DNA of 64,000 nucleotides, taken from assembly GCF_020524765.1 (NCBI RefSeq), contig NZ_JAIVLR010000001.1, forward strand, positions 186,001-250,000, in the 5' to 3' direction. The notes beneath the pieces are model-generated. The model was not told the origin of the DNA and did not search any database. It saw only the letters and a list, made by a program, of their open reading frames with translations. Each line of letters opens with the position of its first letter. Positions within the stretch are counted from its first letter, which is position 1. This DNA is from Qipengyuania gaetbuli. GTDB taxonomy: Bacteria; Pseudomonadota; Alphaproteobacteria; Sphingomonadales; Sphingomonadaceae. Below are positions 1-64,000 of this stretch, one piece after another. A program made the translations under genes and the position numbers.

Positions 1-136
1 CACGCGTGATTTCCCCGTCGGGGCTGACCAGCGTGCCCAGAAGCTTGACCTGCAGGTCGCCGGCTTCGGCAGATGCGGTGGCCGGGAAAGCTGCGATTGC
101 CAGGGTGGCGAAGCTCAGCGCGAACTTGTTCTTCAT
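1..136 (-). CDS. OmpW-family outer membrane protein, N-terminal part only
   Basis: The reverse strand opens with an ATG at 136 and reads to the left edge of the window, so only about 45 residues are visible. The start is a typical Sec signal peptide (MKNK, a hydrophobic stretch, then ATASAEAG), followed by DLQVKLLGTLV and SPDGEI. That resembles the first strand of alphaproteobacterial OmpW-like beta-barrels. The gene is divergent from the FixK-like regulator and shares an FNR-type box with it, which fits oxygen-regulated OmpW genes elsewhere. The call depends on a short segment; any small outer-membrane barrel remains possible. Confidence 0.55.
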   Translation of the reverse strand, partial: MKNKFALSFATLAIAAFPATASAEAGDLQVKLLGTLVSPDGEITR

Positions 137-229
137 GATTTCCGTCCTGGCGCTGCAGTGGCCGTCCTTTACGGCCGAGGTTGTTACAGCGCTCGCCAGT
201 CCCAATGCCTTTGGCGCAAGGCCCTGACC

Positions 230-243
230 TTGATTTAGGTCAA
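230..243. promoter_or_regulatory. FNR/FixK-type box between ompW-like gene and fixK-like gene
   Basis: TTGAT-TTAG-GTCAA matches the FNR/Anr/FixK consensus TTGAT-N4-ATCAA at 9 of 10 defined positions. It lies in the divergent intergenic region, about 35-48 bp before the likely start codon of the regulator. It could serve either gene, for example as autoregulation. Confidence 0.6.
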
Positions 244-277
244 TGCCGCCAAAGGTTTTGTGCGGCATCGCCGCGCA

Positions 278-979
278 ATGATGACCTTCGCCGAGCAATT
301 CGACCGGTTTGCGCAGCTGCACCTGCCGGCACATCTTGGCGATGACGCCATCCTGCGGTTCCGCTCGCTGGCGCGCCCTGTGGACGCGGCGCGTGACGTC
401 GCTCTCGGCCTTGACGAGGGGAGCGACCATCTCGTGTTCGTGTCATCGGGCGCAATCAAGCTGGTCGCCCATGCCTCTGCCGGCCGCAACCAGGTGGTCG
501 CATTCCATTTCCCCGACGAACTGGTAGTCGTCCCTGCCCGCGCCGAGCATTCCTATACGCTGAGCACGCTGCGCAAGAGCGACCTCTTGGTGTTCGATTA
601 CGCCAGCTTCGCCGACCTTGCCCGCAGCGATCCCGCGGTATTGCGCAGCCTGCTCGACACGGCCCGCAGTTCGCTTTCACGTTCGCGCGAAAAGTCGCTC
701 ACGCTCGGCCGCAAGACCGCCACCGAAAGGCTCGCCAGCTTCCTGGTGGGCATGGCGCACCGCATCGGCGTGGAGCGCGAAGGCCTCACCTTCATCGACC
801 TGCCGATGTCGCGGCGCGACATCGCCGACAGCCTCGGCCTGACCATCGAGACGGTAAGCCGCCAGTTCACCATCCTGCGCGACCTCGGGATCGTCCGCAC
901 GGTCGGCAAGTCGGGCGTGCAACTGGTCGACCTGCGCGCCCTCGAGGCGCGGGCCGGATACCTGACCGAGGCCGCGTGA
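278..979 (+). CDS. CRP/FNR-family transcriptional regulator, FixK-like
   Basis: This protein of about 233 residues has an N-terminal cyclic-nucleotide-type beta-barrel and a C-terminal winged helix. The recognition helix TIETVSRQF carries the E-SR signature of the FNR/FixK branch. The sequence has no cysteine at all, so it cannot hold the N-terminal [4Fe-4S] cluster of true FNR/FnrL. A FixK-like role is therefore more likely, with level or another signal controlling it. It sits directly upstream of ccoN, and FNR-type boxes lie on both sides, which implies control of the cbb3 oxidase genes. ATG codons at 278 and 281 are preferred over an in-frame GTG at 260. Confidence 0.85.
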   Translation: MMTFAEQFDRFAQLHLPAHLGDDAILRFRSLARPVDAARDVALGLDEGSDHLVFVSSGAIKLVAHASAGRNQVVAFHFPDELVVVPARAEHSYTLSTLRKSDLLVFDYASFADLARSDPAVLRSLLDTARSSLSRSREKSLTLGRKTATERLASFLVGMAHRIGVEREGLTFIDLPMSRRDIADSLGLTIETVSRQFTILRDLGIVRTVGKSGVQLVDLRALEARAGYLTEAA

Positions 980-994
980 AATTTTTGATCAAAA

Positions 995-1008
995 TTGCGC
1001 TGGATCAA
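995..1008. promoter_or_regulatory. FNR/FixK-type box upstream of ccoN
   Basis: TTGCG-CTGG-ATCAA has a perfect right half and a 3-of-5 left half of the TTGAT-N4-ATCAA consensus. Its centre is about 60 bp before the ccoN start codon. This is a plausible activator site for low-oxygen induction of the cbb3 operon by the regulator encoded just upstream. Confidence 0.6.
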
Positions 1009-1060
1009 AGTTTGCCCGCCAGCGGGTGGCTAGCAGCAGTGCCGGACAACGGAGATTTCA

Positions 1061-2728
1061 ATGCAAGCTGAATCTGCTCTCGGGCGCGTGGCACTATGGT
1101 TTGTCATCGCCCTGCTGGCACTGGCGGCGATGCTATCGGCCAAGGACGGCGGTTTCGCCGCGCATGCGCTGATCGTCGCGGTGACAGCCTTCGCCCTCGT
1201 CCTGGTCAGCGCCGCAAGGTTCGATCCCACGACATCGCTCAACAGCTTCTTCCGCATCCCGCCGGGGGAAAGCCAGTATGATGACGACCCGGTCCGCTGG
1301 GGCGTGCTGGCGACGATGTTCTGGGGCCTGGCAGGCTTCGTGGCAGGGCTCTACATCGCCCTGCAGCTTGCGTTTCCGCAGCTCAATTTCGAGCCCTACC
1401 TCAATTTCGGCCGCCTGCGCCCGCTGCATACCAGCGCGGTGATTTTCGCGTTCGGCGGCAATGCGCTGCTCGCAACCAGTTTCTACGTCGTCCAGCGTAC
1501 CTGCCGCGCCAAGTTGGCCTTCCCCTCGCTCGCGCGCTTCGTGTTCTGGGGCTACCAGATGTTCATCGTGCTGGCGGCCACCGGCTATCTCCTCGGCGTT
1601 ACGCAGTCCAAGGAATACGCCGAACCCGAATGGTACGTCGACCTGTGGCTGACCATCGTCTGGGTCGCCTATCTTATCGTCTTCGTCGCCACGATCGTGA
1701 AGCGTAAGGAACCCCACATCTACGTGGCCAACTGGTTCTTCCTCGCCTTCATCATCACCGTGGCGATGCTGCACGTGGTCAACAACCTCGCCATCCCGGT
1801 CAGCCCGACGGGTTCGCGCAGCTACCAGGTCTTCGCCGGGGTGCAGGATGCGCTAACCCAGTGGTGGTACGGCCATAACGCGGTCGGCTTTTTCCTGACC
1901 GCCGGCTTCCTGGCGATGATGTACTACTTCGTCCCCAAGCAGGCTGAGCGTCCGGTCTATTCCTACCGCCTGTCGATCATCCACTTCTGGTCGCTGATCT
2001 TCCTCTACATCTGGGCGGGTCCGCACCACCTTCACTATACCGCGCTGCCCGACTGGGCGCAGACGCTGGGCATGGTGTTCTCGGTGATGCTGTGGATGCC
2101 CAGCTGGGGCGGCATGATCAACGGCCTGATGACGCTGAACGGCGCCTGGGACAAGATCCGCACCGATCCGATCATCCGCATGATGGTCATGGCGCTCGCC
2201 TTCTACGGGATGAGCACCTTCGAAGGCCCGATGATGTCGATCAAGGCCGTGAACAGCCTGTCGCACTACACCGACTGGACCATCGGCCACGTCCATTCCG
2301 GCGCACTGGGCTGGAACGGCATGATCACCTTCGCCTGCGTCTACTACCTCGTGCCGCGCCTGTGGAAGCGCAAGCGGATGTATTCGCTGCGCATGATCAA
2401 CTGGCACTTCTGGCTCGCGACGCTGGGGATCGTCTTCTACGCCGCAAGCATGTGGGTGGCAGGCGTCACCCAGGGCCTGATGTGGCGTGAATACGGTGCC
2501 GACGGCTACCTCGTGAACAGCTTTGCCGACACCGTCGCAGCGCTGCACCCGATGTACCTGCTGCGTGCCTTCGGCGGCCTGCTCTACCTGTCGGGCTACG
2601 TCATCATGATCTGGAACGTGTGGCAGACCCTCGCCGGTCGTGTCCGCGAGGAAGCTCCGATGACCGAGACCCCGCACGACGAGAACGCCGACCGTCCCCT
2701 TCCCCCTGCCGCCGTACCGGCCGAGTGA
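1061..2728 (+). CDS. ccoN: cbb3-type cytochrome c oxidase subunit I (CcoN)
   Basis: This is the catalytic haem-copper subunit of the high-affinity cbb3 terminal oxidase in the inner membrane; it reduces oxygen to water. The 555 residues form 12 or more membrane spans. Hallmark segments are [15 protein letters not shown], the [11 protein letters not shown] stretch with the Cu-B histidine and the cbb3-specific tyrosine region, and [14 protein letters not shown]. The N-terminus begins with an extra hydrophobic helix, so the protein is slightly longer than minimal CcoN. The ATG at 1061 follows a CGGAG ribosome site. It is the first gene of a compact ccoNOQP-GHIS run. Confidence 0.97.
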
Positions 2729-2736
2729 GAACGAGC

Positions 2737-3501
2737 ATGACAGACCAAGTCGTCAAAGAAACCGTCAAGGGCCACAAGCGGCTCGAACGCAACGTCACCC
2801 TGATGGCGGTCGCGACCTTCCTCACCGTCACTATCGGCGGCATCGTGGAAATCGCCCCGCTGTTCTGGATCGACAACACGATCGAGAAGGTGGACGGGAT
2901 GCGTCCCTACACACCGCTCGAACTCGCCGGCCGCGACATCTACATCCGCGAAGGCTGCTATACCTGTCACAGCCAGATGATCCGTCCGTTCAAGGACGAG
3001 GTCGAACGCTACGGCCACTACAGCCTCGCGGCAGAAAGCATGTACGACCACCCGTTCCAGTGGGGCTCCAAGCGTACCGGGCCGGACCTTGCCCGCGTCG
3101 GCGGCCGCTATTCGGACGAATGGCACGTGCAGCATCTCAAGAACCCGCAGGATGTCGTGCCCGAAAGCGTGATGCCGCAGTACGGCTTCCTGGCGGAGGC
3201 CGATCTTTCGATCGCCGATCCGGCCGCCAACCTCGCGGCGCTTCGCCGGGTGGGCGTGCCCTATTCGGACGAGCAGATCGAGAAGGCCGAGGCCGACCTC
3301 AAGCTCCAGGCTGACCCTGCCGGCAATGCGGCGGACCTCGCTGCCCGCTATCCCAAGTCGCAGGTGCGCGATTACGATGGCAATCCGGCTCGCCTGACCG
3401 AGATGGATGCGCTGGTCGCCTACCTCCAGATGCTGGGCACGCTGGTCGATGTCGACAGTGCCGCCGCGCAGGAGGAACTCGCCACCGAGAAGGGGCGCTG
3501 A
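2737..3501 (+). CDS. ccoO: cbb3-type cytochrome c oxidase subunit II (CcoO)
   Basis: CcoO is the membrane-anchored mono-haem cytochrome c subunit of the cbb3 oxidase; it passes electrons from CcoP to CcoN. The 254-residue protein has one N-terminal membrane anchor (about residues 22-43), then the haem motif CYTCH and the conserved SQMIRPF segment. [21 protein letters not shown] and MPQYGFLA, with the axial methionine, follow. The start at 2737 lies 8 bp after the ccoN stop and gives the normal family N-terminus. A longer reading frame running back into ccoN has no support. Confidence 0.97.
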
Positions 3502-3503
3502 GG

Positions 3504-3662
3504 ATGTACGAGACCCTGCGCCACTTCGCCGACAGCTATGGCCTTGCAGCCATGATGGTCGCCTTCCTCGCGCTCTGCGCCTGGCCGTTCCGCCCCGGAG
3601 CACACCAGCACAACCAGAACGCCGCCAATTCGATTTTCAAGGACATGCCCGATGGCGAATGA
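3504..3662 (+). CDS. ccoQ: cbb3-type oxidase small subunit (CcoQ)
   Basis: A 52-residue protein (MYETLRHFADSYG..., one membrane helix with a WPFRPG exit segment) is encoded between ccoO and ccoP. The size, single membrane span, position and charged tail match CcoQ/FixQ, which stabilizes the assembled oxidase. It starts 2 bp after the ccoO stop, and its 3' end overlaps the start of ccoP by 11 bp. Confidence 0.93.
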   Translation: MYETLRHFADSYGLAAMMVAFLALCAWPFRPGAHQHNQNAANSIFKDMPDGE

Positions 3663-4569
3663 CGACAAGCGCATCGACCAGCCGACTGGGACCGAATTCG
3701 TCGGTCACGAATGGGACGGCATCGAGGAACTGAACACGCCGCTGCCGCGATGGTGGCTGTGGACCTTCTACCTGACGGTCTTCTGGGGCCTCGCCTACAC
3801 GGTGGCCTATCCCGCCTGGCCGATGATCTCGGGCGCCACGCAGGGCATGCTGGGCTGGACCAGCCGCGGCCAGCTGGCAGACGAGATGGATCTCGCCGAC
3901 CAGGCCCGCATGAGCGTTAACGAGCGGATCGCCGCTCTGGACGTGGAGAAGCTGGCCGCCGATCCCGAACTGATGGAACAGGCCATCGCTGGCGGCGCCG
4001 CGGCATTCCGCGTGAACTGTTCGCAGTGCCACGGATCGGGCGCAGCGGGCTATCAGGACCTCGGCTATCCCAACCTCAACGACGACGACTGGCTGTGGGG
4101 CGGTTCGATGAGCGAGATCGAATACACGATCACGCACGGCATCCGCCAGCCGGGTGAAGATCGCCGCCAGGGCGTGATGCCCCCGTTCGACGGCGCATTT
4201 GATAATGCCCAGATGGCTGCGCTCGTCTCGCACGTCCGGTCGCTCAGCGGCCTGGAACAGCCCAATGCCGCCGGCGCTGCCACTTATGCGGACAATTGTG
4301 CCGCCTGCCACGGCACCGCAGGCGAAGGGAACCGCGAACTGGGCGCGCCGCGCCTCGACGACGCCATCTGGCTGCGCGGCAGCAGCGCCGCAGCCATCCG
4401 GGCGCAGATCGTGAACCCGAAGATGGGCGCAATGCCCGCCTTTGGCGAACGGCTCGATCCGGTGACCATCAAGATGCTGGCGGCATTCGTCCATTCGCGC
4501 GGGGGAGGCGAGGACTTCGTGGAGGCTCCGGTCGAAGAACCGGTCGCCGAAGCCGATGCCGCAGAATGA
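3652..4569 (+). CDS. ccoP: cbb3-type cytochrome c oxidase subunit III, di-haem (CcoP)
   Basis: CcoP is the di-haem cytochrome c entry point for electrons into the cbb3 complex. The 305 residues start with the family motif TEFVGHEWDGIEELNTPLPRWW and two hydrophobic segments. Two haem c domains follow, with motifs CSQCH and CAACH. An acidic C-terminal tail (EAPVEEPVAEADAAE) ends the protein. The start overlaps the ccoQ end and the stop overlaps the ccoG start, consistent with translational coupling. Confidence 0.97.
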   Translation: MANDDKRIDQPTGTEFVGHEWDGIEELNTPLPRWWLWTFYLTVFWGLAYTVAYPAWPMISGATQGMLGWTSRGQLADEMDLADQARMSVNERIAALDVEKLAADPELMEQAIAGGAAAFRVNCSQCHGSGAAGYQDLGYPNLNDDDWLWGGSMSEIEYTITHGIRQPGEDRRQGVMPPFDGAFDNAQMAALVSHVRSLSGLEQPNAAGAATYADNCAACHGTAGEGNRELGAPRLDDAIWLRGSSAAAIRAQIVNPKMGAMPAFGERLDPVTIKMLAAFVHSRGGGEDFVEAPVEEPVAEADAAE

Positions 4570-6115
4570 CGATCCGCGGCAGGTAATCGAAGACGGGGTC
4601 GTCAAGACCAACGACCCCGTCTCGAGCGCCGTTGCCAGCCCCGAAGCGGCCACCCGCAGGCACGAGCCGCACCAGCCGCCGCGTCAGGACCTGCCCGAAA
4701 AGCTCTACGAAGCGCGCAAGGCGGTTCACAACAAGCGCATCGACGGCCCGTTCCGCCGCTTCAAGTGGCTGGTGATGGTCGTTACCTTAGCGATCTACTA
4801 CGGCACGCCGTGGATCCGCTGGGACCGTGGCCCGTACGCACCCGACCAGGCAGTGCTGGTCGATCTCGCCAACCGCCGCTTCTACATGTTCGGCATCGAG
4901 ATCTGGCCGCACGAATTCTACTTCGTCGCCGGCCTGCTGATCATGGCGGGCATCGGCCTCTTCCTCGTGACCAGCGCGGTCGGCCGCGCCTGGTGCGGCT
5001 ATGCCTGTCCCCAGACCGTGTGGACCGACGTGTTCCAGCACGTCGACCGCTTCGTCGACGGCGACCGCAATGCGCGCATGCGCCTAGACGCGGCGCCGTG
5101 GACGTGGAGCAAGGTCATGCGCCGCGCCTTCAAGTGGTCCATCTACCTCTTCATCGGCTTCTGGACCGGCGGCGCGTGGATCATGTACTTCGCCGATGCA
5201 CCTACCCTGGTGCATGATTTCTGGCGCGGAGAGGCTGCCCCGGTCGCCTACATCACGGTTGCCGTCCTGACGCTGACCACCGTCACGCTGGGCGGGTTCA
5301 TGCGCGAACAGGTGTGCATCTACATGTGCCCCTGGCCGCGTATCCAGACCGCGATGATGGACGAAAAATCGCTGCTGGTGACCTACAAGGACTGGCGCGG
5401 TGAACCGCGAGGCAGCGTCAAGAAAGCCGCCAAGAACCCCGGCCAGTTCGGTGACTGCATCGACTGCACCCAGTGCGTGCAGGTCTGCCCGACCGGCATC
5501 GACATCCGCGAAGGACCGCAGATCGGCTGCATCACCTGCGCATTGTGCATCGATGCCTGCGACCGGGTGATGAAGGATATCGGTCGCCCGCGCGGCCTGA
5601 TCGACTACGCCACGCTTGAGGACTGCGAGCGGGAGGCCGCAGGCGGAACGCCGCGCCCGCCGTGGAAGGCGCTGCTGCGTCCGCGCACGCTGGTCTATCT
5701 CGGCATCTGGTCGGCGATCGGCTTCGCCCTGCTTTTCGCGCTCGGCACAAGGTCGCATCTCGACCTAACTATTTCACCCGACCGCAATCCGCCCTTCATG
5801 CTGATGAGCGACGGTTCGATCCGCAATTCCTACACGCTCAAGCTGCGCAACATGACCACCAGTCCGCGCGAGATGACCGTGACGATGGAGGGGCTGGAAG
5901 GCGGCCGTTTCTGGACCGACCGCATCAGCCAGGATGCCGCAGCGCGCAGCCAGGCCTTCACCGTCCCCGCGGACGAGACGCGGACCGTCAGGGCCTATGT
6001 CGTGGCGCCTGCAGGCAGCGGCCAGCAGGACTTCACCTTCACGCTGGCGACCGACGACCAGCAACCCGAAACCGCCAGCGGCACGACCCGCTTCAGCGCA
6101 CCGGAGAGCGAATGA
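4556..6115 (+). CDS. ccoG: Cytochrome c oxidase accessory protein CcoG (Cu/ferredoxin type)
   Basis: CcoG/FixG is a membrane ferredoxin-like protein needed for cbb3 biogenesis; it has been linked to Cu(II) reduction for the CcoI route. In 519 residues it has about five membrane helices and a CGYACPQTVWTDVF segment. Two 4Fe-4S signatures follow in CIDCTQCVQVCPTG and CITCALCIDACD, and the C-terminal periplasmic domain is of Ig type. A disordered N-terminal region of about 50 residues precedes the first helix. It overlaps ccoP by 14 bp and ccoH by 4 bp. Confidence 0.95.
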   Translation: MPQNDDPRQVIEDGVVKTNDPVSSAVASPEAATRRHEPHQPPRQDLPEKLYEARKAVHNKRIDGPFRRFKWLVMVVTLAIYYGTPWIRWDRGPYAPDQAVLVDLANRRFYMFGIEIWPHEFYFVAGLLIMAGIGLFLVTSAVGRAWCGYACPQTVWTDVFQHVDRFVDGDRNARMRLDAAPWTWSKVMRRAFKWSIYLFIGFWTGGAWIMYFADAPTLVHDFWRGEAAPVAYITVAVLTLTTVTLGGFMREQVCIYMCPWPRIQTAMMDEKSLLVTYKDWRGEPRGSVKKAAKNPGQFGDCIDCTQCVQVCPTGIDIREGPQIGCITCALCIDACDRVMKDIGRPRGLIDYATLEDCEREAAGGTPRPPWKALLRPRTLVYLGIWSAIGFALLFALGTRSHLDLTISPDRNPPFMLMSDGSIRNSYTLKLRNMTTSPREMTVTMEGLEGGRFWTDRISQDAAARSQAFTVPADETRTVRAYVVAPAGSGQQDFTFTLATDDQQPETASGTTRFSAPESE

Positions 6116-6561
6116 TGACCAAGCGTTTCACGGGCTGGCACATGACCGGCATCCTCGTAGGAGGCTTCGGCGTGGTGGTCGCTGTCAATTTCATGATGGC
6201 CGGCCTTGCCGTGAACAGCTTCGGCGGAGTCGTCGTGGAGAATTCCTACGTCGCCAGCCAGAAGTTCAACGGCTGGCTGGCAGCAGCGGAAGAGGCCAAT
6301 GAACTCGGCTGGTCGGCCCGTGTGGCACGAAATGGCGCAGGTCATCTGGAAGTCCAGACCGAGGGCACGCCCGTAGGCACGCTCGCGACGGCCGAACTGC
6401 GTCACCCGCTCGGCCGGGCAGAACCGCTGCGCTGGCAGCTCGAGGCAGAAGATGACGGCCGCTTCGTCAGCGCCGCGCCTTTGCCCGAAGGACGCTGGCT
6501 GGTTCGCCTGACCCTTGCCGAAGGCGAGCAAGAATACCGCATCGAGCGCCCCGTGGGATGA
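6112..6561 (+). CDS. ccoH: FixH/CcoH family cbb3 assembly protein
   Basis: The 149-residue protein has one N-terminal membrane helix (GILVGGFGVVVAVNFMMAGLA) and a soluble periplasmic domain starting SFGGVVVENSYVASQKFNGWL, the FixH signature. CcoH assists cbb3 assembly next to CcoG and CcoI. Two adjacent ATG codons (6112 and 6115) can serve as start. The first overlaps the ccoG stop as ATGATGA, and the gene overlaps ccoI by 4 bp. Confidence 0.92.
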   Translation: MMTKRFTGWHMTGILVGGFGVVVAVNFMMAGLAVNSFGGVVVENSYVASQKFNGWLAAAEEANELGWSARVARNGAGHLEVQTEGTPVGTLATAELRHPLGRAEPLRWQLEAEDDGRFVSAAPLPEGRWLVRLTLAEGEQEYRIERPVG

Positions 6562-8681
6562 ACGCTCTCGCCACTCCCCTGCCCGACGAGGCGCCGGCTC
6601 TGGTCGACAGCCGCTTCACCGTGCCGGGGATGCGGTGCGCAGGCTGTATCGCGAAGATCGAGCGCGGCCTTGGCGACATCGATGGTGTCGACGCGGCGCG
6701 CGTGAACTTCTCTGCCAAGCGCGTAGCGGTCCGCCACGATGCGCGAGTGGATGACGAGGCGCTGATCTCGGCACTCGAACACCTCGGCTTCGAAGCGCAG
6801 CCGGTGGCCGCCAACCCGCTGGCGGAAGACGACCGGGAGGCAAAGCGCCTGTTCCGCGCGCTTGCGGTCGCAGGCTTCGGCATGATGAACATCATGCTTC
6901 TGTCGGTCAGCGTGTGGTCGGGCGCAGGCGGCGTGACGCGCGAGCTGTTCCACCTTCTTTCCGCCCTTATCGCCCTGCCGGTGGTGGCTTATTCCGGCCG
7001 CCCCTTCTTTGCCAGCGCGGCCATGGCGCTGCGCTATCGCCGGACCAACATGGACGTCCCCATTTCGATCGGTGTCCTGCTGGCGACGGGCATGTCCTTC
7101 TACGAAGTGCTTACCGGCGGCGAGCATGCCTATTTCGATGGCGCTGTCATGCTGCTCTTCTTCCTGCTGGCAGGGCGTTCGCTCGACACCATGATGCGCA
7201 ACCGCACGCGGGCAGGCATCGGCGCACTGCTGTCGCGCATGGGCAAGAGCGCAGCCATTGTCCAGGAGGACGGCAGCACGCAGCGGATCGCGGCGGAAAA
7301 CCTCTTTCCCGGCATGACCATGATCGTGGCGGCCGGCGACGCCCTCGCCGCAGACGGCACGGTCGTTTCCGGCAAGGGAGCGCTCGACAATGCCATGCTG
7401 ACGGGCGAAAGCACGCCCGAAGCCGTCGCCCCAGGCGATACGGTCCATGCTGGCGCGATCGCCCTCGAAGGCCCGCTGACTGTCGAGATCACGGCGACGC
7501 AGGGCGACACCGCGCTCGCGGAAATCGCGCGCCTTATGGATGAAGCGGGCCAGTCCCGCAGCCGCTACGTGCGTATCGCGGACCGCGCCTCGCGGCTCTA
7601 TGCGCCTGCGGTTCACACGCTGGCCGTGCTGGCATTCGTCGGCTGGATGATCGCGGGCGCCGGCTGGCACCAGTCGCTCGTCATTGCGATTGCGGTGCTT
7701 ATCATCACCTGCCCCTGCGCGATGGGACTTGCAGTTCCGGCGGCGCAGGTTGTTGCCTCCGGTGCGCTCATCAAGAAGGGCCTGCTGGTCAAGGACGGGA
7801 CAGCGCTCGAACGGCTGGCAGAGGTCGATATCGCCCTGTTCGACAAGACCGGCACGCTCACGCTGGGCGAGCCTCGCCCCGATATCTCGCATCTCGACGA
7901 ACGCGCCAAATCGGTCGCCCTCGCCCTTGCACAGGCGAGCAGCCATCCGCTCAGCCGCGGTCTCACGGCAAGCCTGCGGGCGGAAGACGTGAAACCTGCG
8001 ACCCTTGCCGATATCAGCGAGATCAAGGGCGAAGGGATCGTGGCGACCTGGGACAATTCCTCGGTCGCGCTGCGCCGCAACGAGATCGGCGGGCCGGGCA
8101 TGTCCACCACGCTCCATGTCGGCGGGCTCGCCTATCCCATTCTGTTTTCGGATGCCCTGCGACCGGACGCGAAGGAAGCGATCGACACGCTCGCGCGGAT
8201 GGAGGTGCGCTCGCAGGTCATTTCCGGCGACCGCCCGGGTGCCGTCGCGAAGGTGGTCGAGGAACTGAACCTCGAAGGTTTTGCCGGAGTCGGTCCGGAA
8301 GAAAAGCTCGAACGGCTCGAAGGCCTGCGCGCTGAGGGTCACTTCCCGCTGATGGTCGGCGATGGCCTCAACGACGGCCCTGCCCTTGCTGCCGCCCACG
8401 CCTCCATCGCGCCGGGCACGGCCAGCGATATCAGCCAGCAGGCCGCAGATGCAGTCTTCATCGGCGAGCGCCTTGCGCCCGTGGCAACTGCCGTGAGCGT
8501 GGCTCGCGACACGATGCGTATCGTGCGCCAGAACTTCACCTTCGCCATCGGTTACAACGTGCTGGCCGTTCCGCTGGCGCTGGCAGGCATGGTCACGCCG
8601 CTGATAGCAGCCATCGCCATGTCGCTCAGCTCTCTGGTGGTGGTCGCAAACTCGCTTCGCCTCGCACGAGCTGCGAAGTGA
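6558..8681 (+). CDS. ccoI: Copper-translocating P-type ATPase CcoI (FixI)
   Basis: CcoI is a P1B-type ATPase that moves copper across the inner membrane for the CcoN Cu-B centre. The 707 residues contain an N-terminal HMA domain with GMRCAGCIAKIE, the TGES actuator loop, the CPCAMGLAVP transmembrane metal site, the DKTGTLT phosphorylation site and GDGLNDGPAL in the hinge. The HPLSRG nucleotide-binding motif is present. The CPC site and the operon position favour CcoI over a copper efflux CopA. Confidence 0.96.
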   Translation: MNALATPLPDEAPALVDSRFTVPGMRCAGCIAKIERGLGDIDGVDAARVNFSAKRVAVRHDARVDDEALISALEHLGFEAQPVAANPLAEDDREAKRLFRALAVAGFGMMNIMLLSVSVWSGAGGVTRELFHLLSALIALPVVAYSGRPFFASAAMALRYRRTNMDVPISIGVLLATGMSFYEVLTGGEHAYFDGAVMLLFFLLAGRSLDTMMRNRTRAGIGALLSRMGKSAAIVQEDGSTQRIAAENLFPGMTMIVAAGDALAADGTVVSGKGALDNAMLTGESTPEAVAPGDTVHAGAIALEGPLTVEITATQGDTALAEIARLMDEAGQSRSRYVRIADRASRLYAPAVHTLAVLAFVGWMIAGAGWHQSLVIAIAVLIITCPCAMGLAVPAAQVVASGALIKKGLLVKDGTALERLAEVDIALFDKTGTLTLGEPRPDISHLDERAKSVALALAQASSHPLSRGLTASLRAEDVKPATLADISEIKGEGIVATWDNSSVALRRNEIGGPGMSTTLHVGGLAYPILFSDALRPDAKEAIDTLARMEVRSQVISGDRPGAVAKVVEELNLEGFAGVGPEEKLERLEGLRAEGHFPLMVGDGLNDGPALAAAHASIAPGTASDISQQAADAVFIGERLAPVATAVSVARDTMRIVRQNFTFAIGYNVLAVPLALAGMVTPLIAAIAMSLSSLVVVANSLRLARAAK

Positions 8682-8842
8682 GCGGGCTTGCGATCCTCAT
8701 CCCGATTGCGCTCGGCATGGGCGTGTTCGGGCTGGCGATGTTCTTCTGGGCCATGCGCGACGGGCAGTTCGAGGATCTCGACGGCGCTGCGCACCGCATC
8801 CTTATCGACGATGAGGACGAGAGCGAGGAGAGCGCCAAATGA
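8678..8842 (+). CDS. ccoS: cbb3-type oxidase assembly protein CcoS
   Basis: This GTG-started 54-residue protein has a single membrane helix (AILIPIALGMGVFGLAMFFWAMRDGQF) and an acidic tail, EDLDGAAHRILIDDEDE. The FFWAMRDGQFEDLDG segment is the CcoS signature. CcoS is needed for haem and copper insertion into the cbb3 oxidase. It overlaps ccoI by 4 bp and the next small gene by 4 bp. Confidence 0.93.
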   Translation: MSGLAILIPIALGMGVFGLAMFFWAMRDGQFEDLDGAAHRILIDDEDESEESAK

Positions 8843-9057
8843 GTTCCTTCGCGTTCCCCCTTGCTGCGCTGCTACCACTGATAATCGGCCCCCTGCCCGC
8901 CGAAGCCACGAGCTTGACGGCTACGCTTTGCGCCAGTGGTGAAACCATCGTCCTTACCCTCCCGATGCGCACCGGCGGAGAAGACCAACCCGGCGCCTGC
9001 CTGCAAAAAGGGTGTCACGCCGGTTGCTCTCGAAAACGGCTTGATCGAAGTCAATGA
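8839..9057 (+). CDS. Small secreted cysteine/histidine protein of unknown function in the cco operon
   Basis: This is a 72-residue protein with a hydrophobic, signal-like N-terminus (MSSFAFPLAALLPLIIGPLPAEA). A short polar domain ends in ACLQKGCHAGCSRKR. It overlaps ccoS and hemN by 4 bp each (ATGA), so it is probably translated as part of the operon. The Cx4CHxxC tail could bind metal or haem, but no known family is recognised and the function is unknown. The gene call rests on the double overlap, the start position and the ordered Cys/His pattern. Confidence 0.7.
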   Translation: MSSFAFPLAALLPLIIGPLPAEATSLTATLCASGETIVLTLPMRTGGEDQPGACLQKGCHAGCSRKRLDRSQ

Positions 9058-10403
9058 AAGCGGGGGAAAATCCCGCCAATCCGGCCTGCATGTGGCCCTA
9101 TCATCCCGACCTGCTCGCAACGCCCGTCCCGCGTTACACCAGCTTCCCGACTGCCGCCGAGTTCGGCGACATTCCGGGCGATGCCTATCGCAAGGCCTTG
9201 GAGAGCGTGTCGGGCGATGTCTCGCTCTACGTCCACATCCCTTTTTGCGAGAAAATCTGTTTCTACTGCGGCTGCAACACCGGCAAGGCCGGGCGCCGGC
9301 AGCGGTTGGAATCCTATCTCTCGGCACTGCACGCAGAGATTGATCTCGTGTCCTCGCTCCTCCCGCGAGGCACGAAGGTCGGGCGGGTGGCATTCGGCGG
9401 CGGCAGCCCCAATGCCATCACGCCTACCGATTTCGTGCGGCTGGTCGACACGCTGACCATCCGCTTCGGTCTCGACGACCCGATCTTCTCGATCGAGCTC
9501 GATCCGCGCACGATGACGCGCTCATGGGCCGAGGTCATCGGCCACGTCGGGATCGAGCGTGCCAGCCTCGGCGTCCAGACCTTCGCCCCGCACTGCCAGG
9601 AAGCGATCGGGCGCGTGCAGGCAGAGGATTCGATCGTCGAGACGGTCGATCTGCTGAGGAACGCGGGCGTTACCTCGCTCAATTTCGATCTCATGTATGG
9701 CCTGCCCGGCCAGACCCGCGACGACCTGCTCGACACGCTCCAGCGCACCCGCGTTCTGGGCGCGGATCGCGTTGCGCTATTCGGCTATGCCCATGTGCCG
9801 CACATCGTCCCGCGCCAGCGGATGATCGACGATACCGACCTGCCCGACCAGGCAGAGCGGTTCGCCATGGCCGGGCTCGGCTATTCCTACCTTGCGACCC
9901 ACGGCTATGTGCCGGTCGGTTTCGACCATTTCGCGCGGCCCGGCGGCGATCCCCTTGCCCGTGCAGCGACGGAAGGGCGGGTGCACCGCAATTTCCAAGG
10001 CTTTACCGACGATGCCGCGCCGAACCTGATCGGCCTTGGCAGTTCGGCGATCAGTTCCTTCCCGCACCTACTCGCCCAGAACGAGAAGAACAGCGGACGT
10101 TACCGCATGATCGCCTCGCAAGGATCGCTCACCGCCCAGCGCGGGTTCGAGCGCAGCGCGGAGGACGGCGAGCGCGGCAAGGCAATCGAGGAACTGCTCT
10201 GTCAGGGCAGGACCGAATTGCCCGAATATCTCGCGGCAGACATCGCCTGCCGCCTGTCGGCTTTCACCGCGCGCGGCTTGGCATCGCTGGACGGGAACGT
10301 GCTGACCATGGACCCCGACGGCCTGCCTTATGCGCGGACGATCGCCGCCCTTCTCGATCCGTACCGGCAAGTGTCAAAGACGCGCTTCAGCGCAGCGGTC
10401 TGA
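9054..10403 (+). CDS. hemN: Oxygen-independent coproporphyrinogen III dehydrogenase (HemN)
   Basis: HemN is a cytoplasmic radical-SAM enzyme that decarboxylates coproporphyrinogen III to protoporphyrinogen IX when oxygen is low. The 449-residue sequence has VPRYTSFPTA, the radical-SAM cluster CEKICFYCGC (CxxxCxxCxC), and GGGSPNAITPTDF. It also has MYGLPGQTRDDL and the GLGYSYLATHGYVPVGFDHFARPGD-like segment of true HemN rather than HemW. Location behind the cbb3 genes fits haem supply under microaerobic growth. The start at 9054 overlaps the upstream gene; an internal ATG at 9090 would also keep the conserved region. Confidence 0.95.
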   Translation: MKAGENPANPACMWPYHPDLLATPVPRYTSFPTAAEFGDIPGDAYRKALESVSGDVSLYVHIPFCEKICFYCGCNTGKAGRRQRLESYLSALHAEIDLVSSLLPRGTKVGRVAFGGGSPNAITPTDFVRLVDTLTIRFGLDDPIFSIELDPRTMTRSWAEVIGHVGIERASLGVQTFAPHCQEAIGRVQAEDSIVETVDLLRNAGVTSLNFDLMYGLPGQTRDDLLDTLQRTRVLGADRVALFGYAHVPHIVPRQRMIDDTDLPDQAERFAMAGLGYSYLATHGYVPVGFDHFARPGGDPLARAATEGRVHRNFQGFTDDAAPNLIGLGSSAISSFPHLLAQNEKNSGRYRMIASQGSLTAQRGFERSAEDGERGKAIEELLCQGRTELPEYLAADIACRLSAFTARGLASLDGNVLTMDPDGLPYARTIAALLDPYRQVSKTRFSAAV

Positions 10404-10461
10404 CAAACGGGCGGATGCGATCGGCATGGACGACCCGGCCTGGCCGGCCTAGCCTCTTGCC

Positions 10462-11088
10462 GTGGATACCACCCTCGATCCGAGCCAAATTGCCATCGTC
10501 ATTGCCGCCGGCGGGCGTGGCGAACGCATTGGAGGAGACAAGCCTGCTCGGCTACTGGCCGGCCGGTCCATGCTGGAACGCGCCATCGATGCCGCGAAGA
10601 CCTGGGGCGAGACCATCGCGATAGCGGTCGGGGAGCCGGGGCAGGCAGCGAATTCGAACCTTCCCGTCCTGCTTGATAACGCGAAAAACCTCGGCCCGAT
10701 TTCGGCGCTCGCCAGCGCGTTCCGCTTTGCCAGTCAGCAGAACTCCTCTCACGTCCTGCTAGTCTCTTGCGACATGCCTTTCCTGCCCCGAGACCTTTTG
10801 CCGCGCCTTGCGGCAGCTATCGGCGATAAAGGCGCCGCGCTTCCCGTCGCGGAAGGTCATCTGCAGGCGATGGCAGGTCTCTGGCGAGTGGCACCGGACG
10901 AGCTTTCCGTTTTCATCGCACAAGGCGGGCGTTCGCTCCTGCGGTTTGCGGAGGTGCAGGAAGCGACCGAAATACAATGGCCTGCGGACGGGAGCGGCAA
11001 TGCATTCGAGGATATTGACGACCTTGCACAGCTACGCGACGCCGAAGCACGGCTGAGCCTGCCAGGTCAGACGGCCTGCTCTCCGTAA
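10462..11088 (+). CDS. mobA: Molybdenum cofactor guanylyltransferase (MobA)
   Basis: MobA transfers GMP to molybdopterin to make the MGD cofactor used by DMSO-reductase-family enzymes. The 208-residue GTG-started protein has the nucleotidyltransferase signature VIAAGGRGERIGGDKPARLLAG and the VSCDMPFLPRDLL motif with the metal-binding aspartate. It lies next to, and converges with, the soeCBA genes, overlapping soeC by 22 bp. SoeA needs bis-MGD, so the pairing is functional. Confidence 0.9.
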   Translation: MDTTLDPSQIAIVIAAGGRGERIGGDKPARLLAGRSMLERAIDAAKTWGETIAIAVGEPGQAANSNLPVLLDNAKNLGPISALASAFRFASQQNSSHVLLVSCDMPFLPRDLLPRLAAAIGDKGAALPVAEGHLQAMAGLWRVAPDELSVFIAQGGRSLLRFAEVQEATEIQWPADGSGNAFEDIDDLAQLRDAEARLSLPGQTACSP

Positions 11089-12023
11089 TACAGGGTGACG
11101 GCGTGCTTTGCTTCGGCGAAGAACAGCCAGCGCTCGGTCGCAACCCCGACCTGGCAGGCGACAAGGCCAATCACCGTAAACGGCAGTGTCAGGGGTTCGA
11201 AGGGGAAGACAAGCCCGTCCACCATGGCGAGCATTGGGATGATGAAACCGGACCATACGGTAATCCGCCGCAGCTTGTCCGCATGCTTCCTCGCGATGCG
11301 GAAGCCCATCTCCCGCAAGAGGTAATTGTCATTGTCGTGCGGGCTGCCGGTCATCTCGACCCGTCCCAGATGGCCCAGCCCTGTCGCCGAACCTGCCGTG
11401 CTGACGGGAGCGGAGGCGTGGATGTTCCGCCAGTAAGCCAGCTTCACGCCTAGCCCGATCATTAACAGTACCAGCGCAAGCAGCCGCGTGATCGCCGCCG
11501 CCTGGTCGACATCGGAAGCGTCCAGCAGGAATGCGAGGATCACCGCGCCATTCATTGGCCCGATGACAAGATAGCCGGCAACAGTCCAGCCGTTGAACCA
11601 CGCGGGAACAGGCCGCAACGAAGCGTAGATCATGGCCGTACAGTAAACCGTCACGAGCGACAGGGCCGCTCCCGCGGTGCCCAGCGCGACGGCGGCCGAG
11701 CTTGTGATGAGGTTGAAGCTCCACGAAATCGCGAACAGGCCGAGCGGGACAAAGGCGATCACTGCTGCCAACCCTTCGCGCGAAAGCCAGCTCGAACGCC
11801 ACTGCGACAACGCCCGCCATGCGCGCTCCGGACGTCCGAGATGCAGCGTCGAGGACAGCAACCCCGAAACGATCAGGGCGAAAGCCAGGCCGAAAGTCGC
11901 GAAACCGAAACCCGCCTCTCGCGGCAGGACGCCCAGCGATGCGAGGAAGGCCAAGACGATCATCATCCCGTAGCCCGCGCCGCTGGCGGTGGTGAAGAAG
12001 ATCACGGATTTCGCAGGATGCAT
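11067..12023 (-). CDS. soeC: DmsC/SoeC-type membrane anchor subunit of a molybdoenzyme
   Basis: The 318-residue integral membrane protein has about eight helices and the DmsC family segment LSSTLHLGRPERAWRALSQWRSSWLSREG. It would anchor the catalytic and Fe-S subunits to the cytoplasmic face of the inner membrane and exchange electrons with quinone. It follows soeB by 11 bp. The soe assignment comes from the sulfur-oxidation neighbourhood; sequence alone only shows the DmsC fold. Confidence 0.8.
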   Translation of the reverse strand: MHPAKSVIFFTTASGAGYGMMIVLAFLASLGVLPREAGFGFATFGLAFALIVSGLLSSTLHLGRPERAWRALSQWRSSWLSREGLAAVIAFVPLGLFAISWSFNLITSSAAVALGTAGAALSLVTVYCTAMIYASLRPVPAWFNGWTVAGYLVIGPMNGAVILAFLLDASDVDQAAAITRLLALVLLMIGLGVKLAYWRNIHASAPVSTAGSATGLGHLGRVEMTGSPHDNDNYLLREMGFRIARKHADKLRRITVWSGFIIPMLAMVDGLVFPFEPLTLPFTVIGLVACQVGVATERWLFFAEAKHAVTLYYGEQAV

Positions 12024-12034
12024 CGCCCGTTCCC

Positions 12035-12784
12035 CTACGACAGGATCTTGTCGACCCAGCGGGCGATCAGGCCCGCCCCATCGGTCGTTCCGTCGACATG
12101 GTCAAGCATGCGGGGGGCCTTGGCCCCTTCCCGCCCGTCCTGTCGCGGTCGCGGCGGCAGGTACTTGTTGACCGGTTTCGTCAGCTGTTCGGGCATGAGG
12201 TCGTAGCCGCCCCTTGCAGCGACGAGGCGTGACACTTCGCTATCCGGATCGCCAAGATCGCCGAAACTGCGCGCGCCTGCCGGGCAGGTCGATACGCAGG
12301 CGGGCACGCGGCTCTCCTCGGGGAGGTTCTCGTTGTAGATCTTGTCGACGCAGAGCGTACATTTCTTCATCACGCCCTGGTTCTCGTCATATTCGCGCGC
12401 GCCATAGGGACAGGCCCAACTACACAGCTTGCAGCCGATGCAAATATCCTCGTTGACCAGCACGATGCCGTCTTCCTCGCGCTTGTAGCTCGCCCCTGTC
12501 GGGCACACGGTCACGCAAGGCGCATCCTCGCAATGCAGGCAGGACCGTGGGAAATGGACGGTCTGGCCGCGGCCCGCGTCATCGGTCGTCTCGTAGGTGT
12601 GGACGCGGTTGAACCAAACGCCGTCCGGCTTCTTGCCGTAGGGGTCGTAATCAGTGAGCGGCGCGGACTTCGCCCCGGCGTTCCATTCCTTGCAGTTCAC
12701 CGCGCAGGCGTGACACCCGACACAGATGTCGAGATCGACGACGAGGCCAAGCTTCTTGCCAGTAGTCTCCGGCAGGCTGGTCAT
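12035..12784 (-). CDS. soeB: Four-cluster 4Fe-4S subunit of sulfite dehydrogenase (SoeB-like)
   Basis: The 249-residue ferredoxin subunit has four cysteine groups: CVGCHACAVNCK, CLHCEDAPCVTVC, CIGCKLCSWAC and CTLC...CVSTC. This is the DmsB/NrfC/SoeB layout for four [4Fe-4S] clusters linking the molybdenum site to the membrane subunit. The start overlaps the soeA stop by 4 bp. Absence of a twin-arginine signal in soeA and soeB suggests a cytoplasmic enzyme, as in SoeABC. Confidence 0.85.
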   Translation of the reverse strand: MTSLPETTGKKLGLVVDLDICVGCHACAVNCKEWNAGAKSAPLTDYDPYGKKPDGVWFNRVHTYETTDDAGRGQTVHFPRSCLHCEDAPCVTVCPTGASYKREEDGIVLVNEDICIGCKLCSWACPYGAREYDENQGVMKKCTLCVDKIYNENLPEESRVPACVSTCPAGARSFGDLGDPDSEVSRLVAARGGYDLMPEQLTKPVNKYLPPRPRQDGREGAKAPRMLDHVDGTTDGAGLIARWVDKILS

Positions 12785-15759
12785 GTCCCGTCATTCCCCC
12801 GGTTACCGCGCCCATCCCTGATGCCGTCGATCCAGCCGTGATTGGCGTGGCGCTGGCCGATAAATTCCTTGAGTACGGCCTTCCCGCCCGTCCCGTCACC
12901 CCTGAGGTCCGCGCCAAACTCCAGCGGGCCGTCCTGTCTCGAGACGTACTGTCCTACGGGCTCGAAAACGGGATAAGCTTCACCTGCCTCCTCCGCCGTA
13001 CACTTCCGCAAGCGGACGCGAAGATCGTACCATGCGGCCTGGCCGGTCACCGGGTCGGAATTGGAATAGGCCTTGTCGCCCTTCTCCGGCAGCAGCTTAT
13101 CGGTGATGATGTGATTGAGGAGGAAGCCGCGCGTCATCTCGGGGCTGTCCTTGTCGAGGCCCCACGCGCCCTTGCGCTTGCCGATCGCGTTCCAGGTCCA
13201 CACGACATCGGGGTTCACGCCGGTTACGAGCTTCACCTGCGCCTTCACCCGCCCGCGGCCGTTTTCGATCCAGACCCAGTCGTCGTCCGCGAGGTCATGC
13301 TTCGCTGCAAGGTCGCCGTGCATTTGTAACTTGTTCGCGCTGGTGATCTGCCTCAGCCAAGCGTTTTGGCTGCCCCAGCTGTGATACATGTGCATCGGCC
13401 GCTGCGAGAGCGCGTGGACCGGGAAGTCTTCCCCGCCCTCCTCGCGTTCGAGGAAGGGCTGGTACCAGATGGGCAGAGGGTCGAAATAAGTGTCGATCCG
13501 TTCGCGATGCTCTTCCGGCGGCTGGATCTGGCCGTGCCCGCGCGCCGCCAGGCGGAATTTCTGCAAATCCTCGTTGTAGAGCTGGAAAGTGATCGGGTCG
13601 GTCGAACCGAGCCAAGCCATTTTCTTCGCATAGGCGAGGTATTCGCGGTTCGCGTATTTCATGAACTGCGCCGAAAGCGGCAGTTCCTCGTGCCAGAAGC
13701 ACCCGTTCTCGATGTAGCGGTCCAGTTGGTCGGGATTGACCGCGCCGACGCCAGACTTGCTCCCGTCCTCGCCGCGCCAGCCCGATAGCGGACCGACGCC
13801 GGGCGCGCGTTCGTGGTTGACGATATAGTCCTCGTAGCCGCCCGGAAATTTCGGCGATCCGTCGGGATTGGTCATGCCGGGCAGGCCCAGCCGAGCACCC
13901 AGATCGAGCAGGACCGTCTGGAACGGGCGCACATCGCGATCGAGCGGCAGGACCGGCTGGCGGATCGCGTCCCCGCCGCCATGGGCAGACGAGATCGGCC
14001 GGTCGAGCATGGAGATGCAGTCCCACCTCTCCAGATAGGTCGTGTCGGGCAGGATCAGGTCGCAATAGGGCACCGTCTCCGACCAGAAGGCATCGGAGTA
14101 GATGATCTTCGGGATGACGTATTCACCGTCCTCGCACTTCTTCGTGAAATAGCCGAGCGTGTCGGGGATATTCATCGAGCTGTTCCAGGCCATGTTGGCC
14201 ATGAACATGAACAGCACGTCGATGCCGTAGGGGTCCTGGGTCGCGGCGTTGTGCAGCACCATGTGCATCATGCCGTGCAGCGCCAGCGGGTGCTCCCAGC
14301 TGAAAGCCTTGTCGATCCTCAGCGGTTCGCCATGCTGGTCGACAATCAGGTCTTCGGGCGATCGCGGGAAGCCCAGCGGGGGGCCGTCCAGCGGAACGCC
14401 CGCCTCCGCCTTGGGCCATGCCGCCTTGACGCCGGGCGGGATCGGCTTGGGGAACGGCGCCTTGTACCGCCAGCCACCCGGACAATCGACCGAACCCAGC
14501 AACGCCTGCAGGATGTGGATGGCCCGGCAGGTGTGGAAGCCGTTCGAATGTGCCGAAATTCCGCGCATGGCATGGAAGGACACGGGCCGGCCGACGAAGC
14601 GGTCGTGGTGGCGCCCCCAGGCATCGATCCACGGCTCCTCGATCACGAGTTCCTTCTCAAACGCCGTCTCGGCGAGCTCTGCGGCAATGCGGCGGATCGT
14701 GTCCGCCGGAATGCCGGTCGTCTCTGCAACCGCATCGGGTGAGAATTCGGCGTCTAGGTACCGTTCCGCGAGCAATTGGAAAGACGGAACGACGCGGCGG
14801 CCATTGACCTCGCGCTCGCCCGCAAAGGCCGGTTGGATGTGCGCAGCATTGGCCCTGATCGCCCTGCCCTGCTCGAGGCACCAGGCAAGCGGTGCGCCAT
14901 CATCTTCGTGCCGCAGGAACAGGCCGTCATCGGCAGCGCCCGGCTCGTTGATGACCAGCCACGGGGCATTGGAATATCGGGCAAGGCTCGCCCAATCGAT
15001 CTTCTCTGCCCGCAGCAATTCGTGGATCAGCGCGAAGACGAATAGCCCGTCGGTCCCCGGTCTGATGCCGATCCATTCGTCGGCGATCGCCGAATAGCCG
15101 GTGCGCACCGGATTGACCGACACGAACTTCGTGCCGGGCCGGGTCTTCAGATTGCCGAGGCCGAGCTTGATCGGATTGCTGTCATGATCGTCGGCCACGC
15201 CGAACATCATGTGGTAGAGCGTGCGCTCGTAATCGGGCTCGCCGAATTCCCAGAATGCCCCGCCCAGCGTGTAAAGCCCGCCCGCCGCCATGTTGACCGA
15301 ACAGAAGCCGCCGTGGGCTGCGAAATTGTGCGTGCCGAACTGGCTGGCCCACCAGCCGGTCAGGGATTGAGACTGGTCACGCCCGGTGAAGAAGGCAAGC
15401 TTGGCCGGATCACGCTCGCGAACCTCGCCCAGCCACTCGGTCGCCAGTTCCAGCGCCTCGTCCCATTCGATCTCGCGGAATTCGCCCGATCCCCTCTCCC
15501 CTGTGCGAAGCAGCGGCTTGGTCAGCTTGGCCGGCGCATACTGGTGCATGATGCCCGCGCTACCCTTGGCGCACAACACACCCTTGTTGACCGGATGATC
15601 GGGATTGCCCTCGATATAGCGGATCGTGCCGTTCTTCAGATGGACCCGGATACCGCAGCGGCAGGCACACATGTAACAGGTAGAGGTCTTCACCTCGTCG
15701 GCCACCTGCGGCGACAGGGCCACGTCCTCGCGGACGGTCTCGAAGGGGTTAAAGCCCAT
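12781..15759 (-). CDS. soeA: Molybdopterin catalytic subunit, sulfite dehydrogenase SoeA-like
   Basis: This 992-residue protein belongs to the DMSO reductase superfamily. It begins with the [4Fe-4S] motif CYMCACRCGIRVH...GVLCAKG and lacks any twin-arginine signal, so it should be cytoplasmic. GGFCSVNMAAGG contains the likely Mo-ligand cysteine, as in the PsrA/PhsA/SoeA group. With soeB and soeC it forms an anchor-bearing complex. Known SoeABC oxidizes sulfite to sulfate and feeds quinone. Nearby persulfide dioxygenase, SulP and SqrR-type genes support this over thiosulfate, polysulfide or DMSO reduction, but substrate cannot be read from sequence alone. Confidence 0.83.
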   Translation of the reverse strand: MGFNPFETVREDVALSPQVADEVKTSTCYMCACRCGIRVHLKNGTIRYIEGNPDHPVNKGVLCAKGSAGIMHQYAPAKLTKPLLRTGERGSGEFREIEWDEALELATEWLGEVRERDPAKLAFFTGRDQSQSLTGWWASQFGTHNFAAHGGFCSVNMAAGGLYTLGGAFWEFGEPDYERTLYHMMFGVADDHDSNPIKLGLGNLKTRPGTKFVSVNPVRTGYSAIADEWIGIRPGTDGLFVFALIHELLRAEKIDWASLARYSNAPWLVINEPGAADDGLFLRHEDDGAPLAWCLEQGRAIRANAAHIQPAFAGEREVNGRRVVPSFQLLAERYLDAEFSPDAVAETTGIPADTIRRIAAELAETAFEKELVIEEPWIDAWGRHHDRFVGRPVSFHAMRGISAHSNGFHTCRAIHILQALLGSVDCPGGWRYKAPFPKPIPPGVKAAWPKAEAGVPLDGPPLGFPRSPEDLIVDQHGEPLRIDKAFSWEHPLALHGMMHMVLHNAATQDPYGIDVLFMFMANMAWNSSMNIPDTLGYFTKKCEDGEYVIPKIIYSDAFWSETVPYCDLILPDTTYLERWDCISMLDRPISSAHGGGDAIRQPVLPLDRDVRPFQTVLLDLGARLGLPGMTNPDGSPKFPGGYEDYIVNHERAPGVGPLSGWRGEDGSKSGVGAVNPDQLDRYIENGCFWHEELPLSAQFMKYANREYLAYAKKMAWLGSTDPITFQLYNEDLQKFRLAARGHGQIQPPEEHRERIDTYFDPLPIWYQPFLEREEGGEDFPVHALSQRPMHMYHSWGSQNAWLRQITSANKLQMHGDLAAKHDLADDDWVWIENGRGRVKAQVKLVTGVNPDVVWTWNAIGKRKGAWGLDKDSPEMTRGFLLNHIITDKLLPEKGDKAYSNSDPVTGQAAWYDLRVRLRKCTAEEAGEAYPVFEPVGQYVSRQDGPLEFGADLRGDGTGGKAVLKEFIGQRHANHGWIDGIRDGRGNRGNDGT

Positions 15760-15801
15760 CTCTCTCCCACGGCTCGCGACTTGTTTTCATATCACGAGTT
15801 C

Positions 15802-15816
15802 CTAATACAGCTATTG
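15802..15816. promoter_or_regulatory. Candidate operator in the soeA/sqrR divergent region
   Basis: CTAATACAGCTATTG contains the palindrome AATA-N4-TATT. It resembles the CTAATATGAGCATTA segment found before the persulfide dioxygenase gene. It lies between the divergent soeA and ArsR-type genes, where a BigR/SqrR-like repressor would be expected to bind. Only two copies are seen. Confidence 0.4.
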
Positions 15817-15896
15817 CAGGGCCGGTTTCGCGACGCAACCGCGAATGGCCCGGTTGTCAGACGCGCGCGTGATGCCCGCAGCCAAGGAGCCGCCAG

Positions 15897-16229
15897 GTGG
15901 ATCTTCCGCTTGAAATGATGCAGGAAAATGCGGGCCGCGCCGTCGCGCTGCTGAAGTCGATGGCGAACGAATCTCGGTTGATGATCCTGTGCCAGCTGTC
16001 GCAAAAGGAAATGACGGTCGGCGAATTGGCGACCAAGATCCCGCTATCGCAATCGGCACTTTCGCAGCACCTGAGTGTCCTGCGCCGCGAAAATCTCGTG
16101 AAGACCCGGCGGGAATCGCAATTCGTCTGGTATTCGATCGATAGCGAGGACGCGAAGGCCGTAATCGGCACGCTCTACGACCTGTTCTGCGCGCAATGCG
16201 AAACGGACGCCGGTCAGGCTTCGGCCTGA
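15897..16229 (+). CDS. ArsR-family persulfide-responsive repressor, BigR/SqrR type
   Basis: The 110-residue winged-helix protein has the recognition helix SQSALSQHLSVLRRENLV. Its two key cysteines are Cys32 in RLMILC and Cys98 in YDLFC. Their 66-residue spacing equals that of SqrR Cys41/Cys107, which form a tetrasulfide bridge on persulfide exposure and release DNA. An extra cysteine follows at 101. GTG start with AAGGAG upstream. It is divergent from soeABC and precedes the sulP-to-dioxygenase genes, so it probably represses both. Confidence 0.88.
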   Translation: MDLPLEMMQENAGRAVALLKSMANESRLMILCQLSQKEMTVGELATKIPLSQSALSQHLSVLRRENLVKTRRESQFVWYSIDSEDAKAVIGTLYDLFCAQCETDAGQASA

Positions 16230-16247
16230 TCCCCGCGCCCACCCCGC

Positions 16248-18086
16248 TCACATCCGTTTCTCTATCCGGTTGGCGCCGAGGTCTGGCGTCGACATGGTGC
16301 CGTGCGCAACTGCATCTGGCGCGAGCGTCTTGAACGCATCATACTGCGTCAGGAATATCTTGCCGCTCAGCTTGTAGAGGAAGTGGGTGCGCGACAGCCG
16401 GTCGGTGACGGGTCCCTTCACTTCGGACAGGTGCATGGTCACCCCAGCATCGCCCAGCCGCTCGTTGAGCGCCTCCAGCACTTCCAGTCCCGATGCGTCG
16501 ATGAAATTCACCGCCGAGCACATCAGGACGAGGTGCTTTACCTCCGGATTGTCGGCAATTTCGCTGAGGACGAATTCCTCCAGCCAGCGCGAATTGAGAT
16601 AGGTCAGGGATTCGTCGACGCGAATGGTGAGGACCCGCGGATCGCACAGGACCTTGTGCCGGCGCACATTGCGGAAATGCTCCGTATTGGGAACCTGCCC
16701 CACCACCGCCGCGTGAGGCAGCGAGGAATGCCAGACGAACAGGGCAAGGCTGGCGAGCACGCCAACCAGCACGCCCGTTTCCACCCCGTCCACGAGGGTA
16801 ACGAGGATGGTGGCGGCGATCGCGATGAAATCCCGCTTGGAATAGCGCCACAGCTCGACAGGCTTGTGCAGGTCCACCAGGGTGAGGACTGCCACAATGA
16901 TCGTCGCCGACAAGGTCGCCAGCGGCAGGTAGAACAGCAGCGGCGTCAGGAAAACGGTGGCCAGCGCGATGCCGATGGCCGTAAAAGCCCCTGCAGCCGG
17001 CGTTGCTGCGCCGGCGTCGAAGTTGACCACCGAGCGTGAAAAGCCTCCGGTCACCGGAAAACCTCCGGACAGCGAGGAAGCGAGGTTCGACGAACCGAGC
17101 GCCACCAGCTCCTGGTCGGGATCGATGCGCTGCCTGCGCTTCGCGGCAAGCGTCTGTGCGACGGATACTGACTCGACGAAGCCGATGATCGAGATGAAGG
17201 CGGCTCCGACCAGCAGTTCCGACCAGAGCCCCGCATCGAAGCTGGGCAAGGCGAACGGTGGGAGGCCGACCGGGATGTCGCCCACGGTCCTGACACCGCG
17301 CTCGTCGAGGCCCAGCAAGGCTACGGCTGCGGTCGTCACGACGATTGCCAAAACCGGGCCTGCCTTGGTCGCGACGCCTGCTCTACCTTCCTTGAGGCCG
17401 AGCTTCATCAGGGTAGGCTTAAGACCCTTTCGCACCCAGACTAGGAAGGCTGTTGCGCCTGTACCGATCGCCAAGGTGACGAGGTTGGTTTCCCCGACAT
17501 GCGAGGAAAGCGACAGCACGATTTCGACCAGCGTTTCGCCCTCTGCCTTCACGCCCAACAGGTGCTTGAGCTGGCTGGCGGCAATGATGATCCCGCTTGC
17601 CGTGATGAAACCGCTGACGACCGGATGCGACAGGAGGTTGGCCAGGAAGCCGAGCCGCAACAGGCCCATCGCAGTCAGCATCAGCCCGGAAATTGCTGCC
17701 AGCGCGATGGTCGCGGCCAGATATTCGGCAGTACCGCCCGCAGCGACCTTTCCTGCCACTGCCGCGGTCATGAGAGAGACCACGGCCACCGGCCCGACCG
17801 AAAGCGTGCGGCTGGTACCGAAGATGGCATAGGCGATCAGGGGCAGGATCGAGGCATAAAGCCCGACGACCGGCGGCAGGCCCGCCAGCAGTGCATAGGC
17901 GAGGCTCTGCGGGATCAGCATCAGCGTGACGATCACCGCCGCGATGAGGTCGCTGGACAGCGTGACCCTGTCGTAGGTGCGCCCCCAGTCGAGTATGGGC
18001 AGGTAGCGCTGGGCGTGCTGGCGGGTCAGGCGCATCGCGCCGCCTGTCAACGATCCGTTCCCGGTGCCGGGAGCCTTGCTACCCAT
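16248..18086 (-). CDS. SulP family sulfate/anion transporter with STAS domain
   Basis: The 612-residue SLC26/SulP protein has about 12-14 membrane helices. Hallmarks are IPQSLAYALLAGLPPVVGLYASILP and SSNLASSLSGGFPVTGGFSRSVVNFDAGA. A C-terminal STAS domain (about residues 460-570) contains VLMCSAVNFIDASGLEVLE. It is last in a five-gene minus-strand run with the dioxygenase and YeeE genes, so it may carry the sulfate made by SoeABC. Import or export direction cannot be judged from the sequence. Confidence 0.88.
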   Translation of the reverse strand: MGSKAPGTGNGSLTGGAMRLTRQHAQRYLPILDWGRTYDRVTLSSDLIAAVIVTLMLIPQSLAYALLAGLPPVVGLYASILPLIAYAIFGTSRTLSVGPVAVVSLMTAAVAGKVAAGGTAEYLAATIALAAISGLMLTAMGLLRLGFLANLLSHPVVSGFITASGIIIAASQLKHLLGVKAEGETLVEIVLSLSSHVGETNLVTLAIGTGATAFLVWVRKGLKPTLMKLGLKEGRAGVATKAGPVLAIVVTTAAVALLGLDERGVRTVGDIPVGLPPFALPSFDAGLWSELLVGAAFISIIGFVESVSVAQTLAAKRRQRIDPDQELVALGSSNLASSLSGGFPVTGGFSRSVVNFDAGAATPAAGAFTAIGIALATVFLTPLLFYLPLATLSATIIVAVLTLVDLHKPVELWRYSKRDFIAIAATILVTLVDGVETGVLVGVLASLALFVWHSSLPHAAVVGQVPNTEHFRNVRRHKVLCDPRVLTIRVDESLTYLNSRWLEEFVLSEIADNPEVKHLVLMCSAVNFIDASGLEVLEALNERLGDAGVTMHLSEVKGPVTDRLSRTHFLYKLSGKIFLTQYDAFKTLAPDAVAHGTMSTPDLGANRIEKRM

Positions 18087-18101
18087 TCAACGCACCGCCG
18101 G

Positions 18102-18509
18102 TCAGAGGTTCGGACGCATCGAAGCGAGGTCGTATCCGGCCTGCGCCGCGATACCGATCCGCTCGTCCGGCGTCAGCCCGTCCGGATTTGCAAGCATCCA
18201 GAGGATGGTGGAGCGCCGGCCGCTGCCGCAATAGGCCAACACCTTGCCCTCGGCAGACTCCAAGATGTCGCCCTGGAACCCAACTTTTTCGGGCGTCAGC
18301 GTGTCTGGGGTTACAGGGTTGTTGTGGAAGGCGAGGCCAGCCGCACTCGCCGCCGCAGCGATAGCGTCGGCGGAAGGCTGGTCGGGGCTTTCGCCGTCGG
18401 GACGGTTGCAGACGATAGTCGTGAAACCTCCGTCCTTGGCGGCCTGCACGTCCTCGGCCGTAATCTGGCCGCGAACGCTCAGGCGATCGGTGAGCTTATT
18501 GGCTTGCAT
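18102..18509 (-). CDS. DUF442/TIGR01244 family sulfur-metabolism phosphatase-like protein
   Basis: The 135-residue protein has the TIGR01244 opening LTDRLSVRGQITAEDV and ending with YCGSGRRSTILWML, a Cx5R-type loop of the dual-specificity phosphatase/rhodanese-like fold. In many bacteria this domain is fused to the persulfide dioxygenase (Blh, BigR operon). Here it is a stand-alone gene in the same operon. A sulfur-transfer role via the loop cysteine is likely; the exact reaction is unknown. It overlaps the upstream YeeE gene by 14 bp. Confidence 0.82.
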   Translation of the reverse strand: MQANKLTDRLSVRGQITAEDVQAAKDGGFTTIVCNRPDGESPDQPSADAIAAAASAAGLAFHNNPVTPDTLTPEKVGFQGDILESAEGKVLAYCGSGRRSTILWMLANPDGLTPDERIGIAAQAGYDLASMRPNL

Positions 18510-18942
18510 GGGCAGGTGCCTTTGCTTTCTGGTCGAAGAGCACGCGATGCATCAGCATCCCGGCCAGCAGGCTGGCGCAGAATACCACTGCTTCGAGCGG
18601 GGCGATGGCGAGGATTGCAAAGCCGGGTCCCGGGCACAGGCCGGCAAGGCCCCAGCCCACGCCGAAAAGAGTCGCGCCGCCCACCAATTGCGGGGTCAGG
18701 TCGGTCCTGTCGGGCAGCGAGAACTTCGGTGCGAACAGCGGATGCGCCATACGGGGCACGAAACGCCATGCGATCGCCATGACCAGCACTGCGCCGCCCA
18801 TGACGAAGGCCAGCGTCGGGTCCCACGCACCGAAGATGTCGAGGAACCCGCGAATACGCGCAGGGTCGGTCATGCCGCCCAGCGCGAGGCCTGCGCCGAA
18901 CAGGGTACCGGAAACCAGCGGAGGTAGATGCGTGCGGATCAT
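18496..18942 (-). CDS. YeeE/YedE family sulfur transport half-protein (second)
   Basis: The 148-residue membrane protein has four to five helices. It carries [23 protein letters not shown] and the family motif [15 protein letters not shown] with its conserved cysteine. YeeE/YedE proteins carry thiosulfate or reduced sulfur; here the transporter is split into two adjacent half-size genes, as in PmpA/PmpB-type pairs. The start at 18942 overlaps the stop of the first half by ATGA-type coupling. Confidence 0.85.
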
Positions 18943-19373
18943 CACAGAACTCCCATTACGGCCACGGTCGCGATACCCGCGATCATGAAGGTTGCCGTTG
19001 CCACGAGCGAACGCTGCGACAGGCGGCTGACACCGCAGACGCCATGCCCGCTGGTGCAACCACTGCCGAGACGCGCGCCGAAACCGACTAGCACACCTGC
19101 AACAGCGAGCAGCGGCAGGGGCACGAATTCGGGATCGAACCCGCCCTTCAGCGTTGCCACCAGGAACGCGCCGAGCGGCAGGCCGATGACGAAGGTCCAG
19201 GCGCTCGACCAGGACATGCCGCTGTCGTTGATGCCGAAGGCTCGCCCGACAATGCCGGACACGCCGGTGACACGGCCCGCACCGAGCAGCATGAGCGCTG
19301 CAGCGAGGCCGATGAGCAGGCCGCCCGCCAGGCCGGCGAGCGGGGCTGCTTCAGGGAAGCCGGGGAGGATCAT
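18942..19373 (-). CDS. YeeE/YedE family sulfur transport half-protein (first)
   Basis: The 143-residue membrane protein has the conserved motif [21 protein letters not shown], the cysteine-bearing pore signature of the family. It pairs with the next gene, which overlaps it, to give the two-fold structure of a full YeeE. It overlaps the upstream dioxygenase by 4 bp, so the operon is tightly coupled. Likely role is uptake or efflux of reduced sulfur species that feed the dioxygenase. Confidence 0.87.
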
Positions 19374-20302
19374 ACCGCGTTCACCGGGATCTTGATGTAA
19401 CTCACGCCATTATCCTCCGGCTCGGGCAGGCGCCCGCCGCGAATGTTCACCTGCACGCTGGGCATGATCAGCTTGGGCATGTCGAGCGTCTTGTCACGCG
19501 CGGTGCGCATCTCGACGAATTCGTCCTCGCTGGTGCCTTCCTTGACGTGCACGTTCTCGCGCTTCTGCTGGCCGACCGTGGTTTCCCAGGCATATTCGTC
19601 GCGGCCAGGTGCCTTGTAATCGTGGCACAGGAACAGGCGCGTGTCCTCGGGCAGCGACAGGAGCCGCTTGATCGACTGGTAAAGCTGGCGCGCGTCGCCG
19701 CCCGGAAAGTCCGCACGGGCGGTCCCGAAATCCGGCATGAAGATGGTGTCGCCGACAAATGCGGCATCACCGATGATGAAGGCCATGTCCGCCGGCGTGT
19801 GACCGGGAACATGCAGCGCAATGCCCTCTAGCGTGCCGAGCTTGAACGTCTCGCCGTCATCGAACAGATGATCGAACTGCGAACCGTCGCGCTGGAAATC
19901 GGTGCCTGCATTGAACAGCTTGCCGAAGACTTCCTGCACGCGAATGATCTCGCGCCCGATGGCGAGCCTGCCGCCGAGCTTTCCCTGCAGATAGGGCGCT
20001 GCCGAGATGTGATCGGCATGGGCGTGCGTTTCGATCAGCCAGGTCACGGTCAGGTCGTTCTTGGTGACATATTCGATGATGAGGTCCGCCGAACCGTTGG
20101 AGGTACGGCCTGCAGCAGCATCGTAGTCGAGCACCGAGTCGATGATCGCCGCCTCGTTGGTGGCGGGATCGTGGACGACGTAGCTGATCGTGTTGGTCGC
20201 TTCGTCGAAGAACCCTGCAATAGAGGGCCGCAGCGCCTTGTCGTCGAGCGCGCGGCGGATCTGGGTCGTGGCGTTTTCCATAACGGTATCGTGGGTAGAC
20301 AT
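19370..20302 (-). CDS. Metallo-beta-lactamase-fold persulfide dioxygenase-like protein (ETHE1/Blh group)
   Basis: The 310-residue protein has the metal motif [16 protein letters not shown] (HxHxDH), [30 protein letters not shown] and [28 protein letters not shown]. These match the Fe(II) persulfide dioxygenases of the BigR/CstB/ETHE1 group, which oxidize glutathione persulfide to sulfite. The Met start at 20302 is preferred; a longer frame upstream crosses the AT-rich operator candidate. It is the first gene of the five-gene sulfur operon. Product sulfite would go to SoeABC. Confidence 0.88.
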
Positions 20303-20315
20303 GGTCTCTAGCTCC

Positions 20316-20339
20316 CTAATATGAGCATTATCTAATATA
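20316..20339. promoter_or_regulatory. AT-rich candidate operator before the persulfide dioxygenase operon
   Basis: This block holds CTAATATGAGCATTA followed by a second CTAATATA. On the coding strand, ATATTAG occurs twice as a direct repeat 17 bp apart. It stands out from its GC-rich surroundings and lies 14 bp upstream of the dioxygenase start codon. It resembles the segment at 15802-15816 and is a good place for SqrR/BigR-type binding. Confidence 0.5.
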
Positions 20340-20480
20340 CTCCGCGGGGATGTCAATGTTCCCGGGAAAACTCGTTGGCAGAAAGCTCGTAACCTCCAAT
20401 GAGAGCGCATAACTTGTCGTTTGGTCGGACTTGCGCCAGCTTCCGGTCAGGGGTCGATGTATTCGAAAGGAGGAAACAGG

Positions 20481-20966
20481 ATGGGGATCAAAAGCATTAG
20501 TGCGGTCATGGCATCCGCAGCGCTTGCCGCACCGGCGCCACTGTATGCCGGAACTTCAGCCGATGTGCCGGCAGAGCTGCAGACCAAAATCGACGAGGCC
20601 GCCTCGGTTTGTGGGGAAATGGACGGCGGCACATTTGCTATGGAAGACACGGCGATCCAGCGCGTCGACCTCGACGGTGACGGCGACGAGGACTGGGTGC
20701 TGAACGAATCCGCCTTCGCCTGCTCCACCGCTGCCTCGATGTATGGAGGCACCGGCGGGACCATGTCGCACTTCCTCATCGACGACAGCCTCGCCTCCAT
20801 GCTGACCCAGGGTTGGGGCATGGCGAAGCTGGGCCCACACACGGTCTTGCTGGCAGACGTCCACGGTTCGCAATGCGACGGGATCAACCCGACCCCGTGC
20901 GTGACCGCCAGCGTGTGGGACGCCGAGGAAAAGGTCTGGCGCTCTACCGGCGCCAGCTGGGAGTAA
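20481..20966 (+). CDS. Secreted protein of unknown function with an Asp/Gly-rich Ca-like loop
   Basis: The 161-residue protein starts after a strong AAAGGAGG site. A signal peptide ends near APLYAGTS. The mature part has five cysteines (VCGEM, FACST, SQCDG, PCVT and nearby) and the motif DLDGDGDEDW, which resembles a calcium-binding FG-GAP/dockerin loop. No family name is recognised. It is divergent from the sulfur operon and convergent with the small lipoprotein gene. Confidence 0.75.
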   Translation: MGIKSISAVMASAALAAPAPLYAGTSADVPAELQTKIDEAASVCGEMDGGTFAMEDTAIQRVDLDGDGDEDWVLNESAFACSTAASMYGGTGGTMSHFLIDDSLASMLTQGWGMAKLGPHTVLLADVHGSQCDGINPTPCVTASVWDAEEKVWRSTGASWE

Positions 20967-21010
20967 CTCCCGACCCCTGCGATTTCGGCCGGGTTAGCCG
21001 GCTCTGTCAG

Positions 21011-21268
21011 CTACTCGGCAAATTCACAGAAGGTTGCACCATACTCGGCCCGGTCTAGTCCGGCCGCTTCGGCATCCGCTTCGGATGGATAGCGATTGCC
21101 GTCGGCATCGCAGACCTCGAACGCTTCAGTTTCCTGCGCGGCCGGTGCTTCAACCTCGGCTGCAGCTGCGGCGACCTCTTCCTCGGCTTCAGGCTGCGCG
21201 GGCGCACCGCAAGCCGCTACGAGAAGCGCGCCGACCACGGCACAGCTCGTTCCATACATCATCTTCAC
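21011..21268 (-). CDS. Small lipoprotein of unknown function
   Basis: The 85-residue protein has a lipobox LLVAACG, then an Ala/Glu-rich linker, then CDADGNRYPSEADAEAAGLD...ATFC. The last part weakly resembles a shortened Kazal-like module (C, DG.Y, A..AG, C), but the usual disulfide set is missing. The start is GTG at 21268 or ATG at 21262, with a GGGAGAAAG site. Probably a periplasm-exposed lipoprotein; role unknown. Confidence 0.7.
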   Translation of the reverse strand: MKMMYGTSCAVVGALLVAACGAPAQPEAEEEVAAAAAEVEAPAAQETEAFEVCDADGNRYPSEADAEAAGLDRAEYGATFCEFAE

Positions 21269-21514
21269 TGTCTTTCTCCCTGTTCCCCTTCAACGACCCA
21301 ATTTCCAGCCTACAGCCTCACTCGACACGGTCAAACCGGACGCTATCGGTGCCGCCGGAGATACAAAGAAAGTCAGTTCACCGATAAGCGCGCCGTCCAC
21401 CTGACGCGCCAGACGGCAGTGATCTTCCGCGCGAGGCTCGACGGTTCCTGGGACCTCAATCCCACCGACCGGAGGCGCGGTAGCTGCCGGAGGGCTCGAC
21501 CCCCTACTCGCGCG

Positions 21515-22645
21515 CTACTCCTGGTGCGCTTCGTGGTAGTGGCGCCTCAGCCAATCGGATCCGTAGTCATTCGACGGGTCGCGCATGATCGAATGCACGT
21601 GATTATGCGCTCCGTCGCCGGACGGTTCACGGACATAGTCGATCAGCACTGACGGGCCCTGCACCCTGAACATGTAGCGGCCTCTCGGCTGGTCGGTGGG
21701 CCCCCACCAGGCAAATCGCAATGTGTCCGGACCGTCGGCACCGATCGACGCGCGTTGCCGCGCGGCCGCCTCATTCGACGCATCGCCGAGATATTCGTCG
21801 AGCAGGTCTTCCAGCAGGCGGCGCTGCACCAGGTTGAGGTCCGAGGCCTTTATCCCGAAGGACTGCTGGTGGTTTTCCTGTTTACCTGGCCCGGCAAAGA
21901 CAGCGGCATCGACCTCTGCTGCCACGACGGCTTGCGCCAGTTGATCGTCGTCGAGGGATCCGAGCAAGGCCAACGCCCTGTCGGATTCATGCTGGAGCAG
22001 TTGCCAGCCTGCGTAGCGCCCCTCCTGGACAACCTGGGGATTGGCACCGAGGAACATCGGCGTGAACGCGATCTTGCCGCCGGACACGGTGAAGTTGACG
22101 GCGAAATGATGTCCCGTCACCAGCCAACCCCATTCGTCACCCCGGGCGTCGCCGAACACGGAGACGAAATACTTTTCGCTGTCGTAATTGTCGGCAAAGC
22201 CCAAAGCCTGGGCCTTGCGCGGATCGGTGTCCGGCATAGCCCCTACCATCGCGTCGAACATCGCCCGCAGCACGTCCTCGTGCCACATGATCGTCGCCGA
22301 CTTGAGGTAACCCTGGCTCGACAGGGCCGACGCCATCATGGCGTGAAGCGCGCGGCGCTGTTCGGATGACATTTCCGCTACGACCAGTCCTGATCTCGGC
22401 GCCATGCTGACAGGCAGGTTGGACCAGCTTGTCCTGGTGGCATTGTCGTCCAGCGTGCTGCTCGCCTTTTCGCGTTGTTCGTCGGTCAGTGTGCCGAGAA
22501 ATGCCAGCGTGGCTCCCTGCATGTCCGCCACCCGCATCGCTTCCAGTTCAGGGACAACCGGGTCGTGAGCCTGCGCCTGCATCGCAGGGAGGACCAAGGC
22601 GGAAACAGCAACGGCATAAAACAAGGATCGCGCGAAAGCACTCAT
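21515..22645 (-). CDS. DUF3500 domain secreted protein
   Basis: The 376-residue protein has a signal peptide (ending near MQAQAHD) and a DUF3500 fold with LTDEQREKASSTLDD, the WGWLVTGHHFAVNFTVSGGKIAFTPMFLGANP core, and RFAWWGPTDQPRGRYMFRVQGPSVLIDYVRE. DUF3500 proteins are extracytoplasmic and of unknown activity. The ATG at 22645 is preferred over an in-frame TTG six bases upstream. Confidence 0.85.
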   Translation of the reverse strand: MSAFARSLFYAVAVSALVLPAMQAQAHDPVVPELEAMRVADMQGATLAFLGTLTDEQREKASSTLDDNATRTSWSNLPVSMAPRSGLVVAEMSSEQRRALHAMMASALSSQGYLKSATIMWHEDVLRAMFDAMVGAMPDTDPRKAQALGFADNYDSEKYFVSVFGDARGDEWGWLVTGHHFAVNFTVSGGKIAFTPMFLGANPQVVQEGRYAGWQLLQHESDRALALLGSLDDDQLAQAVVAAEVDAAVFAGPGKQENHQQSFGIKASDLNLVQRRLLEDLLDEYLGDASNEAAARQRASIGADGPDTLRFAWWGPTDQPRGRYMFRVQGPSVLIDYVREPSGDGAHNHVHSIMRDPSNDYGSDWLRRHYHEAHQE

Positions 22646-22732
22646 AACCAAATCTCCCCCGGACCCGAGGGAAGACTATGACAGTCGAGCGCCAAGCACA
22701 AATCTTGAGGAAATCCGGTGGCAGAGGAATAG

Positions 22733-23665
22733 CTAGGCAGCCATTCCTGCCTGGTTCCCGCGTTCAAGCCACTGCCTGAAATCCGACGGCAACTTGGCCA
22801 TCGCTTCCTCGTAGAGCGCGAGGTCTTCCTCATCCAGGACGCCAACCCAGCGCCGGTTCGTGCCCTTGTGGATGAAAGTATCCGCCCCTCCCTCGAAGGC
22901 GAAGGAGATACCCTCGCCCACCACCTTGGACGGGTTCTTCTTGACCTCTTCGAAAGTGCAACGGCGAACGACGTCCGGCCAGTTCTCCTCGGCCACGTCG
23001 ATGTCCAGATACGCGGCAATGCGCCTCATCTCGCCTTCGAGATCGGCTCTAAGATCGTTGAAGTGGACCATCAGGATATTGTCCATCTCGCGATGGTTCC
23101 AGAAGGTGAGCGCGTAGCTCAGATGCGACCAATAGGGGTAGCCGCCGATCTCCCAATCGAACCAGCTGCGGGTGATCCAGTCCCGCCACATCTCCTTGAT
23201 ATCGCCGCCGAAACGCGGGAACTCGTCGCCCACTCTCCCGGGGGTCGAATTCGCCGCCATGTAGAACGCTTCGGTGTGGTTTCCCCAATGGTTGAGGAGC
23301 GACATGAAGACGTCCCGAGGATCACGGCTGACGCAGATGTACTTGGCTTCGGGGAAACAGGGCAGGCCGTCGAGCGGGGTATGCGTCTTGATGAATCGCC
23401 GGTGTTCCTGCGCTTCCAGCTGGCCGAGCACCAGTTCAAGCGGGAAAAGCCTGAAATCCAGCCACGGCGACAAATCGGATGCAGGCGCCGGCATATCGTC
23501 GTGCGGAAACAGGAGGTTTGCGACGATGGTCTGCATCAGCGTCGTCCCGGCCTTGTAGGACGTGGCTATGATGATGTCGTTGTCGCGGGGGTTGAACCAA
23601 TTCCACCTCGTCGAATCCAGGTGGTGGTTCTGATATACGCGTGTCTTCGCTGGTTGATTTGCCAA
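22733..23665 (-). CDS. Sulfotransferase family protein
   Basis: The 310-residue cytosolic-type sulfotransferase has the 5'-phosphosulfate loop ATSYKAGTTLMQT and the 3'-phosphate site CVSRDPRDVFMSL, plus KTHTPLDGLPCFP near the catalytic histidine. It would transfer sulfate from PAPS to an unidentified hydroxyl acceptor. The start is an uncommon TTG at 23665, backed by a very strong GGAGGAGG site. Flanks give no clue to the substrate. Confidence 0.88.
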   Translation of the reverse strand: MANQPAKTRVYQNHHLDSTRWNWFNPRDNDIIIATSYKAGTTLMQTIVANLLFPHDDMPAPASDLSPWLDFRLFPLELVLGQLEAQEHRRFIKTHTPLDGLPCFPEAKYICVSRDPRDVFMSLLNHWGNHTEAFYMAANSTPGRVGDEFPRFGGDIKEMWRDWITRSWFDWEIGGYPYWSHLSYALTFWNHREMDNILMVHFNDLRADLEGEMRRIAAYLDIDVAEENWPDVVRRCTFEEVKKNPSKVVGEGISFAFEGGADTFIHKGTNRRWVGVLDEEDLALYEEAMAKLPSDFRQWLERGNQAGMAA

Positions 23666-23921
23666 TAGAGCCTCCTCCCAGCGACCCTGACAGGTTGGCT
23701 ACACCTGCCGGTCGCATCTTGGCAAGAAGTGGCGTGTCACCGCGGATTTCTGGGAAATCGCAACGGAGGGAGGCTCGCCGCCCCGACCTTCGAATTTGAT
23801 CGATTTATTGGAATGACCGGCAACAATTGCCTCGGAGACGCCTTTTACAACCCAACTCGAACACGCTTCTCTGTTGTCTGCAGTGATGTTAGGTCTGTCC
23901 AAAATCAGGGGGAGACGGGGA

Positions 23922-24644
23922 ATGGGCAAGGAAACTCCTGGCCGCAGATCGAGCGGCTTCTTCGCGACAAGCGCACTTTTGATTGCCGCTCTGGTTCTGC
24001 TGAGTTTTCCGGCCACCTACTTCATTCCCCTGGCAACAGGCAGCAAGCAATTCACGCTTTTGCGCCACCTGCACGGGTTGGCGTTCTTCGCCTGGGTTGG
24101 GCTCTTCGTGGTGCAAACGCAGCTGGTAAGAACAGGCAAGGTGACGCTGCACCGCGAACTCGGCATGGCAGGGGTCGCGCTTGCCGGAGCGATGTTGCCG
24201 CTCGGCATATGGCAGACTGTGCAAGCGGCAGGCGAACGACAGGCCCGCGGCGTTGAACAGCCGTTCGAATATGCGATCTACAACTTGGTCGATATCACGG
24301 TTTTTTGCATCGCGTTTGCCTGGGCCATCTTCGAAGCGACGCGGCGAGTTGAGTGGCATCGCCGGCTCATATTCGTGGCATTCCTGAACCTTTTCGCACC
24401 AGCCTTTTCACGAATTAGCTGGATGACCGTGATCCCGTTTCCATGGTCGGACATGATACCGGCATTGGTAGGCGATGCAGTTCTGATCGCGCTTGCCATC
24501 TACGACAAGCGCAAGCTTGGCCGGATCCACCCCGTAACCCTCGGGGCGATGACGATCCTGATCCCGGTGCATGCAATTTCGCCACTCATCGCCCGCACGG
24601 ACTGGTGGAACTCGATTGCGCCGTTGCTGTTCGGATTTTGGTAG
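23922..24644 (+). CDS. Integral membrane protein of unknown function
   Basis: The 240-residue protein has about seven helices; a histidine-rich second helix (LLRHLHGLAFFAWVGLF) and LHRELGMAGVALAGAMLPLG follow a common bacterial pattern. The ATG at 23922 has a GGGGGAGACGGGG site; an earlier start at 23874 is weaker. The final TGG-TAG lies inside the left 20-bp att repeat. In the empty chromosomal site the gene would end within the tRNA-Met acceptor/CCA region on the other strand. The gene is therefore intact despite the insertion. Function unknown. Confidence 0.8.
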   Translation: MGKETPGRRSSGFFATSALLIAALVLLSFPATYFIPLATGSKQFTLLRHLHGLAFFAWVGLFVVQTQLVRTGKVTLHRELGMAGVALAGAMLPLGIWQTVQAAGERQARGVEQPFEYAIYNLVDITVFCIAFAWAIFEATRRVEWHRRLIFVAFLNLFAPAFSRISWMTVIPFPWSDMIPALVGDAVLIALAIYDKRKLGRIHPVTLGAMTILIPVHAISPLIARTDWWNSIAPLLFGFW

Positions 24645-24657
24645 CGGAGGAGGGACT
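24638..24657 (+). repeat. Left attachment site core (attL)
   Basis: A 20-bp sequence (TTGGTAGCGGAGGAGGGACT) identical to 38972-38991. It is a remnant of the tRNA-Met 3' end carried by the element, and the surrounding bases differ at both ends. The stop codon of the upstream membrane protein lies within it. Confidence 0.93.
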
Positions 24658-24682
24658 AGCCTCCTGTGCCCAGAAAATCGCA

Positions 24683-24760
24683 GAAATCCGCCACTTCGTG
24701 GACCCCTACCCTACTCCTTTTGACCCGGTTTTTGTACCACCGCAAGTACTGATCGAGGTC
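24683..24760 (+). repeat. Left imperfect direct repeats matching the right end of the element (candidate integrase arm sites)
   Basis: Two motifs recur at both ends in the same orientation. GAAATCCGCCACTT (24683-24696) matches 38948-38961 at 13 of 14 bases. The 28-bp block starting TGTACCACCG at 24733 matches 38890-38916 with about 23 identical positions and one indel. Such end-located repeats are typical of integrase arm-type or accessory protein sites. The region 24658-24928 otherwise holds a 7-bp hairpin (24852-24870) and no gene. Confidence 0.5.
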
Positions 24761-24928
24761 TGCCGTCGTGGCAATTCACGCAGCGAAATCCTACTCACCG
24801 AAACGGTAGACGGAAAATCCGGGGGGTACCATCAGCTCTTGCCGGAGGGACCCACTGGCATGCCCAGTGGCATTTGCTCTCTGAACATTGCCGCCCCCTT
24901 TCCGGGCTTCACGTGATAAAGGAGCGAA

Positions 24929-25462
24929 ATGGCGAAGATCGATAAAGCAGAGGCAGGCAAACGCCTCATTGTCGCGGCTATTAAAATGGTCGAGCGTGGG
25001 GATGAACCATTAGCAAGTCACTTAGTCGCCACCTCAGCTCTGAATGTCCTTCGCGACCTTATCACCCACAGGGGTCAGGAGTATGTCACCGAGATTGTGA
25101 AGCGGGGAATGTTTAGCCTCGCGGAGGCGCAGTCGAAGGGCCTACCACTAGGCTTCGAAGTTCCCGAGGAACTTGCCGGAGTGATTGAAAAATTGTCTGA
25201 GGCAATAAGGGAAGGCAAGGTAACGAAGGCCGAAGAGCTCACCTTCGAACACGAAAAGCCCTGGGAGATGCTGGCGTATCTTCTCCGACCCACAAACTTT
25301 GTGAAGCATGCTGATCGCGACCCAGACGCGACAATCGATGAAGAAGAGGTCGATCCTGAAGATGCCATCGGTCAGGCTCTGGCGGCGTATTCGATGTTGC
25401 GGCCCGATGATCAACTTCCTGAGGAAACCGAGGAATACCTCAAACGCCGAGGCTTTATTTAA
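24929..25462 (+). CDS. HEPN-like candidate RNase of unknown family
   Basis: The 177-residue, largely helical protein starts after an AAAGGAGCG site. It has RDLITH (Arg42, Asp43, His47), matching the R-[N/D/H]-x3-H core of HEPN ribonucleases, inside a predicted long helix. A second cluster, NFVKHADRD (Asn123, Lys126, His127), is also a strongly patterned site. HEPN RNases are common in defence and toxin systems. Here the protein lies at the left end of an integrative element and converges with another unknown gene. No family name is assigned; the HEPN idea rests on motif and helical content only. Confidence 0.6.
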   Translation: MAKIDKAEAGKRLIVAAIKMVERGDEPLASHLVATSALNVLRDLITHRGQEYVTEIVKRGMFSLAEAQSKGLPLGFEVPEELAGVIEKLSEAIREGKVTKAEELTFEHEKPWEMLAYLLRPTNFVKHADRDPDATIDEEEVDPEDAIGQALAAYSMLRPDDQLPEETEEYLKRRGFI

Positions 25463-26262
25463 GGCGTCCGCTTTCTCATATTGATTGCGACGCCTGCCAA
25501 GAAACCACCGATCCCCGGTAGGCCGCAAGCAGTCAGGATCGCCAAAATCGTGGCGGAGACCGTGTAGGGCACCGGGTCGTCTCTTAAGGCACGCGCTGCT
25601 CTCTTGGCGAACCTCGCCGCATCTGTAGCCAAACCATCATTAAAGGCTTCTGTCAGACGTCCCTCATCAGCCGCTTCGATGAGTTCACCGAGCACGCTGT
25701 GCAAGTTTCTGAGCTCCGCGATGGCTTCTTCTATTTCATCGCGTTGAGGCCCCCCATTGTGTCCTGGCTCATCTAGGGTCGCCAACAGATGCGCCACCGC
25801 CTGCTGCGCCACAGGCATGAGGGTCCTAACGGCGGCTACTCTCTCGGTAGGTTTCGTCGCGCCTGTCCATGCGGAACTGCTGTAAGAAGCACGTCCGTCG
25901 CTGATGACATCGGCTGTCTCTTCTGACCCCATTTCCGCGAACAGCCACGTCTTTTCGGCCTCGTAGAGCAGCGGTTCAAATTGTCGGCGGATTTCCTGCC
26001 TTCGCGGCTCCCATTGTGGCGATAAGCTCTTGAGGGAAGGCCACATAACAGCGAGGTCGCGATGTCGACGAACAATTGAGGGGACGTAGCTCGCGTATGA
26101 ACTCTCACTCATCAGGAGCTCGCGCAAGAATTGATACTCGCGCTCAGCTTCAGGGCCACGTTGCCCTTCAGCTGCTTGGAGTACGATATCCTGCAGCCGA
26201 AGTAACGCCTCAAGATCGTCATCAAACGGCCCAAACTCGTTTTCGTCGGTTTGAAATTTCAT
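25459..26262 (-). CDS. Unknown protein with C-terminal hydrophobic segment
   Basis: The 267-residue protein has a charged, helical N-terminal two thirds. A DEPGHNGGPQRDEI segment follows (the HNGGP motif is frequent in alphaproteobacterial island proteins). It ends with a hydrophobic glycine-rich stretch, ATILAILTACGLPGIGGFLAGVAI, near the C-terminus. The stop overlaps the stop of the HEPN-like gene by 4 bp. The ATG at 26262 is preferred to TTG at 26292. A membrane-attached effector or sensor is possible, but the function is not recognised. Confidence 0.65.
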   Translation of the reverse strand: MKFQTDENEFGPFDDDLEALLRLQDIVLQAAEGQRGPEAEREYQFLRELLMSESSYASYVPSIVRRHRDLAVMWPSLKSLSPQWEPRRQEIRRQFEPLLYEAEKTWLFAEMGSEETADVISDGRASYSSSAWTGATKPTERVAAVRTLMPVAQQAVAHLLATLDEPGHNGGPQRDEIEEAIAELRNLHSVLGELIEAADEGRLTEAFNDGLATDAARFAKRAARALRDDPVPYTVSATILAILTACGLPGIGGFLAGVAINMRKRTP

Positions 26263-26437
26263 CAGGATGTTCTTGGCATGAAAAGTCGACAACCACTAGC
26301 CGTCGACGGGGCCCACAACTTGTACCTTTCGGACCTAGTGTCCCAGCCTGGTTCGGGATGGTCGAAAAGATACCATTAGGGGTTGTGGCCCATGGCCATT
26401 TGCGACAGGTACCTTCCCGTCCATCAGCGAGGCCCAA

Positions 26438-27028
26438 ATGACCCACCGTATCGCCTATTATCGCGTTTCAACCCATGACCAGTCGATCGACGCTCAGCGT
26501 GAAGCCTTGGGCGGCAGCTTCCAAGAGGAGTTTATCGACGAAGGGATCAGCGGGGGCACTCTCGCTGCCGACCGGCCCGGCTTCAGCAAACTCCTCGCTC
26601 ATGCCCGAAAGGGTGATGCCGTCCACGTCTACTCCATCGATCGGCTGGGGCGCGATGCGCTCGACGTGCAGGCGACGGTCAAGCACCTCCTCGACAAGGG
26701 CGTGACGGTCGACGTACGGGGCCTCGGCCCCATCTCGGGAGACGCTGGCAAGATCATCGTCGCTGTGCTGGCCCAGATGGCCGAGATAGAGCGCAACCGG
26801 ATCAGAGAGCGCTGCGATGCAGGCCGAGCAGCCGCCAGGGCTTCCTTGGCAGCCACAGGGAAGACCCACAGGGGCAAGGCGAGCTTGGGGAGACCTATGG
26901 CCGCTGACGCTTCCGAGGTTATATCTTGGCGCAAGGAGCGGAAAGCCAGCATCCGGCAGACTGCGGAGCACTTCGGGATCAGCCCCACGAGCGTGAAGCG
27001 GTACTGCGCGGACGCTCTGGCCGCCTAG
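26438..27028 (+). CDS. Serine recombinase (resolvase/invertase family)
   Basis: The 196-residue protein has the catalytic N-terminal domain with YYRVST (Arg9, Ser11), DRPGFSKLL, SIDRLGRDALD and AQMAEIERNRIRER. A C-terminal helix-turn-helix (RQTAEHFGISPTSVKRY) follows. It is full length for small resolvases. The 145-bp upstream gap may hold its recombination site; an imperfect inverted pair (GGGCCCACAAC and GTTGTGGCCC) is visible there. It is the second recombinase of the element, beside the tyrosine integrase, and may resolve or invert internal DNA. Confidence 0.88.
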   Translation: MTHRIAYYRVSTHDQSIDAQREALGGSFQEEFIDEGISGGTLAADRPGFSKLLAHARKGDAVHVYSIDRLGRDALDVQATVKHLLDKGVTVDVRGLGPISGDAGKIIVAVLAQMAEIERNRIRERCDAGRAAARASLAATGKTHRGKASLGRPMAADASEVISWRKERKASIRQTAEHFGISPTSVKRYCADALAA

Positions 27029-27189
27029 AGCCGTTCAGAAAATAATCGGGCAGGCTGAACGGCGCTAAGGCCGCTGTGGAGCCCGTGTTTTCGCATCTGG
27101 CGGCCAATCAGGCAGTGACGTAGTCGCCCTCGCCCACAGCAGCGCATGACCAAGACCGAGGGACCGTTGCTCCCTTCAGGAGACCACCC

Positions 27190-28587
27190 GTGCCTTCGAC
27201 CAACCTGCCCACCCTCAAGACCGCAAGGGAAAACGCCTGCCTTGTTTCCTTGATGGGGAATGCACGCTCACCAGCAGCCCGAGCCTTCGTTCAGCAGCTC
27301 CTTGATGAGGTGATCCTGCCGCGTCGTGGGCTCTCTGAGCGGAAGAAGCAGGTGGGCGACGCGACCCTGGACAAGCTCAGGACAGCTACCACAACATTGC
27401 TGGCAGACCTGATGAACCTTGCTCGCCCTTCTCGGCGTACGACTGGTCCACTCGCGGCTGCCCATGGGATGTCGCGTAGCCACTTCCCTTCGGCAAAGCT
27501 CGGCTTCGGTTATGACATTTTTACAGAAGTCGTCAGGGCCTTAGAAGCTGAAGGGCTACTGGTGCGGCGGGTCGGCTATCCGCGCTGGGGAGCACCCGAG
27601 GGTGAGAAACACGGCGTGGCAACCTGCTTCCACATGACCGATCAGTTGATTGGGATGACGGCGGCGGCTGGTATGATCGTGGGTGATTGGGAAACGCACT
27701 GGACCCTGAAGCCAAGAGTGGTCGCGGCGGACGGCAAGCGGCTCGAGCTCCGTGCTAAGCGCCAGACCAGGTTCGGCGACAAGTTACCATCAGAGGAACT
27801 CCCCTTCGAACTTAGCGACCCGAGGGTGGCGGAGCTTGATACTCAGATTGAGCGGATAAACCAATTCCTGAACAGTCAGAACGTCGACGGTCTGTCTTTC
27901 CAAGGCCTGCGTCGCATCTTCAACAATGGGGACCAGCCAGACTTCGCTTGGAACAAGGGCGGGCGCTACTACTCGATCCGTGGCGGGGACGCCTACGAGC
28001 GGTGGAGCGCGGATCAGAGGCAGGAGAAGATCAGCATCAATGGAGAGAGGGTGGTGGAGGTAGACCTCAGAGCCTCCCACCTTACGTTGCTTCATGCCCT
28101 CGCTGGTGAGCCATTCGATCCTTGTGATGACCCTTATAACGTAGGAGATCTCCCAAGGGTTGTGGTGAAACTGTGGGTGGCACAGGCTGTCGGAGCATCG
28201 AACCCTGTAGCCCCCAGATGGTCCAAGACTTCGCAAGCCCACTACGAGGCAGAGCGTCGAAACCAGCGGCTGCAGGACGAGTTTCCGATCCGCGAGGTGG
28301 CGGCTGCCGTGAAAGCGAAGCACCCACTCCTCATTGACGTCGGGCACCTCGGGTACTCCACGCTCGACCTCCAGTACCACGAGGCTGAAATCCTGCGGGT
28401 CGCGATGGAAAAGCTCATGTTTGCTCAGGGTATCCCAGTCCTGCCGATCCACGACGCCCTGATCGTTCCTCGGTCGCGGACCGTGGAGGCCGAACAGTCC
28501 CTGAAGGATGCCTTCAGGGAGTACTTGGAGGGGGTGACAGGAAAGACATGCCTTATGGTGCCGAACGTCACCCTCAAGGACAGCTAA
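27190..28587 (+). CDS. Putative polymerase of the superfamily A/T7-RNAP-like class (TV-Pol-like)
   Basis: The 465-residue GTG-started protein follows an AGGAGA site. Its N-terminal half (about 1-230) is a helical, DNA-binding-like region. The C-terminal half shows palm-like motifs. GGRYYSIRGG (258-266) precedes motif A, VVEVDLRASHLTLLHALAG, with Asp292. A motif-B-like helix, LPRVVVKLWVAQAVGAS, carries Arg323, Lys327 and Gly335. Motif C is LPIHDALIVP with His421 and Asp422. This matches the general layout of family A DNA polymerases, T7 RNA polymerase and the transposon/virus TV-Pol group. Replication of the element is a likely role. Catalytic activity is inferred, not shown. Confidence 0.68.
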   Translation: MPSTNLPTLKTARENACLVSLMGNARSPAARAFVQQLLDEVILPRRGLSERKKQVGDATLDKLRTATTTLLADLMNLARPSRRTTGPLAAAHGMSRSHFPSAKLGFGYDIFTEVVRALEAEGLLVRRVGYPRWGAPEGEKHGVATCFHMTDQLIGMTAAAGMIVGDWETHWTLKPRVVAADGKRLELRAKRQTRFGDKLPSEELPFELSDPRVAELDTQIERINQFLNSQNVDGLSFQGLRRIFNNGDQPDFAWNKGGRYYSIRGGDAYERWSADQRQEKISINGERVVEVDLRASHLTLLHALAGEPFDPCDDPYNVGDLPRVVVKLWVAQAVGASNPVAPRWSKTSQAHYEAERRNQRLQDEFPIREVAAAVKAKHPLLIDVGHLGYSTLDLQYHEAEILRVAMEKLMFAQGIPVLPIHDALIVPRSRTVEAEQSLKDAFREYLEGVTGKTCLMVPNVTLKDS

Positions 28588-28604
28588 CGACCCCAGGTCC
28601 CAAG

Positions 28605-28633
28605 GTGGGGAGTGTACAACACCCCCTCCCCAC
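28605..28633. other. Perfect 8-bp inverted repeat after the polymerase-like gene
   Basis: GTGGGGAG (28605-28612) and CTCCCCAC (28626-28633) flank a 13-nt loop, 18 bp after the polymerase-like gene's stop. No T-run follows, so a rho-independent terminator is unlikely. It could be a transcript hairpin, operator or element-specific site. The rest of the 209-bp gap shows nothing else recognisable. Confidence 0.5.
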
Positions 28634-28796
28634 TCTTCAGATGATCATAGGGGACCGAAGGGGAAACGAAGGGGGAAGCATTAGAGTACGAAATCCTCCG
28701 ACCGTCCTGCAATTCTGCGTGGGCCTTAGAAAAGTCGTGATTTGTAAACCACTTACCTCCAAAGATAATACGCCGCACGCAGCACACGAGGAAGCC

Positions 28797-29519
28797 ATGG
28801 ACGCCGATTGGTCATCACGACAGTGCAAGTTGACTGAGCCTGCTGTGCTGGAGACAGCTATCCGTTTCTCCGCGTACCTCCAGTACATGGCTGTCGGGGT
28901 CGACCTATATGACGACGCCTGGACCGAGTTCAGAACCCTCATTGCATCCGAAGTCGAAGAGCGGCTCGAGAACGAAGCTGAGGAGCTAGAGACCTACTCG
29001 GGGCTCAGCGGCTACGGGGACGAGTTCGCCATCGCCGTGATGGGCTGGGGCGGCATCTATTTCGTGGAAGCCTGCGAGTTCGAGCGGCACGGCTACTACC
29101 TCCGACTGGAAGATGCGCGAGCTGACGCAATGCACATTGCCGAGTGCTACTCGGGTATCGATGAGGGCGACACCGTCAGCCCCGTGCCGGGGCAGCGGAT
29201 ACGTGCATGGTACACGGACGACCTTCTCGCCTCGCACGGCCACCTGGATCAACCGACAGGCGAGCTGGAAGTCCACGCGGACACCGAGATCATCGCTCAG
29301 ATAAGCTCCGGCCATCAAGTGAGTTTAGAGCTACCGAGACTGGCCAAAATTGGTGGCGAGTGGGTTCAAGTCGTGTGGCGGTTCAATATGCGGGGCCCTG
29401 GCAGTGCTTCCATCTGGCTCTATTCCCGCGATGGCAGTGAACCAGAGGTGCTTGAGGTCACATCGATGCAGATTGGCGATGAACCGGCTCGCAAAGCTCC
29501 TCCAATCTACGAAGATTGA
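28797..29519 (+). CDS. Unknown protein of the integrative element
   Basis: The 240-residue acidic protein starts MDADWSSRQ after GAGGAAG, with mixed alpha/beta pattern and motifs YGDEFAIAVMGWGGIYFVEACEFERHGYYL and WVQVVWRFNMRGPGSASIWLYSRDG. No cysteine cluster, catalytic motif or membrane segment stands out, and no family is recognised. A longer frame from 28548 overlaps the polymerase-like gene and has no support. Its last 13 bp overlap the 3' end of hsdR on the other strand. Its position suggests co-transcription with the polymerase-like gene. Confidence 0.65.
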   Translation: MDADWSSRQCKLTEPAVLETAIRFSAYLQYMAVGVDLYDDAWTEFRTLIASEVEERLENEAEELETYSGLSGYGDEFAIAVMGWGGIYFVEACEFERHGYYLRLEDARADAMHIAECYSGIDEGDTVSPVPGQRIRAWYTDDLLASHGHLDQPTGELEVHADTEIIAQISSGHQVSLELPRLAKIGGEWVQVVWRFNMRGPGSASIWLYSRDGSEPEVLEVTSMQIGDEPARKAPPIYED

Positions 29520-32500
29520 AGCCGGGCATCTCGTGCATACCGCGTCAGCACAAAGTCCCACACCTGATCGACCTTCGCGTCCCAAAGGTCCTTCGGGTAA
29601 GGGTCTTCCGGTAGCTCGTTCAGGCCAACCTTGATTGCCCACTGTACAGCCCCACGGGTCTCCTGACCCCGCATCCAGTCGACCGCGTCTACAAGGCCCT
29701 GAAGCTTCTCCAAGAGCCCTCGGGCCACCTTCTTGACCTCCTGCTCCTGGGCCTTGGTGAGCTTTGGCTCCGGTGTGGTAAGCAAATCAAAGATCGCCAG
29801 CTCTTCCTCGGTCAGCTCCTCACGTGCCGCCCGCTGCTCTTCCTCGTCCAGACTGTCTATGAACGCCTTCAGGCCCTCGAAGAACTTCTCGGCGTCGATG
29901 GAGCCCGCATTGTACTCGGCGACCAGTTTCTCCAGCCGCTCGACAAGGTTGACCCTTGTGGGGTTGGCCTCAGCCATCTTCTTGACCTTGTCTTCGGCAG
30001 CCTCACGCATCTTCTCTGCCGCCACCTTGGGGCTGGTGTCGAACAGGCTCGCGAGCTTCTCGAAGTCTATGCCTGACAGGTCCACACGCCCCTCGGCGCT
30101 GTCGCCTCCGACGATAGGGGTGACAATTGCGACCCCCTCGAGTTTCTCGTCGAGGAGTTGCGCGATCCTGTCTGAGATGGCCGAGATGTCGACCGGGCCC
30201 AGCTTGGCTCTCACGGCATCGGACAGCATGTGAAAGACCGCCACGGGCCTCAGGAACGGTGCGGCTCGCTCATCCGGCAGCAGAGCCTTGTAGGCCCTTG
30301 TAACTGCCCCTGCGAGCCTGAGGAACTCGCGCCGCCGCTCGTCGGGGGCCACCAGGGCCTCTACGGCGCTGTTGATGAGCTTCAGGCGCTCAAAGTCCTT
30401 GGCGGCCATGATCGCCTCAGGATCGACCCCTAGCGGCGCTGAGAAGGCTCTGGCAGCCTCCAGGGACTTCTCCAGCTCCCTGACAAGCTCTTCCTTGTCC
30501 TTGATCGGCGTCTGGCCGTCGCCTCGACCAGCCGCATAGACCGCAAGCGCCTTCTGGAGGTTCTGAAAGACACCCACGTAGTCGACGATCACGCCGGAGG
30601 TCTTGCCCTCCGCCTTCCGGTTCGCCCTGGCGATGGTCTGCATCAGCGTGTGCGACTTCATCGGCTTGTCGAGATAGACCGTGCCAATGCTGGGCACGTC
30701 AAAGCCTGTGATCCACATGGCGCACACGAACACTAGGCGCAGCGGATCATCCTTGTTCTTGAACTTGGCCTCGAGGTCCTCCTTCTGCATCCGCTCGCGG
30801 TGCGGCAGGATGTCGAGCCCCTTCTGGCGCAGGTCGTCGACCTCGTTCTGGCCCTGGCTGACCACCACTGCCATGTCGAGCTCTCGCAGCCACATCAGCC
30901 GCTCGGCGATGGCCGCTCCTTCGGCCTCGTGGGCCGTCTTTAGGCGTCGCTCGTCCTCTGCGATCAGACGTGCCACCGCCGTCTTGACCCTGTCGTGCAT
31001 TGATACTGCCGTGGCCTTGTCGATGGCCACGAACATCGCCTTCCCACGGTAGCCGCGCTGGGCGAAGTGAAGCGCCACGTCCTCAGCCACTTTGTCGAGC
31101 CGGTCGGGGTTGGTGATCAGGGTGTACTGCCGGGCAAATTGCTTGCTGAGCTTCTTCTCCTGCTCCTCGTCCAGCGCCGCCTCATCCAGTAGCGCGTCGA
31201 GCTCCTCCTGCAGCTCGTCGGTGTTGAGCTGGAGCTCCGGCTTGCGGCCCTCGTAGAACAGCGGCACCGTCGCGCCGTCCTTTACCGACTGGGCGAAGTC
31301 GTAGACCGAAACGTAGTCCCCGAAGACTTCCTTGGTTCGGCTCTCGTCGCCCTTGATCAGGGGGGTCCCGGTGAAGCCAATGAAGGCCGCGTTCGGGAGC
31401 GCTTTGCGCATATTGGCCGCGAGCTGAGCGTATTGGCTCCGATGGGCCTCGTCAGTCATCACGATGATGTCCGAACGCTCAGAGAGCACCGGCATGGGCT
31501 CCTGGTCGTCGGTCGAGAACTTCTGGATCAGCGTGAAGACATAGCGCTCATTGCCCGCAAGGAGGTCCCTTAGGTGCGCCCTGCTTCCCGCCTGGGCCTG
31601 CTGGGTGTCTTTTGTCAGTGCGCCAGCTGTGGCGAACTGCCCCGCGATCTGATCGTCGAGTTCGGTTCGGTCGGTCACCACCACAAAGGTGTAGTTGCCG
31701 CCCATGCGCCGCAATGCCTTCTCGGCGAACATCACCATCGAAAGGCTCTTGCCGGAGCCCTGGGTGTGCCAGAAGACCCCAAGGCGACCCTGGTTCTCCT
31801 CGATGTGCCGCAAGGCCTCGATGGCCCGGTTGACCCCCAGGACCTGGTGGTAGCGCCCAATGATCTTGATGAGACCGCCCTTGGCCTCGTCGAACAGCAC
31901 GAAGTTCTCGATCAAGTCGAGGAAGCGGGCAGGCTCGCAGGTAGCCCGCAGCATGGTCTCTAAGCTAGGGTCTTCGGGGCCGCCTTCCTCCAGCCGCTTC
32001 CAGGGCGAGAAGAATTGGAAGGGCGCGTGGCTTGCCCCGACGACGCTCTCGAGGCCGTTGGATAGGATTACCAGACCGTTGGCATGGAAGAGCTGCGGGA
32101 TAGCGTCCTTGTAGTCTCTGAGGTTCTTCTCGTAAGCGTCGGCCAGCGGCGCGGTCGGGGCCTTCCATTCTGCCAACAGCAGCGGCAGGCCATTGACGTA
32201 GCCGATGGTGTCGGGTCGCCGCTTGTGGAGCACCCCCTCGATCCACACCTGGTTGGCGACCAGGAAGTCGTTGTTGGTAGGGTTCTTCCAGTCGATCACG
32301 CGAACCAGCACGTCCTCGAACTTGCCCTGCTCGTTTTTCACCTCGACCCTGACGCCGTCCGTCACGAGCTCCAGGACCTCGCGGTTGGCCGCCACGGGCA
32401 ACAGGGCCGTGCGATCCCGTGTGAGCTCTTCCTCGGCCAGGGTGAGGGCGTCCTCCGGCAAGTCGGGGTTGAGCTTGGCCAGCGCCGCTCGCAGCCTTGC

Positions 32501-32668
32501 AAGGAGGTAGGGCTCCTTGAGGCTGGCCCGCCCGTAGACATTCTCCGGCCCCGGCTGGTCATGGTAGAGGTTGACACACTCCCAGCCGAGCTCCTGCAGC
32601 AGCGCCAGCGCGGGCTTCTCGATGATGCCGTCTTCCGAGGCGACCAGGCCAGAGAGCGAAGGAGGCAT
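29507..32668 (-). CDS. hsdR: Type I restriction endonuclease, R subunit (HsdR)
   Basis: The 1053-residue motor subunit has an N-terminal PD-(D/E)xK nuclease (RPDTIGYVNGLPLLLAEWKAP, with Asp153, Glu167, Lys169). The SF2 helicase core follows: HTQGSGKS (Walker A, about 301-308), DEAH at 406-409, TGTP near 433 and a late QTIARANRKAEGK motif. It cuts DNA lacking the methylation placed by HsdMS and needs ATP-driven translocation. It is the last gene of the hsdM-hsdS-DUF4268-hsdR run, starting at the last base of the preceding gene. Length is normal and all core motifs are present. Confidence 0.95.
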   Translation of the reverse strand: MPPSLSGLVASEDGIIEKPALALLQELGWECVNLYHDQPGPENVYGRASLKEPYLLARLRAALAKLNPDLPEDALTLAEEELTRDRTALLPVAANREVLELVTDGVRVEVKNEQGKFEDVLVRVIDWKNPTNNDFLVANQVWIEGVLHKRRPDTIGYVNGLPLLLAEWKAPTAPLADAYEKNLRDYKDAIPQLFHANGLVILSNGLESVVGASHAPFQFFSPWKRLEEGGPEDPSLETMLRATCEPARFLDLIENFVLFDEAKGGLIKIIGRYHQVLGVNRAIEALRHIEENQGRLGVFWHTQGSGKSLSMVMFAEKALRRMGGNYTFVVVTDRTELDDQIAGQFATAGALTKDTQQAQAGSRAHLRDLLAGNERYVFTLIQKFSTDDQEPMPVLSERSDIIVMTDEAHRSQYAQLAANMRKALPNAAFIGFTGTPLIKGDESRTKEVFGDYVSVYDFAQSVKDGATVPLFYEGRKPELQLNTDELQEELDALLDEAALDEEQEKKLSKQFARQYTLITNPDRLDKVAEDVALHFAQRGYRGKAMFVAIDKATAVSMHDRVKTAVARLIAEDERRLKTAHEAEGAAIAERLMWLRELDMAVVVSQGQNEVDDLRQKGLDILPHRERMQKEDLEAKFKNKDDPLRLVFVCAMWITGFDVPSIGTVYLDKPMKSHTLMQTIARANRKAEGKTSGVIVDYVGVFQNLQKALAVYAAGRGDGQTPIKDKEELVRELEKSLEAARAFSAPLGVDPEAIMAAKDFERLKLINSAVEALVAPDERRREFLRLAGAVTRAYKALLPDERAAPFLRPVAVFHMLSDAVRAKLGPVDISAISDRIAQLLDEKLEGVAIVTPIVGGDSAEGRVDLSGIDFEKLASLFDTSPKVAAEKMREAAEDKVKKMAEANPTRVNLVERLEKLVAEYNAGSIDAEKFFEGLKAFIDSLDEEEQRAAREELTEEELAIFDLLTTPEPKLTKAQEQEVKKVARGLLEKLQGLVDAVDWMRGQETRGAVQWAIKVGLNELPEDPYPKDLWDAKVDQVWDFVLTRYARDARLQSS

Positions 32669-33666
32669 CAGTCAGTCTCGTTGCCGTCCTGCGACTGGTC
32701 TAGGCCTTCACCGCTCTCAGGCAATTCGAGCACAAGGGGACGAAACACATCGTAGAACCGCTCGAGTTTTTCGATCAGCCAGGTGTGCTGGCGACCCCAG
32801 TCGCTCTCGTTTGTCGGATCGGCATTTTCAAGGTAGAGGGCCACGCGGCTCTGCTTCTTGCCGTCTAGTCGCTGCCACGACAGGGGATGGCCTATCTTGG
32901 CTTCGATCTCGTCCCGGTGGGCGACAATCGCATCGTACCAAACCTTGCCAGGCGGGCCGTTGCAGCAAAACTCAGCCCAGACGTTGTTCTTCTGGGTATT
33001 CATGCACGCGCCAAGCCAAGCTCCAGAGCGACCCAACGCGTATGTGGTCCAAGACTGCGGCTGCGCTTTCTGCGGACGCACCTTGCTACCCCGTTCGATC
33101 AATGCAGATCGCAGCGCGCTCCAGTAGTGTCGTTGGGTTTCCTTGAGGTCACTGACCCGCCCGCCTGCCCCCTGCTTCACTTCTCGCTGCCAATCGTTCG
33201 GCTCAGCGATGATGTTGAACATGGGTGCGGGGGGCGATCCCGCGATCTGCCACAGCTCAATCTCCAGCCCGAAGAATTCGAGCTGATCGCTGGTGACATC
33301 GTTGAGCCAGTCGAGCGCGGCGCGGTGCTCTTCGGCGAAGCTCTCCGCGATCCAGACAACAGTCACCGCATCTAGGCCAGCGGCGTAGGTCAATAGCTGC
33401 CCGAGGTGCCGGTGATCCGTGCGCTCGAGCTGGTTCTCGATCAGCACCCAGTGGTCATCGGTTGTGTCAGTGCGCTTGGCCAGAATGTCAGCCTTGAAGG
33501 GCCCTACGAATTTTTCAGTCGCCTCGACCTCCAACTCCATTCCTAGCGCTTCCTGGAGGAGTTCCATGCCTTCGTCAGAGGCTAACCAAGGGGTGAAGTG
33601 GCTAGCCTCGTTGGGCCAAGCGCTTCTGACGTCGACCCGGTGCACCTTTCCGAGCTTCGGGATCAT
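32668..33666 (-). CDS. DUF4268 protein with PD-(D/E)xK-like N-terminus
   Basis: The 332-residue protein has KFVGPFKADILAKRTDTTDDHWVLIENQLERTDHRHLGQLLTYAAGLDA in its N-terminal third. The Asp60/Glu77-x-Gln79 order resembles a PD-(D/E)xK nuclease variant. The C-terminal DUF4268 region includes WAEFCCNGP and the SWQRLDGKKQSRVALYLENAD segment. It overlaps hsdS (ATGA) and abuts hsdR, so it is a built-in member of this restriction operon. Function is unknown; an extra nuclease or modulator of HsdR is plausible. Confidence 0.75.
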   Translation of the reverse strand: MIPKLGKVHRVDVRSAWPNEASHFTPWLASDEGMELLQEALGMELEVEATEKFVGPFKADILAKRTDTTDDHWVLIENQLERTDHRHLGQLLTYAAGLDAVTVVWIAESFAEEHRAALDWLNDVTSDQLEFFGLEIELWQIAGSPPAPMFNIIAEPNDWQREVKQGAGGRVSDLKETQRHYWSALRSALIERGSKVRPQKAQPQSWTTYALGRSGAWLGACMNTQKNNVWAEFCCNGPPGKVWYDAIVAHRDEIEAKIGHPLSWQRLDGKKQSRVALYLENADPTNESDWGRQHTWLIEKLERFYDVFRPLVLELPESGEGLDQSQDGNETD

Positions 33667-34946
33667 GCGGCGTCCTCCAATTGGCGTTCGGCAGCCTCGA
33701 CGGAAAGCTGGCCGGAGATAAGACGAGGAAGTAGGAGGTCGCGGGACGCGGCGAGTGACCGGTTCGAGCGCTCGAGGGAGAGCACCATGTCATGCATGGG
33801 GCGAGCAATATCTTCGAACTGAGCGGTCACTCGGTTATCGGGTACGCAAACCTTGAGTTTCTTAAAGACGCCCTTGGTTATCTCTTTGAAGGTCGCGCCC
33901 GTAGCGTGAGCAATGAAGATCGGTACATTCTGAGCAAGCAAATGGTAGAGGTAAGTCCTCGGCAGGCGCTCATTTGGCAGGCATGTAATGAAGCCTTGGT
34001 TAGTGCTCGCTGGACCTGTGCAGATCGAGATGACACCCAACGTCGCTCGGCTAGTCATCATAATGCTATCTGCGGGAAAGAGCTTGGCGGAACTTTTGGC
34101 CAAACCTGCTTCGGTGATACGAAGGCTGGATCGGTCCATAAACAACGATCCTGACCCCGTCAGATCAGTGGGAGTGTACCAGTCGACAGTCCCACCGGTC
34201 CAATATTCCTCAATTTTCTTGCTTGGAGTGCCACCACCAAGGAAGTCGAAAGCGTCCTCGATGTGCTGGAACTCCCACCCATCAGGCAGAGGACCATCGG
34301 GAGTGTTGAGGATGGACACGTTTTCGTGGCCGGGGAATTGGAAGCGGACGAACCACTCCTGGAAAAGGCCCCGCGCCATCTCCTCCAGCACCGACACTCG
34401 CCGCCGGTTCACTTCGATTAGGTCGTCATAGGCCCCGAGGATCGACGCGATGCGCTGTTGGGTTTTGACGGGTGGGAACGGGAACTCAATCCTCTCGATG
34501 ATCGCTTGGTTGAGCGTGGCCATCGTCGACCCATGTGAAGACTGGTTGAGTATCCAATCCCTATGCTGCTTGGTTCTGAGGCAGAAGGAAGCGAACCTGT
34601 CGTCAAGATCGTCGCTGACCAGTCTCAGCCTGAGGCAGTCAGAGCCTTGCATCCAGCCCTCTTGTTCGGTGACCCAAAGATGACGATCTACGGCAGCTTT
34701 TCGTCCAAAGACAATGTCGCCTCGCTTCAGCAGATGCGATCGCAGTCTCTCAACCGTATCGTCTGCAACGTGCTCCAGTTTCGCATTCGTCAGCCCTCCC
34801 AGTCCTACATTTCGAACGTTGATTACAGGGCAGCCTTCTTCAACGTAGTGCGCCGCCTTTAGCTGTGTTCCGAAGGGTCCTGTCTTGATTTCGGCGCTGC
34901 CTTTGGCGACAAGATCGCCAACACGAACGGTTGTCCAGGAAGTCAT
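33663..34946 (-). CDS. hsdS: Type I restriction-modification specificity subunit (HsdS)
   Basis: The 427-residue HsdS has the usual two target-recognition domains. Each is followed by conserved helices: QRIASILGAYDDLIEVNRRRVSVLEEMARGLFQEWF in the middle and AQFEDIARPMHDMVLSLERSNRSLAASRDLLLPRLISGQLS near the end. It decides the bipartite DNA site for methylation and cutting. It overlaps hsdM and the DUF4268 gene by 4 bp each. No inverted repeats for phase-variable switching were noticed. Confidence 0.93.
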   Translation of the reverse strand: MTSWTTVRVGDLVAKGSAEIKTGPFGTQLKAAHYVEEGCPVINVRNVGLGGLTNAKLEHVADDTVERLRSHLLKRGDIVFGRKAAVDRHLWVTEQEGWMQGSDCLRLRLVSDDLDDRFASFCLRTKQHRDWILNQSSHGSTMATLNQAIIERIEFPFPPVKTQQRIASILGAYDDLIEVNRRRVSVLEEMARGLFQEWFVRFQFPGHENVSILNTPDGPLPDGWEFQHIEDAFDFLGGGTPSKKIEEYWTGGTVDWYTPTDLTGSGSLFMDRSSLRITEAGLAKSSAKLFPADSIMMTSRATLGVISICTGPASTNQGFITCLPNERLPRTYLYHLLAQNVPIFIAHATGATFKEITKGVFKKLKVCVPDNRVTAQFEDIARPMHDMVLSLERSNRSLAASRDLLLPRLISGQLSVEAAERQLEDAA

Positions 34947-36502
34947 CCTTCGAGGACCTCGGCCACGTTATGCGCGATGGTCTCCTGCAGCCTTGCCGCC
35001 TCAGCGTTCAGTACCTCCAGTTCCTCTTGCAGGCCCTCCAGCCGCTCCTTGAAGTCAACATCGTCCATGTGCTCGCCAGGTGCGACACCGACATACCGCC
35101 CAGGGTTGAGGCTCCAGTCTTGCGCCTCGATGTCGGCTCGGCTGGCGACCTTGCAGAGCCCAGGAGTTTCCTTGAAGCCTTCCTCGCCGAAGGTCTCGGC
35201 CATGAGGTATGCGCTGCCCTGCTCTGTCTCCACCTCCTCGCCGCGCCACAGCCGCACGATGTTGCCGATGAACTCGATGTGCGCTGGCGTGTATTCGCGG
35301 TGCGCCCTGGTCACTTGGCGAAAGATGTGGCGAGCGTCGATGAAGAGCACCTCGTCCACGCGCTCACTCTTCGCCTTGCCCTTGTCGAGGAACCACAAGG
35401 TCACTGGCAGGGTCACCGTGAAGAACATGTTGGGCGAAGTAGAGATGATCACATCGACCATCCCCGACTGGACCAGCTTCTTCCTGAGCTCCCGTTCTGA
35501 ACCGCCAGCGTCAGAAGCCGAGTTGGCCATCACGAAACCTGCCCTGCCTTTCTCGTTCAATGCAGCGGCGAATAGGCCGACCCACAGGTAGTTCGCATTG
35601 TTGACTGTTGGGATGCCGAGCGAGAACCGGGCGTCCACTGTGCCCGCCTCATTGGTCAGCCGCTCCCGGTCGACCTCCGACTGGTTGAACGGCGGGTTGG
35701 CCATCACGAAGTCGAACTTACCGACCATCTGGTGCGGGTCTTCGTAGTAGCTGTTGGCCACCACGATGTCCCCCGAAAGCCCATGGACCGCGAGGTTGAG
35801 GCGGCACAGCTTCTGCGTGTCCTCCATTTTCTCGATCCCGTAGACGCTCAGCTCGCGACTGGGGGTCTTGTGGTGGCGGCGCACGAAGTCGGCAGAGTGA
35901 ACGAACATGCCGCCCGATCCGCAGGCCGGGTCGAGTATTTTGCCGTGGTAGGGCTCGATGACCTCCACGATTAGCTTCACGATAGATGAGGGGGTGAAGT
36001 ACTCGCCGCCCTTCTGCATATACGCCGAGGCGAACTCGCCCATGAAAAACTCGAAGATGGCACCGTAAGCATCCCCGCTTACATCCAGTGGCTGGAGGAT
36101 ACGCAGGAGCTCCCTGAGGACCTTGTCAGGCAGCGATCCGTAACCCTGGGGCATCACACCTGCCAGATCAGGGTTGTGTTCTGTGATGGCCTTCATGGCC
36201 TCGTTGAGGGCCTCGGCGACACTCTCGTTCTCCGGCAGGCCGAGTAGGTAGGAGAAACGGGCGTTGTCGGGCAGGAACACCGCCCCGTGCCCGTGGTAGG
36301 CCTCTGCGGTTGGCGTCAGGCGGCCCGTGAACGTCTTGGACAGCTCAGCGTGGACCTGGTCGAACTTGGCCTCCATCTGCCGCAGGGCGATCAGAGCAAG
36401 CACCGGCTGGGCATATTGGTCGGGCCTCAGTGCCGTATTGGTCCAGAGCTGGTTCGCAGCCTGGAAGAGCCTCCGCGAGAGGTCCTGAAGATCAACGGCC
36501 AA
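34943..36502 (-). CDS. hsdM: Type I restriction-modification DNA methyltransferase (HsdM)
   Basis: The 519-residue adenine methyltransferase has the SAM-binding motif DPACGSGGMF (191-200), the catalytic NPPF (269-272) and the target region GEYFTPSSIVKLIVEVIEP. HsdM with HsdS marks host DNA. A TTG start at 36502, with AGGGGA upstream, keeps the usual N-terminus MAVDLQDLSRRLF. It is the first gene of the operon, read toward the left of the window. Confidence 0.95.
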   Translation of the reverse strand: MAVDLQDLSRRLFQAANQLWTNTALRPDQYAQPVLALIALRQMEAKFDQVHAELSKTFTGRLTPTAEAYHGHGAVFLPDNARFSYLLGLPENESVAEALNEAMKAITEHNPDLAGVMPQGYGSLPDKVLRELLRILQPLDVSGDAYGAIFEFFMGEFASAYMQKGGEYFTPSSIVKLIVEVIEPYHGKILDPACGSGGMFVHSADFVRRHHKTPSRELSVYGIEKMEDTQKLCRLNLAVHGLSGDIVVANSYYEDPHQMVGKFDFVMANPPFNQSEVDRERLTNEAGTVDARFSLGIPTVNNANYLWVGLFAAALNEKGRAGFVMANSASDAGGSERELRKKLVQSGMVDVIISTSPNMFFTVTLPVTLWFLDKGKAKSERVDEVLFIDARHIFRQVTRAHREYTPAHIEFIGNIVRLWRGEEVETEQGSAYLMAETFGEEGFKETPGLCKVASRADIEAQDWSLNPGRYVGVAPGEHMDDVDFKERLEGLQEELEVLNAEAARLQETIAHNVAEVLEG

Positions 36503-36586
36503 TGATTATCCCCTGTGGTATCGAACTCGGTGCGGACAATACTTGGCCAGAGGTTCGCGTCCAGTGTTACTGTGTGAATTGTCAGG

Positions 36587-37003
36587 CTATTCTGAGGATG
36601 TACCCCGACAATTGTACGCGAGCGCTTCCTCGACCGCCGCAATGAACTTTGCCCTCGTTCGATCGAGGTGGCCGTAAGCGTGACCATGGGACGACAACAT
36701 CTGAAGGTAGTACTGGGCCCCGGCAGCCGCCGCCCTGCCCCACACGTCGTTCTCGTGCAGCTCGGGCGAGAGCTGATCGGAAGCCTCATCGAAGCAATAT
36801 CGTACCTCTCGGTCTTCGATTTCTTCAGCGATCGTCTTGGCAGCCTTGTGAAACCGATAGGCGGCTTCCTGGCTGTGCTTCCATGCCTGTTGTTTTGCGA
36901 ACGACCCTTTGAGAACTTGGAGGACCATTTCGGCGACATCAGCTCCAACCATGTGTTCGTGGATGCGCTTTGCGGTTTTCACCTGTCCGTTATCTTTTTG
37001 CAT
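36587..37003 (-). CDS. Small helical protein of unknown function
   Basis: The 138-residue protein has an AGGAG site before its ATG and lies between the integrase and hsdM on the same strand. It is mostly helical and histidine-rich (KHSQEAAYRFHKAAK, SSHGHAYGHLDRTRAKFIAAVEEAL) with only two cysteines. No DNA-binding motif or family is recognised. It may be an antirepressor, toxin/antitoxin partner or restriction regulator; the sequence does not choose between them. Confidence 0.6.
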   Translation of the reverse strand: MQKDNGQVKTAKRIHEHMVGADVAEMVLQVLKGSFAKQQAWKHSQEAAYRFHKAAKTIAEEIEDREVRYCFDEASDQLSPELHENDVWGRAAAAGAQYYLQMLSSHGHAYGHLDRTRAKFIAAVEEALAYNCRGTSSE

Positions 37004-37064
37004 GGGTCACGTCTCCTACAGAAGGAAGGATAGCCATCGCTGAGCGAGGATCGTGTGGATTGCA

Positions 37065-38873
37065 TTAGCCATCAGCGGGAGCCGCCCAGCGAGGTACCAG
37101 AGAGACTATGTCGACTTCCTCGCCAGCCATATCGACTATCCTCAACTTGTCGATTTGCGATCCGAGGACCTCGGTCGATCCATAGTCCGAATTCGAGCTA
37201 CCCCCTCTTGGTGCCTTGTGACCCTGGATGTACTCCTGGGCTTCGCGGTAGATGCCCGAGGAGCGGGCAGCAGTTGTCCACGTATCGCGAAATTCTCGCA
37301 CCGGCTTGCGACCAGTATCGCGTTCGAGAACTCCGTGGCCGTAGACGTAATCTGCGAACCAGCCGCCGAAGCTGTCGTAGATGCCTGGCCGCCTGTTCTT
37401 CCGGGTCAACAGCGGGAAGAGGGCAAGCTGCTCCCGACTACGCAACCACGAAGCATAGTCGAGCAAGCCAAGTTCCAGCAGCGGCTGGGGCACCGGGATA
37501 GTCCTGCGGCCACTTTCGGTCCGCTCGGTCTTCAAGCTCTGGTGGCCTTTGACCGGATGTAGCCCCTCGTCGGTAAAGCGGATCAGCCACCGCCCGTCTT
37601 GCTGCCGCTGGTAAATGTCATCCACGAGGAGCTGCGCGACTTCCTCAGGACGCGCCCCAGTGTACAAGGCGATGAGCGGCAACCAAAAGGGCGTCTCTCC
37701 CCTTCCCCTTTTCGGGCGCTCACCGGACTGGAACACGGGCATGGAGAAGTAGCTCGTCAGCTCGGAAGCGGAGAAGCCAACACCACGCTTTCTGCTCTTG
37801 GGGGTCGCTTCAAATCGTCTGCCTAGGAAGGGGTTCTCGAGGTCGCCTTTGATGTCGCCTCTACTCACACCTTCCTTCCAGATGCGCGAAAGAGCGCTCA
37901 TGCGCACGTCCTGCGTTCTGCCCGACATCCGCAGCACGTCTTCTCTGCCTTCGTACAGCACCGCGAGTTCTGGGAGAGTGAGATTACGCTCCTCCGTGGG
38001 CAACTTAACGGGGCGCTGGGCCATCAGGTCGAGAAGCGTCGTCACGGACAAACGAGTGAGCTCCGAGGGCTTAGGGTCACCCAGCACCTCTTCAATGAAC
38101 CGGAGGCTCGTACGAACGTGCTCTCTGACGCCTTCCTTGATTGTCTTGACGGTGGGGCTGTCAACTATTCCACGAGCGATCGACCGAAAAGTTTCCTCGT
38201 TCGAGCTCGCAGACTTCACAAGGCATCCTATGCCTATTTCGGGTCCATCATCTGCGACGGGCCTGGTGGGAGGCTCTGGGGTGGCTGCGCCCTTCCCATC
38301 GTCCCGCCGGTCAATTGCCAACCACAACTTGCAGGAAGCCTCCCCAATTGCGCGACACAGAGCTGGGAACTGGGGATCACTGCGGCTGAACGTGTACCCC
38401 ATCGCTTGCGAATAGGAGCTCACCCAATCGCCCCAGTAATCCACCAGGCCGGTTAGGTCATAGTCTTCGAGCAGCTCCCGACTGCTTTCGTAGTCCTGCT
38501 CACGATCTCTGCGCGTGTCGAATTGGTAGTGTGGGAGTGACTGCTGCCACCTGGAGGCCTCGTCCAGCTCAAGCTGATGGTGGATGTAGTTGTCGGCGAG
38601 GTACCGAATGAGAGGCGGGTCCAGCCGGTCATATGCTCCCGCTGCCAATTTCCGCGCCCTGCTCACCAAGCGCTCGTACTTGGCTGCAGCATCGTCATGA
38701 CGGGCTTTGGCACCCGGCTCATCCAAAGAACGAGCGCCGAGAGAGACTTTGAGCTCCGTGAGCGCCCGACCTCCCTCCGTCACGAAAGGGCGCAGGGCGA
38801 CTGGAAACGCCCTTCGATACCGGAGCACCTTGGTCTTGGGATCAGCCTGAAGATAACGCACATTGATTTCCAC
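37065..38873 (-). CDS. Tyrosine integrase of the element
   Basis: The C-terminal catalytic domain has PLIALYTGARPEEVAQLL (first Arg), TESGRRTIPVP, VREFRDTWTTAARSSG (the usual HxxR is RxxR), IQGHKAPRG (His) and SDYGS with the nucleophilic Tyr. The N-terminal part (YRRAFPVALRPF...) is typical of alphaproteobacterial island integrases. A GTG start at 38873 (602 residues, AAAGGTGG site) is preferred: the open frame to 39005 would run through att and tRNA DNA, giving a suspicious N-terminus (MSGVRVPPPLP). The right-end repeats would then be upstream of the gene. Confidence 0.88.
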   Translation of the reverse strand: MEINVRYLQADPKTKVLRYRRAFPVALRPFVTEGGRALTELKVSLGARSLDEPGAKARHDDAAAKYERLVSRARKLAAGAYDRLDPPLIRYLADNYIHHQLELDEASRWQQSLPHYQFDTRRDREQDYESSRELLEDYDLTGLVDYWGDWVSSYSQAMGYTFSRSDPQFPALCRAIGEASCKLWLAIDRRDDGKGAATPEPPTRPVADDGPEIGIGCLVKSASSNEETFRSIARGIVDSPTVKTIKEGVREHVRTSLRFIEEVLGDPKPSELTRLSVTTLLDLMAQRPVKLPTEERNLTLPELAVLYEGREDVLRMSGRTQDVRMSALSRIWKEGVSRGDIKGDLENPFLGRRFEATPKSRKRGVGFSASELTSYFSMPVFQSGERPKRGRGETPFWLPLIALYTGARPEEVAQLLVDDIYQRQQDGRWLIRFTDEGLHPVKGHQSLKTERTESGRRTIPVPQPLLELGLLDYASWLRSREQLALFPLLTRKNRRPGIYDSFGGWFADYVYGHGVLERDTGRKPVREFRDTWTTAARSSGIYREAQEYIQGHKAPRGGSSNSDYGSTEVLGSQIDKLRIVDMAGEEVDIVSLVPRWAAPADG

Positions 38874-38889
38874 GTGTTGGCCACCTTTC

Positions 38890-38961
38890 TGTACCACCGG
38901 ACGTACTACCGAGGTCTTAAAAAGGACGTGTTTCCAACGATTTCCTGGAAATCTGCCACTT
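38890..38961 (+). repeat. Right imperfect direct repeats of the element ends
   Basis: The blocks at 38890-38916 (TGTACCACCG..CGAGGTC) and 38948-38961 (GAAATCTGCCACTT) match the left-end blocks at 24733-24760 and 24683-24696. They fall between the integrase start and the att core. Spacing to the core differs on the two sides, as expected for arm sites. Confidence 0.5.
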
Positions 38962-38971
38962 GGCAATGCCA

Positions 38972-38991
38972 TTGGTAGCGGAGGAGGGACT
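38972..38991 (+). repeat. Right attachment site core (attR) inside tRNA-Met 3' end
   Basis: A 20-bp block identical to 24638-24657. It covers the CCA end, acceptor 3' strand and part of the T arm of the tRNA gene, so integration restored a full tRNA. Bases on either side differ from the left copy. Confidence 0.93.
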
Positions 38992-39049
38992 CGAACCCCC
39001 GACACGCGGATTATGATTCCGCTGCTCTAACCACCTGAGCTACTCCGCC
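38973..39049 (-). tRNA. tRNA-Met (CAU), elongator type
   Basis: Reading the reverse strand from 39049, a 77-nt cloverleaf is found. The acceptor strand GGCGGAG pairs with CTCCGCT (G-U at the end). The D arm is GCTCAGGTGGTTAGAGC. The anticodon stem GCGGA/TCCGC encloses loop ATCATAA with anticodon CAT. The T arm contains GGTTCGAGTCC, and CCA is encoded. A CAU tRNA can read Met or, if modified, Ile; the body fits elongator Met. Its 3' 19 bases form the integration site of the element. Confidence 0.93.
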
Positions 39050-39126
39050 CCGAAAGGCCATGTCGGCGGGCAAGTGCCCGCTCGGCAGGCGGCGCATTTA
39101 GGGCGCGGTTGCGCGCGGGTCAACAC

Positions 39127-39645
39127 TCATTTCCCGCGAAATGCGAAGCGGCGGATGAACTCCCAAGGACCGCCGCGATAGGCGTGCAGCGCAAGGCCCG
39201 CAAAGGAGAAAGGGCGCGGCTCTATCGTGCCTGCAAGCTGGGCCTGCAGCGCCTGCGCTTCCTTGCCCGTGACCTTGTTCTGGATGGTCACGTGGAGCCT
39301 CGGACGGTGCTGGTCCTGATTGGTAAGCATGCCGCGGAAATGCTCAGCGATCTCATCGCGCAATGCCAGCATGTCGGGGCTCGACAGCTTGATCGCCGTG
39401 CCGCCGCCCAGCGGCATCAGTCCTTCCACCTGCCCGCGAACGGGGGCGATCTCTCCCGTCAGGCGGGCAAGGTAGCGGCGCAATTCATCCTCGCAATGCG
39501 CCGGCAAGGCGTGGAACAGGGTGACGTGCGCTTCGAGGTAATTTCGTTCCGGCGGAAAATGCGCGGTACGAAGGTCGGTATAGCGGCGATGCAGGTCGGG
39601 CGGCAGTTCCGCCGTCAGGATCAGGGGCGCGTCGCTGCCGCTCAC
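39127..39645 (-). CDS. 2'-5' RNA ligase family protein (2H phosphoesterase)
   Basis: The 172-residue protein has the two HxT motifs HVTLFH and HVTIQNK that define the 2H phosphoesterase fold (ThpR/LigT group). Biological substrate is uncertain; related enzymes act on cyclic phosphate or 2'-5' RNA links. GTG start overlapping the mltG stop, so it is translationally coupled to mltG. Confidence 0.85.
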   Translation of the reverse strand: MSGSDAPLILTAELPPDLHRRYTDLRTAHFPPERNYLEAHVTLFHALPAHCEDELRRYLARLTGEIAPVRGQVEGLMPLGGGTAIKLSSPDMLALRDEIAEHFRGMLTNQDQHRPRLHVTIQNKVTGKEAQALQAQLAGTIEPRPFSFAGLALHAYRGGPWEFIRRFAFRGK

Positions 39646-40616
39646 ATCTCACCGCGGGCGCGCCGCAGGGCGAACCATTTTTCGACATTCGCGTTATGCT
39701 CGGCCAGCGTTTCGGCGAAGGCGTGCCCGCCCGTCCCGTCGGCGACCATATAGCGCGCTTCGGTCTTTGCCGGATCGAGCACGGCGGCAATCGATTCGCG
39801 ACCCGGATTGGTAATCGGCCCCTTGGGCAGCCCGACCATCGAATAGGTGTTGTAGTCGTTCACGGCCGAGATTTCCGACTGCCGGATACGCCGCCCCAAC
39901 GGCTTGCCCTTGGTGATCGGATAGATGATCGTCGGGTCCGCCTGCAGCATCATCCCGTCCTTGAGGCGGTTGGAGTAGAGGCCTGCGACCATGCGGCGCT
40001 CGCCCGGAACGCCGGTTTCCTTTTCCACGATGGAAGCGAGGACGAGCGCGTCCTTGACATTGTCGACCGCGATGCCCGGCTTGCGCTTGGGCCATGCCTC
40101 GGCGAGGTAATTCTGCATGGCCGCCTGCATTCGCGCCAGCACTGCGGCGCGCTCTTCCCCGCGTTCGAAGTCATAGGTGTCGGGCAGCACGCTGCCTTCC
40201 TGCGGTACGGGAATGTAACCGGTCAGGTGCTCTTCCGCCATCAGGCGTTCCCAAACGAGGATGGACGGCATGCCTTCGGGCACAGTCACAAAGCGGCGAA
40301 TGACCTCGCCGTCCTGGAACATGTCGAGGATCTGAGCCTGGCTCGCATTGGCGGGCAGCAGGAACTCGCCTGCCTGGATCGGATCGCCGCCGCCGAGGAT
40401 CTTGGCACGCAGCAGGAAGGCATCCGCCGAGGCGATGATCCCTTCCTCCTCCAGCCTGTTCGCGACCGAGGTCAGCGTCGAGCCGGACGGCACGGTGAAG
40501 GACGTATCCTCCCCGATCTTGGCCGAGCCCCACCAACCGCTGGCGAACCAGACGGCACCCACGGCGACAAGCAGCGCAGCGAGTGCGCCGAGGACCAGCG
40601 CGCCCCGTGCCTTCAC
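39642..40616 (-). CDS. mltG: Endolytic murein transglycosylase MltG
   Basis: The 324-residue protein has a single N-terminal membrane anchor and the YceG/MltG domain. It includes LASIVEKETGVPGERRMVAGLYSNRLKDGMMLQADPTIIYP (catalytic Glu in EKETG) and YNTYSMVGLPKGPITNPGRESIAAVLDP. It cuts nascent peptidoglycan to end glycan chains. A GTG start at 40616 lies just after the fabF stop, the common fabF-mltG order. Confidence 0.95.
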   Translation of the reverse strand: MKARGALVLGALAALLVAVGAVWFASGWWGSAKIGEDTSFTVPSGSTLTSVANRLEEEGIIASADAFLLRAKILGGGDPIQAGEFLLPANASQAQILDMFQDGEVIRRFVTVPEGMPSILVWERLMAEEHLTGYIPVPQEGSVLPDTYDFERGEERAAVLARMQAAMQNYLAEAWPKRKPGIAVDNVKDALVLASIVEKETGVPGERRMVAGLYSNRLKDGMMLQADPTIIYPITKGKPLGRRIRQSEISAVNDYNTYSMVGLPKGPITNPGRESIAAVLDPAKTEARYMVADGTGGHAFAETLAEHNANVEKWFALRRARGEM

Positions 40617-40617
40617 G

Positions 40618-41877
40618 TCAGTCTACCTTCTTGACGATCAGCGATGCGTTGGTGCCGCCGAAGCCGAAGCTGTTGTTGAGCGCGGCCTTGACCTCGCGCT
40701 TCTTGGCGGTGTGCGGGACGAGGTCGACGCCTTCCGTACCCTCGTCCGGATCGTCGAGGTTGAGCGTCGGCGGAACGATCTGGTCGCGGATGGCGAGGAT
40801 GCAGAAGATGGCTTCCACTGCGCCTGCACCGCCGAGGAGGTGGCCGATGGCCGACTTGGTCGAGCTCATCGACGCGCCGCCCAGATTGTCGCCCAGCACG
40901 CGCTTCACCGCACCCAGTTCGATGGTGTCCGCCATGGTTGAGGTGCCGTGGGCGTTGACGTAATCGATGTCGCCCGGCTCCATTCCGGCCTTGCGCAGCG
41001 CCATGCGCATGGCGAGTTCCGCGCCCTTGCCTTCCGGATGCGGAGCGGTGACGTGATAGGCATCGCCTGAGAGGCCGTAACCGACCACTTCGGCATAGAT
41101 CTTGGCGCCGCGCGCCTTGGCGTGCTCGTATTCCTCGAGCACGACCACGCCTGCACCTTCGCCCATGACGAAACCGTCGCGGTTCTTGTCATAGGGGCGG
41201 CTGGCTTCGGTGGGGCGGTCGTTCATGCTCATGTTGAGCGCGCGGGCCTGTGCAAAGCCTGCAACGCCCAGCGGGTTGATCGTGCTTTCCGCACCGCCAG
41301 CCAACATAACGTCGGCATCGCCGTCCTTGATCATGCGGGCAGCGTCACCGATCGAGTGCGCACCGGTGGAGCATGCGGTCACGACTGCGTGGTTCGGACC
41401 CATAAGGCCGTACTTGATCGAAACCTGACCGCTGATGAGGTTGATCAGGCGGCCGTGGACGAAGTGCGGGCTGACACGGCCGGGACCGCGTTCATGCAGG
41501 ACGATGGATTCGCTCTCGATACCCGGCAGGCCGCCGATGCCCGAGCCGATCGAGACGCCGGCACGCAGCTTGAGATCGTCATCCATCTCGGCAAGGCCGG
41601 CATCTTCGAGCGCCTGTCCGGCAGCGTCGATGCCGTACACGATGAAGGGGTCGACCTGGCGCTGGACCTTGTGGTCGACGCGCTTGTCGGCATCGAAGCC
41701 GTATTCGTGATCCTTCGGCTTAACTTCGCAGGCGATGGTGCACTTCTGGTCGGATGTGTCGAACCGGGTGATCTGCCCCGCCCCGCTCTTGCCAGCGATC
41801 AGGTTTGCCCACGAGGTTTCGACATCGCCGCCCAGGGGGGTGACAAGGCCAAGTCCGGTTACGACCACACGACGCAT
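40618..41877 (-). CDS. fabF: 3-oxoacyl-[ACP] synthase II (FabF)
   Basis: The 419-residue beta-ketoacyl-ACP synthase has the Cys-His-His triad: Cys169 in VVTACSTGAHSIG, His in NAHGTSTMADT, and His in KSAIGHLLGGAGAVEA. It elongates acyl-ACP in fatty acid synthesis. It follows acpP, as in many bacteria, with a strong hairpin in the 93-bp gap. Confidence 0.96.
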   Translation of the reverse strand: MRRVVVTGLGLVTPLGGDVETSWANLIAGKSGAGQITRFDTSDQKCTIACEVKPKDHEYGFDADKRVDHKVQRQVDPFIVYGIDAAGQALEDAGLAEMDDDLKLRAGVSIGSGIGGLPGIESESIVLHERGPGRVSPHFVHGRLINLISGQVSIKYGLMGPNHAVVTACSTGAHSIGDAARMIKDGDADVMLAGGAESTINPLGVAGFAQARALNMSMNDRPTEASRPYDKNRDGFVMGEGAGVVVLEEYEHAKARGAKIYAEVVGYGLSGDAYHVTAPHPEGKGAELAMRMALRKAGMEPGDIDYVNAHGTSTMADTIELGAVKRVLGDNLGGASMSSTKSAIGHLLGGAGAVEAIFCILAIRDQIVPPTLNLDDPDEGTEGVDLVPHTAKKREVKAALNNSFGFGGTNASLIVKKVD

Positions 41878-41899
41878 GTAATTCTCCGCAGATAAGACA

Positions 41900-41931
41900 A
41901 CAGGCCCGGCCCGCTACCGGGTCGGGCCTGT
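41900..41931 (-). terminator. Stem-loop between acpP and fabF
   Basis: ACAGGCCCG and CGGGCCTGT form a long GC-rich hairpin with an inner CCCG/CGGG pair. It sits in the acpP-fabF gap without a clear T-run. It may be a partial terminator or RNA-processing signal that lowers fabF relative to acpP. Confidence 0.5.
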
Positions 41932-41970
41932 CCGGTCCCGCATTGGCGCGGGCTTCGAAAAGCGAAAGGC

Positions 41971-42207
41971 TTAGCCCTTGTGCTCTTCGATGTACTTGGT
42001 CGCGTCGCCGACGGTGGTGATCTTCTCAGCCGCATCGTCGGGGATTTCAACGCCGAATTCTTCTTCGAAAGCCATGACCAGTTCGACGATGTCGAGGCTG
42101 TCTGCGCCCAGATCGTCGATGAAGCTGGCTTCCTGCGTCACCTTGTCGGCTTCGACGCCGAGGTGCTCGACGACAATCTTCTGCACGCGGTCGGCAGTAT
42201 CGCTCAT
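41971..42207 (-). CDS. acpP: Acyl carrier protein (AcpP)
   Basis: The 78-residue acidic protein has the phosphopantetheine motif [19 protein letters not shown] with Ser37. It carries fatty acyl chains and precedes fabF on the same strand, across a hairpin. All family features are present. Confidence 0.97.
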
Positions 42208-42358
42208 TTTATTCCCTCTCGAATTCTTGGGGGTTTGAAATTGGGTTTCGCCCTAATGAACGGCGCGGACAAGCGCAAGTGCTCGCGATGCCGTAGCTGA
42301 AATTGACCTGTCACGGATATGGCGTATTGTGTGGATAAGACACAAGGAGCCCAACGCC

Positions 42359-44335
42359 ATGAAAAAGCTTGCCCTCGCTGCCTCTGCCCTCCTCCTGACC
42401 ACATCGCCCCTGCCCCTGTTGGCGCAGGAAGCTGCCCCCGCGGCGCAGGAGGCTGTGGATACCGGCACGGGCGCAACGATCGTTCCGGTCCCCGGCTGGG
42501 CCAGCGAGACGCGCGACGGCATGCTCGTCTTTACCGCACCCGAAGGCGATGCGACCGCGGCAGTCGTCGGAGTCGATGCAGCAGAGGATGGCAGCGCTGC
42601 CGTGGCCGCCGCGTGGCAGAAGCTGTCGCCCGGATTCGAGCGCGAAGTGCTCATCGCGCAGGATCCTCCGGCGCGCGACGGCTGGGACCAGATCACGGTG
42701 GTGAATTACAAGAGCTCCCCGGCAGAAAAGATCGCCGTGCAGGGCATCGGCCTGCGCAAGGGCGACCGCTGGACGGTCGTGCTGATCAACGGCGCGCTGG
42801 CCACCATCGCCAAGCGCAATGCCCAGCTCAACCAGGCTTTCGGCTCGCTCAAACCGGCCGATTTCGAACGCGAAACTTTTGCGGGCAAGGAGGCAAATGC
42901 GCTGACGCCTGCGCGCATCGCCGAAATCACCGGTTTCGTCGAAGAGGCGATGAAAGGCCTCGAAGTGCCTGGCGTAGGCCTAGCCCTGATCGAGGACGGC
43001 AAGATCGTTTGGGAAGGCGGCCTGGGGGTTACCGAACAGGGTGGCACGCAGAAGGTGGACGCAAACACCAGCTTCATGGTCGCCTCCAACACCAAGGGCA
43101 TGGCCACCCTTCTGCTGTCCACGCTGGTGGATGAAGGCAAGCTCGCCTGGGACCAGAAGGTTACCGAGGTCTATCCCGAGTTCCGCCTCGGCAGCGATGC
43201 CACCACCGAAAGTGTGCGCGTCGAACACCTGATCTGCGCCTGCACCGGCCTGCCGCGCAAGGACATGCAGTGGGTCATGAATACCAGCGCCGAGACGCCT
43301 GCCAGCGACACCTTCGCGCAGCTTGCGTTGACGGAGCCGACCAGCGGCTTCGGCGAGGTCTTCCAGTACAACAACCTCATGGCGAGCGCAGCGGGCTATA
43401 TCGGCGGCCACCTGGTCTATCCCGACATGGAGATCGGCGCCGCGTTCGACCGGGCGATGGACGAACGCATTTTCGATCCGCTGGGCATGAACGACACGAC
43501 CTTCGATTTCTCCGAGGCGATGAAGGCCAACTGGGCCAAGCCGCATGCCCGCGGGTATGCCGGGCCGGTCGAGGAAGCCCCCATGGACTGGAACCACATG
43601 GTCTATCCCTATCGACCTGCAGGGGGCGTGTGGTCGACCGCGCACGACATGGCGCTGTATGCGCTCAACGAACTCAACAATGGCAAGATGGCAGACGGCA
43701 CCCAGCTGGCATCGGCGGAAAACCTGCTCAAGCGCCGCGAGCGTTACGTGCCGCTAGGCGAAAACAGCTGGTACGGCATGGGCCTGATGGAGGACGCGGG
43801 CCTCGGCAAGCAGGTCTATTTCCACGGCGGCAGCCTCATCGGCTACAAGAGCAACTTCTGGTTCATTCCCGAAGACGGCATCGGCGCGGTGCTGCTGACC
43901 AATTCCGACACCGGGCAAGGCATGCTGGGTCTGTTCCAGCGCAAGCTCCTGGAAGTGCTCTACGACGGCAACAAGGAGGCGGAAGAGAACCTCGCAGCAT
44001 CCGTCAAACTCGGGGCGGAAGCACGTGAAAAGGGTCGCGAGGGCATCATCGAGAAAGGCGACCCCGCCGTTCTGGCAACGCTCGCACCGCGCTACGTCAG
44101 CCCGGAATTGGGTCCGCTGACCATCTCGACCGAAAATGGCCTTACCTGGGCAACGGTGACTTCCGGCAAGTCAGCGATCGGCACCAAGGCCAATGACGAT
44201 GGCACGAATTCGGTTGTCTTCATGACGCCCGGCTTCTTCGGCTTTCCCCTGATAATGGGCGAGCGCGAAGGGAAGCGCGTGCTGATCCTGATGGATGCCC
44301 AGCACGAATATGTCTTCACCGAGGACGCCGCCTGA
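42359..44335 (+). CDS. Secreted serine beta-lactamase-like hydrolase
   Basis: The 658-residue protein has a signal peptide (ending near LLAQEAAPA). An N-terminal domain of about 180 residues of uncertain role comes next. The beta-lactamase/class C esterase fold carries SxxK in MVASNTKGMAT, YNN in VFQYNNLMASA, and HGGSLIGYK as the third motif. A C-terminal DUF3471-like region follows. Start 42359 follows AAGGAGC. The substrate may be a peptide, ester or beta-lactam; class C lactamase activity is not implied. Confidence 0.85.
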   Translation: MKKLALAASALLLTTSPLPLLAQEAAPAAQEAVDTGTGATIVPVPGWASETRDGMLVFTAPEGDATAAVVGVDAAEDGSAAVAAAWQKLSPGFEREVLIAQDPPARDGWDQITVVNYKSSPAEKIAVQGIGLRKGDRWTVVLINGALATIAKRNAQLNQAFGSLKPADFERETFAGKEANALTPARIAEITGFVEEAMKGLEVPGVGLALIEDGKIVWEGGLGVTEQGGTQKVDANTSFMVASNTKGMATLLLSTLVDEGKLAWDQKVTEVYPEFRLGSDATTESVRVEHLICACTGLPRKDMQWVMNTSAETPASDTFAQLALTEPTSGFGEVFQYNNLMASAAGYIGGHLVYPDMEIGAAFDRAMDERIFDPLGMNDTTFDFSEAMKANWAKPHARGYAGPVEEAPMDWNHMVYPYRPAGGVWSTAHDMALYALNELNNGKMADGTQLASAENLLKRRERYVPLGENSWYGMGLMEDAGLGKQVYFHGGSLIGYKSNFWFIPEDGIGAVLLTNSDTGQGMLGLFQRKLLEVLYDGNKEAEENLAASVKLGAEAREKGREGIIEKGDPAVLATLAPRYVSPELGPLTISTENGLTWATVTSGKSAIGTKANDDGTNSVVFMTPGFFGFPLIMGEREGKRVLILMDAQHEYVFTEDAA

Positions 44336-44343
44336 CGGCGTCC
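44323..44343. terminator. Hairpin between convergent genes
   Basis: GGACGCCG and CGGCGTCC form an 8-bp stem with a 5-nt loop spanning the hydrolase stop codon. It sits between two convergent genes that end 13 bp apart. It lacks a long T-run, so its terminator strength is uncertain. Confidence 0.4.
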
Positions 44344-44348
44344 CTGGT

Positions 44349-45347
44349 TCAGTCTTGCAGCGGATAGCGCAGCGAAAGCTGGCGCTCCGCCTCGAGGCGG
44401 CTCGAGACGCGGTCCAATCCTGCCTCCGAATAATCCTTGCTCTCGCCGGTTGCTAAGGCGCGCCCATAGAGGTCGGCGGCCTCTTCCAGCCGTCCGTCGC
44501 GCTCTGCGCAAAGTCCGGCATTGAAGATCGCCGATACCTGCTCCGGGTTGCGTCCAGCCAGCTCCTCGAAGCGGATGCAGGCCGCCAACTGGTCGTTCTT
44601 GGTCAGCCGGACTGCGGTCTTGAAATCCTTGGAATCCTGCTTGGCCAGGCCCTTGCGGCTTTCGAGCACACGGATGTCCTCGCGCCGGAATTCAGGCGCC
44701 AGGTCGAGCCTGACGCGGGTCGCGAAGCCATCCACCAGCGCGTCCATCATCTTGTTGGCGGAAGGCTGCGAATACTCGTTCGCGCAGTAATTTTGCGACT
44801 GGCTGTGCCGGCCATCTGCCGCATAGAGCGTACCGCCTTCCCGAGCGATCAGGCGGAGCGATGGCGAGAAGCTGACGGTCATCGTCCGGCATTCGTAGAC
44901 GTCGACCCGTTCCTCGACGCAGTTCTTGTCTTCGTCCTTCTTCACGCAGCGGGTCTTTTTCGTGGATCCGGACCGGTAATCCGACACCTCGCCCGATGCC
45001 GTGCCGCGCATGGTGGCGGACACCGGTCCCGCCTCGACCGCCGCGGCCACTTCGCTCGCAGGCGTATCTGCTCCGTAGATGTAGATGTTATCGCCCCCGC
45101 TGGAACCGGCGCGAACGTTAAAGTACCGCTCGCCGTCGATCTGCACGCCTTCGAGCCGGTCGGTCAGTGCGATGGCTAGCCGTTCACCCACTTCGCCGCC
45201 GAAGCGTTCGATAGTGATTTCCTCGACTTCGATCGCGCCTGCATCGCGGGCGGCATAGATACCTTCGACCGTCAGAACTTCGGCATTCGCCGCAGCCGGA
45301 AGTGCAACGACCAGCGCTGCCACGGAAACGCGGATACCAACACGCAT
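44349..45347 (-). CDS. Secreted protein of unknown function with a TPR-like C-terminus
   Basis: The 332-residue protein has a Sec signal (ending AANAEVL). A central cysteine-bearing segment holds TRCVKKDEDKNCVEERVDVYECRTM. The C-terminal stretch NAGLCAERDGRLEEAADLYGRALA resembles a tetratricopeptide unit. It is periplasmic or surface exposed. Function is not recognised; a CsgG-like assembly or envelope role is possible but weak. Confidence 0.75.
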   Translation of the reverse strand: MRVGIRVSVAALVVALPAAANAEVLTVEGIYAARDAGAIEVEEITIERFGGEVGERLAIALTDRLEGVQIDGERYFNVRAGSSGGDNIYIYGADTPASEVAAAVEAGPVSATMRGTASGEVSDYRSGSTKKTRCVKKDEDKNCVEERVDVYECRTMTVSFSPSLRLIAREGGTLYAADGRHSQSQNYCANEYSQPSANKMMDALVDGFATRVRLDLAPEFRREDIRVLESRKGLAKQDSKDFKTAVRLTKNDQLAACIRFEELAGRNPEQVSAIFNAGLCAERDGRLEEAADLYGRALATGESKDYSEAGLDRVSSRLEAERQLSLRYPLQD

Positions 45348-45434
45348 TCGGACCCTCCCTCCTTTTTTGGAAGGCTAGCCCCAATCCGGTGGCCTTGTCA
45401 TGAACGAATGCGCTGGACGCCCGCGAAGGAGCGA

Positions 45435-47222
45435 TCAGGCGCCTTCGGTCTTGGGTGCCTCAACCGTGCGGATGTGGACATCGCGCAGCTGGCGCGGGCT
45501 GACGAGGCTGGGAGCGCCCATCATCAGGTCCTGCGCCTTCTGGTTGAGCGGGAAGGCGATCACTTCGCGGATGTTCGGCTCGTCGGCGAGAAGCATCACG
45601 ATGCGGTCGATGCCGGGGGCCGATCCACCGTGCGGCGGTGCGCCAAGCTTGAAGGCCTCGATCATGCCGGAGAAGTTCTCGTCGACGTCGGCCTGCGTGT
45701 ACCCGGCGATCTCGAACGCCTTGTACATGATTTCCGGCTTGTGGTTCCGGATCGCGCCCGAGGACAGTTCGTAGCCGTTGCAGACGATGTCGTACTGCCA
45801 TGCCTTGATCTCGAGCGGGTCCTGCGTTTCCAGCGCTTCCATCTCGCCCTGCGGCATCGAGAAGGGGTTGTGGCTGAAGTCGACCTTCTTCTGCTCCTCG
45901 TCGTATTCGAACATGGGGAAGTCGACGATCCAGCAGAACTTGAAGCAGCCTTCCTCGATCAGTCCGAGTTCCTCGGCGACGCGGGTGCGGGCAGCACCGG
46001 CCAGCTTGGCGGCGTCCTTCTCCTTGCCGGCGGCAAAGAACAGCCCGTCGTTTTCGCCGAGGCCGAGTTCGGCGTAGAGCTTTTCCATGCCCTCGGTGCC
46101 GTGGTTCTTGGCGATCGGACCGCCGAATTCGCCGCCCTTGCGGGTGACATAGCCGAGGCCTGCAAAGCCTTCGCGGCGCGCCCAGTCGTTCATGTCATCG
46201 AAGAACTTGCGGCTCTTCTCGTGGGTGTTCGGGGCAGGAACCACGCGCACGCGGCCTCCGGTGCCGACGATCTTCTCGAACAGGCCGAAGCCCGAGGTGG
46301 TGAAGTGCTGGGTCACATCGCTGATGATCAGCGGGTTGCGCAGGTCCGGCTTGTCGCTGCCGTACTTCAGCATGGCTTCGGCATAGGGAATGCGCGGGAA
46401 CTCACCTGCAGGGGTGACGGTCTTGCCGTTCGCGAATTCCTCGAACACGCCGGCAAGCACCGGCTCGATCGCCTGGAACACGTCTTCCTGCGTCACGAAG
46501 CTCATTTCGAAGTCGAGCTGGTAGAATTCGGGCGAGCGGTCGGCGCGCAAATCCTCGTCGCGGAAACAGGGTGCAATCTGGAAGTAGCGGTCGAAACCGG
46601 CGACCATCAGCAGCTGCTTAAACATCTGCGGCGCTTGCGGGAGCGCGTAGAAGCGGCCCGGGTGGAGGCGGCTGGGCACGAGGTAGTCGCGCGCGCCTTC
46701 GGGCGAAGATGCGCCGAGGATCGGGGTCTGGAACTCGAAGAAACCCTGCTCCTGCATCCGGCGACGCAGGCTGGAGATGACCTGGCTGCGCAGCATGATG
46801 TTGGCGTGGACGCGCTCGCGGCGCAGGTCGACGAAACGGTACTTGAGGCGCGTTTCCTCGGGATAGTCTTCCGCCTGATTCACGATCAGCGGCAGGTCGT
46901 CGGCACGGCTCTGCACCGTGACCGAACGGGCGAAGACCTCGATCTCACCTGTCGGCAGGTTCTTGTTCACTGCCACGTCGTCACGCGCCTTCACATCGCC
47001 GTCGATGGTGATGACCGATTCCAGCTTGAGCTTTTCCAGCACCGGCAGCGCTTCGCTATCGCTGTCGGCGACGATCTGCGTGATGCCGTAATGGTCGCGC
47101 AGGTCGACGAAGAGCACGCCGCCGTGATCGCGCTTGTTATGCACCCAGCCGGACAGGCGGACAGTTTCGCCGACATTTGCCTTGGTCAGCGCAGCGCAGT
47201 TGTGGGTACGATAGGCGTGCAT
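45435..47222 (-). CDS. aspS: Aspartyl-tRNA synthetase (AspS)
   Basis: The 595-residue class II synthetase has the OB-fold anticodon domain ([42 protein letters not shown]) and class II motifs, [29 protein letters not shown] and [28 protein letters not shown] bacterial-type insertion domain is present by length. It charges tRNA-Asp; whether it also charges tRNA-Asn cannot be judged here. Confidence 0.97.
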
Positions 47223-47377
47223 CTAAAATCTTTCCATTTTCGGAGCTATGGCGCTAGGGGCGCGGCGTCGCGCTCCTCTAGCAGGAATCGCGCGCGCTAA
47301 CAGGGCACCTGCGGGTTTTTGTCAAGGCTCGCTGCGGTGCGAGAGCGGTACTCCGCTCAAGAGCAAGAAAAGACACG

Positions 47378-48580
47378 ATGAAGATACACGATCTGATTAC
47401 GACTACCGAGGCCCTCGCAGACCTGTGCGAACGCCTGGCGAAAAGCGATTTCGTCACTGTCGATACCGAATTCATGCGCGAGAACACCTACTGGCCGGAA
47501 CTGTGCCTGGTGCAGATCGCCAACGAGGAAGAAGCCGCGGCCATTGACCCGCTGGCCGACGGCATCGACCTGAAACCCCTGTGGGATCTCATGTGCGAGA
47601 ACGAGGAAGTCCTGAAGGTCTTCCACGCTGGCGGACAGGACGTCGAGATCGTCTACAATTTCACCGGCAAGACGCCGCACCCGATCTTCGACACGCAGAT
47701 CGCGATGATGGCGATCAGCCAGTCGGAACAGATCGGCTATGCCAACCTCGTCGAAAGCTGGCTGGGCATCACGGTCGACAAGGGCGCCCGCTTCACCGAC
47801 TGGAGCCGCCGCCCGCTGACCGACCGGCAGATCGAATATGCCATCGGCGACGTGACCCACCTCTCGAAAATCTTTCCCAAGATCTTGAAAAAGCTGGTGA
47901 AGACTGGCCGCGGTGCATGGCTCGATGCGGAAATGGACAAGCTCGCCGATCCGGCGAACTATGCCAATGACGCCGACATCGCGTGGAAACGCATCCGCTC
48001 GCCCGGTCGCAATCCGACCGTGCTCGGCCGCCTCAAGGCGCTGGCTGCATGGCGCGAAGGCGAAGCGCAGCACAAGAACATCCCGCGTGGGCGCATCATG
48101 CGCGACGAAACGCTGGCCGACATCGCCAGTCACCCGCCGAAGAAGCAGGTCGACCTGACCAAGGTGCGCGGCCTCTCGAACGCATGGAAGGACAACGACA
48201 TCGGCAAGCGGCTGATGAAGGTCATCGAAAAGGCCGAGCCGCTGACCAAGGAAGAAATGCCCGACAAGCCCAAGCGCGGTGCGCCGCTGGGCAAGGAAGG
48301 CGCGCTGGTGGCGGACCTGCTCAAGCTGCTGCTCAAGATCCGTGCCCGCGAAATCGACGTCGCCGCCCGCCTGCTGACCAAGGCGGACGAGATGGAAGCG
48401 CTGGCCGCTGGCGTTCGCAAGCTGCCCATCCTCGAAGGATGGCGATATGAGGTCTTCGGCAAGGACGCGCTCGAACTGGTCGAGGGGCGACTCGCCTTCG
48501 CGGTCAAGGATGGCAAGCTTCTGATGACCCACGTCGATGACATGGGCGAGGAACTGACCGAGGCACAGGCCGCGGAGTGA
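47378..48580 (+). CDS. rnd: Ribonuclease D
   Basis: The 400-residue 3'-5' exonuclease has the DEDD motifs TVDTEFMRENTYWPELCLVQIA, VFHAGGQDVEIVYN and the YAIGDVTHLSKIF region. HRDC-type C-terminal domains follow. It trims tRNA and other RNA 3' ends. It overlaps oxyR by 4 bp, giving a coupled pair. Confidence 0.95.
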   Translation: MKIHDLITTTEALADLCERLAKSDFVTVDTEFMRENTYWPELCLVQIANEEEAAAIDPLADGIDLKPLWDLMCENEEVLKVFHAGGQDVEIVYNFTGKTPHPIFDTQIAMMAISQSEQIGYANLVESWLGITVDKGARFTDWSRRPLTDRQIEYAIGDVTHLSKIFPKILKKLVKTGRGAWLDAEMDKLADPANYANDADIAWKRIRSPGRNPTVLGRLKALAAWREGEAQHKNIPRGRIMRDETLADIASHPPKKQVDLTKVRGLSNAWKDNDIGKRLMKVIEKAEPLTKEEMPDKPKRGAPLGKEGALVADLLKLLLKIRAREIDVAARLLTKADEMEALAAGVRKLPILEGWRYEVFGKDALELVEGRLAFAVKDGKLLMTHVDDMGEELTEAQAAE

Positions 48581-49473
48581 GCACTTACCTCCCCACCCTG
48601 AAGCAGCTGCAATATCTCGTCGCGCTGCACGAGCACGGCCATTTCGGCCGCGCGGCGGAGGCCAGCTTCGTGTCGCAATCGACGCTTTCGGCCGGCATCC
48701 GCGAGCTCGAGTCGCTGCTGGGTGTAACCCTGGTAGAGCGCAGCCGCCGCGTGGTGCGCTTCACGGCGCTCGGCAACCAGGTGGTGGAGAAAGCACACCG
48801 CATCCTGCGCGAAGCCGAGGAACTGGCGGACCTGGTCCAGGCCGCGGGCAAGCCACTGGCTGGGCAGCTGCGCATGAGCGTCATTCCGACGATCGCACCT
48901 TTCCTCCTGCCGCGCTTCCTCCCGCGTCTGCGCAAGGAGCGCCCCGACCTCGAGCTGTTCCTGCGCGAGGAAACCAGTCACGACGCGGTCGAATCGCTCC
49001 AGCACGGGAGGGTCGATTGCGTGCTGCTCGCCCTGCCCTTCGCCACGGGCGAGGTCGAGAAAGCACATATCTCGGACGATCCGCTCTACGTCGCTTTTCC
49101 GAAGGACGATCCGCGCGATCCACCAGAAACGGTGTCAGCCGACATGATCGACGAAGGGCGACTGCTGCTGCTGGAAGATGGGCACTGCCTCAAGGAACAC
49201 GCGCTGGCGGCCTGCAACCGGCCCGAACTGCGCGGAAGCGCCACGATGATCGGCACCAGCCTGCATACGCTGGTGCAGATGGTCGACAACGGCCTCGGGC
49301 TCACGATGTTGCCGGAGATGGCCGTGGAAGCCGGTATACTGAACGGCACCGATGTCGTCGCCCGCCCGCTCAAGAGCAAGCAGGCCAGCCGCGAAATCGC
49401 GCTCATCTGGCGCAAGAATTCCCCGCGCCGGGACGATTTCGAATTGTTGGCGGAAGAATTGCGCGCCGGTTAG
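48577..49473 (+). CDS. oxyR: LysR-type peroxide sensor OxyR
   Basis: The 298-residue LysR protein has an N-terminal helix-turn-helix and the peroxide site LLLEDGHCLKEHALAAC, Cys204 and Cys213 with the OxyR spacing of nine residues. It activates antioxidant genes on disulfide formation. The GTG start overlaps the rnd stop. No catalase or ahpC gene is next to it. Confidence 0.92.
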   Translation: MSTYLPTLKQLQYLVALHEHGHFGRAAEASFVSQSTLSAGIRELESLLGVTLVERSRRVVRFTALGNQVVEKAHRILREAEELADLVQAAGKPLAGQLRMSVIPTIAPFLLPRFLPRLRKERPDLELFLREETSHDAVESLQHGRVDCVLLALPFATGEVEKAHISDDPLYVAFPKDDPRDPPETVSADMIDEGRLLLLEDGHCLKEHALAACNRPELRGSATMIGTSLHTLVQMVDNGLGLTMLPEMAVEAGILNGTDVVARPLKSKQASREIALIWRKNSPRRDDFELLAEELRAG

Positions 49474-49739
49474 GCGGCAAGCGGTTCCCGGGTCTTCGCG
49501 GCCTTCGACTTCACGAACTTGTCGAGCTTCTTCACGGCGAACATCGGGACGATGACGCTGAGCGCGATCCCGGCGAGCGAGCAGAAGGCGATCCAGATCG
49601 CCATCGCCGTGCCGCCCGAGATATAGAGGCCGTACAGGACCGGCGCCGCGAGGATGAGCCCGCGGATCTCGTTGAAGATAATCGCCACTGCGCTGACCTT
49701 GAGCAGCGCGGCTAGGATCATGTGTATCGTCGTACCCAT
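49470..49739 (-). CDS. Small membrane protein of unknown function
   Basis: The 89-residue protein has two to three hydrophobic helices (ILAALLKVSAVAIIFNEIRGLILAAPVLYGLYISGGTAMAIWIAFCSLAGIALSVIVP) and a lysine-rich C-terminus. ATG at 49739 is preferred to a longer 127-residue frame. It is convergent with oxyR, sharing 4 bp. Confidence 0.75.
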   Translation of the reverse strand: MGTTIHMILAALLKVSAVAIIFNEIRGLILAAPVLYGLYISGGTAMAIWIAFCSLAGIALSVIVPMFAVKKLDKFVKSKAAKTREPLAA

Positions 49740-49937
49740 GCGACCGTTGTTAATTGCCTTTGGTAAAGGAACCGTTGACCACTCTGCGGTTTCCCCCGCT
49801 CGTCGCGAGGTGCCCCCGTCCCGCCGCTGGGGATGCGCAATTTTCGGGTGCATACCGGGCCGCTAACGCGTAGCGCTGGCTGCGACACACGGGGGAAGCA
49901 TGCCGGTACGACAACGTCCGCAGGACACGGCCAGCCG

Positions 49938-51404
49938 ATGAGCAGCGGATCGCCAGGCAGGGGCAGCGTCTATAGAGGCGCGGCGATTGCGGTTGCCCTG
50001 ACATGGGTGCTGCGCGCAATCGGGCTGGTCTCGGTCTTCATTCTTGCGCGCCTTCTCACCCCGTCCGACTTCGGCGTCGTCGGCCTCGCCATGACCGCGG
50101 TCGCGCTGGTCGAGACATTCTCCTACCTAGGCATGAAGCAGGCCCTGCTACGGATGGAAAAGCCGGAGCGGGATTATTACGACACCGCTTTCACTATCCA
50201 GTTGATCATGTTTGCAGCACTTGGCCTGCTGTTGTTCGCGATTGCTGCCCCCGCCGCCGACTTCTTCCGTGAACCGCGCGTCGAACCCGTCATCTACGCG
50301 CTCTCGCTAAGGTTCGTGATGCTGGGCCTCGTCAACATCGGTGTGGTCGAGTTCGAACGCGATTTCGCCTTCGGGCGGGATCTCAAGATGAAGGCGACGG
50401 CGCGGATCGTCTCGTTCTTCGTCACCGTAGCGCTGGCCTTGTGGCTGCGATCCTACTGGGCGCTCGTGGTCGGCATGATTGTGCAATCGCTGATCCTGAC
50501 GATCCTGTCCTACACGATGCAGCCATACCGCCCGCGCCTTTCGCTGGCGCGCCGCGCCGAACTGCTGGGCGTGTCCCTGTGGATCTTCTCAGGCGTGGTT
50601 GCGCAAACTCTATACAGCCAGGTTGAACGGATCGTGGTCGGCAGGACTGCAGACACCGGCACCGTCGGTGCCTTTTCGGTCAGCAAGGACGTGTCGAATA
50701 TTCTCACGCAGGAAATCGCCATGGCGCTGAACCGCGTGACCTTCGTGACCACGGCGAGGAGCGGGGCCTTCGACACGCAGGGTGAACGCATTGCCCGCTC
50801 GCTGGGTGCCTATGCCATGATCACGGCGCCTATGGGACTTGGCCTCGCCGCGGTGGCCGAACACTTCATCCGGGTTTTCCTGGGCGGGCAATGGGGCTCG
50901 GCAGTGCCCCTTGTCGCACCCATCGCAGTCGCTACGGCATTGATGGCCGTATTCCGCCTGATCGCCTCTTCGTTGCAGGCCGGCGGTCACGAGAAAGCCT
51001 CAGGCCTTCTCTGCATCGCTGGCCTGGCCGGGCTGGCAGTCGCTGTCGGGGTCGTCGCGCATGCGGGCGGAAGCCCCCTTTCGATCGCTCAAACCGGGAT
51101 GATAGTGAGTGCGGTGACCCTGCTTGCCGGCCTTGGCGTGATGGCGCACTTTACACGGTATGGTGTGGCGAGCTTCCTCGTAGCCGTGGCAAGGCCGTTC
51201 CTGGCGGGCACGGCGATGTATTTCCTCGTCCGCGCGATGCCGGTTCTCTCGCCATCACCATTCGTTGAACTGGTGTGGCGCGCAGCAATTGGTGCCGCAG
51301 CCTATTTCGCTGCACTGATGCTGCTCTGGCTGCTGTCGGGACGGCCCCAATCGAGCGAGGCCGAGATGCTGCGCGTTGCCCGAAGGCTGCTCGCGCGCCT
51401 CTAG
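49938..51404 (+). CDS. Oligosaccharide flippase / lipopolysaccharide biosynthesis membrane protein
   Basis: The 488-residue protein has about 14 membrane helices and belongs to the MOP/polysaccharide transporter group (Wzx-like). Segments such as ARLLTPSDFGVVGLAMTAVALVETFSYLGMKQALLR and VEFERDFAFGRDLKMKATARI mark this family. It moves lipid-linked sugars across the inner membrane. The exact product is unknown because no glycosyltransferase cluster lies beside it. Confidence 0.85.
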   Translation: MSSGSPGRGSVYRGAAIAVALTWVLRAIGLVSVFILARLLTPSDFGVVGLAMTAVALVETFSYLGMKQALLRMEKPERDYYDTAFTIQLIMFAALGLLLFAIAAPAADFFREPRVEPVIYALSLRFVMLGLVNIGVVEFERDFAFGRDLKMKATARIVSFFVTVALALWLRSYWALVVGMIVQSLILTILSYTMQPYRPRLSLARRAELLGVSLWIFSGVVAQTLYSQVERIVVGRTADTGTVGAFSVSKDVSNILTQEIAMALNRVTFVTTARSGAFDTQGERIARSLGAYAMITAPMGLGLAAVAEHFIRVFLGGQWGSAVPLVAPIAVATALMAVFRLIASSLQAGGHEKASGLLCIAGLAGLAVAVGVVAHAGGSPLSIAQTGMIVSAVTLLAGLGVMAHFTRYGVASFLVAVARPFLAGTAMYFLVRAMPVLSPSPFVELVWRAAIGAAAYFAALMLLWLLSGRPQSSEAEMLRVARRLLARL

Positions 51405-51994
51405 TCCATGTGCTTGAGGCCGACCCGCAGGTAATCCCAGCCTGTGACAAGCGTCAGGATTGCCGCACCCCATAGCGATACTAGGCCGACGGTGTGCGGG
51501 ACGTTGGCGACGATATCGCCGATTTGCATCGTCCAGCGCGGCAGGCCCTGGCCGAGGATCAGCGATCCCAGCGCCATGAGCTGGAAAGTCGTCTTCCACT
51601 TGGCGAGCCGGCTCACCGGCACGGAAATCTGCAAGCCGCCAAGGAATTCGCGTAGGCCCGAGACGGCGATTTCGCGCACGAGGATGATGAGCCCCGCCAC
51701 GACATGCATGTCCCCGACATAAGGGCCGCGCAGCACGCCCTGCGCCGCCAGCACGAGGATGACCGAGGCCACCATGATCTTGTCCGCAATCGGATCGAGG
51801 AAAATGCCGAGCTTCGAGACCGTGCCGCTGGACCGCGCCAGCATCCCGTCGAAATAGTCGGTGATTCCCATCGCGCAGTAGAGCACGAAGGCGGCAAGAT
51901 AACCGGTTTCCCAGCCCGGCCACCACAAGAGGAAGGCCAGAAGCGGGATCGCGAAGATGCGCGACAGCGTGAGGATGTTGGGCAGGCTCAACAT
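51401..51994 (-). CDS. pgsA: CDP-diacylglycerol-glycerol-3-phosphate 3-phosphatidyltransferase (PgsA)
   Basis: The 197-residue membrane enzyme has the CDP-alcohol phosphotransferase motif DYFDGMLARSSGTVSKLGIFLDPIADK. It makes phosphatidylglycerol phosphate. The ATG at 51994 gives MLSLPNILTLSRIFAIPL, the normal PgsA start. It ends with a 4-bp overlap with the flippase stop. Confidence 0.94.
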   Translation of the reverse strand: MLSLPNILTLSRIFAIPLLAFLLWWPGWETGYLAAFVLYCAMGITDYFDGMLARSSGTVSKLGIFLDPIADKIMVASVILVLAAQGVLRGPYVGDMHVVAGLIILVREIAVSGLREFLGGLQISVPVSRLAKWKTTFQLMALGSLILGQGLPRWTMQIGDIVANVPHTVGLVSLWGAAILTLVTGWDYLRVGLKHMD

Positions 51995-52108
51995 GATGGC
52001 ATTCCCCCTAACGACAAACGGTCCGCCGCAAAAGCCGCACAATCTCCTTGTCCGCCGCCGTGTTGTTCCTCACAAGGACCGCGCACGCGGGGTTGCGTAC
52101 GGGGGGTC

Positions 52109-53452
52109 ATGCTTACATCAACGCATTTGCTGCGCAGCAGGCGGTTCCTGCCGCTGTTCGTCACGCAGCTTTTCAACGCTTTCAACGACAACCTCTACAA
52201 GACAGCGATGGTGCTGTTCGTCGTCTATTCGATCTACAATTCGGAAGAGGCGGAAGGCCAGTTCAGCGCCATCGCGTCGGGACTGTTCATCCTGCCATTC
52301 TTCGTACTTTCGGCGCTTGCGGGCCAGCTTGCCGACATGCGCGACAAGGCGGCGATTATCCGCAAGGTGAAGTTCTGCGAGATCGTGCTGATGATCATTG
52401 GCGCAGGCGGGCTCTACCTTGCATGGCGCGGGTACGAGATGCCCGTGTCGCTCTTCGGCATCCAGACAAGTTTTCCGATCGTCCTGATGCTCCTCGCCCT
52501 GTTCCTGACCGGGGTGCAGTCGACTTTCCTGGGTCCGATCAAATATGCGATCCTGCCCCAGCACCTGAAAAAGGACGAAGTGCTCGCCGGGACGGGGCTG
52601 GTGGAGGCCGGAACCTACATCGCCATCTTGGCAGGAACGATCCTGGCGGGCTGGATCCCGGTCGAAGTCGCCGCAATCGGCATCATCCTGACCTCGATTG
52701 TCGGCTATCTCGTCAGCCGCCAGATCCCCGACGCACCGCCGCAAGGCACGGTAGAAAAGCTCGACTGGCACATCCTTCGTGCCTCGGTGAAGCTCGTGCG
52801 CGAGACGATGCACGTGGGCGAGGTGTTCTACGCCATCATCGCTATCAGCTTCTTCTGGACCATCGGTGCCGTATTGTTCATCCAGTTCCCGCCGCTGGCC
52901 AAGAACGTGATCATGGCAAGCAAGGAAGTGGCGAGCCTGTTCCTCGTGGTCTTCTCGGTCGGCATCGCCATCGGTTCGGTCGCCATCAATGCCCTGCTCA
53001 AGGGGCAGGTATCGGCCCGTTATTCGCCGCCTTCCGTAATCGTCATGGGCCTCTTCGTCATAGCATTCTACGCCGTGGCGAAGCTGTGGCAGGCTGACCA
53101 GCCAACCGAACTGCTGGACGTGGCAGGCTTCCTCGCCTGGCCCATGGCGACGGTTCTGCTGCTGTGTCTTCTCGGCATTGCGATTGCAGGCGGGATGTTC
53201 GTGGTCCCGCTCTATGCTTTCCTCACCACGCGCGTCGCGCCGGACAAGGCGTCACGCACGATCGCGGCAAACAATATCGTCAACTCGGGCGCGATGGTCT
53301 GCGGCTCGCTCCTGGCCATGGGGATGAGCGCTGCGGGCGTACCTATCGTAGAGCAGGTGCTCATCAGCGCGGCGATGTGCCTGATTTCCGCCTGGTTGGG
53401 GCGCAAACTGCTCGATGCCGAGCGGCAGGCAGCCGCACGCGAACAGGCATGA
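52109..53452 (+). CDS. MFS transporter, LplT-like (lysophospholipid carrier)
   Basis: The 447-residue major facilitator protein has the LplT-like opening FLPLFVTQLFNAFNDNLYKTAMVLFVVY, then TFLGPIKYAILPQHLKKDEVLAGTGLVEAGTYIAILAGTILAGW. Such carriers move lysophospholipids inward for re-acylation. In other bacteria they are fused to acyltransferase and acyl-ACP synthetase domains; no such domains follow here. Preferred ATG at 52109 follows a GGGGGG site. Confidence 0.85.
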   Translation: MLTSTHLLRSRRFLPLFVTQLFNAFNDNLYKTAMVLFVVYSIYNSEEAEGQFSAIASGLFILPFFVLSALAGQLADMRDKAAIIRKVKFCEIVLMIIGAGGLYLAWRGYEMPVSLFGIQTSFPIVLMLLALFLTGVQSTFLGPIKYAILPQHLKKDEVLAGTGLVEAGTYIAILAGTILAGWIPVEVAAIGIILTSIVGYLVSRQIPDAPPQGTVEKLDWHILRASVKLVRETMHVGEVFYAIIAISFFWTIGAVLFIQFPPLAKNVIMASKEVASLFLVVFSVGIAIGSVAINALLKGQVSARYSPPSVIVMGLFVIAFYAVAKLWQADQPTELLDVAGFLAWPMATVLLLCLLGIAIAGGMFVVPLYAFLTTRVAPDKASRTIAANNIVNSGAMVCGSLLAMGMSAAGVPIVEQVLISAAMCLISAWLGRKLLDAERQAAAREQA

Positions 53453-53647
53453 TCAGGCGATAAAGGCGAGGACTGCGGCGAAGGTCGCGAAATAAACTGA
53501 TGCAGCGCCCCGCACGTCGGACGCGGTCAGCTTCCAGTCGATCGGCTGGTCCTGCGGGATGTCGGCAAACATAGCCCGCCGCTGGGGAAGGCTGACCCGC
53601 AGCCAGTGGCGGGCTGCTTCGCTGTTGAGGACAAGTGCGCGTCTCAT
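53453..53647 (-). CDS. Small protein of unknown function
   Basis: The 64-residue protein ends in a hydrophobic segment (ASVYFATFAAVLAFIA). An SD-like site is weak. It resembles conserved small proteins of this group of bacteria by its RHWLRVSLPQRRAMFADIPQDQPIDWKLT segment, but no role is known. It abuts the MFS gene end on the opposite strand. Confidence 0.55.
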   Translation of the reverse strand: MRRALVLNSEAARHWLRVSLPQRRAMFADIPQDQPIDWKLTASDVRGAASVYFATFAAVLAFIA

Positions 53648-53796
53648 AATGCGGGCTTAACGCATTTTTAACCTTCGGGGTCCCGTTGAAAACGCGCTGT
53701 CGCAATGCGGGACATTAAGCCTTTCCGGTGAGTATAAAGCGCAAGAATTGCCGGCGCGATTGCGCAGGTCAGCGCCGGACGCTAACCGCGTCAGCC

Positions 53797-55464
53797 ATGA
53801 CCACGCGCCCCACCCCCGCCGCCGCCAAGCTGCTCGTCGACTGCCTGATCGAACAGGGGTGCGAGCGTATCTTCACCGTGCCCGGCGAAAGCTTCCTGCA
53901 GGTGCTCGATGCGCTGGCAGGGCAGGATTCCATCGATCTCGTAACCTGCCGCCAGGAAGGTGGAGTCGCGATGATGGCATGCGCCGACGGGGCGATGACC
54001 GGCAGGCCCGGCGTTGCCTTCGTGACCCGCGGTCCGGGCGCGACCAATGCCAGCATCGGCGTCCATGTCGCGATGCAGGATTCGCAACCGATGATCATGT
54101 TCGTGGGCGATGTCGATTCGGGCATGCGCGACCGCGAAGGCTTCCAGGAAGTCGACTTCGCCGCCTTCTTCGGCCCCATCGCCAAGTGGGCCGCGCGGAT
54201 CGATTCCGCCGATCGCATCCCTGAATACGTGGCGCGCGCTTACGCCACGGCTATCTCCGGACGTCCCGGCCCGGTCGTGCTTGCCCTGCCGGAAGACATG
54301 CTGAGCCACGAGACCTCTGCCCGTCCGCGAAAGCGGGTCGAGCGTCCGGCACAAGCTCCCTGCCCCGATGCCATGCAGACGATGATGGACCTCATCGCCG
54401 ATGCCGCGTCGCCCGTCGCCATCATTGGCGGTGCGGGCTGGAATGCCAAGGCGCGCGAGCATTTCCAGCTTTTTGCCGAACGGATCGGCATCCCGGTCGC
54501 CACCGCCTTCCGCCGACAGGACGCGATATCGCCCTCAAGCCGCGTTTATGCCGGCGCGCTGGGTTACGGCCCCAACCCCAAGCTTATCGAACGGGTGAAG
54601 AATGCCGACCTGATCCTCGCGGTGGGCGCCCGCCTCGGCGAAGCGACCACCGACGGCTATACGGTCCCGCCGCTGATCGCCGGGGATCGCAAGCTGGTGC
54701 ACGTCCATCCCGATCCCAACGAGCTTAACCGCGTCTACCCCGCAGACCTCGCCATTTGCGCCGAGATGGACGAGTTCGCGGAAAGCGCGGCCCTGTGGGA
54801 CGACGGCTCCGTCATCGATTTCGACGCCGGTGCCCAAGCGAATGCCGAATGGCAGGCCTGGGCGACCGCGAAGCCCGGAGACTATGCGCTCGACATGGCA
54901 TCCTGCGTACAATTCATGCGCGATACGCTTCCTGCCGACAGCATCATCTGCAACGGTGCCGGCAATTTCGCCGGCTGGTGGCACCGGTACTGGCGTTACG
55001 AAGGCTATCCCAGCCAGCTCGCACCAACCTGCGGCGCGATGGGTTATGGCGTGCCTGCGGCAGTCGCTGCGGCGCTACGCCACAAGGACCGCACGGTCGT
55101 GGCTGTTGCCGGAGACGGCGATTTCCTTATGAACGGCCAGGAACTTGCCACGGTCGTGCAGCACGGAGCCGATCTCCTCGTGATCGTGGTCGACAACGGC
55201 GCTTACGGCACGATCCGCATGCACCAGGAACGCGAATTTCCCGGTGACGAACGGATCAGCGGCACGCGCCTCGCCAACCCCGATTTCGCGGCGCTTGCCT
55301 CGGCCTATGGCGGTTGGTCCGCCCGCGCCGAAACGACGCAGGAATTCAGGGACGCGCTCGTAGCCGCACAGGGCCGAAACGGCCTGCGGCTGATCCACTG
55401 CGTGATCGAGGTCGAACAGCTTGCTGCAAGCGGCGCGACCGTCAGCGGGCTACGCAATCGCTGA
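53797..55464 (+). CDS. Thiamine-pyrophosphate-dependent enzyme, acetolactate synthase-like
   Basis: The 555-residue protein has the POX/ALS three-domain layout: the TPP-glutamate segment FTVPGESFLQVLDALAG, the ARFVTRGPGATNASIGVHVAMQD-like domain, and GDGDFLMNGQELATVVQHGADLLVIVVDNGAYGTI, the TPP metal motif. It lacks a partner small subunit gene. Substrate may be pyruvate, an oxo-acid or oxalyl-CoA-like donor; ilvB biosynthetic use is not certain. ATG 53797 gives the best N-terminus. Confidence 0.85.
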   Translation: MTTRPTPAAAKLLVDCLIEQGCERIFTVPGESFLQVLDALAGQDSIDLVTCRQEGGVAMMACADGAMTGRPGVAFVTRGPGATNASIGVHVAMQDSQPMIMFVGDVDSGMRDREGFQEVDFAAFFGPIAKWAARIDSADRIPEYVARAYATAISGRPGPVVLALPEDMLSHETSARPRKRVERPAQAPCPDAMQTMMDLIADAASPVAIIGGAGWNAKAREHFQLFAERIGIPVATAFRRQDAISPSSRVYAGALGYGPNPKLIERVKNADLILAVGARLGEATTDGYTVPPLIAGDRKLVHVHPDPNELNRVYPADLAICAEMDEFAESAALWDDGSVIDFDAGAQANAEWQAWATAKPGDYALDMASCVQFMRDTLPADSIICNGAGNFAGWWHRYWRYEGYPSQLAPTCGAMGYGVPAAVAAALRHKDRTVVAVAGDGDFLMNGQELATVVQHGADLLVIVVDNGAYGTIRMHQEREFPGDERISGTRLANPDFAALASAYGGWSARAETTQEFRDALVAAQGRNGLRLIHCVIEVEQLAASGATVSGLRNR

Positions 55465-55473
55465 CAAGTGAAA

Positions 55474-55501
55474 GGCCGCCTCCCGCAATCGGGAGACGGC
55501 C
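55474..55501 (+). terminator. Stem-loop after the TPP enzyme gene
   Basis: GGCCGCCTCCCG pairs with CGGGAGACGGCC around a CAAT loop, with one internal mismatch. It starts 10 bp after the TPP enzyme gene's stop and is shared with the end of csbD on the other strand. A short pyrimidine run (CTTCCT) follows. Confidence 0.65.
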
Positions 55502-55535
55502 CTTCCTCGCTGTGTCTGAACTTGATGTTCGAACG

Positions 55536-55718
55536 TCAGATGTCGTTGCCGAGCTTTCCTTCGACTTCCCCGACGAACTGCTGGGCTTCCCCCTTGCGCT
55601 CCTGACGTTCGCCTTCGCGCTCAAGCCGCTCGTTATCTGTCATTTCGGCGACCGCTTGCTTGGTGTTGCCACTCAGCTCGTTGGCATTGCCTTTAATCTT
55701 TTCGGTGAGCTCGCCCAT
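55536..55718 (-). CDS. CsbD family stress protein
   Basis: The 60-residue acidic, hydrophilic protein (MGELTEKIKGNANELSGNTKQAVAEMT, then GEAQQFVGEVEGKLGNDI) has the CsbD repeat-like pattern. CsbD proteins are small general stress proteins of unclear mechanism. The ATG at 55718 follows AAGGAGAGG; a longer frame to 55778 is not supported. Confidence 0.88.
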   Translation of the reverse strand: MGELTEKIKGNANELSGNTKQAVAEMTDNERLEREGERQERKGEAQQFVGEVEGKLGNDI

Positions 55719-55833
55719 GGGGCCTCTCCTTCTGATTGATACGCCAAAAGTGACGTATTTACAGGAAGGTAAGTCCAATCAGCACGAGAGCGTTCCGCGC
55801 ATTGCGGCCAGCTGTTTACAGCGAGCGACGAAG

Positions 55834-56244
55834 TCAAATACCCGCCATCGAGCAAATGACAGACCATTCATCGGGCGTGATCTCCGCCACCGACAGGCGC
55901 GAGAGCTTCACTAGCTCGCAATTCTCCAGCTGCGGCTCGGCCTTGATCTGCTTGAGCGTGACCGCATGCGGTAGCTTGGTCTTGGGCTTGACCTTGACCG
56001 CCGCCCACTTGCCTTCCGGGTCGGTGGGATCCGTGATCCCGGCCACGCTGACTTCGCAAATGCCGACGATCTCCAGCCCTTCGCGCGAATGGTAGAAGAA
56101 GGCCTGATCGCCTACCTCCATGGCGGCAAGGTTGTTCTTGGCCCGGTGATTGCGCACGCCGTCCCAGGTTCCCTCGCCTTCCGCGACGAGATCGTCCCAG
56201 CTGTATTTGAACGGTTCGGACTTCATCAGCCAGTATCGGGCCAT
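55834..56244 (-). CDS. EVE domain protein
   Basis: The 136-residue protein starts MARYWLMKSEPFKYSWDDL and has GTWDGVRNHRAKNNLAAMEVGDQAFFYHS, the EVE/PUA-like signature; YTH-like modified-base binding is known for the fold. It may read modified nucleic acid bases. The ATG at 56244 follows AAGGAG. Confidence 0.9.
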   Translation of the reverse strand: MARYWLMKSEPFKYSWDDLVAEGEGTWDGVRNHRAKNNLAAMEVGDQAFFYHSREGLEIVGICEVSVAGITDPTDPEGKWAAVKVKPKTKLPHAVTLKQIKAEPQLENCELVKLSRLSVAEITPDEWSVICSMAGI

Positions 56245-56401
56245 GTGGGGAAATCTCCTTCGTGCTTGCTTGCTGCGACGCCCTAGCGCGAGCTTCGCGG
56301 CATGGCCAGAACCCCCTCCACAGGCACGCTGCGGGGTTAACCGCTTCTTAGACATCCCCCTCTAGAAACAGCCTACTGACAAGCGTGTCGCGGGGGACGA
56401 T

Positions 56402-58090
56402 TTGGGCCAGGAACCCACCAGGGAACGGATTGAAAAGGAAGCGAAAGTACGGCTGCCGAAAGCTCCGCACGACCTGCTGACGCGCGGCATCGCCTTTGCC
56501 GCGATGATCCTTTTCGTCGGTACGGCAGGCGTTGCCCTGCCCAACGTCTTCAAGACCTGGACCGGCAGCGCAGGCGGGCCGGACATCATCCTGACCAATG
56601 CGCTGATCCTCAACATCGCGCTGATCCTGCTCGGCTGGCACCGCTACAAGGCGCTGAACACCGAACTGGTCGCACGCCGCAAGTCCGAACAGGAAGCGCG
56701 CCGCCTTGCAGAAATCGATGATCTTACCGGCTGTCTCAACCGGCGCAGTTTCGCAGACCGTCTCGCGGTCCTGCTCAAGACCGAATGCAGCGACGAAAGG
56801 GCGCTGGCCGCCATCGCGGTCGACCTCGACAACTTCAAGCAGGTGAACGACCTCAACGGCCACATGGCCGGCGATGCCGTCCTGCGCGCTACGGCGCAGC
56901 GGATCGAGCGCACCTTGCCGGCAGGCGGCGTCCTCGCCCGTATCGGAGGCGATGAATTCCTTTGTGTCGTTCCGTACTACGTGAATGTGTCGGACCGGAT
57001 CGAGCACCTCGCGACCCGCATGATCGAAGCGGTGGCGACATCCGTATCGCACGACGGCGTATCGCTCGACGTGACGGTGTCCATCGGAATCGCCAGTTCC
57101 ATCCACCTGGACAAGGAACTGGCGGCCGACAGCGCGGCCCAGGACCTGATGCACAAGGCGGATATCGCCATGTATCACGCCAAGAAGCAGGGCAAGAACC
57201 GCTACTACTGGTTCGAAGCGCCGATGGAAAACGAACTGCGTTTCCGCAACAAGCTGGAAGCCGGCATCCGCGCAGGCATCGCGAACGGCGAATTCGTCCC
57301 CTACTACGAACAGCAGGTCGATCTTGAGACCGACCAACTGGTCGGCTTCGAGATGCTGGCCCGCTGGGAATCGCCCGAACTGGGCGTGGTCGGCCCCGAC
57401 ATCTTCATCCCGATCGCCGAGGAAATCGGTGCCATCGGCGAATTGTCCGAAAACCTCATCGCGCAGGCCTTCGAAGATGCGAAGGAATGGGACCCGGAAT
57501 TGACCCTGTCGGTCAACATCTCGCCCGTGCAGATGCGCGATCCGTGGTTTGCGCAGAAGATCCTCAAGCTTCTGGTGGCGCACCGTTTCCCGCCCAGCCG
57601 GCTCGATATCGAGATCACCGAAACCTGCCTGCACGAAAATGTCGGCATGGTCCGGTCGATGATCACCAGCCTGCGCAACCAGGGCGTGCACGTCAGCCTC
57701 GACGATTTCGGGACAGGCTATTCCAGCCTTTCCCAATTGCGTAGCCTGCCGTTCGACCGGCTCAAGATCGACCGCAGCTTCATCGGCGAACTGCGCCAGC
57801 AGGAAAACGGCGACGCGCTGGTCAATGCGATCATCGCCATGAGCGACGGCCTGAAACTGCCGATCACTGCCGAGGGGATCGAGAACGAAACGATCCTCGA
57901 AGCCCTGAAGCGGCTCGGCAAGATGAAGGGCCAAGGGTATCACTATGGCCGCCCCGAGCCGGCCGACAAGGTCCGCGAGAGGCTTGCCGATCATGGTCTT
58001 CTTGCCGGTCCGTCGGAACAGGTGGTGGACCTTGCCGAGCAGCGCGAAAAGCGCAGCGGCAAGCCTTCGGCAGACCAGCGCGCCGGCTGA
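56402..58090 (+). CDS. GGDEF-EAL cyclic-di-GMP protein
   Basis: The 562-residue protein has two N-terminal membrane helices and a complete GGDEF domain (RIGGDEFLCVV). The EAL domain has EML at the signature (GFEMLARW) but keeps the catalytic-type Glu, LDDFGTGYSSL, KIDRSFI, AEGIE and QGYHYGRPEPA. It may make and degrade c-di-GMP, or the EAL may act with altered rate. The start is TTG; no in-frame ATG precedes the first helix. Confidence 0.88.
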   Translation: MGQEPTRERIEKEAKVRLPKAPHDLLTRGIAFAAMILFVGTAGVALPNVFKTWTGSAGGPDIILTNALILNIALILLGWHRYKALNTELVARRKSEQEARRLAEIDDLTGCLNRRSFADRLAVLLKTECSDERALAAIAVDLDNFKQVNDLNGHMAGDAVLRATAQRIERTLPAGGVLARIGGDEFLCVVPYYVNVSDRIEHLATRMIEAVATSVSHDGVSLDVTVSIGIASSIHLDKELAADSAAQDLMHKADIAMYHAKKQGKNRYYWFEAPMENELRFRNKLEAGIRAGIANGEFVPYYEQQVDLETDQLVGFEMLARWESPELGVVGPDIFIPIAEEIGAIGELSENLIAQAFEDAKEWDPELTLSVNISPVQMRDPWFAQKILKLLVAHRFPPSRLDIEITETCLHENVGMVRSMITSLRNQGVHVSLDDFGTGYSSLSQLRSLPFDRLKIDRSFIGELRQQENGDALVNAIIAMSDGLKLPITAEGIENETILEALKRLGKMKGQGYHYGRPEPADKVRERLADHGLLAGPSEQVVDLAEQREKRSGKPSADQRAG

Positions 58091-58119
58091 TACTGGACGC
58101 TGGGCCCGCGAGGGCATAG

Positions 58120-58941
58120 ATGCGCGCCATAATGCGCGTTCCCTTCATCAAGATGCACGGCCTCGGCAACGACTTCGTCGTGCTGGATGCGCGCGTCGAC
58201 GACCTGCCCGAATTGACCCACGGCACGGTGCGTCGACTGGCCGACCGCTTCACCGGTATCGGCTGCGACCAGCTTATTCTTCTCGCGCCGAGCTCGCATG
58301 CAGACTTCGCGATGCGCATCTTCAACCATGACGGCAGCGAAGTCGGCGCCTGCGGTAACGCGACCCGCGCCGTTGCGATGCTGCACGGAGAGGAAGCACG
58401 CATCGCCACCGCCGGCGGCCTGCTGCTGGCGTCACCTACTCAAGGCGGGGCGAGCGTGGACATGGGCGTGCCGCGTTTCGACTGGGACGCGATCCCCCTC
58501 GCCTACCCGATGGACACGCTGTCTATGCCGGTCGGTTGGGACATGCTGGAGAATCCCGGCGCGGTGAACGTGGGCAATCCCCACGTGATCTTCTTCGCCG
58601 ACGATACCGATGCAGTCCCGCTCGATCGGCTCGGCCCCGAGATCGAGAACGATCCGCTGTTCCCCGAACGGGTGAACGTCAATGTGGCTGCCATCTTGGC
58701 ACCCGACCACATTCGCCTGCGGGTATGGGAACGGGGCGCTGGGCTCACCCTCGCCTGCGGCACAGGCGCCTGTGCCACGGCAGTCCACGCCATGCGCCGC
58801 CGCCTTGTCGGGCCCAAGGTCAAGGTGACGCTGCCCGGCGGCGATCTCCAGATCGAATGGAGCGAAGGCGGCAGCATTCGCATGACCGGTCCTGCAACGG
58901 AGAGCTTCCGCGGCAGCTTCGAATGGGCCGACTACGCATGA
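58120..58941 (+). CDS. dapF: Diaminopimelate epimerase (DapF)
   Basis: The 273-residue epimerase has both active cysteines, in FNHDGSEVGACGNATRAV and ERGAGLTLACGTGACATAV, and opens FIKMHGLGNDFVVLDAR. It converts L,L-DAP to meso-DAP for lysine and peptidoglycan. Starts at 58120 and 58132 are possible. It overlaps mtaB (ATGA). Confidence 0.96.
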   Translation: MRAIMRVPFIKMHGLGNDFVVLDARVDDLPELTHGTVRRLADRFTGIGCDQLILLAPSSHADFAMRIFNHDGSEVGACGNATRAVAMLHGEEARIATAGGLLLASPTQGGASVDMGVPRFDWDAIPLAYPMDTLSMPVGWDMLENPGAVNVGNPHVIFFADDTDAVPLDRLGPEIENDPLFPERVNVNVAAILAPDHIRLRVWERGAGLTLACGTGACATAVHAMRRRLVGPKVKVTLPGGDLQIEWSEGGSIRMTGPATESFRGSFEWADYA

Positions 58942-60113
58942 ATGCGCCGCAAGTCGTCTCGCTAGGTTGCCGCCTGAACATTTCCGAAAGCGAACGCATC
59001 CGCGCGATGCTGGCGGGCCAGAACGACCTCGTCGTCGTCAACAGCTGCGCCGTGACCAGCGAGGCGGTGCGCCAGACGCGCCAGGCCATCCGCCGCGCGC
59101 GCCGCGCCAATCCCGACGCACGCCTCATCGTTACCGGCTGCGCCGCCGAGGTGGAGCGCGAAGCCATCGCCGCGATGCCGGAGGTCGACGGTCTTGTCGC
59201 CAATACCGCCAAGCTCGACCCGCGCGCCTGGAACGTCCCGCAATCGCCGCCGCCTGTGGCCAAGCGGCGCACCCGGGCCTTCGTCGCGGTCCAGAACGGC
59301 TGCGATCACGCATGCACCTTCTGCGTCATCCCCCAGGGACGCGGAACCAGCCGCTCGCTGTCAGTGGACGAAGTGGTCGCAGAAGTGGCTCGCCATGTTT
59401 CGGAAGGCGCGCAGGAGGTCGTCCTGACCGGCGTCGACGTGACTTCATGGGGTCACGACCTGCCCGGTCGCCCTGCGCTCGGCGCGATGGTGCGCACTGT
59501 CCTCGACCGCTTTCCCGAATTGCCGCGCCTGCGCATGTCCTCGCTCGACGGAATCGAGGTGGACGAGGAACTGTTCGAACTGTTCGCGGCCGAGCGCCGC
59601 CTCATGCCGCATCTCCATCTCTCACTGCAGCACGGCCACGATCTCATCCTGAAGCGCATGAAGCGCCGGCACAGCCGCGCCGATGCCGTGCAACTGGTAA
59701 CGGAACTCAAACGTCGCCGGGCTGACATCGCCATCGGGGCCGACCTCATCGCCGGTTTCCCGACCGAAACCGGGGAGCACCACACGGCGAACCTGTTGAT
59801 CATCGAAGAGCTCGGCATCGTGCACGGGCATATCTTCCCCTACTCGCCGCGACCCGGAACACCTGCCGCGCGCATGCCGCAGGTGGAGCGCGAGGTGGTA
59901 AAGCACCGTGCTGGCGAACTGCGCGCAGCCGTCGCCAAGGTGCGCGCAGAGTGGCTGGCAACGCTCGTCGATAAGCCGCTGTCCGTCCTCGCCGAACGCG
60001 ACGGGACGGGCTATTCGCAAAACTTCGCGCGGGTACGGATCCCCGCGGGTACAGAGGCCGGGCGGATCGTGACAATCGCCCCCAAGACTATCGAGGACAA
60101 CCTCCTGGTATGA
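58938..60113 (+). CDS. mtaB: tRNA t6A methylthiotransferase MtaB
   Basis: The 391-residue radical SAM methylthiotransferase has N-terminal cysteines in LGCRLN, NSCAVTSEAVRQ and TGCAAEVERE, then the SAM-cluster CDHACTFCVIPQGRG. It adds a methylthio group to t6A37 of tRNA. The start overlaps dapF; the stop overlaps ftsY, so the three are one operon. Confidence 0.93.
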   Translation: MNAPQVVSLGCRLNISESERIRAMLAGQNDLVVVNSCAVTSEAVRQTRQAIRRARRANPDARLIVTGCAAEVEREAIAAMPEVDGLVANTAKLDPRAWNVPQSPPPVAKRRTRAFVAVQNGCDHACTFCVIPQGRGTSRSLSVDEVVAEVARHVSEGAQEVVLTGVDVTSWGHDLPGRPALGAMVRTVLDRFPELPRLRMSSLDGIEVDEELFELFAAERRLMPHLHLSLQHGHDLILKRMKRRHSRADAVQLVTELKRRRADIAIGADLIAGFPTETGEHHTANLLIIEELGIVHGHIFPYSPRPGTPAARMPQVEREVVKHRAGELRAAVAKVRAEWLATLVDKPLSVLAERDGTGYSQNFARVRIPAGTEAGRIVTIAPKTIEDNLLV

Positions 60114-61033
60114 GTAAACCCAGCTGGACCGAGCGCCTGTTCGGCGGCTTCAAGAAGACGTCGGAACGCCTGAGCGAAAACCTCACCGAGGTGGTCAGCA
60201 AGGCGCGGCTCGATGATGCCACGCTCGACGATGTCGAAGATGCGCTGATCATGTCGGACCTCGGCCCGAGTGCCGCCGCACGCATCCGCGCCAAGCTCAA
60301 GGACAAGCGCTTCGGCCTCGAAATCAGCGCGCAGGAACTGAAGGAAGCGGTGGCGGAAGAAATCGCCGCCATCCTGCGCCCTGTTGCCAAACCGCTCGAA
60401 ATCACTGCCTTCCCGCGCCCGCAAGTCGTGCTGGTCATCGGCGTCAATGGCAGCGGCAAAACCACGACGATCGCCAAGCTGGCCCACCTGTTCAAGGAAG
60501 ACGACTACGCCGTCATGCTGGCGGCGGGCGATACTTTCCGCGCGGCGGCCATCGGCCAGCTCCAGACCTGGGCCGACCGGGTGGACGTGCCCATCGTGCG
60601 CGGACCCGAAGGCGGCGATCCTGCGTCGATCGTATTCGACGCGGTCAAAAAAGGTACGGAAATCGGCACCGACGTGCTGATTGTCGACACTGCCGGACGC
60701 CTGCAGAACAAGCGCGAGCTGATGGACGAGCTGGCGAAGATCCGCAAAGTCCTCGGCCGCCTCAACCCCGAAGCGCCGCACGACGTGGTGCTGGTGCTCG
60801 ATGCGACCAACGGGCAGAACGCGCTTTCGCAGATCGATGTCTTCAAGGAAGTCGCTGGCGTCACCGGCCTGGTCATGACCAAGCTCGACGGCACGGCGCG
60901 CGGCGGCGTGCTGGTGCAGGCAGCCGAGCAATATGGCCTGCCCATCCATGCCATCGGCGTGGGCGAAAAGATCGACGACTTGCGCCCGTTCGACCCCGAC
61001 CTTGTCGCGCGCGTCATCGCGGGGATTGCATGA
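60110..61033 (+). CDS. ftsY: Signal recognition particle receptor FtsY
   Basis: The 307-residue NG-domain GTPase has GVNGSGKTTTIAKLA (G1), DTAGRLQNK (G3) and TKLDGTARGG (G4). The acidic A domain is absent, so it is the short form, as in many alphaproteobacteria. It docks ribosome-SRP complexes at the membrane. Overlaps mtaB and yciB by 4 bp. Confidence 0.96.
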   Translation: MSKPSWTERLFGGFKKTSERLSENLTEVVSKARLDDATLDDVEDALIMSDLGPSAAARIRAKLKDKRFGLEISAQELKEAVAEEIAAILRPVAKPLEITAFPRPQVVLVIGVNGSGKTTTIAKLAHLFKEDDYAVMLAAGDTFRAAAIGQLQTWADRVDVPIVRGPEGGDPASIVFDAVKKGTEIGTDVLIVDTAGRLQNKRELMDELAKIRKVLGRLNPEAPHDVVLVLDATNGQNALSQIDVFKEVAGVTGLVMTKLDGTARGGVLVQAAEQYGLPIHAIGVGEKIDDLRPFDPDLVARVIAGIA

Positions 61034-61677
61034 TGGCCGATACGAGCGAGAAGAGGCCCACCGGATGGCTGCACACGCTGGTCGACTACGGCCCGCTGCT
61101 GGTTTTCCTCGGCGTCTACAAATTCTCCCAGCCGCCCGCCGACTCCACCTTCGGGGAAATCGCCGCGGTCATCTACGGCACGGTGGCCTTCATGGTCGCA
61201 GCCGTGGTCGCCCTGGTCTTCAGCAAGTGGAAGTTCGGCAAGGTCAGCCCGATGCTGATTCTCTCGACCACGCTGATCGTCGGCTTCGGCGCACTGACAA
61301 TCTGGCTGCGCGACGAGCGCTTCATCCAGTTCAAACCTACAGCGATCTACGTCCTGTTCGGCGTGGTGCTGATGATCGGCTGGCTGCGCGACAGGGCGTG
61401 GCTGCAGGTCCTGCTCGGTGCCGCCTTCGAGGGCGTGACACACGAAGGCTGGATGAAGCTGTCGCGCAACTGGGGCATCTTCTTCTTCGCGCTCGCCGCG
61501 CTCAACGAAGTGCTCGTGCGGACGATGAGCTTCGAAGGATGGCTCTGGGCGAAGCTGTGGGTGTTCCTGCCGCTCAGCTTCCTGTTCACCTTCACGCAGC
61601 TTCCCATGCTCCTGCGCCATGGCCTTTCCTTCGAGGACACGGACGAGGTCATGCAGGACGAACCGCCGACCGGTTGA
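61030..61677 (+). CDS. yciB: Inner membrane septation protein YciB/IspZ
   Basis: The 215-residue protein has five to six helices with LVDYGPLLVFLGVYKFSQPP and NWGIFFFALAALNEVLVR, hallmarks of the IspZ/YciB family linked to septation and envelope integrity. It begins within the end of ftsY. Confidence 0.92.
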   Translation: MMADTSEKRPTGWLHTLVDYGPLLVFLGVYKFSQPPADSTFGEIAAVIYGTVAFMVAAVVALVFSKWKFGKVSPMLILSTTLIVGFGALTIWLRDERFIQFKPTAIYVLFGVVLMIGWLRDRAWLQVLLGAAFEGVTHEGWMKLSRNWGIFFFALAALNEVLVRTMSFEGWLWAKLWVFLPLSFLFTFTQLPMLLRHGLSFEDTDEVMQDEPPTG

Positions 61678-62181
61678 TCAGACATCGTCTCCCGGGGTGA
61701 TCTTGATCATAACCCGCATCAGCGTTGTGTAGATCAGCACGACAGTTGCGGCGGATAGGCCAACCATCAGCACGGTTCCGGCAAAGAGCCCGTCGTAGAC
61801 ATTCTTGAACCACGCAGGCGGCAATTCCTCGAATTCGCCGATGGGCAGTGCGAACGCCATCAGCAGGAACAGCGTTACCAGCAAGGTGAGGGCCGAGAGC
61901 CGCCCGACCATCGCCACATCGCGATAGGCCGAGTGGTCGAAATCCTCGTCCATGCGGCGGATCATTCCGACCAGGGTCAGCATGAGGGCGATAATCGTGG
62001 CCGATGCCGTAGCAATGGCGGAACCGAGATAAAGACCTGCGCGCGACAAGGCATTGAGCAAGTCGACCGCCTCCGCTGCGCTGTAGACCCTGCCGATAGC
62101 CGACCTCGCGCCGTATCCGAGAAGCCCGGCAAGCATGAAGGTGGCCAGCGGCCAGCGATAGCAGGTGACAAGCTCCCTCAT
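61678..62181 (-). CDS. Membrane protein of unknown function
   Basis: The 167-residue protein has four hydrophobic helices (LATFMLAGLLGYGARSAIG, GLYLGSAIATASATIIALMLTLVG, LSALTLLVTLFLLMAFALP, GTVLMVGLSAATVVLIYTTLM). No family is recognised. It abuts the yciB stop on the other strand and precedes kup on the same strand direction. Confidence 0.75.
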   Translation of the reverse strand: MRELVTCYRWPLATFMLAGLLGYGARSAIGRVYSAAEAVDLLNALSRAGLYLGSAIATASATIIALMLTLVGMIRRMDEDFDHSAYRDVAMVGRLSALTLLVTLFLLMAFALPIGEFEELPPAWFKNVYDGLFAGTVLMVGLSAATVVLIYTTLMRVMIKITPGDDV

Positions 62182-62221
62182 GCCCTATTTATGAATGGGC
62201 GGAGCGGTCGTTCCTGAATGC

Positions 62222-64000
62222 CTAGATTTCGACCTGGCTGCCCAGTTCCACCACGCGGTTGGTCGGCAGGCGGAAAAAGTCCATCGCAGTCGCCGCGTTC
62301 CTGAGCATCCAGGCAAAGATCTTCTCGCGCCAGATCGGCATGCCCGGCTTGTCGCTGGCGAGCAGTGTCTGGCGGCTGAGGAAGAAGCTGGTGTGCATCA
62401 TGTCGAACTTGCCGCCACAGCGTTCCATTTCCTTCAGACCTTGCGGCACGTCGGTTTCCTGCATGAAACCGTAGTGGAGGATGGCCCGGTAGAAACCGTC
62501 GCCGAGGTCATGGATTTCACAGCGATGGTTGGCATCGACATAAGGAGTGTCGTCGATCAGCACGGTCAGGATGACCACGCGTTCGTGGAGCACCTTGTTG
62601 TGCTTGATGTTGTGCAGCAGCGCCGAAGGCACGCCCGCCGTCTGGCTGGCCATGAAGATCGCCGTGCCCGGCACGCGGGTGGCCGAATTCTTGGCGCTCT
62701 TGGCAAAGATTTCGATCGGTAACGCGGTCTCGCTCATGCGGTCGCGCATCAGCTTGCGTCCCTTGGCCCAAGTGGTCAGCAGGGTGAAGGCAACGAGGCC
62801 GACGACCAGCGGGAACCAGCCACCATCAGGCACCTTCACGAGGTTCGCGGCGAAGTAGGCACCATCGACAATGAGGAAGAACAGGACGACAGGAAGTGCG
62901 ACCCACCATTTCCACTTCCACACGCCTACGAACAGGACACCCATCAGAATGGTGTCGATCGTGACCGCGCCCGTCACCGCGATGCCGTACGCGGCGGCAA
63001 GGTTGGACGAGCTCTGGAAGGTCAGCACCAGCACAATCACGGCCACCATCAGCGCCCAGTTGATGATCGGGATGTATATCTGGCCAGCCTCGGTTTCGCT
63101 CGTGTGGCGGATCGACAGGCGCGGCATGAAGCCCAGCTGCATCGCCTGGTGCGTAATCGAGAATGCGCCCGAGATAACCGCCTGGCTCGCAATGAAGGTC
63201 GCCATTGTCGCAAGAATAACCAGCGGCAGGCGGTACTCCTCGCTCGCCAGCAGGAAGAACGGGTTTTTCACGACCTCTGCAGCCTGTTCTGGCGGCAGGC
63301 CGGCGATCATCGCGCCCTGCCCGAAGTAGTTGAGCAGCAGGCACGGCATCACGAAGCCGAACCACGAAAGGCGCATGGGCCCGCGGCCGAAGTGCCCCAT
63401 GTCCGAATAGAGCGCCTCTGCACCCGTCACGGCCAGCACAACCGCGCCGAGGGCGAGGAACGCGATGACCCCGTCGGTCACGAAGAACATGAAGGCGTAA
63501 TAGGGATTGAGCGCCCACAAGATATCTGGGTTCTTGAAGATCTGGTTGAGACCGAGGCCCGCCAGCGTGATGAAATAGATGATCATCACGGGCGCAAACA
63601 GCGCCCCGACCTTGGCGGTGCCGCGGCTTTGCAGGAGGAACAGGAGTACGAGCAAGACAAGGGCGATCGGGATAACCAGCGGGTCGAGCCTGTGGTCGAC
63701 CACTGTCAGGCCCTCCACCGCCGAAAGGACGGAGATGGCCGGGGTGATCATGCTGTCGCCGTAGAACAGCGAGGTTGCGAAGACCCCCAACAAGACGACC
63801 AGCCAGCCGTAACTCGATTGTCCGATGTGGCGGCTGATCAGCGCGATCAGGGCGAGACTGCCGCCCTGCCCCTTGTTGTCGGCGCGCATCAGGATCGTGA
63901 CGTACTGGATCGCCACGACGATCGTCATCGACCAGAAAATGAGGCTGACCACGCCGAGAACGTGCATCCGGTCAATCGCGATATCTACCGCACCGGAAAA
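62222..64000 (-). CDS. kup: Low-affinity potassium transporter Kup, N-terminus beyond window
   Basis: The KUP/HAK protein keeps about 590 residues in the window. The frame stays open past 63967 to the right edge, so the first ~40-60 residues lie outside it. Visible segments include [38 protein letters not shown] and [20 protein letters not shown]. The C-terminus is a hydrophilic domain. It moves K+ with H+. Stop at 62222. Confidence 0.93.

Follow-up and report, generated by a model that had tools for sequence, protein, structure and literature searches.

A predicted palm polymerase of the TV-Pol kind within a tRNA-integrated island that carries a restriction system

The DNA analysed is a stretch of 64,000 nucleotides from Qipengyuania gaetbuli (the window), which contains an island of 14.35 kb bounded by perfect 20-nt repeats at a tRNA-Met gene. 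The left attachment repeat (24638..24657, + strand) is 100% identical to the 3′ end of the tRNA, and the right one (38972..38991, +) overlaps that end in the integration target itself, tRNA-Met (CAT; 38973..39049, −). The left part of the island contains a 177-aa ORF without a family match (24929..25462, +), a 277-aa ORF with a partial match to PHROG 23253 (25459..26292, −; E 1.2e-7), a candidate res site (26310..26422, +), a small serine recombinase (resolvase) of 196 aa (26438..27028, +; PF00239, E 1.2e-31, and HTH_7), the TV-Pol-type palm polymerase that is the subject of this work (27190..28587, +) and a 323-aa ORF (28548..29519, +), which has a 33% identical relative at the same place in locus L004. 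A type I restriction system follows, with the restriction subunit HsdR (29507..32668, −), a DUF4268 protein recorded by PADLOC as candidate PDC-S11 (32668..33666, −), the specificity subunit HsdS (33663..34946, −) and HsdM, an N6-adenine methyltransferase (34943..36502, −). The DUF4268 gene is found between HsdR and HsdS in L003 and L004 too. The right end is occupied by a 138-aa ORF without a family match (36587..37003, −) and a large tyrosine integrase (37065..39005, −; PHROG 1 integrase, E 2.8e-14), whose ORF extends into the tRNA, so that its true start probably lies further in. Among the scanned ORFs of the island, none was recognisable as a replicative helicase or an SSB. The preliminary description had proposed a small integrative element with a restriction operon beside it; the element is there, but the operon shares one tRNA-bounded island with the polymerase. 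Regarding the boundaries, the left flank of the close relative G403 is homologous to the window up to 24656 and its right flank from 38973, with about 55 kb of other DNA in between, which indicates that the island boundary holds and that the site is an integration hot spot. The G403 insertion at the same tRNA-Met site spans G403:C4 737905-792795. In G404 the tRNA flank is present and about 0.85 kb of the left flank is missing; among the 29 loci of relatives compared, none spans the joined flanks as a clean empty site.

The polymerase contains 465 aa and starts at a GTG codon, immediately preceded by the ribosome-binding-like sequence AGGAG; its stop ends at 28587. It is divided into an N-terminal domain, perhaps winged-helix-like (residues about 1–210), and a palm/fingers part (residues about 210–465). 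Motif A, VEVDLRASH (Asp292), the R323-x3-K327-x7-G335 pattern and motif C, IHDAL (His421-Asp422), are all located where they had first been assigned. In a search with the polymerase protein, in which 7,999 candidates were scored, 61 proteins were found at E ≤ 0.001. A first alignment of 60 sequences including the query, from which two of these matches (P0047 and P0055) were omitted, has D292, K327, E290, R242, R259, R277, Y316 and a few other residues invariant. A wider alignment comprises 57 sequences including the query, a subset of the first set together with distant loci. The residues proposed as key in the preliminary description are conserved in it: D292 and K327 in 57/57, R323 in 55/57, H421 in 52/56 and D422 in 56/56, the last two denominators reflecting one row gapped at these positions. 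The arginine of the template hairpin, R259, is present in 57/57 and D314 in 54/57. Judged from these alignments, the conservation of the motifs is far above chance. The single family match of the protein is PHROG 4756, a family of unknown function; Pfam, NCBIfam and PADLOC provide no family for it, and it has no match to the classical DNA_pol_A family (PF00476) in Pfam up to E 1, a search whose filters drop most matches above about 0.1.

The palm fold is supported by structure comparison of the predicted model. The suggested kinship with PolA and T7 RNA polymerase is likewise supported by structure comparison, together with a profile alignment that places motifs A and C on PolA. In this alignment, a single hhalign comparison with 25 PolA sequences drawn from genomes in the same class, residues 238–444 of the polymerase profile are matched at E 2e-4 and probability 47, with VEVDLRASH on PolA motif A and PIHDALI on QVHDELI; as controls, four comparisons against profiles of resolvases and integrases yielded E values of 0.065, 0.067, 0.2 and 0.6. 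The R259 hairpin aligns with the PolA GRL motif. Motif B of the polymerase was not superposed, and the equivalence of the fingers is therefore based on pattern and order. Of the profile comparisons envisaged at the outset, the one with PolA agrees with the proposal; against the single sequence of T7 RNA polymerase, hhalign covered no more than 13 residues, which lie in the hairpin. The A1 polymerase profile retrieved no polymerase from the PDB sequences, the best hit being a phosphatase at E 1.1, a chance match. In the model, the hairpin strands comprise residues 240–244 and 257–262, directly preceded by one long helix (residues 211–228), compared with the two antiparallel helices of the TV-Pol thumb. 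The N-terminal domain is modelled with strands and helices, and a winged-helix identity is weakly suggested for it. The PolA motif-A glutamate acts as a steric gate; His297 aligns to it, and a histidine occupies this column in 38/57 sequences, so that the choice between dNTP and rNTP is not readable from the sequence.

TV-Pols were proposed by Iyer, Abhiman and Aravind (2008) to be minimal primase-polymerases near the ancestor of PolA and T7 RNA polymerase, both activities being predicted for the family (PMC2579912). Their defining features are two aspartates in the palm, an arginine in a hairpin, a thumb, and fingers bearing an Asp and an RxxxK motif; a subset has an extra N-terminal domain and is found near gamma-delta resolvases and integrases and in restriction-operon regions, and many members are alphaproteobacterial (PMC2579912). 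The earlier assignment of the polymerase to this family stands for most of these features. Two catalytic aspartates are predicted to lie in an RRM-like palm, R259 lies in a β-hairpin ahead of motif A, the fingers contain D314 together with R323 and K327, and the gene is linked to a resolvase and a lambda-type integrase, a setting that fits the 2008 description. The protein also resembles TV-Pols in its lack of a nuclease domain, its extra N-terminal domain, its size within 400–600 residues and its neighbours (gamma-delta resolvase, lambda-type integrase and restriction operons). It differs in that no D5 helicase is recognised in this island, that strands accompany the helices in the model of the N-terminal domain, which Iyer et al. 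predicted to be all-helical, and that mobility is here ascribed to integrase/tRNA recombination and not to the resolvase. Sequence contact with a probable named member is weak. MAP_030 of phage Ma-LMM01, which adjoins transposases, is probably the TV-Pol member meant by Iyer et al., although this identification is our guess. When the ORFs of the first 50 kb of this phage were searched with hmmsearch, MAP_030 was found at E 0.013 with the wider HMM and gave no match with the narrower one. With hhalign, the single sequence matched the polymerase profile at E 0.0071 and the MAP_030 family of seven at E 0.001, with the three motifs colinear; the narrower polymerase profile gave E 0.12, and the MAP_030 family had no match to the PolA profile (E 0.26). 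The polymerase is thus best filed with the TV-Pols on its predicted features, the direct sequence link being weak.

The resolvase contains the Ser/Arg/Asp set of Tn3-type enzymes: R9, S11, D68, R69, R72 and R125, residues of a type with catalytic roles in resolvases, are conserved in 19/19 sequences. The candidate res site upstream of its gene is composed of three imperfect dyads of 26, 32 and 29 bp, namely subsites I (26310-26335), II (26360-26391) and III (26394-26422), with a gap of 24 bp between I and II, compared with a linker of 22 bp in Tn3 (PMC9943657). A colinear three-dyad block was found 5′ of seven resolvases, that of the window and six others at 65–84% identity; the search was confined to resolvases of 55% identity or more with sufficient flanking DNA, which left out L041 (70%) and five at 35–41%. 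Perfect dyads of at least 8 nt were found in 1/7 of the stretches around these resolvases. The subsites were delimited by eye, and each locus was left out in turn for a scan. The top score fell in the neighbourhood of the block (overlapping it or at most about 80 bp away from its start) in 5/7 loci: the window (39.1 vs 25.9 for the next), L004, L128, L129 and, by a hair, L011 (27.4 vs 27.0); the block was third in L125 and was not found in L009. By a strict count, which requires a start within 25 bp, the numbers of better-scoring positions elsewhere were 9 in the window, 0 in L004, 56 in L009, 0 in L128, 0 in L129, 13 in L125 and 3 in L011, so that the block was unbeaten in only 3/7.

The same layout recurs at other TV-Pol loci. 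Attachment repeats, taken as perfect copies of 15 nt or more from a tRNA end, were sought at 34 distinct loci (sets of 12 and 23, L003 being the same place as G323), many of which are cut by contig ends. A tRNA is present in the DNA compared for 21/34 loci and a repeat (17–104 nt) in 15, and in 15/15 the repeats bracket the polymerase: the window, G363, G127, G340, G333, G221, G126, L014, L015, L019, L020, L023, L024, L026 and L027. These att-bounded islands range from 4.9 to 19.3 kb and target tRNAs for Met, Thr, Cys, Pro, Leu, Ser, Glu, His and Asn. At the searched loci, twelve tRNAs have no repeat, and none was found in G323, G171, G000b, L006, L013 and L017 despite a tRNA; G194, G253 and twelve loci of the second set have no tRNA in the DNA compared. 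A resolvase lies inside 14/15 islands, the exception being L014, and an integrase was detected by HMM in 14/15, weakly in L024 (E 1.3e-6) and in G340 (E 9e-8), where its ORF crosses the left repeat; an integrase-like ORF in L027 was judged by eye only. Restriction or modification genes are found in 8/15 islands, the small ones having been partly scanned for defence: type I systems in the window, G363, G127, G126, L023 and L026, a IIG enzyme with Snf2 in G221, and in G333 a 1271-aa protein that resembles N6-methyltransferases. L014 (6475-11404) is a 4.9-kb att-bounded element with an integrase, two smaller ORFs, a TV-Pol and little else, perhaps a minimal form. G000 contains a second TV-Pol (34% identical) with an adjoining resolvase, followed by an apparently complete BREX operon, with BrxA, BrxB, BrxC, PglX, PglZ and BrxL as assigned by PADLOC, and an integrase at tRNA-Leu (L029:15739-16374 and L030:1191-14045; G000:C1 about 955,700-971,000). 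No att repeat was found for this BREX-linked copy. PglZ, a BREX marker, is present in 3/26 genomes and lies on the polymerase contig only in G000.

A TV-Pol match was found in 26/397 genomes of the family, with up to four candidates per genome scored. These 26 genomes (95.8 Mb) contain 27 polymerase loci, 128 PF00239 matches, some of them longer recombinases such as that of G246, and 47 PF02384 matches. PF00239 lies within 3 kb of the polymerase at 17/27 loci vs 0.27 expected, and PF02384 (N6-methyltransferase) within 10 kb at 9/27 vs 0.28 expected; the null is random placement over the whole genome, but islands cluster mobile genes, and a specific link is thus overstated by these figures. By our count, an integrase of the window type occurs at E ≤ 1e-20 in at least 27 places in the 397 genomes (up to three candidates per genome scored), at least nine of them with a TV-Pol nearby, and at E ≤ 1e-6 in 24 places in the 26 genomes, 15 of them with a polymerase. 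In our reading, 5/9 of the places without a polymerase still have PF00239 within about 10 kb, so that the link between resolvase and polymerase may partly reflect a shared island type. In L003–L006, HsdR is 79–89% identical and the polymerase 43–58%, which indicates that the two were inherited apart. The resolvase of L009 is 84% identical and its polymerase 33%, and the corresponding values in L003 are 34% and 58%. The set outlasts the exchange of its parts, which speaks for a set with a function rather than for a frozen block of hitchhikers.

Most likely, the polymerase serves to replicate an island that is integrated at a tRNA gene and carries defence genes. We consider it probable on balance that the ORF encodes a palm polymerase of the TV-Pol kind, kin to the PolA/T7 type and the sole recognised replication protein of an integrative island, and that it works in the following cycle. 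The tyrosine integrase would excise the island from the tRNA-Met gene, and in the resulting circle the N-terminal domain of the polymerase may bind the origin. The palm/fingers part would make a primer and probably extend it, assisted by the host helicase and replisome. Acting at the three-part res-like site, the serine resolvase would convert dimers or concatemers into monomers, which would then re-integrate; the type I restriction system would be cargo. What the data show are the motifs, the predicted fold, the island ends, the resolvase link, the cargo and the recurrence of the layout; we infer that the island is excised, primed and replicated, that an origin is bound and that multimers are resolved. 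More tentatively, and with some doubt, a distinct family of small tRNA islands in Alpha- and Betaproteobacteria, specialised in modification-based defence (type I, IIG or BREX) as cargo, may be built around integrase, resolvase/res and TV-Pol; in it the TV-Pol alone would bind the origin, prime and polymerise, with no dedicated helicase.

Iyer et al. proposed that resolvase and TV-Pol form a replicative transposon unit driven by the resolvase, for which the island would be just a landing place. Two Brucella elements described by them, nearly identical, about 4 kb long and with direct repeats of about 200 nt (PMC2579912), agree with such a unit, as does a recombinase domain within 600 bp of the polymerase in 8/27 loci. 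We nevertheless consider it unlikely here: tyrosine integrase and tRNA repeats already explain mobility, the two genes lie several kb apart inside one att-bounded island in G126, G333 and L023, and they have been swapped independently (L009, L003). None of the direct repeats found brackets only resolvase and polymerase in the window, and a separate nested transposon was rejected on this ground.

The data do not favour a role in defence, raised in the preliminary description, over replication of the island. The polymerase would here be a part or partner of the restriction or BREX cargo, for instance filling in damaged DNA or synthesising DNA during infection; the enrichment of N6-methyltransferase genes beside it and the BREX system adjoining the second G000 copy are in keeping with this. 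We hold it to be quite improbable, since the cargo varies (type I, IIG with Snf2, BREX) while the polymerase is constant, HsdR and polymerase were inherited apart, and PADLOC has no match for the polymerase. Moreover, seven att-bounded islands of 4.9–11.5 kb contain the polymerase without a blastp relative of the reference restriction proteins (G340 compared with the window set only, the six others with a larger set; a Pfam scan covered only seven of the proteins in these islands). Very improbable, in our view, is a helper-dependent phage satellite, in which concatemers made by the TV-Pol would be packaged by a helper and monomerised by the resolvase in the recipient. The size of the island, its tRNA insertion, replication protein and resolvase would suit such an element, and PICMI satellites have an integrase, a primase and concatemer packaging without capsid-remodelling genes (PMC10803314). 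However, no packaging, AlpA-like or capsid family was detected in the window-island ORFs scanned, no helper phage is known, and just 2/50,697 phage records contain a polymerase relative at E ≤ 1e-5, with 25.5% and 26.8% identity.

Tycheposons, like the island in the window, are small, encode an integrase and combine a replication protein with additional genes. The same holds for PICMI, which differs in integrating next to fis and is modelled with a DUF3987/DUF5906 primase and AlpA (PMC10803314). The CcPol-MP and PolA-SSB primases of SCC resemble the present case in combining an A-family palm polymerase with a recombinase-bearing island; primase activity was demonstrated for the CcPol-MP complex, in which CcPol needs MP to prime (PMC10061031). 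The SCC primases whose polymerase domain is complete retain the 3′-5′ exonuclease wholly or in part, and they adjoin an OB-fold partner and a helicase (PMC10061031), none of which is recognised here. Pfam detected no SSB family in the polymerase neighbours, the known OB-fold partners having been found by structure, and no helicase besides HsdR among nine island proteins. SGI1, likewise a genomic island, has a Tn3-like resolvase and a res site of its own, a system that removes SGI1 multimers; it differs in being mobilised by IncA/IncC plasmids (PMC12217951).

The 15 delimited islands are compact, the smallest measuring 4.9 kb, and among their scanned proteins no replication protein other than the polymerase was recognised. 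In the simplest reading, polymerase and resolvase would maintain the vehicle, and restriction or BREX defence would be its freight. The kind of enzyme is already known; what may be new to specialists is the family of islands that combine a res-like site with defence cargo, and no description of TV-Pol islands with defence cargo was found in the literature searched, most subscription journals lying outside it. A protein of about 230 aa without assignment is located 3′ of the polymerase in three loci (L024:11395-12108, L027:10794-11495 and L028:1887-2573). In L020 (10783-11295) the TV-Pol has a Bro-N protein as partner, as is likewise the case in a Brucella element according to Iyer et al. (PMC2579912).
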